The notes beneath the pieces are model-generated. The model ran no database searches. It worked only from the letters and a program-made list of their open reading frames with translations, and was not told the origin of the DNA. The position numbers were made by a program, and so were the translations under genes. From Hyphomicrobiales bacterium (lineage in GTDB: Bacteria; Pseudomonadota; Alphaproteobacteria; Rhizobiales; Methyloligellaceae), in NCBI GenBank assembly GCA_003228955.1, contig QIGN01000163.1, positions 1-43,891 on the forward strand: a DNA stretch of 43,891 nt, read 5' to 3'. Below, one piece after another: positions 1 through 43,891 of this stretch. Positions within the stretch are counted from its first letter, which is position 1. The number at the start of each line of letters is the position of its first letter.

Positions 1-225
1 CTCTTCGTACCGATCAATATATTCCTGTGGTCGTGTGTTGAGATGCACGCCTTTTTTGAACGAATCACCCGGTCCTGGCATCATAAAATTTGTGACGCAT
101 GTAAAACCGAACCAAGAGAGCTCTTTAGATATTGCGCTGCAGACATCTTTAAATGTCTTTTGCGTTTCTATTTTTTGTACAAAATCCAAAGGTCTATGTC
201 TGTACTCTGAGATATTCGACCGCAT
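1..225 (-). CDS. LuxR-family regulator, autoinducer-binding domain (N-terminal fragment, cut by window edge)
   Basis: The minus strand is open from an ATG at 225-223 to base 1, giving 75 residues without a stop. It reads as the start of a LuxR-type autoinducer-binding domain: a helix (FVQKIETQKTFKDVCSAISKE), then WFGFTCVTNFMMPGPGD, then LNTRPQEYIDRYEE. This matches the family pattern in which a helix leads into a GF strand, a pro/gly loop and a W-x3-Y motif. Here the usual Trp of that motif is Tyr (EYIDRY), which is common in divergent LuxR solos. The DNA-binding HTH would lie beyond the left edge. The frame stays open upstream of this ATG to at least 423, so the start is a judgement based on where family homology begins. 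The region is visibly AT-richer than the rest of the window, which suggests acquired DNA. No luxI is visible. Confidence 0.6.
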   Translation of the reverse strand, partial: MRSNISEYRHRPLDFVQKIETQKTFKDVCSAISKELSWFGFTCVTNFMMPGPGDSFKKGVHLNTRPQEYIDRYEE

Positions 226-512
226 CGCCCACTCATTTCCACGAATTAAGAACGAATTCTTGTCGGTGTATTCCAATATGTCAATGTTTCTGTTGGTACG
301 GGCAATTTGATCTAGGCAACACTCACGACGCTTTCGACCGTAATTGGCACAAAGCAGACATTCCAGCCTGTGCGGTTTGATATCCGCTTTCGACGGTAAT
401 GCGCACATCCCGTCATTGCCGGAATTGCCGCCTCGCCCCGGCAGCCCGGTTTGCAAGAATCCCGGTGCTCGTGGTTAACTTGTCCAACTGGTTCCGGATG
501 AGGAAAAAATTT
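226..512. other. Intergenic region with a short direct repeat and repeat-derived sequence
   Basis: This stretch separates the LuxR-like fragment from the secreted protein gene. It holds an imperfect direct repeat (331-350 and 387-406, sharing CTTTCGACSGTAAT then CGCAC or GGCAC). At 412-425 it holds GTCATTGCCGGAAT, which recurs at 31585-31598. The minus-strand conceptual reading (MCALPSKADIK) resembles translations of dispersed intergenic repeats that I remember from Hyphomicrobiales genomes. I take it as a repeat remnant, not a gene. Confidence 0.4.
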
Positions 513-1160
513 ATGTCCCGGTTGCTCGCGTTCGCTGTTTTGGTTTTTCTAAACCCGGTTCAGTCCGCTCCGGCCTCTGCCTCCGGCTACGACGCGTCAT
601 GGTACAAAGCCGGTTTCTGGGCGGGCGAATACCCTCATGGCGTCACGCTGAAAAAGAACGTGACAACCCAGATCCGCGCCGAGCCCGATCCCCACGCGGC
701 GAGGTCAATCGGCTGCACGCTGGAGAAAGGGGCGACTTACCATCCCTGGAACGAGAAACGGGTTGTTTCCTCCAAGCTGAAGTTCATCAGCTATGCGCCC
801 ATCGTGACCTACGAGATCGAAAAGCCGTCCACGATCACCCTGCGCGATGAAAAGACCGATACCGAGGTCAAGCTCTCCTTCGGCAAGGGAGATGAATGGA
901 CCTATCTGACCTACTACGCCGAAGGCATGTTCAAGATGGCCTTCAAGGGCACGAGCTATACCGCCGAACAGGAGCTAATCGAGGCCTCGAAGGAAAAGGG
1001 CGGCAAAGCATCGCAAAAGGCCCGCAATGTCGACGAATGGCTGAAACTGACCTGCGCCAACGGCGCCTCCGGATGGCTCCTTCTGGGGGAAGTCCTTGGT
1101 CAGCCTGGCTTCAGCGAACCCGAAATCCTGGACTATGGAAAGGCCTCCGACGCAAACTAG
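513..1160 (+). CDS. Secreted SH3-like domain hypothetical protein
   Basis: The product is about 215 aa. It begins with a typical signal peptide (MSRLLAFAVLVFLNPVQSAPASA), so it should be exported to the periplasm. The C-terminal half has the pattern of a bacterial SH3-like domain: a turn-rich beta segment ending in WLKLTCANGASGWLLLGE, like the closing strand of SH3b folds. No catalytic motif is visible. I chose 513 because TGAGGA at 499-504 is well spaced for a ribosome-binding site; ATG at 498 or 399 would add residues in front of the signal peptide. The TAG stop (1158-1160) lies inside the left arm of an inverted-repeat element, so the extreme C terminus may have been shaped by that element. 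Function unknown. Confidence 0.7.
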   Translation: MSRLLAFAVLVFLNPVQSAPASASGYDASWYKAGFWAGEYPHGVTLKKNVTTQIRAEPDPHAARSIGCTLEKGATYHPWNEKRVVSSKLKFISYAPIVTYEIEKPSTITLRDEKTDTEVKLSFGKGDEWTYLTYYAEGMFKMAFKGTSYTAEQELIEASKEKGGKASQKARNVDEWLKLTCANGASGWLLLGEVLGQPGFSEPEILDYGKASDAN

Positions 1161-1327
1161 GGTCCATACTCAATCAGATCCTACAGAATCATTTGACCGG
1201 GCTTTCCGGATGTCGTTTTGCCCCCTTGTGGTCCGCTCAGACCAAGGCGGGGAACATGCCTCGCCAGTAACCGCGAAAAAATCCGGTCAAATGGTTCCGT
1301 ATCAAGAAGAAAGGGTATGGACCCTAG
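1157..1327. repeat. MITE-like inverted-repeat element between convergent genes
   Basis: A 171-bp element is bounded by a perfect 13-bp inverted repeat, CTAGGGTCCATAC at 1157-1169 and its complement at 1315-1327. Nested inside is a second perfect 10-bp pair, ATTTGACCGG at 1191-1200 and its complement at 1283-1292. The offsets from the ends are almost symmetrical (34 and 35 bp). No transposase is encoded. The terminal CTAG tetramers supply the TAG stops of both flanking convergent genes. The structure fits a non-autonomous insertion or a RIME-type intergenic palindrome. Confidence 0.65.
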
Positions 1328-1890
1328 GTCGTGACTTTGTCTGGCGATTCCTCGCTGCCGGCATCTGATTTTTCATCTTTTTTTGAATCGGCAACGTTTT
1401 CGGCCTCACCGCCATCTTCCGCGCCATTTCCGCCCCTGTCGGCAGGCTTGGCTGGTGTTTTCGTGCCGGCACTCTGGCCCGAGGCACTCTGAGTTGACGT
1501 ATTGGCGCCATTTCCATCGGCGGCAACCTCCGGCTGCTGATCTTTGGAATCCTCGCCCGGCGCGCTGCCGCGTCCACGCCCGGCGCCCGCGCCGTTCATG
1601 CTGTCGCCCTGAGCCGCGGGTTGCTGGGCCTGATTGGCCATAATGATGCGATTGTAATGCTCGGCATGCTGCAAATAACTTTCGCCGGCCACCATATCGC
1701 CCGAAGAAAGAGCGTCGCGCGCGAGGGTGGTATATTTTTCCGCGATATGAGCGGCGTTGCCGCGAATCTTAACATCCGGACCGTTGGATTCCAGATTGCG
1801 TCCCAGCGGGTTCTGCACCTTGCGGCCACGTCCGCGCCCGCGGCGGTTTTGTTGTCCTTGCCTCATCGGCTTTCTTGTCCCGTTGGCCAT
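1324..1890 (-). CDS. DUF4167 domain-containing protein
   Basis: The 188-aa product starts with a basic Arg/Gly/Gln-rich tail (RRGRGRGRK) and then carries the conserved segment of DUF4167: SNGPDVKIRGNAAHIAEKY, TLARDALSSGDMVAGESYLQHAEHYNRI. The rest is low-complexity Gln/Ala/Gly/Ser sequence ending in an acidic tail. The family is nearly confined to Alphaproteobacteria and sits downstream of prfA-prmC there, as here. The RGG-like N terminus suggests nucleic-acid binding, which is inference. The stop (TAG, 1324-1326) lies inside the right arm of the MITE-like element. A 421-bp gap separates it from prmC, so it probably has its own promoter. Confidence 0.9.
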   Translation of the reverse strand: MANGTRKPMRQGQQNRRGRGRGRKVQNPLGRNLESNGPDVKIRGNAAHIAEKYTTLARDALSSGDMVAGESYLQHAEHYNRIIMANQAQQPAAQGDSMNGAGAGRGRGSAPGEDSKDQQPEVAADGNGANTSTQSASGQSAGTKTPAKPADRGGNGAEDGGEAENVADSKKDEKSDAGSEESPDKVTT

Positions 1891-2311
1891 TTTCGAAGTC
1901 CTGTCCGGTCGTCTATCGCCATTGCGCCCGGCTCATGCCGGTGTCAATGCCTGCTCGGTCTGGAGTGTTCCGTTCCGTTAAACTACCTGTCCCCATACGG
2001 TTTTGAATTTCTCGTCTCCTGAATTGCGAAACGCGCAAATCCGGACTCGGGTTCAATACCGTCAATAAAAGGGCCTGCCCCCTCGGATCCAGGAATGCAA
2101 AAAAGCAACCCTGCTTCCGGCTGGCAGCAAACCGGTCCGGATCGATCCAATTCGATCTGCCACAAAGACCCGCGCGATCCTTGTATCGAAGGCGTAATTT
2201 CCGGCTAATTTCGGCTTGCTCACGCTGACCCGCTTACAGTCATTCAAACGCGTCACGTTGATTTGACCCTAGCCTGATCGCGCGCAATTTCCAACCCCTT
2301 TTTGCATTCAT
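1891..2311. other. Intergenic region upstream of DUF4167
   Basis: This is 421 bp without a convincing gene. Both flanking genes point left, so the region should contain the promoter of the DUF4167 gene and the end of the prmC transcript. Short open frames on both strands lack ribosome-binding sites and coding character. I see no clear terminator hairpin with a T run. Confidence 0.4.
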
Positions 2312-3226
2312 CTACACGGATCGTAAACGCTGCCCGGCGACGCACCGGATGACCCGGGACAAATCCGTCCATTTCCGGATTTCACCGAAAACCAAACCGC
2401 CCCGCGGTTCCGCGAACATGGCGCTGACCGTCTCGTGCTGCCCGGCGCCGGCTTCAAACACCGCCCAGCCTCCGGGCGCGAGAACCTGGTCAATGCCCGC
2501 CAGTATCGCGCGATAGGCGGCGAGCCCGTCCTCGCCGCCATCGAGTGCGGCGCGCGGATCGTACCGGGCGACTTCCGGTTCGAGCGCGGCGATTTCACCG
2601 CTGGGAATATAGGGGGGATTTGCAACCACGAAATCGAACTTCCGGCCAAGCGGCCCGGCCCATGAGGCACACACAAAGCGCGCGCGCGCCCCGACACCGT
2701 GCCGCCGCGCATTGGCGCGGGCAATCTGAAGCGTTGCGGGGTCTGCATCGACGCCGATGCCGGTTGCCATGCTCAACTCGTGAAGCAGGGCAACAAGAAC
2801 GCAACCCGAGCCGGTGCCAAGGTCGAGGATGGTCAGGGGCGCATCTGACGCCCCCTCCCCGGCTAGTTCCAGCACCGCCTGCACAAGTGTTTCGGTGTCG
2901 GCGCGAGGATCGAGCGAGGCGGGACCAATGGTAAAACCCAGCCCCCAGAATTCCCGTTCCCCCGTGATCCGCGAAACCGGTTCGCGCGCGCAGCGGCGCT
3001 GGACCGCGAGATTGATCCTCTCCAGTTCGGCATCGCCGATCATCCGGCCGGGATTTGCGGCAACCTCCTCATGGGTCAGCCCGCAGGCATGGCAAATCAG
3101 CAGCCGCGCGTCGAGGCCGGGAGATGGCACGTCATGCGCGCGCAGTCGTGCCGCAAGCGCACGGGTGAGCTGGCCGAGATTTTCCAGTGTCCCGCCGCCC
3201 GGCGCGCTATGCGGCCGGCTGTTCAT
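2312..3226 (-). CDS. prmC: Peptide chain release factor N5-glutamine methyltransferase
   Basis: This class I SAM methyltransferase modifies the Gln of the GGQ motif in release factors RF1 and RF2 in the cytoplasm. The 304-aa product has an N-terminal helical domain (about 1-100), a SAM site [18 protein letters not shown] (about 133-150) and the diagnostic catalytic NPPY motif at 203-206. Length is normal for HemK/PrmC proteins. The start overlaps the end of prfA by 20 bases, so enzyme and substrate are translationally coupled, the usual arrangement. No strong Shine-Dalgarno is visible, consistent with coupling. Confidence 0.96.
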
Positions 3227-4295
3227 CTAGCGCGGCGAGCTGGCTCGCCTGCCGGTCGGTGATGAGCGCATCGATGAGTTCATCAAGGGCGCCCTCCAGA
3301 ACTTCGGGCAGCTTGTGAAGGGTCAGGCCGATGCGGTGGTCCGTGACGCGCCCCTGAGGAAAATTATAGGTCCGGATACGCTGCGAGCGGTCCCCGGTGC
3401 CGACCTGGCCGCGCCGGTCCGCCGCGCGCTCCGCATCCTGCTTTTCGCGCTCCTGGTCATAGAGGCGCGCGCGCAGCACCTTCATCGCCTTGGCCCGGTT
3501 TTTGTGCTGGGACTTTTCGTCCTGCTGGATGACGACAATCCCGCTCGGCAGATGGGTGATGCGAACGGCTGAGTCCGTTGTGTTGACAGACTGGCCGCCC
3601 GGACCGCTGGCCCGGAACACATCGACGCGCAAATCCTTTTCTTCCAGGTCGATGTCCACGTCTTCGGCTTCGGGCAGCACCGCGACCGTCGCGGCGGAGG
3701 TATGGATGCGCCCGCTCGATTCCGTTTCCGGCACCCGCTGCACCCGGTGCACGCCGGACTCGAATTTGAGCCGAGAAAAGGCGCCCTTGCCGCTCACGGC
3801 GGCAATAACTTCCTTGTAACCGCCCATGGCCGCCTCGCTGGCGGAGAGAATTTCCAGCTTCCAGCCCTTCAGGTCCGTATAGCGCTGATACATGCGGTAC
3901 AGATCTCCCGCGAACAGCGCGGCTTCATCGCCGCCGGTGCCGGCGCGAATCTCCAGAATGACATTCTTGTCGTCCGCCGCGTCCCTGGGGAGCAGCAAAA
4001 CCCGAAGGCCCTGCTCCATGTCCCGACATTTTTCTTCAAGTTCCGCCTTCTCGGCCCGCGCAAGCTCGACCATTTCCTTGTCGGCTTCGGCGTCACCGAT
4101 GATCCCGGCAAGCTCGCCGCACTCGGCCCGGGCGGCCCGTAGCGCGTTGATGGCCGCCACGATGGGGTCGAGTTCGGAAAACTCACGCGCCAGCTTCACA
4201 TAGATGTCCTGATCGGGACCCGATGTCAGTTCACCCTGCAGGACCTCCCAGCGCTGCACCAGCTGATCAAGCCTCTGTTCTGGTATTGCGGACAT
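3207..4295 (-). CDS. prfA: Peptide chain release factor 1
   Basis: RF1 recognises UAA and UAG stops on the ribosome and triggers peptide release. The 362-aa product has the N-terminal coiled-coil domain (about 1-110), then [22 protein letters not shown], the codon-recognition region [14 protein letters not shown] with the PxT tripeptide at 189-191, and the catalytic loop [15 protein letters not shown] with GGQ at 233-235. The C terminus ([17 protein letters not shown]) is also typical. PET instead of PAT is common in alphaproteobacteria. It lies 32 bp downstream of the HTH gene and overlaps prmC. Confidence 0.98.
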
Positions 4296-4327
4296 TGTGC
4301 TCCGTTCTCGAAATTCTTGAGTGGCAA

Positions 4328-5173
4328 TCAGCGGAGTTTATCGGATTTCCGGCCATCGGGATCGGATATCTGCGGGCTCGGAGCGGTGTCATCCAACGGA
4401 CGCACCAGCTCCCAGGCGCTCCGCACCAGCCGCGGAATGGGCGCAGGCAGACTGTCGAGCGTGGACCATACCGCGCGCGGGCGCTTTGCCGCATACCACA
4501 CTCCGGCGCCAAGCGCGGCAACAAATCCCAGCAGGATTACCCAGTTCACGACGGGCCGCACGGCGCGCGCCAAACGTCCGGCCCCGGGCTTTCGGGTCTC
4601 TTCTTCGCGTGCCGGCTCCCGGATTTTGGGCTGCACCGGAGCGGCTTGTGGAACCGGCGGCCCGGCTGGCGGGGGTGGCGGCGCGGGGCCTGGCGCGGGC
4701 GGTTGCGGAGGGCCGGCCCTGGCGGGTGCGGGCGGAGCGGATGGCGGCATTGGCAGAGGAGAACCGGCGCCCGCGGGAAGCGCAGGAGGCGCGGGAGGCA
4801 TGGGAGGACCCGGCGGCGGCGCGGCCAACGGCTCCGCAACGGCAAGCTGCGCTTCCAGCCGCCGCAGAACAGGGCGGGCGTCCAGGCCCAGCATGGACGT
4901 ATAGGTCTTCACGATACGCTGGAGCTCGGACCATTCGGGCAGCCCAAGAACCCCGCCGCTTTCCAGCTCGGTTATGGTCTTGACCGGCGTCGCCAGCCGG
5001 CCCGCCATCTGTGCCCGCGATACACCGGCGGCGCGGCGCATCTCCTTGAAGATGACCGCCAGCTGCTCGTCATGTCCGGCCGGCATTTCCCTGATCCCGC
5101 GAATGTGCAGCCCTGTGCCTTTCGCCGCGCCGTCAGCCGGTGGCGCTGATGGTTCGCTTGGCTGGGATGACAT
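4328..5173 (-). CDS. RodZ-like membrane protein with cytoplasmic HTH domain
   Basis: The product is about 281 aa from the ATG at 5173. Residues about 35-95 form an Xre/RodZ-type helix-turn-helix ([30 protein letters not shown]). This is followed by a very Pro/Ala-rich linker (about 115-190), a single membrane helix ([19 protein letters not shown]) and a short C-terminal tail of about 55 residues. The topology resembles the cell-shape protein RodZ, but the large periplasmic domain is missing, so an equivalent role is not assured. The gene sits between ptsP and prfA. The longer frame to 5251 adds a non-homologous basic stretch, so I rejected that start. A transcription-factor role for the HTH is possible but less likely given the anchor. 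Confidence 0.75.
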
Positions 5174-5317
5174 CTCCCGAGTGATTCCCTTTTTGCCGCA
5201 TTTGCGCCTCGATTGTTCCGGCCCTGGCCCCGCGGGCCTTCGGGCGCGCAATCGAGGCCCCCGCTGCGATTAAACCCAATCAGGCGGTCCACCGCAATGC
5301 GTCTGCTGGAATTAGAC

Positions 5318-7564
5318 TTAAATTTCGACGCCCGTGTCCGCCGCAAATGCGTCCAGGGCGTCCCTGACTGTACTTTTCTCTTCTGACAGGGCGTCAAGCA
5401 GTTTTTCTTTTGCCGCGCCGGCATTCAGTGAGCGAAGCATCGCCTTGACGGGACCGAGCGAGGCCGGCGCCATCGAGATCGAGCGAAATCCGAGCGCCAC
5501 CAGCGCCAGCGCCTCGAGCGGGTCACCCGCCATTTCACCGCAAAGCGTGAGCGGGGTCTTGTGCTGCTTCGCCTTGGCCACGATGTCACCCAGCATTCTC
5601 AACGGAACAGGCGACAGCGGATCGAATCGCCGCGCCACCTGTATGTTGTTCCGATCCGCCGCATACAGAAACTGCAACAGATCATTGCTGCCGACCGAAG
5701 CGAAGTCGACGAGCGGAAACAATTCATCGAGTTGCCACAGCAAGGCGGGCACCTCAATCATTGTGCCCAGCAGGAACCGTTCGGGAACGGGGTGGCCATG
5801 ACGCTCCATATGCCGGAATTCCAGGTCGATAAGCGCACGCGCGGCCTTCAACTCGCCAACGTCGGAGACCATCGGCAGCATGATCCGCACTTCGCCTCCG
5901 GCCGACGCGCGCATCAGGGCGCGCACCTGAATGCGCAACAATGCCGGGCGGTCGAGCGCCATACGGATTGCGCGCCATCCAAGCGCCGGATTCTCCTCCG
6001 GATTCGTGCGAAGATAGGGAAGCGCCTTGTCGCCGCCTATGTCGAGCGAGCGGAACACCACCGGCTTTCCATCCACTTCGCGCAGAACTTTTTCATACAT
6101 TTTCCGCTGCTCGCCGAGACGCGGCAGGGTGGCGGAGACCATGAACTGAAACTCCGTGCGGAACAGACCGATGCCATCGGCGCCGGTTTCGCGAAGATGC
6201 GCCAGGTCGACCAGCAACCCGGCATTCATCAGCAACTCGATCTCCACTCCGTCGGTGGTGATCGCGCGCTGGTCCTTCAGTTTCGCATACTGGGCCTGGC
6301 GCTGGGCCCTGAAGCGCTGTTTGTCCTTATAGAGGGACACGACGTCCTGGGAGGGGCGGATGTGAAATTCGCCCGCATCCGCATCGACAATCGCCGGATC
6401 GCCGGCCTCCAGCAAACTCAGCATACCGCCTGCCTGGCCGATCGCCGGAACGCCAAGCGCGCGCGCGACAATCGCCACATGACTGGCGGCGCCGCCTTCT
6501 TCCAGAACCAGTCCCTTCAGCCGGTCGCGGTCATAGTCCAGCAATTCGGCCGGACCCATGGTGCGGGCGGCAAGGATGGTGTCCCCGGGCAAGTCTTCCC
6601 CGGCGGCCGTGGTGCGGCCCGTCAGCACCCGCAAAAGCCTGTTGGAGAGATCGTTCAGATCGTTGAAGCGTTCGCGCAGATGCGGCGCTGTCTGGCGCAC
6701 GACGCGCGCCCTTGTCTCATTCTGGACCTTGGCGACGGCGGCCTCGGCGGTGAGGCCGGTCGCGACAGCTTCATTGAGCCGCCGCAGCCACCCCCGGTCG
6801 TGGGCGAACATGCGGTAGGCCCCAAGCACTTCGCGATGCTCGCCCGCGCGCGCCACGTCACCGCGCGCCAGCATGTCATCCACCGTCGCACGCAATTGCT
6901 CAACCGCCTCGCCAAGACGGCGCGATTCCTCCTGCGGATTATCCGCTATGAGCTTTTCAATGGCGACGCGCGGCACGTGGAACACGACATGACCGATTGC
7001 GATCCCCGCCGACAGCGCAACCCCGGAGACCATCCGCCCGCCCTGCGAGCGCCCTTCGCGGGCCGGCCCCAATTCACCGGAGGCCACGAGTTCCGCCAGA
7101 ACCATAGCGGTGATCTGCAAGGCTTCGACTTCTTCATCGCTATAGTGGCGCCGGGTGCGGTTCTGTACCGTCAGCACGCCTATCGTGCGGCCGCGCTGAA
7201 GGATCGGCACGCCCAGGAAAGAGTGGTAAATCTCTTCCCCGGTTTCAGGACGGAATGAGAATGCCGGATGGCCCTGGGCCTCGGGAAGATTGACCGGTTC
7301 AGCGGTTTCGGTCACCAGCCCCACCAGTCCCTCGCCGCGCGCCAGATGGGTCTTGTGCACCGCTTCGGCGTTCAGTCCCTCGGTCGCAACGAGTTCCATG
7401 GACTCATCGCGCCGGCGCAGGTAGATCGAACACACCTCGGCGACAATGATGGCCGCGATCTCCACGACAATCTTGTCCAGCCTCTCCTCGCCGCTCTCCG
7501 AATGCGCCATGATCTCGCGGAGACGGCGGAGCAGAACCTTGGGTGCTCCAAGTATTGCAGCCAT
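5318..7564 (-). CDS. ptsP: Phosphoenolpyruvate-protein phosphotransferase PtsP (enzyme I-Ntr)
   Basis: This is the first phosphotransferase of the nitrogen-related PTS: it takes phosphate from PEP and passes it to NPr, affecting nitrogen, potassium and PHB control. The 748-aa product has an N-terminal GAF domain (about 20-160, with EGLVGLVTETAEPVNLPEA). The enzyme I core follows, with the phospho-histidine motif GGAASHVAIVARALGVPA (His362) and a C-terminal PEP-binding barrel (LFRTEFQFM, RSLDIGGDK, MIEVPALL, GSNDLLQF). Length matches EI-Ntr with its GAF domain; sugar EI would be about 570 aa. It lies 80 bp downstream of lysC, an alphaproteobacterial arrangement. Confidence 0.96.
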   Translation of the reverse strand: MAAILGAPKVLLRRLREIMAHSESGEERLDKIVVEIAAIIVAEVCSIYLRRRDESMELVATEGLNAEAVHKTHLARGEGLVGLVTETAEPVNLPEAQGHPAFSFRPETGEEIYHSFLGVPILQRGRTIGVLTVQNRTRRHYSDEEVEALQITAMVLAELVASGELGPAREGRSQGGRMVSGVALSAGIAIGHVVFHVPRVAIEKLIADNPQEESRRLGEAVEQLRATVDDMLARGDVARAGEHREVLGAYRMFAHDRGWLRRLNEAVATGLTAEAAVAKVQNETRARVVRQTAPHLRERFNDLNDLSNRLLRVLTGRTTAAGEDLPGDTILAARTMGPAELLDYDRDRLKGLVLEEGGAASHVAIVARALGVPAIGQAGGMLSLLEAGDPAIVDADAGEFHIRPSQDVVSLYKDKQRFRAQRQAQYAKLKDQRAITTDGVEIELLMNAGLLVDLAHLRETGADGIGLFRTEFQFMVSATLPRLGEQRKMYEKVLREVDGKPVVFRSLDIGGDKALPYLRTNPEENPALGWRAIRMALDRPALLRIQVRALMRASAGGEVRIMLPMVSDVGELKAARALIDLEFRHMERHGHPVPERFLLGTMIEVPALLWQLDELFPLVDFASVGSNDLLQFLYAADRNNIQVARRFDPLSPVPLRMLGDIVAKAKQHKTPLTLCGEMAGDPLEALALVALGFRSISMAPASLGPVKAMLRSLNAGAAKEKLLDALSEEKSTVRDALDAFAADTGVEI

Positions 7565-7644
7565 AGAACTGGTTTCTCCAGGGCCAAGACTCTGGGCCGT
7601 GACCTGCGTCCGGTTGTTACGCCTTGAAACCCCGGCGACTCGGG

Positions 7645-8892
7645 TCAGGCTTTATCCAGGCCAAATAGTGAATGCAATGTACGCACGGCCAATTCCGAAT
7701 AGGCCGCGTCGATCAGAATGCTGATCTTGATTTCCGACGTGGAAATCGCTTCGATATTGATGCCCTTGCCGGCCAGCGCCTTGAACATCCGCGCCGCGAC
7801 GCCCGCGTGAGAGCGCATGCCGACGCCGATGGCGGAGACCTTGACCACATTGGTGGAGCCGCGCAGGTCTTCGTAGCCAATATCCTTTTTGACCTTTTTG
7901 AGAACATCGAGCGCTTTGTTCAGGTCAGCGGCAATAACCGTAAAAGTCAGGTCAGTCGTGCGCCCGTCGTCGGACACGTTCTGGACAATCATGTCCACAT
8001 TTATGTTCGCCTCGGCCAGCGGGCCAAACACGCGCGCGGCCACGCCGGGCTTGTCCTCGACCCTGACCAGGGTGACCTTGGCCTCGTCCTTGGTGTAGGC
8101 GATGCCGCTAACGACCTGCTGTTCCACCAGTTCATCCTCGTCGCAAACGAGCGTTCCCGCCCCTTCAGCTTCCCCGGAAACCTGATCGGGGGGATCGAAA
8201 CTCGAGCGCACCAGAAGCCTGACCTGGTGAAGCATTGCAAGCTGCACCGAGCGCGTCTGCAACACTCTGGCGCCGAGCGATGCCGTCTCCAGCATCTCTT
8301 CATAGGAGATTTTGTCAAGGCGGCGCGCCTGCGGCACGACGCGCGGATCGGCCGTGTAGATGCCATCCACGTCGGTGTAGATATCGCACCGGTCGGCGCC
8401 AAGGGCGGCGGCAAGCGCCACCGCGCTGGTGTCGGAGCCGCCGCGCCCCAGCGTTGTAATGCGGTTGTCCGGGGCAATCCCCTGGAAACCGGGCACCACC
8501 GCGACCTCGCTCTGCCCGAGCCGTTTTTTCAACTCCTGCGTCTCGATGCCCGTAATCAGGGCGGCGCCATGGGCATCATCGGTTCTGATGGGAACTTGCC
8601 AGCCCTGCCAGGAGCGCGCCGACACACCAATCGACTGCAAAACGATGGACAGCAGCCCGGCGGTCACCTGCTCGCCCGACGAGACAACAGCGTCATATTC
8701 GCGCGCGTCATGCAGCGGCGCGGCCTGTTTTGTCAGCTCCACAAGCCGGTCGGTCTGTCCGCCCATCGCGGAGACAACCACGGCGCATTGATTGCCCGCA
8801 TCGATCTCGCGCTTTACATGGGCGGCAACAATGCGAATCCGTTCCAGATCCGCAACCGACGTTCCGCCGAATTTCATAACCAGCAGGGCCAT
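7645..8892 (-). CDS. lysC: Aspartate kinase
   Basis: It phosphorylates aspartate as the first step to lysine, threonine, methionine and diaminopimelate. The 415-aa product begins MALLVMKFGGTSV, the signature KFGGTS. The kinase core contains GRGGSDTSAVALAAALGADRCDIYTDVDGIYTADPR. Two C-terminal ACT domains (about 265-415; FGPLAEANINVDMIVQNV and FKALAGKGINIEAIS) indicate feedback control by end products. Length is standard for monofunctional class II enzymes. It is divergent from ubiG and precedes ptsP on the same strand. Confidence 0.97.
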   Translation of the reverse strand: MALLVMKFGGTSVADLERIRIVAAHVKREIDAGNQCAVVVSAMGGQTDRLVELTKQAAPLHDAREYDAVVSSGEQVTAGLLSIVLQSIGVSARSWQGWQVPIRTDDAHGAALITGIETQELKKRLGQSEVAVVPGFQGIAPDNRITTLGRGGSDTSAVALAAALGADRCDIYTDVDGIYTADPRVVPQARRLDKISYEEMLETASLGARVLQTRSVQLAMLHQVRLLVRSSFDPPDQVSGEAEGAGTLVCDEDELVEQQVVSGIAYTKDEAKVTLVRVEDKPGVAARVFGPLAEANINVDMIVQNVSDDGRTTDLTFTVIAADLNKALDVLKKVKKDIGYEDLRGSTNVVKVSAIGVGMRSHAGVAARMFKALAGKGINIEAISTSEIKISILIDAAYSELAVRTLHSLFGLDKA

Positions 8893-9012
8893 AGCCGTTC
8901 CACATATCCGGTGCGCCCGCGCCAGGCGGATACACCTTAACTTTCGCGCGTATTCATAGTCGCTCCCCCGCGCCCCTGCAACAAAGCAGCGTCAGGCTTG
9001 ACAAGAACAGCC

Positions 9013-9798
9013 ATGCCGCGACCCAATGCGCGCATGTCGGAAACCGGACAATCAGACGCGGGCGCGAGCGCCACGCTCGATGAAGCGGAAGTCGCGCGTT
9101 TCGCCGCCATGGCGGGCGAGTGGTGGGACCCAAAGGGGAAATTCCGCCCGCTTCACGCACTCACGCCGGTGCGCCTCACCTTCATACGCGACCAGCTCTG
9201 CGCCCATTTCGGACGCGACGCGAATGCGGTGCGCTCCCTTGAAGGCCTGAGTATTGCCGACATCGGCTGCGGCGGCGGACTGATATGCGAGCCTCTGGCG
9301 CGTCTGGGCGCTTCGGTCACCGGTCTCGACCCCGCAGCAGACAGCATCGCCGCCGCGCGCGCGCACGCGCGCGACCAAGGCCTGAACATCGATTACCGCG
9401 CGGAGCGCGCCGAAACGCTGGTTGATGCGGGAGAGGTTTTCGATGCGGTGCTGGCCATGGAGGTAATCGAGCACGTGCCCGATGTGCCCGCATTCATTCA
9501 TGTCGCGGCGCGTCTTGCGCGCCCGGGAGGGCTGGTCCTGCTTTCGACCATAAACCGCACCGTCAAATCCTATGCGCTGGCCATTGTCGGCGCGGAGTAT
9601 GTCCTGCGCTGGCTGCCCGCTGGCACCCACCGCTGGGACCGTTTCGTGACGCCAAACGAACTTGGCGACGCCTGCTCAAAGGCGGGCCTTGAGGAAGTGG
9701 AGCGCAAGGGCATGGTGTTCAACCCGCTGGCCGGCGACTGGCGGCTGGCGCGCGACACGGACGTAAATTATCTGATGTCGGCGGCGCGGCCAGAGTAG
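9013..9798 (+). CDS. ubiG: Ubiquinone biosynthesis O-methyltransferase UbiG
   Basis: It performs the two SAM-dependent O-methylations of ubiquinone synthesis at the membrane surface. The product is about 261 aa. The N-terminal signature FAAMAGEWWDPKGKFRPLHALTPVRLTFI is diagnostic of UbiG/Coq3. The SAM motif is LSIADIGCGGGLICEPLARLGASVTGLDPA, and the post-motif LAMEVIEHVPD and GLVLLSTINRTVKS also match. Starts at TTG 8998, ATG 9013 and ATG 9034 are all in frame; none has a strong Shine-Dalgarno, and I chose the first ATG. It is divergent from lysC, the usual alphaproteobacterial pairing. Confidence 0.95.
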   Translation: MPRPNARMSETGQSDAGASATLDEAEVARFAAMAGEWWDPKGKFRPLHALTPVRLTFIRDQLCAHFGRDANAVRSLEGLSIADIGCGGGLICEPLARLGASVTGLDPAADSIAAARAHARDQGLNIDYRAERAETLVDAGEVFDAVLAMEVIEHVPDVPAFIHVAARLARPGGLVLLSTINRTVKSYALAIVGAEYVLRWLPAGTHRWDRFVTPNELGDACSKAGLEEVERKGMVFNPLAGDWRLARDTDVNYLMSAARPE

Positions 9799-9817
9799 CG
9801 TCTGTCCGTAGCGCAGG

Positions 9818-9898
9818 CCCGGGCACCCGCTCCCCCTTGCCCAGCCACCCCGTAATGGGTCCCTTGGGGTGGTTCTGTATGATCGGGAAATGCTCTAG
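9818..9898. repeat. Partial copy of the dispersed palindromic repeat plus a CTAGAGC-type end
   Basis: Bases 9818-9874 match 32644-32700 at about 86 percent by eye over 57 bp, including the CCACCCC / GGGGTGG core around a 14-nt loop. Beyond the core the right arm is not palindromic here. It continues into GTATGATCGGGAAATGCTCTAG, whose complement (CTAGAGCATTTCCCGATCA) is a familiar end of intergenic palindromes in Hyphomicrobiales. The CTAG at 9895-9898 contains the TAG stop of the leftward DUF937 gene. The element fills the convergent gap after ubiG and could serve both transcripts as a weak terminator. Confidence 0.6.
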
Positions 9899-10560
9899 CG
9901 GCGTCCGCCCAGTATGGATTCGAAGATATCGTCCATGGCCGATCCGTCGCCGTCCGCGTCGAACATCGAGCCGAAGATGTCGGCGCCGCGCGTCGGCATG
10001 TTGCCGGGCGCATTCGGTGTTCTTGAATCCAGCGGCGTGCCGCTCAGGATGTCCGAGAGCGGCCCGAAAGGATCGTTGCCCTGCTGCGGGCGCGGCGCGC
10101 TCTGGCCGCCGCCCAGAACCTGCCCGAGAATATCGCCAAGCGGGTTCTGGCCGTTCTTGAACAGCGCGCCCATGACCATCGAGGCGATATAGGGCAGCAT
10201 GGCTTTGAGAATATCGGAGCCGATGCCGGTCTGCTGCGCGGCGCGGTCGGCCACCGCGCGGCTCACATCCTTGGAGCCGAACAGGTTGCCAAGAATATTA
10301 TCGCCATCGGTTCTCGCACCGTCGTCGTTGAAGATATTACCATTATCGTTATAGCGGGCGTGCCGGCCGCCTCCCAGTGCGCCCAGCAATGCGCCCAGAC
10401 CCTCGCTGGTCTCGGTGTTGCGCTTCAATCCGGAGGAAAACGCCGGGAGAAGATTGCGCAGCGCCGCCGCGCTTTGCTGTTCGTCAAGGCCGAAACGCTG
10501 GCCCAGATTCGCCATTGCCTGGCCGCCCTGGGCGGCGGAAATCATGTCGTAAAGATTCAT
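9895..10560 (-). CDS. DUF937 domain-containing protein
   Basis: The product is about 221 aa from MNLYDMISAAQGGQAMANLGQRFGLDEQQSAAALRNLLPAFSSGLKRN, which is the typical DUF937 opening. The central part (DILKAMLPYIASMVMGALFKNG) is a second conserved DUF937 segment. The C-terminal third is Gly/Asn/Pro/Asp-rich and probably disordered. No signal peptide or enzymatic motif is visible; family function is unknown. I chose ATG 10560, with AGGACC upstream, because the longer frame to 10623 adds non-homologous residues. It converges on ubiG, with the dispersed repeat between. Confidence 0.85.
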   Translation of the reverse strand: MNLYDMISAAQGGQAMANLGQRFGLDEQQSAAALRNLLPAFSSGLKRNTETSEGLGALLGALGGGRHARYNDNGNIFNDDGARTDGDNILGNLFGSKDVSRAVADRAAQQTGIGSDILKAMLPYIASMVMGALFKNGQNPLGDILGQVLGGGQSAPRPQQGNDPFGPLSDILSGTPLDSRTPNAPGNMPTRGADIFGSMFDADGDGSAMDDIFESILGGRR

Positions 10561-10665
10561 TGGTTTGGTCCTGCTTTCTGTCCCGGCAAATCCCGGTTCG
10601 CCGGAAAATTTCCGGGCGATCATAGTCCCATTCCGGGAGCAAGAAAAATATTTTGAGGCCTGACC

Positions 10666-11112
10666 CTAAATGGAGGACGCCTCGCCCGCCATGGCGGCGT
10701 CCCATTGCCGCCACTCGTAAACGACCGCCGCCGCGGCGATAACCACGCCAAAAGCCGCGACATAAATTCGAATCGGTTCAAAATAGGTGAGCAGCAATTC
10801 GCTGCCGAAAACCAGCAGCAGGATCTGGTTGCAGACCGGGCAGGCGATGCCCACGAACCCGATCACACCTCCGGTTCCGATCGTCTTGTTGGAACAGAAG
10901 GGGCGGCGGATCGCCACATAGAGGCCGGTCAGCAGCGCGAGCGCGGCCAGCAGGAATATCTCCCAGCCCCCCGCAGGCGTCATCCGGATGAAAAACGGAT
11001 TTTCCCAGACGGCGGCGACCGTTCCGAGCAAAACAAACGCCGCCACCGCGACGCCCAGGCCGGTGCCCGCCTGTTTGAAGCTGATCTGCTGAATGTATTC
11101 GCCTGCCGGCAT
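10666..11112 (-). CDS. Small membrane protein with CPVCN motif
   Basis: The 148-aa product has about four membrane helices (about 18-38, 50-68, 83-107, 115-133). A cysteine-containing loop, RRPFCSNKT (Cys73), is followed at the start of the third helix by GIACPVCNQI (Cys91 and Cys94), a thioredoxin- or metal-site-like CxxC. I know similar CPVCN-bearing membrane proteins, mostly from actinobacteria, without an assigned function. It starts 18 bp after the ferric-reductase-like gene with a GGGGGAGAT ribosome-binding site, so the two form an operon. Thiol redox, metal or heme handling for its partner is plausible inference. Confidence 0.65.
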   Translation of the reverse strand: MPAGEYIQQISFKQAGTGLGVAVAAFVLLGTVAAVWENPFFIRMTPAGGWEIFLLAALALLTGLYVAIRRPFCSNKTIGTGGVIGFVGIACPVCNQILLLVFGSELLLTYFEPIRIYVAAFGVVIAAAAVVYEWRQWDAAMAGEASSI

Positions 11113-11130
11113 ATCTCCCCCTTCAGGTCT

Positions 11131-11928
11131 TCAGCGCGACAGCGTGAACTGGGCCGGTGGAGCAACGGAGCCTTCACCCGAGTCCCACGAGTCCGATTTG
11201 CGCCCTGATTTGCGTTTCAGTCTCCAGGTCTTCACGAAGGCGGCAAACTGAAGCAGGGAAACGAACAGGATCAGCCCGACAAAGGGCCACTGCGCCCAGT
11301 TCGGATCCGGTGTGTTCCGGTGATAGTCCAGAAAGTTCATATAGAGGAAATACGCCGTGTGAATGACAATCAGCATCCACAGGACATAGGCGCTCTGCTG
11401 AAGGAATTTCCAGACCGGCCCGCCGAGCACCCGCTGGCTCCAGTCGTTGGAGGCGAGCGCCAGGACAATACTGTAAAGCAGAGCGACGATGCCGATCACG
11501 TTGGCCAATCCAAACCCGTGCTTGACCATGACGTAAGTGCCCTTCAGCGGGTGGTATTCGAAGCCGAAAAGCCGCGCCAGGTCCCAGTCGACCCAGCCGA
11601 CAAGAATGATGGCCGTATGGATAATCGCCAGCAGGACGCCGTAGATGCCAATCTCCCGCCGCCAGGGGATGGCTTTGCGGAATATCGCCGACAGGCGGGC
11701 CAGCGGCCCAATGGACATGGATATGGCGACCAGTATCACGCTCATGTCGCCGATCGCCCTGTTCCAGCGGTGCATATCAGACCATTGCGCGCGCGATTCC
11801 AGGAATGCGTATGTCCCGAGGACGGAAATAAGCAGCACGAGAAAGTGCCGGGATTTCCACCCCAGGCTCCATCGTCTCTTGGGCTTGCCTGAAATTCCGG
11901 AAGATTCGTTGCTAACCGTCTGGCTCAT
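11131..11928 (-). CDS. Ferric reductase-like transmembrane heme protein
   Basis: The 265-aa product has a cytoplasmic basic N terminus (KRRWSLGWKSRHF) and about six to seven membrane helices. Histidines lie within or near helices at His104 (AIIHTAII), His137 (VMVKHGFGLANVIG) and His190 (LIVIHTAYFLY), the layout expected of b-heme ligands in the ferric-reductase-like / MsrQ superfamily. There is no FAD or NAD domain, so electrons must come from a partner. It heads a two-gene operon with the CPVCN protein. The ribosome-binding site is GAGGTACA. A tandem operator-like repeat lies 56-108 bp upstream. It is not next to msrP, so assignment as MsrQ is not supported. Confidence 0.75.
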   Translation of the reverse strand: MSQTVSNESSGISGKPKRRWSLGWKSRHFLVLLISVLGTYAFLESRAQWSDMHRWNRAIGDMSVILVAISMSIGPLARLSAIFRKAIPWRREIGIYGVLLAIIHTAIILVGWVDWDLARLFGFEYHPLKGTYVMVKHGFGLANVIGIVALLYSIVLALASNDWSQRVLGGPVWKFLQQSAYVLWMLIVIHTAYFLYMNFLDYHRNTPDPNWAQWPFVGLILFVSLLQFAAFVKTWRLKRKSGRKSDSWDSGEGSVAPPAQFTLSR

Positions 11929-11983
11929 TGTACCTCGCGCTCAGAAAAATATCGTTCTTTTACCGCTGTTCCGCGCCCGTTGT

Positions 11984-12036
11984 GCAACTATGTATGGCGA
12001 TACTGTGGCTTGCAATTATGTATAGCGACATTGTGA
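11984..12036. promoter_or_regulatory. Tandem direct repeat upstream of heme-protein operon
   Basis: Two 25-bp units, 11984-12008 and 12012-12036, share 20 positions; all five differences are transitions. The core is TATGTATRGCGA, and the units start 28 bp apart. They lie in an AT-rich 165-bp gap just upstream of the leftward gene starting at 11928. On the minus strand the unit contains CGCTATACAT or CGCCATACAT, which could include a -10 element. A binding site for a regulator of the operon is the simplest reading. Confidence 0.4.
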
Positions 12037-12093
12037 TTGAGTTACTGACCCTCAATAATACCACAGATAAGCGCGGCTTTGCCTTAATTCCGC

Positions 12094-13365
12094 TCACGAT
12101 CCCTTCTCTCTGGCGATTCTGAGCGATGTGATTTTGTTGCGGTGGCGGCGCAGCACCTCGAAACGGAAGCCATCGAATGAAAAGGTCTGGCCCGGCTGCG
12201 GGATGGTCTGTGCCTTGTGAATCACGAGGCCCGCAACGGTGGTGGCCTCGTCTTCCGGCAATTCCCAGTCCTTGGCGCGGTTCAGATCGCGCGTCGGCAC
12301 GGAACCTTCGACCTGTACGCTGCCGTCCGGCATCGGCCGTATGCCGCTCTCCAGCTCGTCATGCTCATCGGTGATCTGTCCGACGATTTCCTCCAGTATG
12401 TCCTCCAGCGTCACCAGCCCCTGCACCTCGCCATACTCGTCCACGACCAGGGCGAAATGACTCTTGCGGCGCAGGAACGCATTGAGCTGCGCCCTGAGCG
12501 AGGTCGTATCGGGCACGAACCAGGGCGCGGTCGCGAGCGCCGGCACATCCAGCTTCGACAAATCCTCCCCCGCTTCGCGCACCGCCTTCAGCAGCGTCTT
12601 GGCGTGCAGGATGCCGACGATGTTTTCCGGCTCTCCGCGCCACAGAGGCAGGCGCGTATAGGGGCTGCCCAGCGCCTGGTCGACAATCTCGCCCGGGCTG
12701 TCATCCGCATTGATGGCGTGCATCCTGGTACGGTGGATCATAACGTCCTCGACCTCCATATCCGTCAGGTCAAGCACGCCGTCGAGCATGTCCCGGTCGT
12801 GTTTGATGAGCGCGCGGTCCCTGTGATGGAGTTCGATTGAACTGCGCAGCTCGTCATGGGCCGATAGAACCGCGGCATCCTCCCCGACCCTGGGTCCGAA
12901 CAGGCGGAAAAAGAGGCGCACTATCATCTGGACCGCATATGTCACCGGCCCCAGCAACGCGACAATCAGTGCGATGACTGGCGCCACCGCCAGCGCGGCG
13001 CGTTCGGGATTGGTTATGGCGTAGGTCTTCGGCATGACTTCACCGAAAACGAGCACCAGCGCCGTCATGGTGAGCGTTGCATAGACGATACCGGCCTCGC
13101 CGAAGACGGCCAGGAACAGGCTCGTCGCCAGCGCGGAGGCGAGAATATTCACCAGATTGTTGCCGAGCAGAATAGCGCCGATCAGCTTCTCCGGCTTGTC
13201 CCTGAGCGCGTTCACCAGCCCGGCGCGTTCCGAGCCTTCCTGCGCCAGCGCGTGCATACGCGCGCGCGACGCGGCGGTCAGCGCCGTTTCCGAGCCGGAA
13301 AAGAACGCCGAGATAATGACGAGCACGCATATGGTGCCGAGAAGAAGAGCAAGTCCGAGGGTCAT
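12094..13365 (-). CDS. CNNM/CorC family transporter-like protein (HlyC/CorC)
   Basis: The 423-aa membrane protein has an N-terminal DUF21/CNNM domain with four helices (about 1-170, including FFSGSETALTAASRARM and LLGNNLVNILASALAT). Two CBS domains follow (about 205-330, with VMIHRTRMHAI and SHFALVVDEYGEVQGLVTLEDILEEIVG). A C-terminal CorC_HlyC domain (about 345-420) ends with FSFDGFRFEVLRRHRNKITSLRI. The family is linked to Mg/Co efflux or resistance; older hemolysin labels are misleading. Its ATG overlaps the aroB stop (ATGA), so it is translationally coupled to aroB, an arrangement common in alphaproteobacteria. Confidence 0.92.
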   Translation of the reverse strand: MTLGLALLLGTICVLVIISAFFSGSETALTAASRARMHALAQEGSERAGLVNALRDKPEKLIGAILLGNNLVNILASALATSLFLAVFGEAGIVYATLTMTALVLVFGEVMPKTYAITNPERAALAVAPVIALIVALLGPVTYAVQMIVRLFFRLFGPRVGEDAAVLSAHDELRSSIELHHRDRALIKHDRDMLDGVLDLTDMEVEDVMIHRTRMHAINADDSPGEIVDQALGSPYTRLPLWRGEPENIVGILHAKTLLKAVREAGEDLSKLDVPALATAPWFVPDTTSLRAQLNAFLRRKSHFALVVDEYGEVQGLVTLEDILEEIVGQITDEHDELESGIRPMPDGSVQVEGSVPTRDLNRAKDWELPEDEATTVAGLVIHKAQTIPQPGQTFSFDGFRFEVLRRHRNKITSLRIAREKGS

Positions 13366-14510
13366 TTTCCGCTACATTTTCGCGCGAGAAACCGTTGCAT
13401 GTTTTCCATATCCACACCGCTCTCGATGAAAGCTTCGCCGATACCGCGCACCAGTATAAAGGCGGGCACGCCGCCGCTGACCTTTTTGTCCTGGGCCATA
13501 AGATCCATGAGCGCGCCCGGTGAGGGAGTGTCCCCCGGTATCTGGCTGATTTCAACCGGCAGCCCCGCGGCCCTGAAATGGGCGATCGCGCGCCCGGCGT
13601 CCTGTCCGCCGCACAGCCCGGCCTCATTGGAATATTCAAAAGCCAGCGCCATGCCTATGGAAATGGCCTCGCCATGCAGCAGGCGGCCGGAGTAACCGGC
13701 AAAGCCCTCCAGGGCGTGACCGAATGTATGGCCCAGATTGAGCAGCGCACGCCTGCCCGATTCGCGCTCGTCCTCGGCGACAATCGCGGCCTTCGCGCGG
13801 CAGCTGGTCTCGATGGCCCGCGCGAGTTCCGGCCCGCGCTCGAAGATGGCGGCGCGCGATTTTTCCAGCCAGTTGAAAAATTCAATATCGCCGAGCAACC
13901 CGTATTTGACAATTTCCGCATAGCCGGCGCGGAATTGCCGCTCAGGCAGACTCGCCAGCAGATCGGTGTCGGTAATCACCAGACGGGGCTGATGGAAGGT
14001 TCCGACGAGGTTCTTGCCCTGAGCCGTGTTTATGCCGGTTTTTCCGCCGACCGATGAATCGACCTGCGCCAGCAGCGATGTGGGAATCTGAACAAGGCTC
14101 ACGCCGCGGCGCAGAATACTCGCCGCGAAGCCCGCGATGTCGCCCACGACACCGCCGCCGAAGGCAATGACAACATCGCCGCGCTCGATGCCCGCCGCCA
14201 GCAGGCGCTCGCACAGCGGAGCGAGCTCGGAGAAACTCTTGGTTGTTTCGCCCGGTTTCAGCGAGATCGTGCCGGCGTGAGGGCAATTGGCATCCAGGGC
14301 GCCCAAAAGCGTATCGAGATGGGCCTCCGCGACATTTTCATCCGTAACGATGGCGCATTTGACCGCACCGAGCCGTTTGGAGATCAGGGCGCCGGATTGG
14401 GCCAGCAGTCCGCCGCCAATTACGATGTCATAGCTGCGCGTGCCGAGTCCGAGCGTTACTATGTGTGCATCCGCGCTCAATACGTCCTGCATTCCTGGGT
14501 TCGCGTCCAT
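13362..14510 (-). CDS. aroB: 3-dehydroquinate synthase
   Basis: This NAD- and metal-dependent enzyme converts DAHP to 3-dehydroquinate in the shikimate pathway. The product is about 382 aa. Features are VTDENVAEAHL, a nucleotide site FGGGVVGDIAGFAASILRRGVSLVQIPTSLLAQVDSSVGGKTGIN, and metal-ligand regions NLGHTFGHALE and LLHGEAISIGMA. I chose ATG 14510 because AGAGG lies upstream; the frame to 14546 adds twelve non-homologous residues with no ribosome-binding site. It follows aroK and is coupled to the CorC-family gene downstream. Confidence 0.96.
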   Translation of the reverse strand: MDANPGMQDVLSADAHIVTLGLGTRSYDIVIGGGLLAQSGALISKRLGAVKCAIVTDENVAEAHLDTLLGALDANCPHAGTISLKPGETTKSFSELAPLCERLLAAGIERGDVVIAFGGGVVGDIAGFAASILRRGVSLVQIPTSLLAQVDSSVGGKTGINTAQGKNLVGTFHQPRLVITDTDLLASLPERQFRAGYAEIVKYGLLGDIEFFNWLEKSRAAIFERGPELARAIETSCRAKAAIVAEDERESGRRALLNLGHTFGHALEGFAGYSGRLLHGEAISIGMALAFEYSNEAGLCGGQDAGRAIAHFRAAGLPVEISQIPGDTPSPGALMDLMAQDKKVSGGVPAFILVRGIGEAFIESGVDMENMQRFLARKCSGK

Positions 14511-14520
14511 TGGGGCCGCG

Positions 14521-15141
14521 TTAGCCTCTCGCCTTCTGGCCGTCATCGGCGGGCAGCGCCGGGCAGTTGGCCAATGCGTCTATGATTTCACCGACGATCA
14601 CCTCATGCGGCACATCGCGGCTTACGGTGGTGATGTTCGCGCTTTCATAGACCGGGTAGCGCTCATCCATCAAGCGCTTCATAACCTCTTTCGGGTCGCC
14701 CGTCTTGAGCAGCGGCCGGTGGTCTCTGCGGCCCACCCGTTCCAGAAGGATTTTCAGATCGGCCTTGAGCCAAATGGAAATACCATGCTTTGCGACCGCA
14801 ATCCGCGTCTGTTCATCCATATAGGCGCCCCCACCGGTCGCGAGCACCTGCGGCCCCCCCTTCAGCAACCGGGCGATTACCTTGCGTTCGCCGTCGCGGA
14901 AGTGGGTCTCGCCGTGATCGGCGAAAAAATCGGAGATGCTTTTGCCCGCGGCGCGCTCGATTTCCGTATCCGCGTCAACAAAGCCGACGTTGAGTTGCTT
15001 GGCCAGTCTGCGCCCGATCGCGGTCTTGCCAGCCCCCATAAGGCCGATCAGGACAAGACTTCGCATCCCGAGGTTCGCACGGATCAATTTTGACTTGGCG
15101 TCTTTGTCTGCGCGCTTGCGTGTTTGAGCCCTGGACGGCAT
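14521..15141 (-). CDS. aroK: Shikimate kinase
   Basis: It phosphorylates shikimate with ATP. The product is about 206 aa from ATG 15141 (GAGAGA upstream). The Walker A motif is LIGLMGAGKTAIG (about 31-43). Shikimate-binding residues appear in FVDADTEIERAAG and FRDGERKVIARLL, with GGGAYMDEQTR and the lid RPLL. A basic extension of about 25 residues precedes the core, as in several alphaproteobacterial enzymes. It precedes aroB, with about 10 bp between its TAA stop and the aroB start. Confidence 0.95.
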   Translation of the reverse strand: MPSRAQTRKRADKDAKSKLIRANLGMRSLVLIGLMGAGKTAIGRRLAKQLNVGFVDADTEIERAAGKSISDFFADHGETHFRDGERKVIARLLKGGPQVLATGGGAYMDEQTRIAVAKHGISIWLKADLKILLERVGRRDHRPLLKTGDPKEVMKRLMDERYPVYESANITTVSRDVPHEVIVGEIIDALANCPALPADDGQKARG

Positions 15142-15348
15142 TATGAAATGTCTCTCATCTCCCATGCGGCCCAATACGTGTTGCGAGGCGACCGCAAGGT
15201 CTTTTACTTTGCCAATCCGAGGATGCCTATCGAAATTGCGCAACGGAAGAGGCGGCGATACCGGTTTAGACGCGGCGTAAACAGAATGTGCCCGGATGAT
15301 GTTAGGAAACATGCGGCGATGAAACACTAGAGTCCGGACCCCAAATAT

Positions 15349-15495
15349 ATGCCAAGCCTTATTCGATTAATTGTGGTTCTTGGGGTGCTTGCGGGAATTG
15401 CAGGCGGCACCCTTTACACGCTGGCGGTTTATTTCGAGCCGGAGCCCAAGGAAATCAGCACTCCGATACGGAACCTCGAGTTGAAGAAGAGGTGA
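15349..15495 (+). CDS. Small single-pass membrane protein upstream of xerD
   Basis: This 48-residue frame begins MPSLIRLIVVLGVLAGIAGGTLYTLAVYF, a single membrane helix. A short soluble tail follows with FEPEPKEISTPI and ends NLELKKR. I recognise the pattern (helix, then FEPxPKEIxxxI) from a conserved alphaproteobacterial small protein encoded between aroK and xerD; its function is unknown. Codon use looks coding. No clear Shine-Dalgarno is seen, since GGACCCC precedes the ATG. It ends 41 bp before the xerD start, so the two may be cotranscribed. Confidence 0.75.
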   Translation: MPSLIRLIVVLGVLAGIAGGTLYTLAVYFEPEPKEISTPIRNLELKKR

Positions 15496-15536
15496 TTTGA
15501 GTCGGTGTGCGCCGTGGGGCAGGAGCAAGCCCGCAA

Positions 15537-16481
15537 ATGAGAGAACCCGGTTCACAGCTTGAGCCCTTCCTTGAAATGCTGAGCGCGGAGCGCGGGGCGG
15601 CGCGCAATACGCTGGAAGCCTACCGGCGCGATCTGGAAGATTTTCTGAAACTGGTCAGATCGCGCGGCCGTGACGCGCTGTGCGCCGATGGCGGCGATAT
15701 CGTGGCCTATCTGGAGGAATTGGCCCGGCGCGGCCTCGCCGCGTCGTCGCGGGCGCGAAAGCTTTCCGCCATACGCCAGTTTTTCCGTTTCCTCTTCGCT
15801 GAAGGATTGCGCGGCGATGATCCCGCGGCGTCCATCGACAGCCCCAAGCCGGGGCGGCCCCTGCCAAAGGTGCTGAGCATCGACGATGTGGACGCGCTTT
15901 TGAATTGCGCGCGGAAGCGTGCCTCCACGGCCAGGGGCATCCGCCTGCTCAAGGCGCTGCGGCTGCATTGCCTGATGGAGGTGCTCTATGCCTCGGGACT
16001 GCGCGTCAGCGAGCTTGTCTCGCTGGCGCGCGGCGCCATGACGCCGGGCGAGCGCGTCATCTTGGTGCGCGGAAAAGGCGGCCGTGAGCGCCTGGTTCCG
16101 CTGACCGAAAAGGCCTGCGCCGCGCATCTGGCCTATGCGCGCGAGCTTGCGCTTGCCGGCGGGGCGGATGCCAGATCGCGCTGGCTCTTTCCCTCGCGCG
16201 CGCGTCAGGGGCATCTCACGCGCCAGCGTTTCACCCAGGAACTGAAGGAATTGGCGCGCGAGGCCGGTCTGGACGCGGAGCGCGTCTCGCCGCACGTGCT
16301 GCGCCATGCCTTCGCCAGCCACCTGCTCGAGCGCGGCGCGGATCTGAAATCCGTTCAACAGTTGCTCGGACATGCCGATATTTCAACGACGCAAATCTAT
16401 ACCCATGTGCTGGAGGAGCGCCTTCGTACGCTTGTGCACCAGCATCATCCGCTGGCCCGGCCCGGCACCCCAAAAGCGTAA
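15537..16481 (+). CDS. xerD: Tyrosine recombinase XerD
   Basis: XerD resolves chromosome dimers at dif together with XerC. The product is about 314 aa from ATG 15537 (AGGAGC upstream); a GTG at 15507 is possible. It has a SAM-like N-terminal core-binding domain (about 5-95) and a catalytic domain with Arg156 (ASGLRVSEL), Lys180 (RGKGGRER), His253 and Arg256 ([12 protein letters not shown]), His279 ([11 protein letters not shown]) and the nucleophile Tyr288 (IYTHV). Length and context (aroK divergent, accA downstream) fit the housekeeping recombinase, not a mobile integrase. Confidence 0.93.
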
Positions 16482-16637
16482 CATCGATATATTTCGGCGG
16501 AAGCGGATTCGCCCCGGAGCCCGTTTACCTTCCCGGGCCATCGAACCGCCACAATTGAATTATGAGTCAACGTCAGGGCAAGACTCGCCTATAGTTCTTT
16601 CGTTCAATTCATCCCACAGGCCGGAAAACAGGCACCC

Positions 16638-17591
16638 ATGCGCACCTATCTCGATTTTGAGAAGCCCATCGCCGAACTTGAAACCAAGGTGGCGGAGTTG
16701 CGCGCGCTGACCGACGACGCCGAAGGGGTGTCGATCACCGACGAGATATCGAAGCTGGAAGCCAAGGCGCATGACGCGCTTCAGGACACCTACGCACAAC
16801 TGAGCCCGTGGCAGAAGACGCAGGTCGCGCGCCACCCCCAGCGGCCCCACTGCGCCGACTATGTGGACGCGCTGCTGGAAGAATTCACGCCGCTGGCGGG
16901 CGATCGCCATTTTGCCGAGGATCATGCGCTGATCAGCGGGCTTGGCCGCTTCCAGGGCCGCCCGGTCATGGTGCTGGGTCAGGAAAAGGGGTCTGATACC
17001 GAAAGCCGCCTGAAACGCAATTTTGGCATGGTGCGGCCCGAAGGCTACCGCAAGGCCATCCGGCTGATGCAGCTTGCCGACCGCTTCAAGGTTCCCGTCA
17101 TAACGCTGGTCGATTCGGCGGGCGCGTATCCGGGCATCGGCGCGGAAGAACGCGGTCAGGCCGAAGCCATCGCGCGCTCCATCGAATGCTGCCTCAATCT
17201 GCGCGTGCCGATTGTCGCGGTGGTAATCGGCGAGGGCGGGTCCGGCGGCGCGGTCGCCATCGCCACCGCCGACCGGGTGATCATGCTGCAGCATTCAATC
17301 TACACGGTGGCCTCGCCCGAAGCCGCCGCCTCGATCCTGTGGCACGATTCGGCGCGGGCCAGGGACGCGGCGACCAACATGAAGATCACCGCCAAGGATT
17401 TGCTCGAATTCGGCGTCATTGATGACATCGTTCCTGAACCGCTCGGCGGCGCCCATCGCGATCCCGGGCGCATGATCATCGACACCGGCGAGGCGCTGGC
17501 CTCGGCGCTTTCGGAATTCGATGGCATGAGCGGAGACGATATTCGCACCGCCCGGCGCAAAAAATATCTCGATATCGGTGAGAAAACTTAG
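16638..17591 (+). CDS. accA: Acetyl-CoA carboxylase carboxyltransferase subunit alpha
   Basis: Together with AccD it transfers carboxyl from biotin to acetyl-CoA, the committed step of fatty acid synthesis. The 317-aa product starts [21 protein letters not shown]. It carries [72 protein letters not shown], and [31 protein letters not shown]. All blocks and the length are standard. The 156-bp gap after xerD probably holds its promoter. Confidence 0.97.
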
Positions 17592-17696
17592 CGCGCGGGT
17601 GGTTTTCGGGGGCATTTGAAAGCCCGGGATTCGCCCGATTCGAAGTCAGACCCGATGACATCGGCCCGCCCCCGGGCGGCCAGAGGAGAGCCTGAT

Positions 17697-18329
17697 ATGA
17701 GCGAGAGCAAGACGCTTGACGCGGTGGAGCTGTCCCTTCCGGCGACGCGTAAGCGTAAATGGTGGCAGCGCCTGTTTCTGTATCCGACGGTTGCCGGCGC
17801 GCTTATCGGCGCCATCCCCACCGGTCTCGATTACTACAAGGCCTTTGTCTACGACATCGACTTCAGCAAAGTGAAACAGGCCGAGGAACAGCGGCGGCTG
17901 TGGGTCAAGAATTTCGCCTGCGCCCAGGGCATCTCCTATCAGCAGGTGCGCACGGCCGAGAATACCCTGGTTCAGGTGGGCGCCTGCGACAATGGCGACG
18001 TACTTATCGAGGTTGCGCCACCGGGGGGGAGCCGGATCGTCCAGTGGATTTCGCTGGAACGGCTGAAAACGGCTTCCGCGGTCTCCTCGCTCTCTCTCAT
18101 CGGCAAGGCTTATGCCGGCACCGCTCCGCAATCGCCGTCGCAAAAGCCGGCGGAGGGGCGTATCCAACTGGCGCAGGCCGCTACCGTGATAAAGTGCCAG
18201 AAAATGCAGCAGACCCGGATCATTCGCATCGTGCAGCGGGGGAGTGTCTGCTTTCGTGAGGAAATCGATGTCATGAAGGGCAAGGTCATCTCCCGCCGTC
18301 CGGTCGCCTGCACGGCTTCGTGCGGCTGA
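17697..18329 (+). CDS. Hypothetical membrane-anchored protein
   Basis: The product is about 210 aa. A basic stretch (RKRKWWQR) precedes one membrane helix (about 23-43, LFLYPTVAGALIGAIPTGLDYY). The rest is a mixed soluble domain, probably periplasmic, with cysteines in NFACAQGISYQ and VGACDNGDVLIEV and near the C terminus (IKCQKM, SVCFRE, ACTASC). That suggests several disulfides. I do not recognise a family. ATG 17697 is preceded by AGAGGAGAG at ideal spacing; the TTG at 17616 is rejected. Confidence 0.7.
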   Translation: MSESKTLDAVELSLPATRKRKWWQRLFLYPTVAGALIGAIPTGLDYYKAFVYDIDFSKVKQAEEQRRLWVKNFACAQGISYQQVRTAENTLVQVGACDNGDVLIEVAPPGGSRIVQWISLERLKTASAVSSLSLIGKAYAGTAPQSPSQKPAEGRIQLAQAATVIKCQKMQQTRIIRIVQRGSVCFREEIDVMKGKVISRRPVACTASCG

Positions 18330-18530
18330 GATACGGCGCCGTAAAACCGCAGGCCGCCGCAAAATGGACCTCAATTTGCCCCGTTGGCGACAAAAACCCG
18401 CCCCCGCTTTCACTATATTGCGGGATACACACCAGCAGCGGGTGAGTTCACAGGGACTTTTATTTTTTGGTAACTTCGTATTAACCTGTTCTATTGGATG
18501 GTGAACGTTGTGCTTTAGGGGGCACATCGC

Positions 18531-19493
18531 ATGGGTCACTCTACCAAACTGCCAGCTCTGGCCGCGATACTTGCCGCGGGGATACTCGCCGGGTGCAGCC
18601 AGGTGATTCCGCCGCATCTGCTGCCGCTTCCCGCGCAGGCCAAGGCGCTGCTCGCGAAGAAGGACATGCGCGAGGACGCCCCGATTTTCGTGCGTATTTT
18701 CAAACAGGAGTCGGAGCTTGAGGTCTGGAAGGCCAAGGCCGATGGCCGGTACTACCACTTCAAGACCTATCCCATCTGCACCTTCTCGGGCTCGCTCGGC
18801 CCGAAATTCATGGAGGGCGACCTGCAGTCTCCGGAGGGTTTCTACAAGGTTGCCGCCAGACAGATGAACCCGAAAAGCCAGTTTCACCTGTCCTTCAATC
18901 TCGGCTTTCCGAACGCCTATGACAGAGCGAACGGGCGCACCGGCACATTTCTGATGGTGCATGGCGACTGCAAATCCATCGGATGTTACGCGATGACGGA
19001 TGTGCTGATCGAGGAGATTTACGCGCTGGCCCGCGAGGCCTTCGCCGGCGGCCAGAAAGCCTTCGATGTTCAGGCCTTTCCCTTCCGCATGACACCCGCG
19101 AACATGAAGAAATTCAGGCGCCACGAGGCCTATAATTTCTGGCGGAACAATCTGTTGCAGGGTTACAGGGCGTTTGAAGAGACCCAGCTGCCGCCCAAAG
19201 TCGATTTTTGCGAAAAGCGTTATGTCATAAACGCGAATTTTGTGAATGGTCCTCCCGCGAACGCGGCCGCCGCCTGCCCCAAATATGAGCCCCTTATGGT
19301 CAAAGCCATGCCGCGCGCGCCGATATCCCGGGCAGCCGGCGCCGGGGCGCCTGGAACGAATGTTGCGAACAGGCCAGCCACGAGCGCCGCGTCACAGGCC
19401 ACAATCGGCGGGGGCGGCATGTTCGGCTTCGCGCCGGCAACCCCTTCCGTCGCCGGTTTTGCCTTCCGGGCGAATTCCCGGCTCAGCCGCTAA
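18531..19493 (+). CDS. Murein L,D-transpeptidase family lipoprotein (YafK-like)
   Basis: The 320-aa product has a lipoprotein signal with LAGC, making Cys22 the lipidation site, so it should sit on the periplasmic face of a membrane. Residues about 50-200 form a YkuD/YafK L,D-transpeptidase domain with catalytic HGDCKSIGCYAMTD (His144, Cys152). Such enzymes make 3-3 crosslinks or attach or release proteins at the murein tetrapeptide. The C-terminal 100 residues are Ala/Pro-rich and probably disordered. A TTAGGGGG site precedes the ATG. The exact reaction cannot be told from sequence. Confidence 0.88.
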   Translation: MGHSTKLPALAAILAAGILAGCSQVIPPHLLPLPAQAKALLAKKDMREDAPIFVRIFKQESELEVWKAKADGRYYHFKTYPICTFSGSLGPKFMEGDLQSPEGFYKVAARQMNPKSQFHLSFNLGFPNAYDRANGRTGTFLMVHGDCKSIGCYAMTDVLIEEIYALAREAFAGGQKAFDVQAFPFRMTPANMKKFRRHEAYNFWRNNLLQGYRAFEETQLPPKVDFCEKRYVINANFVNGPPANAAAACPKYEPLMVKAMPRAPISRAAGAGAPGTNVANRPATSAASQATIGGGGMFGFAPATPSVAGFAFRANSRLSR

Positions 19494-19512
19494 AACATTC
19501 AGCCGGCGCTCG

Positions 19513-19540
19513 GTACAAAAAAAGAGCCGCTTCCGGCACG
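19513..19540 (-). terminator. Possible rho-independent terminator after the MarR gene
   Basis: On the minus strand a short GC hairpin, GCCG-GAAG-CGGC (19537-19526), is followed within two bases by a run of seven T (19523-19517). It lies about 30 bp past the stop of the leftward MarR gene. The stem is only 4 bp, so strength is doubtful. Confidence 0.4.
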
Positions 19541-19566
19541 AAGTCAATCTACTGGAAGACGGCCGG

Positions 19567-20055
19567 TCAATTTTCCTCAAAGCCTCTCAGGAAGCTGGCC
19601 AGCAGGCCATTCAGGGCCGCGCGCTCTTCCACGGACAGGCATGACGTCAGCCTGGCCTGGGTCTCCACATGCGCTGTGACAGCCGCATCGACGATGGCGA
19701 GGCCCTTGCCGGTGAGAGAAATGATGACACTCCTGCCATCCTCCGGATTGTGCACCCGCTTTACCAGTCCTGCCTGTTCAAGGCGGTCGAGCCGGTTGGT
19801 CATTGTCCCTGAAGTCACCATCATGGTCGCCAGCAGGTCACCCGGCGAAAGCCGGTAGGGCGGACCGGAGCGGCGTAAAGTCGCCAGGACATCGAAACTC
19901 GCGCCGTTCAGCCCGTGGGCGGCGAATGTCTTGTCCATCTCGCGCGACAGATGCCGGGAAATCCGTTTCAGGCGGCCGACCAGCCCCATTGGCGCCACAT
20001 CCAACTCAGGCCGCTCCTGGTTCCATTGCGCAAGAATTTCGTCGACAGCATCCAT
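19567..20055 (-). CDS. MarR-family transcriptional regulator
   Basis: This 162-aa winged-helix regulator has the MarR layout: an N-terminal dimer helix (RLKRISRHLSREMDKTFAAHGL), the recognition region DLLATMMVTSGTMTNRLDRLEQAGLV and the wing KRVHNPEDGRSVIISLTGKG. A C-terminal dimer helix ends in LLASFLRGFEEN. It is divergent from the EamA/NAD(P)H-binding operon across an 84-bp gap with two matched palindromes, so it is very likely an autoregulator and repressor of that operon. The ligand is unknown; EamA exporters next to MarR repressors often point to a small toxic or aromatic inducer, which is inference. Confidence 0.93.
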   Translation of the reverse strand: MDAVDEILAQWNQERPELDVAPMGLVGRLKRISRHLSREMDKTFAAHGLNGASFDVLATLRRSGPPYRLSPGDLLATMMVTSGTMTNRLDRLEQAGLVKRVHNPEDGRSVIISLTGKGLAIVDAAVTAHVETQARLTSCLSVEERAALNGLLASFLRGFEEN

Positions 20056-20077
20056 TGCCGCATCATCCGCAAATAAA

Positions 20078-20120
20078 TGTTGACGTCAAGATATAATCCA
20101 CTATCTTGACGTCAAGATAA
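20078..20120. promoter_or_regulatory. Double palindromic MarR operator overlapping divergent promoters
   Basis: Two copies of TTGACGTCAA (20080-20089, and 20106-20115 inside the 18-bp perfect palindrome TATCTTGACGTCAAGATA at 20102-20119) have centres 26 bp apart. Read rightward, TTGACG at 20080-20085 is followed after exactly 16 bp by TATCTT at 20102-20107. Read leftward, TTGACG at 20115-20110 is followed after exactly 16 bp by TATCTT at 20093-20088. Each palindrome thus supplies the -35 of one promoter and overlaps the -10 of the other. This predicts simultaneous control of both genes. Confidence 0.75.
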
Positions 20121-20139
20121 ACTCCAAGGATGTCCGATC

Positions 20140-21036
20140 ATGGCGCGCAACACCGATTTGCTGCTGACCGCTATTCCTCATTTGGTCTGGGGCAGCACCT
20201 ATCTGGTGACGACCGAACTCCTGCCCGCCGGATATCCATTGACAATTGCCATGCTGCGGGCGCTGCCCGCGGGTTTTTTGCTCCTGCTGGTGGCGCGCCG
20301 GCTGCCTGCCGGGATCTGGTGGTTCAGAATATTCCTGCTCGGCGCGCTCAATTTCTCGATCTTCTGGTGGTTGCTGTTTATTGCCGCCTACCGGTTGCCG
20401 GGGGGCGTGGCGGCAACGGTTTTCGCTATCCAGCCCTTGATTGTGATTTTTCTCGCGCGCATGTTTTTGGGATCGGCCATTCGCTCCTTGTCCATTGCCG
20501 CCGCCATCGCCGGGGTGGGCGGGGTCGCGCTTTTGATCCTGACGCCTCGCGCGGCGTTTGATCCTCTCGGTCTCGCGGCAGGCATTGCCGGTGCGCTGTC
20601 GATGGCCTGTGGCACGGTTTTGAGCCGCCGGTGGCAACCACCTGTATCACCTTTGGTGTTCACGGCCTGGCAGTTGACCGCGGGCGGCATTCTGTTGCTC
20701 CCGGCGGCAATCTGGCTTGAACCGGCATTGCCGGAACTCACGCCCGCCAACATTCTCGGCTTCCTCTATCTTGGCCTGATCGGCGCGGCGTTCACCTATT
20801 TTCTCTGGTTCAGAGGCATCGCGCGGCTCGAGCCTTCAGTGGCGGCCGCGCTTGGGTTTTTCAGCCCCCTGACGGCGGTCGTTCTGGGCTGGTGGGTTCT
20901 CGGCCAGGCTCTCAGCCCATTGCAGTTCCTCGCCGTGGCTATCGTTCTTGGCAGTGTCTGGCTCAGCCAGCATGCCGGGCGTTCGCAGCCGGGCGCCGCT
21001 TCGGGCACGCACAACTCATCGCAAACCCACTCATGA
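20140..21036 (+). CDS. EamA/DMT-family transporter (RhaT/YdcZ-like exporter)
   Basis: The 298-aa product has ten predicted membrane helices in two EamA repeats (about 8-130 and 150-285). The opening TAIPHLVWGSTYLVTTELLPAGYPLTIAMLRALPAG and the second repeat AFTYFLWFRGIARLEPSVAAALGFFSPLTAVVLGWWVLGQAL are typical of drug/metabolite exporters. The C terminus (QHAGRSQPGAASG) is hydrophilic. AAGGA lies 10 bp upstream. It is the first gene of an operon with the NAD(P)H-binding protein and is probably repressed by the divergent MarR protein. The substrate is unknown. Confidence 0.92.
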   Translation: MARNTDLLLTAIPHLVWGSTYLVTTELLPAGYPLTIAMLRALPAGFLLLLVARRLPAGIWWFRIFLLGALNFSIFWWLLFIAAYRLPGGVAATVFAIQPLIVIFLARMFLGSAIRSLSIAAAIAGVGGVALLILTPRAAFDPLGLAAGIAGALSMACGTVLSRRWQPPVSPLVFTAWQLTAGGILLLPAAIWLEPALPELTPANILGFLYLGLIGAAFTYFLWFRGIARLEPSVAAALGFFSPLTAVVLGWWVLGQALSPLQFLAVAIVLGSVWLSQHAGRSQPGAASGTHNSSQTHS

Positions 21037-21050
21037 AGGAGAGAAAAACG

Positions 21051-21692
21051 ATGCGTATCACGGTATTTGGAGCCGCGGGAGCCGTTGGAAGCCGCGTCGC
21101 GGCTGAAGCCCTGTCGCGCGGCCATGAGGTGACGGCCATAGTCCGTGATCCGGCGCAATTCAATAAATTGCCCGCGCAGGCCAAAGCCCGCTCGGGTGAT
21201 GCGGGAAACGCCGGGGACGTGGCCCGGCTGACCGCCGGACAGGACATTGCGATCAGTGCGATCCGGCCGCCAGCGGGCAGCGAGGACCAGCTGGCCGCGA
21301 TCACCAAAACCATTCTGGAGGGGGTCGCGCAATCCGGCATTCGCGTGCTGATCGTAGGCGGGGCGGCAAGCCTGAAGATGCCCGGCCGGGGCGATACAAC
21401 GGTGCTGGCCGCGCCGGATTTCCTTCCCGGGGCTGTGCTGGATATCGCCCGGGCCTGTTTTGCGCAGCACGATGTCTGCCGCGCCGAAACACGCACGGAC
21501 TGGACCTATATCAGCCCGCCCGCGCAGCTGACACCCGGGATCCGCACGGGATCCTTCAGGCTTGGGTCCGATGAGTTACTGGTCGACGCGAGTGGTCTTT
21601 CGGCAATTTCGATGGAGGATTTCGCCGTCGCACTTCTCGACGAGGCCGAGCGGCCCAAACACCATCGGGCCAGGTTCACCGCGGCCTACTGA
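21051..21692 (+). CDS. NAD(P)H-binding atypical SDR protein
   Basis: The 213-aa product begins MRITVFGAAGAVGSRVAAEALSRGHEVTAIVRDP, a Rossmann dinucleotide site of the atypical SDR (NmrA / YwnB-like) type. VLIVGGAASLKMPG and DWTYISPPAQLTPGIRTG also match this family. There is no YxxxK catalytic pair in the usual place, so it may be a sensor or a reductase of unknown substrate. AAGGAGAG precedes the ATG, which lies 14 bp after the EamA stop, so the two are one operon under the MarR operator. It ends about 13 bp before the convergent transporter stop. Confidence 0.88.
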   Translation: MRITVFGAAGAVGSRVAAEALSRGHEVTAIVRDPAQFNKLPAQAKARSGDAGNAGDVARLTAGQDIAISAIRPPAGSEDQLAAITKTILEGVAQSGIRVLIVGGAASLKMPGRGDTTVLAAPDFLPGAVLDIARACFAQHDVCRAETRTDWTYISPPAQLTPGIRTGSFRLGSDELLVDASGLSAISMEDFAVALLDEAERPKHHRARFTAAY

Positions 21693-21705
21693 CCTCAACA
21701 GGCCG

Positions 21706-23484
21706 CTAAAATGGCCAGACGATCAGCAGCATCGGCACCGAAACCGCGATCACCAGAATTTCCAGCGGCAGGCCCATGCGCCAGTAATCGCCGAACTGAT
21801 AGCCGCCCGGCCCCATGATGAGGGTGTTGTTCTTGTGCCCGATAGGGGTGAGGAACGCACAGGAAGCGCTGATCGCCACCGCCATCAGGAACGGGTCCGG
21901 GCTGACGGCGAGCCGCTCGGCAATGGTGACGGCGACGGGCGCGGCGACGATTGCCGTCGCGGTGTTGTTCAGCACATCCGACAGGGTCATGGTGACCACC
22001 ATCAGCACCGTGAGCACCACCCAGGGCGCGGCCCCGGCGGTGAGCGTGACAATGCCATCGGCGATGAGCGCCGTGCCGCCGGTTTCCTGCAACGCGTTGC
22101 CAATGGGAATGAGCGACCCCAGCAGAACGATGACCGGCCACTCGATGGAGTCATAGAGATTGCGTACCGGCACGATGCCCAGAAGCGCCATGAGGACGCA
22201 GGCCCCGGCCAGGGCGATGGGCAGGTAAACCAGCTCGAAACTCGCCAGCACGATGGCGGCAGCGAATATGCCGACCGCCAGCCACGCGGTTTCGCGCTTG
22301 ATGACCTTAAGGCCGCGCTCCGCCAGGGGCAGCGCGCCGAGCCACTCGGCGATTTCGCCCAGGCGGTCATTGGCGCCGAACAGCAGCAGAATGTCTCCGG
22401 GCCTGATTTTCAGCTGCCGGACGCGGTCATGGAACCTGCGGCCCTGGCGCGAGACACCGAGCAGGGTGACGCCATGATTGTAGAGCAGCCGGACATCAAG
22501 CGCGGAGCGCCCGTTGATGCGCGAGGTTTCCTGCACAACGACCTCGAGCAATCCGGTGTCGCCGCCGCCCACAATCCCGCGATGCTTGTCCCCCCCGGCA
22601 AATTCCAGGCCGAGCGCGCCGATGAGTTCTTCGATAGTCTGCGGCGCGCCCTGTATGACAAGAATATCGCCCTTGCGCACGATCTGACGCCGTGCCTGGC
22701 CGGGGAGGCGTTTGCCCCGGCGAACCAGCCCGACGATGACGCAGCCGATCTCCTCGACCACGTCATCCAGCTCGCGCACCTGCTTGCCGATGGTTTTCGA
22801 GTCCGTCTTGACGCGAACTTCCGCGATATAGTCGGAGACATCGAACAGCTCCGCGCCGCTGTCCCGCTCGCGCCGCTCGGCGGGAAGAAGCCGCCATCCG
22901 ATGAGCGCCACGAAGAGGACGCCGGCGACAGCGGCGACGATGCCGACGGGCGCGAAGTCGAACATTTTAAAAGCCTCACCCAATTCCTGTTCGCGGAAGC
23001 TGGCGATAATGATATTGGGCGGTGTGCCGATCAGCGTCACCAGCCCGCCGAGGATGGTGGCGAAAGAAAGCGGCATGAGGGTGAGCGATGGCGAGCGCCC
23101 CGCCTTGGCGGCGGCCTGCACATCGAGCGGCATCATCAGCGCCAGCGCGCCGACATTATTCATGACGGTGGAGAGCGCGGCCCCGACGCCGGCCATGATG
23201 GCGATATGGCTGAACAGCGAGCGCGAGGCGTCGACCACATGGCGCGCCACCGCCTCGATGGCGCCTGAATTCACAAGGCCTCTGCTGACCACCAGCACCA
23301 GCGCGATAATGATAACCGCCGGGTGTCCGAAGCCGGCAAAGGCTGCGTTTTGATCGACGACACCAACGCCGACGGCCACCACAAGCGCTCCGAAGGCGAC
23401 GATGTCATAGCGGATGCGGCCCCAGATCAGCAGCGCGAAAACCGCGCCCAGAAGGGTGAAGAGTGTGATTTGGTCGGCAGTCAT
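21706..23484 (-). CDS. SLC13/DASS-family permease with two RCK_C (TrkA-C) domains
   Basis: The product is about 592 aa. Membrane helices form two repeats (about 1-180 and 400-590) with the DASS hallmarks STVMNNVGALALMMP, LVTLIGTPPNIIIA, DVLNNTATAIVAAPVAV and AFLTPIGHKNNTLIMGPGGY; the SNT-type motifs are MNN and LNN. Between the repeats, about 190-380, are two RCK_C domains (KTIGKQVRELDD...DILVIQGAPQTI and INGRSALDVRLLYNHGVTLLGVSRQ...DILLLFGAND). It probably moves sulfate or dicarboxylates with Na+ or H+; this subfamily is often annotated as sulfate permease. I use ATG 23484; the longer frame to 23565 lacks a ribosome-binding site. Confidence 0.9.
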   Translation of the reverse strand: MTADQITLFTLLGAVFALLIWGRIRYDIVAFGALVVAVGVGVVDQNAAFAGFGHPAVIIIALVLVVSRGLVNSGAIEAVARHVVDASRSLFSHIAIMAGVGAALSTVMNNVGALALMMPLDVQAAAKAGRSPSLTLMPLSFATILGGLVTLIGTPPNIIIASFREQELGEAFKMFDFAPVGIVAAVAGVLFVALIGWRLLPAERRERDSGAELFDVSDYIAEVRVKTDSKTIGKQVRELDDVVEEIGCVIVGLVRRGKRLPGQARRQIVRKGDILVIQGAPQTIEELIGALGLEFAGGDKHRGIVGGGDTGLLEVVVQETSRINGRSALDVRLLYNHGVTLLGVSRQGRRFHDRVRQLKIRPGDILLLFGANDRLGEIAEWLGALPLAERGLKVIKRETAWLAVGIFAAAIVLASFELVYLPIALAGACVLMALLGIVPVRNLYDSIEWPVIVLLGSLIPIGNALQETGGTALIADGIVTLTAGAAPWVVLTVLMVVTMTLSDVLNNTATAIVAAPVAVTIAERLAVSPDPFLMAVAISASCAFLTPIGHKNNTLIMGPGGYQFGDYWRMGLPLEILVIAVSVPMLLIVWPF

Positions 23485-23717
23485 GGATTGAGGCCCCTCA
23501 GGCGCTTTGCTGGCTGGAAAGTCTCTCCCGAATAGCGCCTTTTGCGCCGCCGCGCCAGATTGCATCGGGGAGGCAACCTGGTCCTCATGTGGATCAGGTG
23601 GTTTTTGGCGGGAAGTCCGCGGCTGGGCTATTCGTTACGGCAGGCGGATTCGGCATGCGTTGCGTGCCGCCAAACAAAACCGGAGCGATTTGTCCGGCCG
23701 TCCGCCAAGGCGCTTTT

Positions 23718-24035
23718 CTACCAGGCGCATACCTTATCTTGGGTTGCATTATTGACCCAGCAGGAGCGGTCCTGAAGCGAACGCAGATACGGTCCTGGAA
23801 GGTTGACAACGCGGCCAGTCCCAAAATCCGCGGATCCATACGCCACGCCAGTTCTGACGATCGTCAATGTAATCGTCGGCCTGTTTGGCGCCGAGATGAC
23901 AAAACTGCCATTGCCGTCAAACCCGCGGAAATTGCAATTATAGTAGCCATCATCGCTTGTGTAACAACGCGCTGGCTTGGCCTCGGCCTGCTGGACAACA
24001 AACAGCGACACCAACATTCCCAACAAAAGTCTCAT
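23718..24035 (-). CDS. Small secreted cysteine-containing protein
   Basis: The product is about 105 aa from ATG 24035, preceded by GGGGGGG. It starts with a signal peptide (MRLLLGMLVSLFVVQQAEA). The mature part has four cysteines (ARCYTSDDGYYNCNF, DRSCWV, KVCAW), which could form two disulfides, and a beta-rich middle. Composition is less GC-rich than neighbours. I do not recognise the family. The long frame to 24227 is rejected because the extension precedes the signal peptide. Confidence 0.65.
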   Translation of the reverse strand: MRLLLGMLVSLFVVQQAEAKPARCYTSDDGYYNCNFRGFDGNGSFVISAPNRPTITLTIVRTGVAYGSADFGTGRVVNLPGPYLRSLQDRSCWVNNATQDKVCAW

Positions 24036-24289
24036 TTTCGACCCCCCCAATATCGATTGCAGATCCGAATTCTGACCTGTTGGACAGGGAAGATGGATAC
24101 ATATGGGTTGGGCGAAGTCAATTCCGCGACGCGCCGATGCCGGGCATCGCCAAAAGTCAGGTATTATATTTCGTGCCGATTTACCGAGCAGGGCGGGGGC
24201 GGTACAATCACGCGCAGGAGACTCCATAAATGGATCCTGGCGGTTGCTTGAAGATGTCGCCGGAAACGGTCCGGCAGGGAAGGAAAGCG

Positions 24290-25435
24290 ATGTTTCAGAG
24301 GTTGGTGACGGGCCGTCTGGCCCAGCATGGCGTTGAGGTTGAGGTCAGGGAGACCCGGGCGGCCTTTAGCTTCAGCACCGGCGAGAGCTTCGAAATCGAA
24401 GTGCTCAGCCCCGGACTCTGGCGCGACTGGGTGCTGCGCGGCTCGCTTGGCCTCGGCGAAACCTTTGTCGGCAAGAAATGGGACATTGCGCCGGACCGGC
24501 TCGAGCCGTTCATCCGCGCGCTGATGCAGCACGGGTCACCGGAACTGCGCCGGGTTGAAAAGGTCTATCATTCGATCGCGCGCGGCCTCGGCAGGGGCCA
24601 CGACACCAACGATCCAGACAGCGCCCACGCCGATTCCTCGCATCACTATGATCGCGGCAATGACATGTTCAGCTCCTTCCTCGATGAAAACATGGTCTAT
24701 ACCTGCGCCTTTTTCGACGATCCGGACTGGGATCTCGAAACGGCGCAGCACCGCAAGATCGAGGTGACGCTGGACCGGCTCGAACTGTTCAAGGGCGCCC
24801 GTTTCCTCGATATCGGCTGCGGCTGGGGCGCGACCGCCATCGAGGCCGCCCGGCGCGGCGCGCAGGCCACCGGAATTACACTTGCGGCGCAGCAGATCGA
24901 ACTCGCACAGGCCCGAGCCGCCGGCCAGCAGATGAAGGTCGACTTCCAGGTGGCGGACTACCGGACTTTTGCGGAAGAACATGCCGGTACGTTCGACCGG
25001 ATCGTGTCGATCGGCATGTTTGAAGCTGTCGGGCACGCCCAGTTCGATACCTTCTTCGAGGCCATCCACACCCTGCTGAAGCCGGGCGGAAAGGCGCTGG
25101 TGCATTCGATGGCCGACTGGCCCTTCGGTCCGATCATTCCCTGGCTGGAGCGCTATATCTTTCCCGGCGGCGAAGTGCCCGCGGCCCAGGACATGATCGC
25201 CGCGCCCGCGCGCGCCGGACTGCGGGTGGAGGCGGGGCCCTACCGGCACTCCGGCCTCAACTACGCCCTGACGCTGGCCCACTGGCGCACGCGTTTCCTC
25301 GCCAACTATCCCGGGCTGGACCACGACAGGTATCCCGAGCGCTTCAAAAGGATGTGGCTGTTTTATCTCGCGGGATGCGAGGCCGCCTTCCGGGGCACCT
25401 CGCTGCACACCGTGCAGGTGGTGTATCAGCGCTAG
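24290..25435 (+). CDS. Cyclopropane-fatty-acid-synthase-like SAM methyltransferase
   Basis: The product is about 381 aa. An N-terminal CFA-type domain (about 1-95, with LRGSLGLGETFVGKKWDI) is followed by the methyltransferase. Markers are SHHYDRGNDMFSSFLDENMVYTCAFF, FLDIGCGWGATAIEAARRGAQATGITLAAQQ, and the FDRIVSIGMFEAVGH catalytic segment (E of MFEAVGH). The family acts on unsaturated phospholipid acyl chains to make cyclopropane rings or related methyl groups. AAGGAAAG precedes ATG 24290; upstream in-frame ATGs lack such a site. It stands alone, with a CTAG-bounded junction after it. Confidence 0.9.
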   Translation: MFQRLVTGRLAQHGVEVEVRETRAAFSFSTGESFEIEVLSPGLWRDWVLRGSLGLGETFVGKKWDIAPDRLEPFIRALMQHGSPELRRVEKVYHSIARGLGRGHDTNDPDSAHADSSHHYDRGNDMFSSFLDENMVYTCAFFDDPDWDLETAQHRKIEVTLDRLELFKGARFLDIGCGWGATAIEAARRGAQATGITLAAQQIELAQARAAGQQMKVDFQVADYRTFAEEHAGTFDRIVSIGMFEAVGHAQFDTFFEAIHTLLKPGGKALVHSMADWPFGPIIPWLERYIFPGGEVPAAQDMIAAPARAGLRVEAGPYRHSGLNYALTLAHWRTRFLANYPGLDHDRYPERFKRMWLFYLAGCEAAFRGTSLHTVQVVYQR

Positions 25436-25469
25436 GCGCTTCGCAGCCGAAGAACGGATGGTGCTCTAG
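25432..25469. repeat. CTAG-bounded convergent junction (38 bp)
   Basis: CTAG at 25432-25435 holds the TAG stop of the rightward methyltransferase, and CTAG at 25466-25469 holds the TAG stop of the leftward Flp pilin. Between them is a short hairpin (CTTCG, loop CAGC, CGAAG). It is the shortest of four such junctions in the window. Confidence 0.5.
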
Positions 25470-25657
25470 AAGTTACCCAGAACGGAGTTGAACAGATTGA
25501 CGACCTCGGAGCCGAGCGCATTGACGCTGGCTACGATGGCAATGCTCAGCGAACCGGCGATGATGCCATATTCGATTGATGTGACCCCCGCGCACTCTTC
25601 GGCGAAAAAGGTCTTCAGATTGAGAGCCTTGGGCCCCATGTCTTTTTTTTCACTCAT
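25466..25657 (-). CDS. Flp/Fap-type pilin (type IVb)
   Basis: The 63-aa product has a charged leader and then the prepilin processing region EECAGVTSIEYGIIAGSLSIAIVASV. Cleavage by a TadV/CpaA-type peptidase is expected after the Gly of CAG, leaving Glu at +5 and Tyr at +6, the Flp hallmark. The hydrophobic helix that follows builds the fibre core. AGGAG lies 9 bp upstream of ATG 25657; the frame to 25696 is an upstream extension. No tad/cpa assembly genes are present in the window, so it is an orphan here. Confidence 0.88.
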   Translation of the reverse strand: MSEKKDMGPKALNLKTFFAEECAGVTSIEYGIIAGSLSIAIVASVNALGSEVVNLFNSVLGNF

Positions 25658-25708
25658 CGCTACGAACTCCTGTTCGTGTCTTCGCCCGGTGTTCATCCCG
25701 CCAGCGTT

Positions 25709-26113
25709 CTACAGCAGGTCTCTCAATGTTGCCTTGAGCGGCTCATCGGCCGGCGGCATGTCGTATCCGCTCAGCCGGTTGGGCCGCACCCAGGCCAACT
25801 CCTGTCCTTCCCTCGCCTCAACTTCTCCGTCCCATTGCCGGCAGATGTAAAACGGCATCAGCAGATGAAACCCGTCATAGGCATGGCTTGCGAAGGTCAG
25901 CGGCGCCAGACAGCTCCGCGTCACGTCAATTCCCAACTCCTCTTCCAGCTCGCGGATCAAAGCCTCTTCGGGAAGCTCATCCGCCTCGACCTTGCCGCCC
26001 GGAAATTCCCAGAGGCCCGCCATGTGGCGCCCCTCCGGCCGCCGGGCGATGAGCACACGATTGTCTTCATCCACCATTGCACAAGCGACAACCAGGCAAA
26101 TCCGTTTCGGCAC
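25709..26113 (-). CDS. mutT: (Deoxy)nucleoside triphosphate pyrophosphohydrolase, MutT-type Nudix
   Basis: The 134-aa product contains a complete Nudix box, GGKVEADELPEEALIRELEEELGI (about 39-62), with RELEEELG metal-binding glutamates. The family cleans 8-oxo-dGTP or related oxidised nucleotides. RPEGRHMAGLWEFPGGK upstream and AWVRPNRLSGYDMPPADEPL downstream match MutT proper. It lies 109 bp downstream of argJ on the same strand, the alphaproteobacterial secA / argJ-mutT arrangement. Confidence 0.9.
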   Translation of the reverse strand: MPKRICLVVACAMVDEDNRVLIARRPEGRHMAGLWEFPGGKVEADELPEEALIRELEEELGIDVTRSCLAPLTFASHAYDGFHLLMPFYICRQWDGEVEAREGQELAWVRPNRLSGYDMPPADEPLKATLRDLL

Positions 26114-26221
26114 GTTCGATCCTTCGAGCCTAGAGTGGCAGGGTTAAAACTGTGATAGCAAAGCGTGTAAATTCTGAACCAAGGTTTACAAACCGTGAGT
26201 TTCACCCGCCATCAAACTACG

Positions 26222-27469
26222 TCAACTGCGGTAGTCGGCGTTGATGGAAATATAGTCCGGCGTCAGATCGCAGGTCCAAACCGTTGACGCGGCGGACCCC
26301 ACGCCCACATCCACGCGCAGCTCCAGCTCCGCGCCTTTCATATAGGCGGCGCCGTCGCCTTCAGTATATCCCGGCGCCACCTCACCATTGGCGGCGACCT
26401 CAATGGTCCCGAACCAGATCGCCAGCCTGTCCCGGTCCGCCGCCTCGCCCGCCTTGCCGACCGCCATTACAATCCGGCCCCAATTTGGGTCTTCTCCGGC
26501 GAAGGCGGTCTTCACCAGCGGTGAGTTGGCGATGGAAAATCCGATGCGCCGCGCGGCCTGCTCGGTTTCCGCGCCCTCGACGGTGATGGCGATGAACTTG
26601 GATGCGCCTTCACCGTCCCTGACCACCTGATGGGCAAGATCGAGCATGACCTCCTCCACCGCCGCGCCAAGCCCGGCGCTTCGGGCCTCGTCCGCGCTGT
26701 CCAGCCTGGCAACGCCGCGCGCGCCGGCCGCGCCGGTGGCGAACAGCAGCACCGTATCGCTTGTGGATGTATCGCTGTCGATGGTGATGGCGTTGAATGT
26801 GTCCGCCACGCCCGCTTCGCACAGCCCTTGCGCGGCGGCGGCGGACAGGGGCGCATCGGTGAAAATGAAGGCCAGCATGGTGGCCATGTCGGGGGCGATC
26901 ATGCCTGCCCCCTTGGCGATGCCGTTCACGGTCACATCCTGCCCGTCAATCGTTACAGTGCGCGTGGCCAGCTTGGGATAGGTGTCGGTGGTCATGATGG
27001 CGCGGGCGGCGCTCTCCCATTCGCCCGGATGTGCGGCGAGCGCAAGATCGGCGATTTTTCCTGTGAAGCTGGACGGGTCGAGCGGCTCGCCTATCACGCC
27101 CGTGGAGGCCAGAAACACCTCTTCCACGGCGCATTCCGCCGCGATGGCCGCCGCTTCGGCCGTCGCGCGCACGGCGTCATGGCCTTTCATCCCGGTGAAG
27201 GCGTTGGCATTGCCGGAATTCACGACCAGCACCCGGGCGGTTCCGCCCGCCAGGCGCTCCCGGCACCAGTCAACCGGCGCCGACGCCGTTTTTGAGCGGG
27301 TGAGGACTCCGCCAACAGCGGTGCCCGGCGCGAGCAGCGCCAGCATCAGATCCTTGCGGCCCGCATAGCGGATACCCGCCTCGCAGGCGGCCAGGCGCAC
27401 ACCCTCGATCGCGGGCAACCGGGCAAGTTTGCGTGGAGCGAATGGCGAAACGGACACGCGCAAATCCAA
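26222..27469 (-). CDS. argJ: Bifunctional glutamate N-acetyltransferase / amino-acid acetyltransferase ArgJ
   Basis: ArgJ recycles the acetyl group from N-acetylornithine to glutamate and can also use acetyl-CoA in arginine synthesis. The product is up to 415 aa. The precursor self-cleaves before the Thr nucleophile in KGAGMIAPDMATMLAF, which is intact here. Other family blocks are VNSGNANAFTGMKG, FLASTGVIGEPL, TIDSDTSTSDTVLLFATG and EDPNWGRIVMAVGKAG. The start is uncertain: TTG at 27469, TTG at 27463 and GTG at 27457 are all in frame before VSPFAP, and no ATG is suitable. Confidence 0.94.
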   Translation of the reverse strand: MDLRVSVSPFAPRKLARLPAIEGVRLAACEAGIRYAGRKDLMLALLAPGTAVGGVLTRSKTASAPVDWCRERLAGGTARVLVVNSGNANAFTGMKGHDAVRATAEAAAIAAECAVEEVFLASTGVIGEPLDPSSFTGKIADLALAAHPGEWESAARAIMTTDTYPKLATRTVTIDGQDVTVNGIAKGAGMIAPDMATMLAFIFTDAPLSAAAAQGLCEAGVADTFNAITIDSDTSTSDTVLLFATGAAGARGVARLDSADEARSAGLGAAVEEVMLDLAHQVVRDGEGASKFIAITVEGAETEQAARRIGFSIANSPLVKTAFAGEDPNWGRIVMAVGKAGEAADRDRLAIWFGTIEVAANGEVAPGYTEGDGAAYMKGAELELRVDVGVGSAASTVWTCDLTPDYISINADYRS

Positions 27470-27504
27470 TCTTCAATGGAGCGGGTGGTCAGGCAAGTCC
27501 GCCG

Positions 27505-27521
27505 GGACGGTAAAACCGTCC
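27505..27521. terminator. Hairpin at the end of the parvulin gene
   Basis: A 7-bp stem (GGACGGT / ACCGTCC) with an AAA loop begins at the parvulin stop codon. No T run follows on the minus strand, so it may be a processing or pausing hairpin rather than a classical terminator. Confidence 0.3.
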
Positions 27522-28369
27522 TATTGGAACGCGCTCCCGCGCCGGCTCGCCGCCTCGATTGCTTTCTTCATATCCGCATCGAGAATGTCAATCTTGGCCG
27601 ACTTGCGCAGGGCATCGATAACCTCGACGGCTTTCTGGCGCACAAGGCCGGTCCTCAGATTGTCCTTGACCTCGGCAAAATCCGGCGCCTTGCTCTGGCG
27701 CCTGTCCTCAACCTTGATGACATGCCAGCCGAACCGGGTCTGGACGGGCTCCGAAGTCTCCCCCTTTTTGAGTTTGAACACGGCCTCATCGAATTTGGGA
27801 ACCATCTGCCCTTTTGAGAAATACCCCAGATCGCCGCCCTGGGAGCCGCTTGGCCCGGTCGATTTTTCCTGCGCCAGTTTGCCGAAATCAGCCCCCCGGC
27901 CAAGGCGCTCGATGATATCGCGCGCATCGGCTTCGGTTTTGACGAGGATGTGCCGCGCCTTGACTTCGGTCTGCGGCTTCAATTTGGCGACTTCCTTGTC
28001 ATAGAGCTTTTTCGCCGCCGAGTCGTCAATGGCATCGCGAATCCTGCGCTGATAATACAGATCATGCAGCGCCCGGCGGCGATAATATTTCAACAGTTTC
28101 TCGACATCGGGCCCCTCGTTCAGCTTTTCGGCAGCCGACGCGTCGGCGAGAAGCTGGTTCTCGATAATATACATCAGGAGACTGCTGTTGCGCTGGGCCT
28201 CGGGAACACTGGCGATCTGCTCGCCGATTTCGCGGCGGGCGAACTCGATATCCTGTTCGGTAATCTCCTGTCCGTTGACCTTTGCGACCACCTTGCTCTG
28301 GGCCAGGACACCGCTATTCATAAACATTGCAATACCGGCGGCGGCGATTAGTGTCTGTAACAGCTTCAC
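27521..28369 (-). CDS. Periplasmic peptidylprolyl isomerase, parvulin (SurA/PrsA-like)
   Basis: The product is about 282 aa. A signal peptide (LLQTLIAAAGIAMFMNSGVLAQ) directs export. A helical chaperone-like N domain precedes a complete parvulin domain (about 145-240): KARHILVKTEADARDIIERL, GGDLGYFSKGQMVPKFDEAVFKL and TRFGWHVIKVEDRR. It should assist folding of secreted or outer-membrane proteins. I chose GTG 28369 because AGAGGA lies 9 bp upstream and the signal peptide then starts cleanly. It is divergent from secA, linking export and folding. Confidence 0.9.
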   Translation of the reverse strand: MKLLQTLIAAAGIAMFMNSGVLAQSKVVAKVNGQEITEQDIEFARREIGEQIASVPEAQRNSSLLMYIIENQLLADASAAEKLNEGPDVEKLLKYYRRRALHDLYYQRRIRDAIDDSAAKKLYDKEVAKLKPQTEVKARHILVKTEADARDIIERLGRGADFGKLAQEKSTGPSGSQGGDLGYFSKGQMVPKFDEAVFKLKKGETSEPVQTRFGWHVIKVEDRRQSKAPDFAEVKDNLRTGLVRQKAVEVIDALRKSAKIDILDADMKKAIEAASRRGSAFQ

Positions 28370-28801
28370 GGAACATATCCTCTCAACGGTTCTGCGCAAA
28401 CCCGGAGGGGCGTGCATTTCACGGGTTCGGACCCGCGCAACGCCGCCATCGGGGGGTGATTGTCGCGCAATCGGTTTTTGCTTTACGCCTTCTTACAATT
28501 TGCCGCCATGTGTTGCCAAGCGGCGTTTGCAAACAATCACATCAATTTGCATTACCCTTAACGAAGCGCAGCCTCGCGTTGACAAGACCGGGGGGCCTAC
28601 TTATTTGTCAGGCAACCCAGCCCGCTTCGTGATATTGAACGCCGGGCGCCGGCACTGCATTCTCCTTACGCGAGGCCCCGCGCGGAATTTCGTCGCCGGA
28701 CGGCATCGCGCGGGGGGGGTCCTTGTTTGGATCACGGGTGCGAGAGTTAATATGCCGCCACATATCGTGGCGCGCAATTTCAAGGACCGAGAGGACCGCA
28801 C
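28370..28801. other. Divergent intergenic region between the parvulin gene and secA
   Basis: This 432-bp stretch has no convincing coding frame. It should hold promoters for both divergent genes. The only clear candidate points to secA (28579-28607). I see no secM-like secretion monitor and no riboswitch fold that I can name. Confidence 0.4.
28579..28607 (+). promoter_or_regulatory. Candidate sigma70-type promoter for secA
   Basis: TTGACA at 28579-28584 is followed after 17 bp by TATTTG at 28602-28607. The -35 is perfect and the -10 weak. It would give a leader of about 190 bases before the secA ATG. Confidence 0.35.
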
Positions 28802-31542
<2,741 letters not shown>

Positions 31543-31546
<4 letters not shown>

Positions 31547-31686
31547 AGGGTTTCCGTTTTTGGTTGAATCGCCCAACCTCCAATGTCATTGCCGGAATAA
31601 ATCCGGGCATGACGGATCAGCTGGACCGCCGCGCTCGGAAAATGTCCTTGTGTTTCCGTCAAAACGTGAATGAGTCCATGACCTAG
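31543..31686. repeat. CTAG-bounded intergenic palindromic element
   Basis: This 144-bp element fills the gap between convergent secA and the methyltransferase gene, and both TAG stops lie in its terminal CTAG tetramers. It contains GGTTG-AATCGCC-CAACC (31562-31578). It also has an imperfect hairpin, GTCATTGCCGG / CCGGGCATGAC (31585-31595 and 31603-31613, 9 of 11 pairs). The start of that hairpin, GTCATTGCCGGAAT, recurs at 412-425. The CTAGAGGGTTTCC opening resembles RIME-type alphaproteobacterial repeats. Confidence 0.55.
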
Positions 31687-32609
31687 GGCCTGTTTTTGTC
31701 TGCCGGCCCGGCCTTTTCCCCCGTTGAGCGCTCTTGTGTGCCCAAAGCATCCGCGAGGCGCGCGGTGGCGCTGCCGGGGCGCAGGGGCTTGGGCTGCGAG
31801 GGGCCGGGCGCCCAGCCGGTCAGGTGAATGATCTCGAAGGTCGCGGAAATGCGTGCCCCCGGCGCGGGGAACCTTTCGCCATAGACTTCGCCCGCCCGCA
31901 TCAATACACCGCGCTTTAGAGGCCGTTTACGCCGGGCGGTGAGCATATTACTTGCACCCATGGCCCGAAGCTCGTGCATCAGATCGAAGGCCGACGCATA
32001 GGTGACTTCCACCACATCCGCGTCGGTGACGGGGAGCGCGAAGCCCGCGCGTTGCAGCAGGGCGCCATAGTCGCGCACATCGCCGAACGGCGCGACGCGC
32101 GGGCTGACCCCGCCGTCGATTTCCTCCTCGGCCACGCCGAGCGCCTCGCGCAGCTCAATGAGGGTGCGCCCGCCCAGAACCGCGGCCAGAAACAACCCGT
32201 CGGGTCTGAGCGCGCGCCTGATCTGGATGAGCGCGCCGGGCAGGTCATTGACCAGATGCAGGGACAGCCCGGAAACGGCGAGATCGAAGGAGCCATTGGC
32301 GAAGGGAAGCATGTCTTCCTCGCAGCGGACCCGCGCGCCTTCGCATTGCCTCAGCAGCGGCGCGCAGGGGTCGGCGCTGACAATCTGTCCAATGCGCGTA
32401 TCCTTGCCCAGAATTCGCGTCAGCACTCCGTGGTGAGCGCCCAGATTGAGGGCGAGGGGAAATTCGCGCAATACCGCGCCGAGGCGCAGTTCAATGTCCT
32501 CGCCCGCGCGGCGCAGCAGAAAATCATGGGCCTGTATGTTTCGCGCCGCGCGCGCCCTGCGCCGCGCCAGCAATGCCCTGTCGAAGATTGTCTGTGGTGT
32601 GTCCGTCAT
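31683..32609 (-). CDS. NDUFAF5-like class I SAM-dependent methyltransferase
   Basis: The 308-aa product has the family opening IFDRALLARRRARAARNIQAHDFLLRRAGEDIELRL. A degenerate SAM site (LALNLGAHHGVLTRIL) follows, then LPFANGSFDLAVSGLSLHLVNDLPGALIQIRRALRPDGLFLAAVLGG. A C-terminal segment with TYASAFDLMHELRAMGASNML is diagnostic of NDUFAF5. The mitochondrial homologue hydroxylates an Arg of a complex I subunit, so a complex I assembly role is plausible. The ATG is at 32609. The longer frame to 32783 is rejected because it translates the large palindromic repeat. Confidence 0.88.
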   Translation of the reverse strand: MTDTPQTIFDRALLARRRARAARNIQAHDFLLRRAGEDIELRLGAVLREFPLALNLGAHHGVLTRILGKDTRIGQIVSADPCAPLLRQCEGARVRCEEDMLPFANGSFDLAVSGLSLHLVNDLPGALIQIRRALRPDGLFLAAVLGGRTLIELREALGVAEEEIDGGVSPRVAPFGDVRDYGALLQRAGFALPVTDADVVEVTYASAFDLMHELRAMGASNMLTARRKRPLKRGVLMRAGEVYGERFPAPGARISATFEIIHLTGWAPGPSQPKPLRPGSATARLADALGTQERSTGEKAGPADKNRP

Positions 32610-32643
32610 GGGTTTTCCGTCACGGGCGCTTTCCCGCCTTGTT

Positions 32644-32725
32644 CCCGGCCACCCGCTCCCCCCTGCCCAACCACCCCGTGAGTGTACCCTTGGGGTGGTT
32701 GGGCAGGGGGGAGCGGGTGGCCGGG
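32644..32725. repeat. 34-bp perfect palindrome (dispersed repeat, full copy)
   Basis: Arms 32644-32677 and 32692-32725 are perfect reverse complements over 34 bp, around a 14-nt loop. Arm landmarks are CCACCCGCTCCCCCC and CAACCACCCC. The left arm, loop and first 9 bases of the right arm match 9818-9874. It sits in the divergent region 35 bp upstream of the methyltransferase ATG and 132 bp upstream of comF. As RNA it would form a very stable hairpin in either transcript. Confidence 0.9.
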
Positions 32726-32857
32726 CTCTTCCGCTTTTATCGAAAAACAGCTCCGGCAAACAACCGCCTGCGACTGGCCTCACCAGGCGCTTGCCTCTAT
32801 CATAGCATCTTCTTTGAGATGCCCCGCCCTATCGCGGGGACATGGCAGGTCACGTCA

Positions 32858-33667
32858 ATGAGTGAGCAAACGCAAGACATCGCCCGCGCGCGTGCCGGAC
32901 AGGGCCGTGCCAGCCGGTTCAGGGCCCGGTGCGCCGGGGCCGCGCTCAAGGTGGCGGATTTCATTCTGCCGCCTCTGTGTCTGGTGTGCCGGGGCTCGGT
33001 GCAGGGGTATGGCGGTCTGTGCGCACGGTGCTGGTCCGGGGTCGATTTTATCGAGCCGCCGCGCTGTGACCGGCTCGGCATCCCGCTGCCCTTTCCCTCG
33101 GATGAACTGGTGGTTTCCGCCTCCGCGCTCGCGGACCCGCCCGTCTATGACCGCGCCCGGGCCGTGGCGCGCTATGACGGGGTGATGCGCGAGCTGATTC
33201 ACGCCCTGAAATATGGCGACCGCCATGAAGGCGTGGCTCTTTTCGCCCGCTGGATGGTTCATGCGGGCGCGGATGTGATCGAGGGCGCGGATATCATTGT
33301 CCCGGTGCCGCTGGCGCGTTTGCGGCTCTGGAGCCGGCGTTTCAATCAGGCGGCGCTGCTTGCGCGGGCGATTGGGAAAGCCGCGAGCATTCCCGACAGA
33401 CCTTTCGCCCTTAAGCGCATCCGGCGCACGCCGAGCCAGGTGGGGCTGAGCGCGCGGCAGCGCCGGCGCAATGTGGCGGGCGCCTTTCGCGTGCCGGAGT
33501 GCTGGATACGCGACGTGGCGGACCGGAATGTTCTCATAATCGACGACGTGATCACAACGGGCGCCACAGCCAATGCCTGCGCCCGGACCCTCAAACGCGC
33601 CGGCGCCGCGCGCGTCGATGTGCTGGCGCTTGCCCGCGTGGTCGACCCGTTGACGCCAAGGCTGTAG
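32858..33667 (+). CDS. comF: ComF family protein (phosphoribosyltransferase-like)
   Basis: The 269-aa product has an N-terminal zinc-finger-like region (LPPLCLVCRGSVQGYGGLCARCW, two CxxC pairs), a linker, and a type I phosphoribosyltransferase fold. The PRPP loop is NVLIIDDVITTGATANACARTLKRAGA. FNQAALLARAIG and KRIRRTPSQVGLSARQRRRNVAGAF also match ComFC. The family is needed for DNA uptake in competent bacteria but is widespread in others, where its role is unclear. The ATG is at 32858; the frame from 32573 runs through the palindromic repeat. It is followed 32 bp later by the nitrilase gene. Confidence 0.92.
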   Translation: MSEQTQDIARARAGQGRASRFRARCAGAALKVADFILPPLCLVCRGSVQGYGGLCARCWSGVDFIEPPRCDRLGIPLPFPSDELVVSASALADPPVYDRARAVARYDGVMRELIHALKYGDRHEGVALFARWMVHAGADVIEGADIIVPVPLARLRLWSRRFNQAALLARAIGKAASIPDRPFALKRIRRTPSQVGLSARQRRRNVAGAFRVPECWIRDVADRNVLIIDDVITTGATANACARTLKRAGAARVDVLALARVVDPLTPRL

Positions 33668-33699
33668 AGTCGGGCCGGGACAGGAGAATGGACAATCGC

Positions 33700-34569
33700 A
33701 TGAGCGGGGACAACGCGGCGTTCCGGGCGGCTTTGGTGCAGATGCGCGGCGGGCGCGACCCGCAGGTCAACCTTGACGCCGCTGAAGCGCTGATCCGGCG
33801 CGCGGGCGAGGGCGGCGCGGACTATGTCCTCACGCCCGAAAACACCGCGCTGATGGAACTCTCCACCAAAAAGCTGTTTGCCAATATACAGCCCGAAGAA
33901 GGAAACCTGGCCCTGGCGCGCTTCACCGCGCTGGCGCGCGAACTCGGCATCTGGCTTCATATCGGGTCGATCGCCGTCAAGGTGTCGGACGCCAGGGCCG
34001 CCAACCGCTCCTTCCTGATTGCGCCGCAAGGCGAGATCGCGGCGCGTTACGACAAAATCCATATGTTCGACGTGGATTTACCGGGTGGGGAATCCTATCG
34101 CGAGTCGAAGAATTATCAGCCCGGCGAAAAGGCGGTGCTGGCCGATCTGCCCTGGGGCCGGGTCGGCCTGACGACCTGCTATGATCTGCGTTTTCCCGCG
34201 CTGTACCGGGCACTGGCGCAGGCGGGCGCCTCGTTTCTAACCGTACCTTCGGCCTTTACAAAACAAACAGGCGAGGCCCACTGGCACATTCTGCTGCGCG
34301 CCCGGGCGATCGAAACGGGATGTTTTGTCTTTGCCGCCGCTCAGGGCGGCGACCATGACATGGGCCGCTCCACCTACGGGCATTCGCTGATCGTGTCCCC
34401 ATGGGGCGAAATATTGTGCGAGGCGGGGACCGGTCCGGAGGTCATCTTCGCCGACATCGATCCCGCGCTTGTCGCCGATGCCCGCGCCCGCATTCCCTCC
34501 CTGCGCCATGATCGCGATTTTGACGCCCCCCCGGCGCTCCCTTCCGCGCGGATCGTTGAGGCGTCATGA
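33700..34569 (+). CDS. Carbon-nitrogen hydrolase (nitrilase family, Nit1-like amidase)
   Basis: The 289-aa product shows the nitrilase triad: Glu in LTPENTALM, Lys in RYDKIHMFD and Cys in LTTCYDLRFP, with a second Glu in GEAHWHILLRARAIE. HMFDVDLPGGESYRESKNYQPGE resembles the Nit1 subgroup that hydrolyses deaminated glutathione, so metabolite repair is the likely role. ATG 33688 is only one base from the AGGAGA; I chose ATG 33700, spaced 13 bp from it, though both are possible. It overlaps DUF1178 by ATGA. Confidence 0.9.
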   Translation: MSGDNAAFRAALVQMRGGRDPQVNLDAAEALIRRAGEGGADYVLTPENTALMELSTKKLFANIQPEEGNLALARFTALARELGIWLHIGSIAVKVSDARAANRSFLIAPQGEIAARYDKIHMFDVDLPGGESYRESKNYQPGEKAVLADLPWGRVGLTTCYDLRFPALYRALAQAGASFLTVPSAFTKQTGEAHWHILLRARAIETGCFVFAAAQGGDHDMGRSTYGHSLIVSPWGEILCEAGTGPEVIFADIDPALVADARARIPSLRHDRDFDAPPALPSARIVEAS

Positions 34570-34961
34570 TCCGCTACCGCCTGAAATGCGGCAAATCCCA
34601 CGAATTCGACGGCTGGTTCGCGGATTCCGGCGCATTCGAGAAGCAAGTGAACCAGGGACAGCTGTCATGCCCCAGATGCGGCTCGGCGAAGGTCGCCAAA
34701 GCGCCGATGGCGCCCGGTATCGCGCGTTCGGGATTGCGCCGGGACCGCGGCACGGAAGTCCTGCGGCAAGCCCGCAATGAAATGCTCAAGGACGCCGACA
34801 ATGTGGGGGATGAATTCGCACGCGAAGCGCGCAAGATCCACTATAAGGACGCCGAGCCGCGTGGCATCTATGGCCGGGCCACGGACGATGAGGCCAAGGC
34901 GTTGCGCGAGGAGGGCGTGGATTTTCACCCGCTGCCGGCGCTGCCCGAGGATCAAAATTAG
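34566..34961 (+). CDS. DUF1178 family protein
   Basis: The 131-aa product opens MIRYRLKCGKSHEFDGWFADSGAFEKQ, the DUF1178 signature, followed by a CxxC pair (LSCPRCGS) that probably binds zinc together with the first Cys. The C-terminal half has EPRGIYGRATDDEAKALREEGVDFHPLPALPEDQN, also conserved. The start overlaps the nitrilase stop (ATGA), so they are translationally coupled, the usual order after comF in alphaproteobacteria. Function is unknown. Confidence 0.93.
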   Translation: MIRYRLKCGKSHEFDGWFADSGAFEKQVNQGQLSCPRCGSAKVAKAPMAPGIARSGLRRDRGTEVLRQARNEMLKDADNVGDEFAREARKIHYKDAEPRGIYGRATDDEAKALREEGVDFHPLPALPEDQN

Positions 34962-34992
34962 CAAGGTTTCTGGTGAAGCCTAAAGCCCGGGG

Positions 34993-35145
34993 TCAGGGTG
35001 CCTGGCGCATCAGCACCGCGCCCTCGCGGCACGCCATGTTGAACTGCGATGACATTCGTATTGCTTCGGGGGCCTCCGCGCGCGCCATCAACATGCAAAT
35101 TTCGCTATGAATGCGATACTCAGCATACGTATTACCGAGTTGCAT
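34993..35145 (-). pseudogene. Remnant of a GNAT acetyltransferase (C-terminal fragment)
   Basis: The minus-strand frame from ATG 35145 gives about 50 residues. The last 26 (EAPEAIRMSSQFNMACREGAVLMRQAP) align with the end of the intact GNAT at 35494-35946 (DAAPQAVRATSQFNMECCAGVPFMRRAP). They share APxA(V/I)R, SQFNMxC and MRxAP, and both stop directly after AP. The first half shows no GNAT motifs. I read it as the 3' end of a duplicated or related gene whose body has been lost. A functional tiny protein cannot be excluded. Confidence 0.6.
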
Positions 35146-35226
35146 CAATCGCCTGTCTTCGAAATCTGAACATGGTCATGAACCACCCGGCCGGACCGGC
35201 GCCAGAAAATTGAGGAAAACCAAATT

Positions 35227-35415
35227 ATGAAATGGTCATTCGTGGCAATTATACTGGCGTCCATGTTTTGGGTATCGCCCGCTGTCGCGCAGGGACAGGG
35301 TTGTGACATCAAGCCTGGCAGAGAAGGCGGTCAGGCACGCTGCACCTCCGGCAAGATCTGTACCGGCCCCTATGAGGGAACATACGGCCGCGGAAACTGC
35401 CAGGCGCCGAAATAG
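35227..35415 (+). CDS. Small secreted four-cysteine protein
   Basis: The 62-aa product has a signal peptide (MKWSFVAIILASMFWVSPAVAQ). The mature peptide of about 40 residues has four cysteines (GCDIKPG, ARCTSGKICTGPYEGTYGRGNCQAPK), which should form two disulfides. TGAGGA precedes the ATG. It lies on the plus strand between the GNAT remnant and the intact GNAT, both on the minus strand. No family recognised. Confidence 0.65.
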   Translation: MKWSFVAIILASMFWVSPAVAQGQGCDIKPGREGGQARCTSGKICTGPYEGTYGRGNCQAPK

Positions 35416-35493
35416 TTCAACGCGAGCGAATAGAGTGTGGCCCCGGTTTCGGCAGTTGCCGGACACCGGGGCACTCTTCCGCAGCAGGCGCCG

Positions 35494-35946
35494 CTAGGGC
35501 GCGCGGCGCATGAACGGGACGCCCGCGCAGCACTCCATGTTGAACTGGGAGGTTGCGCGCACTGCCTGCGGCGCGGCGTCCCGCTCAATAACCTCAAAGC
35601 CGAACTTCGCGAAAAACGGGTCGGCATCCAGCGTAAAGAGATAGAGATCACGCAGGTCTTCCGCCTCCAGAGTGTCGATCAGCGCGCGCATCATGGCGTG
35701 TCCGGCGCCTTTGCCGCGATGTGCGCGCGGCACCACGCAGGAGCGAATGAGCGCCAGGGCGCCATCCAGTTTTTCATAGCCGCAATATCCGAGCGGCTGG
35801 CCTTCGTCATCCATGAGGGCAAAATAGGCTCCGCGCGACGCCTCGAGATCGTCCCGGGGCATGCCGACGGCGCCGAGCGCTTTCAGAAAGCCTTCATCAC
35901 TCGGCAGGATTGGCCGCAAGGCCGTATCGGCGCGCGGGCGCGGCAC
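35494..35946 (-). CDS. GNAT family N-acetyltransferase (ArsN2-like)
   Basis: The 150-aa product has the acetyl-CoA loop in SCVVPRAHRGKGAGHAMMRALID (R/QxxGxG/A as RGKGAG) and the C-terminal pattern DPFFAKFGFEVIERDAAPQAVRATSQF. This end resembles the ArsN2-like subgroup (arsinothricin or amino-acid acetylation), but no ars genes are present, so the substrate is open. It starts with GTG 35946, one base after the bolA stop, with GAGGGG upstream, so it is cotranscribed with bolA. Its TAG stop lies in CTAG (35494-35497). Confidence 0.88.
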   Translation of the reverse strand: MPRPRADTALRPILPSDEGFLKALGAVGMPRDDLEASRGAYFALMDDEGQPLGYCGYEKLDGALALIRSCVVPRAHRGKGAGHAMMRALIDTLEAEDLRDLYLFTLDADPFFAKFGFEVIERDAAPQAVRATSQFNMECCAGVPFMRRAP

Positions 35947-35947
35947 G

Positions 35948-36226
35948 TTACGTCCCCTCGGCCTCCGCCTGGGTCACCGCCCGAATGGAAAGCGCGTGCA
36001 GCGGCCCGGCCAACTGGTCGCCAAGCGCTTCATTGACCAGACGGTGCCGCTCCAGGCGGGACAGGCCGGCAAACTTATCCGACACGACCTCAACCTTGAA
36101 ATGGCTCTCCCCGGTGCCCGGCGACGAGGCATGGCCCGCATGGAGATGCGACTGATTGAGCACCTTCAGGCCGGAGGGCGAAAACACGTCTGTAAGCGTC
36201 TGTTTGATGGCGTCTTCAACTGACAT
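35948..36226 (-). CDS. bolA: BolA family protein
   Basis: The 92-aa product carries the BolA core: LKVLNQSHLHAGHASSPGTGESHFKVEVVSDKFAGLSRLERHRLVNEALGDQL. The HxGH-type segment (HLHAGH) and the FxxxxRxxRHxxV pattern are diagnostic. BolA proteins work with monothiol glutaredoxins in Fe-S cluster handling and affect envelope and stress responses. ATG 36226 has AGGATC upstream; the longer frame to 36253 is not needed. It precedes the GNAT gene by one base. Confidence 0.95.
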   Translation of the reverse strand: MSVEDAIKQTLTDVFSPSGLKVLNQSHLHAGHASSPGTGESHFKVEVVSDKFAGLSRLERHRLVNEALGDQLAGPLHALSIRAVTQAEAEGT

Positions 36227-36386
36227 GGGACTGATCCTGGCGGCTGTTTTCACGCCTTTCTAACGCACTTCGGGGCAAAATCAATCGCGGCCCGGCAATC
36301 CGCCACCGAAGGTAAGGGTTTCTCAAGCAAAATCTGGTTGTCTTGAGGCCTGTTGTGGCGTTCGGGGTCTGACACACCCCGCGAGT

Positions 36387-38852
36387 ATGGTTAGGGTCCC
36401 CGTGCAGCATCCGCACAAATTCACTCCCTCTGGCGACATGAAGCCGGCCAACACGAACAATGTGCTCCCGCCTGGCCATGGCGGTCCGCCCGCCGGCGCG
36501 GCGGATGGGGCGCGCAACCGCTTCAAGGCTATCGCGCCACCGGCATCCCTGGCAATTGCAGCCATGGCAATTGCCGCCCTGGCGTTTGCACAGGACGCGC
36601 AATGGCTTGGCGCGCAGACCGGGCTCCTGCTCGGCGCTCTGGCCCTGACTGGCGCGGCTGCGACCCTGTTATGGACCCAGCGGGACCAGGGCGCGGGAAA
36701 TGTACAGGGGACGATCCTGCATCATCTGGCCACCCGCCTTGACGGCGGCATTGAATCCCTGCGCGATCTGCACTGGGAGTTGCGCGAGAGCGAAACGCGC
36801 TATCGCGACCTGCTCGACAATCAGGGCGATCTGATCGTGCGCCGGGACGAGGCCCGCCGCCTCACTTTCGCGAATGACACCTTCTGCCGCACATTCGCGG
36901 TCAGCCAGAAAGACGTGATCGGGCGCATTTTCGAGCCGAAGGTACTTGATGGAACGAGCGATGAAGAGGTCCTGGTGCTACGGCGGGACGCGGCGGAGCA
37001 CCGTTATGAGCAATCCCTCGAAACCACCGAGGGTCCGCGCTGGTTCTCCTGGAAGGAATTCCCGATTCTCGACGAAGAGGGCAATCTGAAGGAAACCCAG
37101 TGCGTCGGGCATGATATCTCCGATCAGCGCCATGCCGAAAACGTGCTTCAGGACGCGCGCGAAGACGCCGAAAGCGCGAACCGCGCCAAGTCCCGGTTTC
37201 TGGCCGCCATGAGCCACGAAATCCGCACGCCCATGAACGGCATCCTCGGGATGACCGGCCTGCTGGCCGATACCGAGCTGACGCCCGAGCAGGGCACCTA
37301 TGCCCGCGCCATCAATACATCCGCCAAAAACCTGCTGTCCCTGATCGATGAAATTCTCGACTTCTCCAAGATCGAGGCCGGCAAGCTGGAATTGCGCCCG
37401 GCGCCCTTCGCCCTTGCCGATACGGTACAGGGCGTAGTCGAGCTGCTGGCGCCGCGCGCCTATGACAAGGGGCTGCAAATCGGCTGGTATGCTGACCCTG
37501 ATTTGCCCTCCAGTATGGTTGGCGATGAGTTGCGCATCCGGCAGGTTCTTATGAACCTCGTTTCCAACGCCATCAAATTTACCGACAAGGGCGGCGTGAC
37601 CCTGGAAGTCGGCATCGAAGACGACGAGGCCGCCCGGCGCGCCGGCGCGGTGGCCGTGAGCTTTACCGTCCGCGACACGGGCGAAGGACTGACACCGGCC
37701 GCCCTGGAGACGATTTTCGGCGAGTTCGAGCAGGCCGACACCGGGCGGGCGCGCCGTCATGGCGGGACCGGCCTCGGCCTCGCCATTTCCAAACGGCTGG
37801 TGGAAATGATGGAGGGAGATATCTGCGTCGCCAGCGATGCCGGGCGCGGCTCTGTCTTTACCGTCATGATTCCGCTCAAAAGGGCTCAGGGTACTGCCAC
37901 GCTGCGCGATGACTGGCGCCCGCCCGAGGGGCGCAAAATTCTCCTGATTGGCGATGGAGAGCTGGAGACCAACGCGGTTGCGGCCCTGCTGAGGCGTTCA
38001 GGCTCGGAAGTTGTCCGCGCCAGACCGGATGGCGCAAAGACCGAGGTCTGGAGCGCCGCCGACCGGGGGGCGCCCTTCGATGCGGTCATCGCCGACGCCA
38101 ACGCGCTGGACGACAGCGCCAGAATTCTTCGCGAGGCGCGCGATGCGCGCGGGAGTGCCGGCGATGTAAAGTCCATCGTCATGATCGACCCCCACCAGCG
38201 CGGCGAAATATCCCGGCTGAAGGAGCTGGGTTTCGACGCCTATCTTGTGCGCCCGGCCCGGCCCGCTTCCCTGTTCGCGCAACTGAGCACCGGGGACCAA
38301 TCCGAATGCGCCGGCCTGCATGACGCAGCAGACCGTATGGCGGCCATCGAGGACGGAACAAAGGGGGCGGCCGGGGCGCGCCCGCGCCGCGTCCTTCTGG
38401 CCGAGGACAATGACATCAACGCGCTGCTCGCGCGCAAGATGCTGGAGCGGGTGGGCTGCGATGTGGTTCATGCCCGCAACGGAGAAGAGGCCTGCAAGGC
38501 GGCGCGCGCCGCCTATTTGTCCAGTCAGGGCGGATTCGATCTGATCCTGATGGATATCCACATGCCGGAAATGGACGGCCTGGACGCCACACGCGAAATA
38601 CGCAAACTCTACGCCGATGCCTCTTCGGACCCCGGGCCCGGCGCCGGAAAGCGCCCGCCGATCATCGCGCTGACCGCGAACGCCTTCCCCGAGGACCGGG
38701 AGCAATATCTCGAAGCGGGACTTGACGATTATCTTGCCAAACCCTTCGAGCGCGAGGAACTCGACATGCTGCTTGAAAAATGGACCATGGAGCCGATCGG
38801 GCGGCTCCAGAACGTGGCGCAGGCCGAGGCCGGCGGACCCACCTGCGCCTGA
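36387..38852 (+). CDS. Hybrid sensor histidine kinase with PAS and two receiver domains
   Basis: The 821-aa product has two membrane helices (about 53-68 and 79-96), a coiled-coil and PAS domain (about 120-245), and a HisKA domain with [15 protein letters not shown] (phospho-His277). A HATPase follows with [21 protein letters not shown] and [20 protein letters not shown]. The first receiver-like domain (about 515-630, ILLIGDGE...[11 protein letters not shown]) has lost the acidic pair. A complete second receiver (about 670-800) has [22 protein letters not shown] and LAKPFE. No Hpt domain is fused, so a separate phosphotransfer protein should exist. The start is uncertain: ATG 36387, GTG 36402 and ATG 36438 are in frame, and none has a good ribosome-binding site. 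Confidence 0.93.
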
Positions 38853-39031
38853 GCGAAGCCTCGGGCGGCGCCTCAAAGTTATCCCGCTCTCGTCACAACT
38901 TTTCCGAAAACGTTTGCTAGGCTGCTCTACATGTGGCCGAATCGCTTCCATATTCGTGTTGTTTCAGGCCTTCCGGAATTGTGGCGCGTACATCCGGAAT
39001 TGCCGGCGATTCCAACTCGACGAGGCTAGTC

Positions 39032-40018
39032 ATGATCACACGACGCCGGGGGATTGCAGGCTGGCCAGGACCAGCCAGGCCGGGAGGCCCGCATCCGGGG
39101 CGCAAACTGCCATTTCGCTCCCGCCTTCTCCGCCCGCCGCTTATGGGCAGGCGCGCACCGGCGAAAATCTATGGGCGGATTGGCAATCTGGAAGTGCGCC
39201 TTGCACGCTCCAGGAGCGATATAAGACGCGCGCAGAGGCTGCGGTATCACGTCTTCTACGAGGAAATGTCGGCGATCCCCGACGCCCTTGCCACGATGTC
39301 GCGGCGTGACGAAGACCCCTTCGACGCCATATGCGATCATCTGCTGGTGCTGGATCACGGGGCCGGTCCCAGGGGCCGCAGGCCCTGGCGGCGGCCGCGC
39401 GTTGTCGGCACATACCGCATTCTTCGACAGGACGTGGCCGAGATGCATGACGGGTTCTACAGCCAGGGCGAATACGATATCGCCGCCCTGATCTCGGCCA
39501 CTGGTCCGAAGCGCCGCTTCATGGAACTTGGCCGCTCATGCGTGCTCAAGACCTACCGCGGCCGCCGCACCATCGAGTTGCTCTGGCAGGGTGTCTGGAG
39601 CTATGCGCGCGAACATGGCATCGACGTTCTGCTCGGCTGCGCAAGTTTCGAGGGCGCCGATCCGCGCCGCCACGCGCAGGCACTGAGCTTCCTGCATCAC
39701 AACGCCCTGGCGCCGGCCCGCTGGCGGGTCAGGGCCCATGACGGCATCGGTGTGGATATGAATATGCTGCCAGAGAAAAAAGTCTGCGCGCGCACGGCGA
39801 TAAGGGAGCTGCCGCCGCTCATCAAGGGGTATCTGCGGGTCGGGGCTTCGGTTGGCGAAGGGGCGGTGATCGATCATGAATTCGGCACCACGGATGTATT
39901 TATCATTCTGCCCGTGGAATCCATCGATCCGCGCTATTTCGCCCATTTCGGAGCACCAGATGAATTCAGCCAGGGTGAATTCGGACAGGCCCCGCTCGAT
40001 TCGGGCCGGCTCAACTAG
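39032..40018 (+). CDS. olsB: GNAT-fold N-acyltransferase, OlsB-like (ornithine lipid synthesis)
   Basis: The product is about 328 aa. After a basic N terminus, the acyltransferase domain (about 55-200) opens GRIGNLEVRLARSRSDIRRAQRLRYHVFYEEMSA, the pattern of OlsB and hemolysin-like acyltransferases. VVGTYRIL, FMELGRSCVLKTYRGRRTIELLWQGVWSYAREHGIDVLLGCASFEG and the C-terminal IKGYLRVGASVGEGAVIDHEFGTTDVFIILPVE follow. OlsB links a 3-hydroxyacyl chain to ornithine; no olsA is nearby, so substrate is inferred from family. GAGG lies 7 bp before ATG 39032. The TAG stop is in a CTAG that opens a palindromic element. Confidence 0.8.
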   Translation: MITRRRGIAGWPGPARPGGPHPGRKLPFRSRLLRPPLMGRRAPAKIYGRIGNLEVRLARSRSDIRRAQRLRYHVFYEEMSAIPDALATMSRRDEDPFDAICDHLLVLDHGAGPRGRRPWRRPRVVGTYRILRQDVAEMHDGFYSQGEYDIAALISATGPKRRFMELGRSCVLKTYRGRRTIELLWQGVWSYAREHGIDVLLGCASFEGADPRRHAQALSFLHHNALAPARWRVRAHDGIGVDMNMLPEKKVCARTAIRELPPLIKGYLRVGASVGEGAVIDHEFGTTDVFIILPVESIDPRYFAHFGAPDEFSQGEFGQAPLDSGRLN

Positions 40019-40156
40019 GGCGTATCACCGATAAGCATGTCCCCGCGAAGTCGGGGGCGGGAACCGGTTATCGGAAAAATGACATGCCAGTACAAAGAGC
40101 TGGATCGCGGTTTTGATTCCATCAAAACATGAAGCGGTCCAGGATCCGGACTCTAG
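40015..40156. repeat. RIME-like bipartite palindromic repeat between convergent genes
   Basis: This 142-bp element is bounded by CTAG at 40015-40018 and 40153-40156, and both flanking TAG stops lie in these tetramers. The first hairpin pairs GCATGTC with GACATGC (40035-40041, 40081-40087) and includes CCCCG / CGGGG and CCGATAA / TTATCGG. The second pairs CTGGATCGC with GCGGTCCAG (40100-40108, 40134-40142, one G-T pair) and GTTTTGAT with ATCAAAAC (40110-40117, 40121-40128). Layout and words such as GGGAACCGGTTATCGG and ACAAAGAGCTGGATCGCG match the common Hyphomicrobiales intergenic repeat as I remember it. Confidence 0.75.
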
Positions 40157-41361
40157 AACTGCGCCCGGCCGAACGACAGAGGCGCGGGCTGGATCACGCG
40201 GGTGCCGAATTTCTGGACTTCAAGGACGGCCAGGCCGCGTTCGGATGTGCCGTCGGGCAGCAGGCGGAACAGGCCATCGACACCGGCAAAGCCGCGCGCG
40301 CGGGTGAGCTGATTGGTTGCATAGCGCCTGCCGGGCTTGCCCTGGGAGAGGGCGATGGCGACGCCGACCGCGTCATAGGCGAGACTTGCCAGACGCGGCG
40401 GCGAGGCCTCGTAGGACTTCACATAGCGCTGGGTAAAGCTGCGCCAGCCCTTTGGGTCGGGCGCCGGGAACCAGCCGCCTTTCAGGGGTTTCTCGCGGCC
40501 GACATTGGCATAGTCCCAAAGCCCGGTGCCGAGCAGTTTCACCTGGTCGGTGTTTATCTCGAAATAGGGCATGAGCGCGGAGACCGTCGGCAGGGTCTGC
40601 TGGCCCACGGGAATGAACAGCGCGTCGATGCGCGGCGGGATTGACGGGTCTCCGGATTTGGCGAATTCGGCCAGCCGTTTGGCCGGCTCCAGCATGGAGT
40701 TGGCATCGAGCGGAAAGCGTTCGAGCGCCACCAGCTGGCCGCCCTGTTTGCCCACCGCGCTTCTGAAGGCCTGCTCCACGATCTTGCCATAGGCCGTCTT
40801 GGGTATGAGGGCGCCGAAATTCCTCTTTCCCTGGCTCATGGCGTAAGAGACGATCAGGGGCACGTCGCGCCCGGCAAGGAAGCTCAGGAGATAGACCCCG
40901 TTGCCCGCCACGCTCTGATCGGAGGAAAAAGCGATCATCGGTATGTTGGCGGGACGCGTAACCTGCGCGGCCGCCTTGACGGATTTCGAGAAAAGCGGAC
41001 CGATGACCAGTTCCGCCCCGGCCTGGAGCGCCGATGTCGCGGCGGCCTGCGCGCCTTCCGGCGTGCCCTTTGTATCGCGGGTCATCAGGGTCACTGTCGG
41101 GTTGTCGAGATCGAACAGTGCGAGCTCACCCGCCTGTTTCAGCGCATTGGCAATACTCGCGGCGCCCCCCTTGGCGGTAAGCGGCAGCAAAAGCGCGACC
41201 TTGACGCTTGGGCGCGGTTGACCCGGCTGGGCCGACCCGAACTGACCCTCGCCATTGACGCCGCCCGAAACCTGCCCGCGCCGCGACCCGCCGCTCGCGC
41301 AGGCGGCAACCAGAACGCCGACCGCGCACAGCAGCAGCGCACGCTTGAGTGCGCCGAACAT
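40153..41361 (-). CDS. Penicillin-binding protein activator, LpoA-like lipoprotein
   Basis: The product is about 402 aa. A lipoprotein signal (LLLCAVGVLVAACASGG, Cys about 20) precedes a type I periplasmic-binding fold. Markers are KVALLLPLTAKGGAASIANALKQAGELALFD, GAELVIGPLFSKSVKAAAQV, NIPMIAFSSDQSVAGNGVYLLSFLAG and YDAVGVAIALSQGK. It corresponds to the C-terminal domain of E. coli LpoA, which stimulates PBP1A, but lacks the N-terminal TPR domain. It is divergent from rsmI, the classical lpoA/rsmI/yraN neighbourhood. ATG 41361 starts the signal peptide; the frame to 41484 is an extension. The TAG stop is in CTAG. Confidence 0.88.
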   Translation of the reverse strand: MFGALKRALLLCAVGVLVAACASGGSRRGQVSGGVNGEGQFGSAQPGQPRPSVKVALLLPLTAKGGAASIANALKQAGELALFDLDNPTVTLMTRDTKGTPEGAQAAATSALQAGAELVIGPLFSKSVKAAAQVTRPANIPMIAFSSDQSVAGNGVYLLSFLAGRDVPLIVSYAMSQGKRNFGALIPKTAYGKIVEQAFRSAVGKQGGQLVALERFPLDANSMLEPAKRLAEFAKSGDPSIPPRIDALFIPVGQQTLPTVSALMPYFEINTDQVKLLGTGLWDYANVGREKPLKGGWFPAPDPKGWRSFTQRYVKSYEASPPRLASLAYDAVGVAIALSQGKPGRRYATNQLTRARGFAGVDGLFRLLPDGTSERGLAVLEVQKFGTRVIQPAPLSFGRAQF

Positions 41362-41644
41362 AGTGTCGGCGGAAAGGGTCGTGGCAGGGGTCAATACAGT
41401 TAAGCCTTTTCGTCCGGTCGCCGGCGCCAAATTGCGTGAACACACTGCATGGGCGCTAATTGTCGCCACTTTGTGACACTTCACGGCATCTGTCTACGCG
41501 GGGAAGATACCAGAGCCAGCTGTGTTTCTGCCGGTGAAATAAATTACAAGCCAAAACCAGAACGGGCATCCGGCGGGATATCATCAAGATGGACGGCAAT
41601 GGCTGGTTCATGGCATAGGACCAGTCGACAAAGTAGGTTGCGAA

Positions 41645-42580
41645 ATGCCCCGAGATAAATTTCCAGCTTCCGGCCCTGCCCGATCACAATCCCGGCGGGT
41701 CGCCGCGCGAGCCGCGGGCGCGCTTGAGGACGAACTGGACAAGCCGCTCGCACCGGGCCTGTATCTCGTCTCGACACCAATCGGCAATCTCGCGGATGTG
41801 TCCCTGCGGGCCCTGGCCACGCTTTCCCGCGCGCGCCTCATCTATTGCGAGGATACCCGCCACAGCCGCAAGCTGTTCAGCCATTTCGGAATATCGGGCG
41901 AAGTCCATGCCTATCACGACCACAGCGCCGCAAGGGATCGCGCGCGCATTCTCGCGAGCATCGGCGCGGGGCAACCGGTGGCGCTGGTATCGGATGCCGG
42001 AACGCCGCTCATTTCCGACCCCGGCCTCAAGCTCGCGCGCGAGGTGCTGGAGGCCGGACTGCCGGTTGTCGCCATACCGGGCGCGTCGGCGGCGCTAACG
42101 GCGCTGACTTCGTCCGGTTTGCCCACGGACCGCTTCTTCTTCGAGGGCTTTCTGCCGCCCAAACGCGAGGCGCGGCGCAAGCGCCTTGAGGTCCTGAGCG
42201 ATATCCCGGCGACGATTGTGTTCTTTGAAGCCCCGTCCCGGCTCACGGCAATGCTTGAAGATGCCGGCGAAGTGCTGGGCCCGCGCGAGGCGGCTATCGC
42301 AAAAGAGCTCACCAAGCTGCATGAGAGCGTGCTGCGGGGCGGTTTCGAAGAGCTGGCTTCGCGGGCGCGGGACGAAATGACGCTCAGGGGCGAATTCGTA
42401 GTGCTCGCCGGCCCGCCGCCGCCAGCAGATGTCAGCGACGCGGACATCCGCGCCCGCCTTGAGGCGGCGCTGCGCGATGCCTCCTTCCGCGACGCCGTGC
42501 AGGATGTGGCCGATATGCTCAAGGCGCCGCGCAGGCGCGTCTACAAGATCGCGCTTGCGCTAAAGGACGGTTCGGCATGA
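41645..42580 (+). CDS. rsmI: 16S rRNA (cytidine(1402)-2'-O)-methyltransferase
   Basis: RsmI 2'-O-methylates C1402 in the decoding centre of 16S rRNA. The 311-aa product has an N-terminal extension of about 35 residues and then GLYLVSTPIGNLADVSLRALATLSRARLIYCEDTRHSRKL, the RsmI/tetrapyrrole-methylase signature. VALVSDAGTPLISDPG, VVAIPGASAALTALTSSGLPTDRFFFEGFLPPK and FFEAPSRLTAMLED follow. The C-terminal helical part is complete. It overlaps yraN by ATGA. Confidence 0.96.
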   Translation: MPRDKFPASGPARSQSRRVAARAAGALEDELDKPLAPGLYLVSTPIGNLADVSLRALATLSRARLIYCEDTRHSRKLFSHFGISGEVHAYHDHSAARDRARILASIGAGQPVALVSDAGTPLISDPGLKLAREVLEAGLPVVAIPGASAALTALTSSGLPTDRFFFEGFLPPKREARRKRLEVLSDIPATIVFFEAPSRLTAMLEDAGEVLGPREAAIAKELTKLHESVLRGGFEELASRARDEMTLRGEFVVLAGPPPPADVSDADIRARLEAALRDASFRDAVQDVADMLKAPRRRVYKIALALKDGSA

Positions 42581-42939
42581 ACCGGCCCGCGCGCCGCGCG
42601 GCCGAGCGCCGGGGGCAATGGGCCGAAACTCTGGCTGCACTCTGGCTTCAGGCAAAGGGCTTCCGGATCGTCGAGCGGCGGTTCCGCTCGCGCGCCGGTG
42701 AAATCGACCTCATTGCCCGGTGCGGGAGACGGCTTGCTTTTGTGGAAGTGAAAGCGCGGGCGTCGGAAGGTGAAGCCGCTTGGGCGGTGACGCCGCGCCA
42801 GCGCGCCCGCATCGCCCGCGCGGCGGAACACTGGCTGGCCATCAACGGCGCGGAACAAGATGTCGAAATGTCGTTCGACGTGGTGCTGATCGCGCCCTGG
42901 ACGTGGCCGCGTCATATCGCCTCGGCATTTCGGGTTTGA
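42577..42939 (+). CDS. yraN: YraN family protein (UPF0102, endonuclease-like fold)
   Basis: The 120-aa product carries the UPF0102 pattern: [53 protein letters not shown]. The GEIDLI...FVEVKAR residues form a nuclease-like active site of the restriction-endonuclease fold. The cellular role is unsettled. The start overlaps the rsmI stop (ATGA), and gshB follows 50 bp later, so rsmI-yraN-gshB look cotranscribed. Confidence 0.95.
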
Positions 42940-42989
42940 CGCGGGCACGGACAAAGGCCAGCCTGCGGAAAAACCTCAAGGAGGGCAAA

Positions 42990-43891
42990 ATGGGCCTCAA
43001 AGTCGCGTTTCAGATGGACCCGATCGACCGGATCGACATCCGGGGAGATTCCACATTTGCGCTGCTGCTGGAAGCGCAGGCGCGGGGTCATGATCTTTTC
43101 TATTACACGCCCCAGAACCTGGCGCTGCGCAAGGGCGCGCTGATGGCCCACGGGCAGACGCTCAAAGTGGAGGATACCGAGGGCAGCCACTATACGTTGT
43201 CCAACCCGCGCACCGTCGATCTGGGGGATCTGGATGTGGTGCATCTGCGCCAGGACCCGCCCTTCGACATGAGCTACATCACCACCACCCACTTGCTGGA
43301 GCGCGTCCACCCCGAAACCCTGGTGGTCAATGATCCGGCCCATGTGCGCAACGCGCCGGAGAAAGTCTTCGTGCTGGATTTTCTCGACCTGATGCCGCCA
43401 ACCATGGTGACCCGCTCGCTCGAGGACGTAAAAGCGTTCCGCGCCGAATACAAGGACATCATCATCAAGCCGCTCTACGGCAATGGCGGGGAGTCTGTAT
43501 TCTTCCTGAAGGAAGACGACACCAATCTGGCCTCGCTGGTCGAGCTGTTCCAGCTCATGCTGCGCGAGCCCTTCATGGTGCAGCAATATCTCCCCCAGGT
43601 GCGCGCGGGCGACAAGCGGATCATCCTCATCGACGGCAAGCTGGCCGGCGCCATCAACCGCGTACCGGCCCCGGACGAGACCCGCTCCAACATGCATATC
43701 GGCGGCACGCCCAAGCCCGTCGATCTCTCGGCGCGCGATCACGAAATCTGCGAGCGGCTCGGGCCGGAGTTGAAAAAACGCGGGCTTATTTTCGTTGGCA
43801 TCGACGTCATCGGCGACTATCTCACCGAGATCAACGTCACGAGCCCCACCGGCATCCGCGAGGTCAAGCGCTTCGGCGGCAACGATCTGGC
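42990..43891 (+). CDS. gshB: Glutathione synthase (3' end beyond window)
   Basis: It ligates glycine to gamma-glutamylcysteine with ATP. The frame is open from ATG 42990 (AAGGAGGG upstream) to the right edge, about 300 residues, so only a short C-terminal piece is missing compared with the usual 315 or so. It starts [34 protein letters not shown] and has [23 protein letters not shown]. The ATP-grasp segment has [46 protein letters not shown] and [25 protein letters not shown]. Confidence 0.97.

Follow-up and report, generated by a model that had tools for sequence, protein, structure and literature searches.

MsrQ (YedZ), the heme subunit of the periplasmic methionine sulfoxide reductase MsrPQ, is a short membrane protein with a ferric reductase domain (FRD) and no flavin domain of its own, and free flavin or a quinone has been proposed as its electron donor. 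The mercury transporter MerT takes Hg2+ from MerP. Apart from MsrQ, few of the short FRD proteins of bacteria have been given a function (PMC11031084; PMC3591440). Short FRD proteins have been described in which Arg and Gln replace the two ligands on the cytoplasmic side, leaving the surface-side heme (Zhang et al., PMC3591440), and the heme ligands of SpNOX share a spacing of 13 residues (PMC11031084). Here we describe a locus at which the gene for a short FRD protein (the heme protein) lies beside the gene for a small membrane protein with a CPVCN motif (the CPxCN protein). We found no published description of this pairing in the open-licence literature.

Results

The Heme and CPxCN Genes Are Adjacent in Several Genomes

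The window (the whole stretch of DNA analyzed, 43,891 nt) comes from a 2.96-Mb genome of 194 contigs whose relatives and tree neighbors are alphaproteobacterial. Its heme and CPxCN genes lie on the minus strand, separated by 18 nt, a spacing that suggests co-transcription (Table 1). Both reading frames, and Cys73, Cys91, and Cys94 of the CPxCN protein, are where the initial annotation had placed them. Because homologs of the two proteins (58–77% protein identity) are encoded side by side in other genomes, we regard both reading frames as true genes. The pair is flanked by a DUF937 gene and a CNNM/CorC-type gene, and we know of no link between either of these and redox. Elsewhere in the window, positions 38933–40015 encode an ornithine lipid synthesis acyltransferase of the OlsB type that scores above the curated cutoff.

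Table 1. Positions of the features discussed (window coordinates unless a locus is named)
Feature	Position	Strand	Evidence or comment
DUF937 gene	9895-10623		flanks the pair
CPxCN-protein gene, 148 aa	10666-11112	minus	four hydrophobic segments; family alignments
CPVCN motif codons (residues 91-95)	10828..10842	minus	C, P, C, N invariant in 27/27 aligned members
Cys73 codon	10894..10896	minus	conserved in the alphaproteobacterial clade only; alignment
Heme gene (ferric reductase domain), 265 aa	11131-11928	minus	PF01794 match; conserved in 8 paired genomes
His190 codon	11359..11361	minus	predicted heme ligand, TM5 (= E. coli MsrQ His164); profile alignment
Gln177 codon	11398..11400	minus	13 residues ahead of His190; replaces third canonical FRD histidine; alignment, PMC3591440
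His104 codon	11617..11619	minus	predicted heme ligand, TM3 (= E. coli MsrQ His91); profile alignment
Arg91 codon	11656..11658	minus	13 residues ahead of His104; replaces first canonical FRD histidine; alignment, PMC3591440
Two 25-nt direct repeats (TGCAAYTATGTATRGCGAYAYTGTG), 28 nt apart	11983..12035		just upstream of the heme gene
CNNM/CorC-type gene	12094-13365		flanks the pair
GCA[ST]CG-motif protein genes	L015 5420-5983; L017 5382-5921; L040 3429-3983; L041 3399-3947; L042 637-1173		beside DsbA

The initial annotation had suggested checking whether the two genes co-occur elsewhere. They are adjacent in at least eight genomes and in both gene orders: in the window genome, Bacterium BMS3Bbin10, the isolates B33T3L11, OFTM192, and B64T3L14, and on plasmids of Tabrizicola, Neotabrizicola, and Gemmobacter. 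On these three Rhodobacterales plasmids, the gene order is reversed and the reading frames overlap by 4 nt. (G007/L004 and G003/L006 are identical sequences, and each was counted once.) In a tree of CPxCN proteins, the paired sequences clustered and two label changes were needed. Each gene also occurs without the other. CPxCN genes with no adjacent heme gene were found at six loci (L007, L009, L010, L011, L012, and L019), and relatives of the heme protein without a CPxCN partner were found on Phaeobacter and Marinovum plasmids, in G185, in Bacillota and Deinococcus, and in one haloarchaeon. The metagenome-assembled isolate B64T3L14 (L008 and L009) has two CPxCN paralogs, one paired with a heme gene and one unpaired.

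The direct repeat upstream of the heme gene was found nowhere else in the genome, even when 3 mismatches were allowed. A single copy is present upstream of the heme gene of the relative G007, and the repeat is absent from six relatives. It may be a regulator site, possibly a private operator.

The Heme Protein Is Predicted to Bind a Single Heme

The heme protein matches the Ferric_reduct family (PF01794; E = 2.1e-8; 34.7 bits against the Pfam cutoff of 28) and is the only PF01794 protein in its genome. It has no flavin domain, as had been noted before, and an NAD domain is likewise absent. Six histidines (H28, H53, H104, H137, H190, and H203) are kept in the paired heme proteins. When 12 relatives were aligned, H28, H53, H104, and H190 were kept in all, and H137 and H203 were lost in Bacillota or Deinococcus relatives. 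The arrangements R91-x12-H104 and Q177-x12-H190 were invariant in the same 12 sequences. Three histidine ligands had been proposed at the outset; of the six conserved histidines, only H104 and H190 match the heme ligands of the FRD superfamily, and a third ligand was not supported. The score of E. coli MsrQ in our first profile was circular, as MsrQ was inside that profile; the ligand mapping was repeated without MsrQ, and it held. Because the Arg91-x12-His104 and Gln177-x12-His190 arrangements fit the published pattern of short FRD proteins (PMC3591440), we predict that the heme protein carries one b-heme near its periplasmic side.

Assignment of the heme protein to MsrQ was tried and rejected (24.5 bits against the NCBIfam equivalog cutoff of 130). 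The msrP gene of the genome is on another contig and has no MsrQ gene beside it. On contig C35 of G000 (L080, 2138-3100), an orphan msrP is followed by two further genes, one on the opposite strand for a metal-sensing regulator resembling CsoR and one for a copper-type P-type ATPase.

The CPxCN Family Is Probably a Distant Relative of MerT

We aligned 27 CPxCN proteins from alphaproteobacterial, actinobacterial, Thermomicrobium, and haloarchaeal sources and found seven invariant residues: G30, R43, C91, P92, C94, N95, and P113. The cysteine conservation expected from the initial annotation was thus found for the CPxC pair, but a role for Cys73 across the family was not supported, as this residue is confined to the alphaproteobacterial clade. 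The CxxC had also been placed at a membrane face; by sequence, it lies inside the third hydrophobic segment and not clearly at a face. AlphaFold2 models (pLDDT 50 and 47, from 7- and 5-sequence alignments) were too poor for placing the CPxC. No Pfam or NCBIfam family matched the CPxCN protein, and neither the window protein nor any of 15 family members matched the DsbB, VKOR, or DsbD/CcdA Pfam models. PDB sequence searches returned nothing significant, and searches of phage records gave no match.

A few alphaproteobacterial genomes encode homologs of the CPxCN protein, and so do plasmids from alphaproteobacteria, actinobacteria, and Thermomicrobium and many from haloarchaea; the actinobacterial and haloarchaeal counts were taken from plasmid records. 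The family is rare in Pseudomonadota. There was one other match among 289 genomes of the class, and among 299 genomes of the phylum it was present only in the window's genome, besides weak matches that were nearly all MerT proteins. (One match of the phylum survey, L031 in G488, covered the N-terminal part only and was left out of the relatives.) The family had seemed mostly actinobacterial, and lateral transfer had been raised on that ground. Haloarchaeal plasmids, too, commonly carry family members. Recent transfer from Actinobacteria is not supported, as the alphaproteobacterial proteins form their own clade, set apart in the tree from both the actinobacterial and the haloarchaeal proteins (support 99/96), and share about 23–28% identity with the actinobacterial ones.

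Most of the weak phylum matches adjoin genes for MerR-type regulators; 11 of the matches were aligned, and every one of these matched Pfam MerT. In hhalign, the 15-member CPxCN alignment matched these MerT-like sequences with a probability of 93.9, a value that is partly circular since the set had been found with the same profile. For this reason the comparison was repeated with independently found MerT proteins. The 27-member CPxCN alignment scored 41.8 (E = 4.6e-6) against them, with reversed and unrelated controls at or below 27.5; the 15-member alignment scored 27.3, which is not above control noise. In direct searches, Pfam MerT (PF02411) gave no match for the window protein, and of 15 family members one matched, at E = 0.35, which is below the cutoff. 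No mer genes (merR, merP, or merA) were seen beside CPxCN genes at the loci viewed. The profile comparisons make it probable that the CPxCN family is a distant relative of MerT. Haloarchaea also encode another unnamed membrane protein, which has a GCA[ST]CG motif and whose gene lies beside DsbA and usually beside the CPxCN gene as well, between the two; by profile it resembles the CPxCN family (score 40.1; Table 1).

Neighboring Genes Share a Theme of Thiols and Copper or Sulfur Stress

In the window, the pair has no thioredoxin-fold gene next to it. The Rhodobacterales pairs have as neighbors three cytochrome c genes, a gene for a DsbA with an ScsC N-terminal domain, and genes for L,D-transpeptidases and penicillin-binding protein 2, and a copper ATPase is encoded at the edge of the stretch at two of the three loci. 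The plasmid island at L013, L014, and L043, in which the pair is combined with these L,D-transpeptidase, penicillin-binding protein 2, cytochrome c, and ScsC-like DsbA genes, has the look of a gene set for copper tolerance of the envelope. In Azospirillum and Indioceanicola, the CPxCN gene overlaps a DsbA gene by 4 nt; in haloarchaea, it is found one gene after DsbA; and in Actinobacteria, it is beside thioredoxin and CcdA, or TlpA. A thioredoxin-fold (DsbA/thioredoxin) gene was present within ~4 kb of the CPxCN gene at 14 of 20 plasmid loci, a raw count with no matched background. The loci with none nearby were those of Sinorhizobium, Halomicrococcus, Rubrobacter, Thermomicrobium, and two Rhodococcus. 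Several records place relatives of the heme protein close to genes for copper or other metals, and on Phaeobacter plasmids relatives with ~62% identity are accompanied by a copper P-type ATPase. The shared theme of these neighborhoods is extracytoplasmic thiol and copper or sulfur stress.

Discussion

A Tentative Model for the Pair

Our leading interpretation, which we hold with somewhat less than even confidence, is that the two proteins make up a redox module of the inner membrane, in which a relay of intramembrane cysteines, linked to heme, serves ScsC/DsbA-like partners during thiol or copper stress. The heme protein would hold its b-heme near the periplasmic side, between His104 and His190. 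Lacking a flavin domain itself, it would need an outside electron donor, and it may exchange electrons with a cytoplasmic or membrane carrier such as free flavin or a quinone. The CPxCN protein would be a helix bundle resembling MerT, in whose third hydrophobic segment a proline-flanked pair of cysteines is embedded, and it would link the heme, by thiol-disulfide exchange, to ScsC/DsbA-type proteins with a thioredoxin fold outside the cytoplasm. In this way, those proteins, or their copper- or sulfur-stressed clients, would be kept in the correct redox state. Characterized FRD proteins donate electrons outward, and so we slightly favor a reductive flow toward the periplasm. That the heme protein binds heme, that the two proteins form a complex, that thiols react, and which way electrons flow are what we infer, as is the partner used in the window genome, where no thioredoxin-fold gene adjoins the pair. 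In a more specific proposal, electrons pass directly between a STEAP-type cytochrome b and an intramembrane, MerT-related CPxC protein, which then reduces or oxidizes ScsC/DsbA-type proteins; such a relay would offer another route beside DsbD/CcdA and DsbB, with components unrelated to theirs, and we consider it possible and rather doubtful.

The relay is supported by the conserved pairing, the STEAP/YedZ-type heme pattern, the thioredoxin-fold neighbors of the CPxCN family, the copper neighborhoods of the heme-protein relatives, the invariance of Arg43, CPxCN, and Pro113 across bacteria and archaea, and the status of the heme protein as the sole PF01794 member of its genome. Against it count the absence of a thioredoxin-fold gene beside the pair in the window, the occurrence of each gene without the other, and the ordinary DsbB retained in the genome, which means that the pair is not the sole thiol route; in Actinobacteria, moreover, the CcdA encoded beside thioredoxin probably already supplies electrons. 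The initial annotation had suggested transmembrane electron or thiol transfer. Its two refuting conditions, a failure of the genes to co-occur elsewhere and a lack of conservation of the histidines and cysteines, were checked, and neither overturned the core idea. The DsbA/thioredoxin, CcdA, DsbD, and cytochrome c neighbors in relatives fit this suggestion, but so would a transfer of metal, since the relationship to MerT and the presence of copper islands agree equally well with metal handling.

If the pair handles metal, a STEAP-like protein would reduce cupric or other metal ions at the periplasmic face, and a MerT-like cysteine conduit formed by the CPxCN protein would move the reduced ion (e.g., Cu+) from a periplasmic chaperone across the membrane. 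The profile similarity to MerT points in this direction, as do the Rhodobacterales pairs inside copper islands and the Phaeobacter relatives beside a copper ATPase, although plasmids are biased toward metal genes and MerT's adjacent Cys-Cys is replaced by CPxC. A Caulobacter ScsC protein is reported to bind Cu(I) (PMC8900818), which would also suit a metal role. Most CPxCN neighborhoods, however, offer a thioredoxin-fold or sulfur gene and not a MerP-like metal-binding domain. We favor the thiol relay ahead of a metal reductase with its conduit, which we regard as possible but doubtful. A different substrate, sulfane sulfur (persulfide), is suggested by the genes for metallo-beta-lactamase-fold hydrolases, rhodanese, DsrE, TusA, TauE, and YeeE/YedE near CPxCN genes in Azospirillum, Indioceanicola, Haloprofundus, Streptomyces, Rhodococcus, and Arthrobacter. 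The CPxCN protein would then move or reduce sulfur species with a thioredoxin-fold partner, and the heme protein would drain electrons to the respiratory chain; the pair itself was not seen next to any sulfur gene, either in the window or in the paired relatives, and we think this explanation unlikely.

The remaining explanations separate the two proteins. An MsrP is present in the genome (408 bits; cutoff 207) with no MsrQ encoded beside it, and the heme protein, as its sole PF01794 member, could be an MsrQ-type donor for this orphan, with the CPxCN gene as a passenger. The conserved pairing is with the CPxCN gene instead, however, and the MsrQ model gives 24.5 bits against its cutoff of 130. 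In addition, the relatives G005 (85% complete), G010, and G116 have MsrP and no PF01794 match was found in them, which indicates that MsrP needs no PF01794 protein there and makes a simple MsrQ role unlikely; we give this explanation little credence. It is less probable still that the two genes are neighbors without a joint function. That each is also found alone is consistent with such a view, but they adjoin each other in either order and in two distinct groups of alphaproteobacteria, and their reading frames can overlap.

Comparison with Known Systems

One close known counterpart of the heme protein is MsrQ, which it resembles in being a short FRD protein without a flavin domain, and its His104 and His190 align with MsrQ His91 and His164. 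It differs from MsrQ in having Gln177 in place of His151 and in the position of its gene, which adjoins the CPxCN gene and not msrP. With STEAP and the short bacterial FRD proteins (PF01794; PMC3591440), it shares Arg and Gln at the cytoplasm-side sites and the two retained histidines, the single-heme pattern; STEAP2-4 have an NADP domain, which the heme protein lacks. Its best NCBIfam match is MamZ, whose C-terminal ferric-reductase-like domain aligns over ~140 residues (E = 5.5e-12). The large N-terminal part of MamZ is absent from the heme protein, and the score of 44.9 bits is below the NCBIfam equivalog cutoff of 650. Since so little function has been assigned to short bacterial FRD proteins apart from MsrQ, the conserved pairing is useful in making one of them testable.

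In both the CPxCN protein and MerT (PF02411), a helix with a cysteine site is followed by an (E)P-x-R/K-x segment and then by the next helix. The CPxCN protein differs in having CPxC where MerT has adjacent Cys-Cys, and in carrying extra N-terminal helices. If the metal reading is true, the two proteins would be a bacterial reductase-plus-conduit pair with a logic analogous to that of eukaryotic metalloreductase-transporter systems. If the thiol relay is true, it would be a new route from membrane electron carriers to extracytoplasmic thiols, via heme and not via quinone or cytoplasmic thioredoxin, and would give a first role to an unnamed family common to alphaproteobacteria, actinobacteria, and haloarchaea. 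Such a relay would resemble ScsB/ScsC and CcdA/DsbD in tying an intramembrane cysteine pair to extracytoplasmic thioredoxin-fold proteins, and in its connection with copper stress. The CPxCN protein has no detectable sequence relation to CcdA/DsbD, and it differs from both of these systems in being linked, in the paired lineages, to a heme protein.
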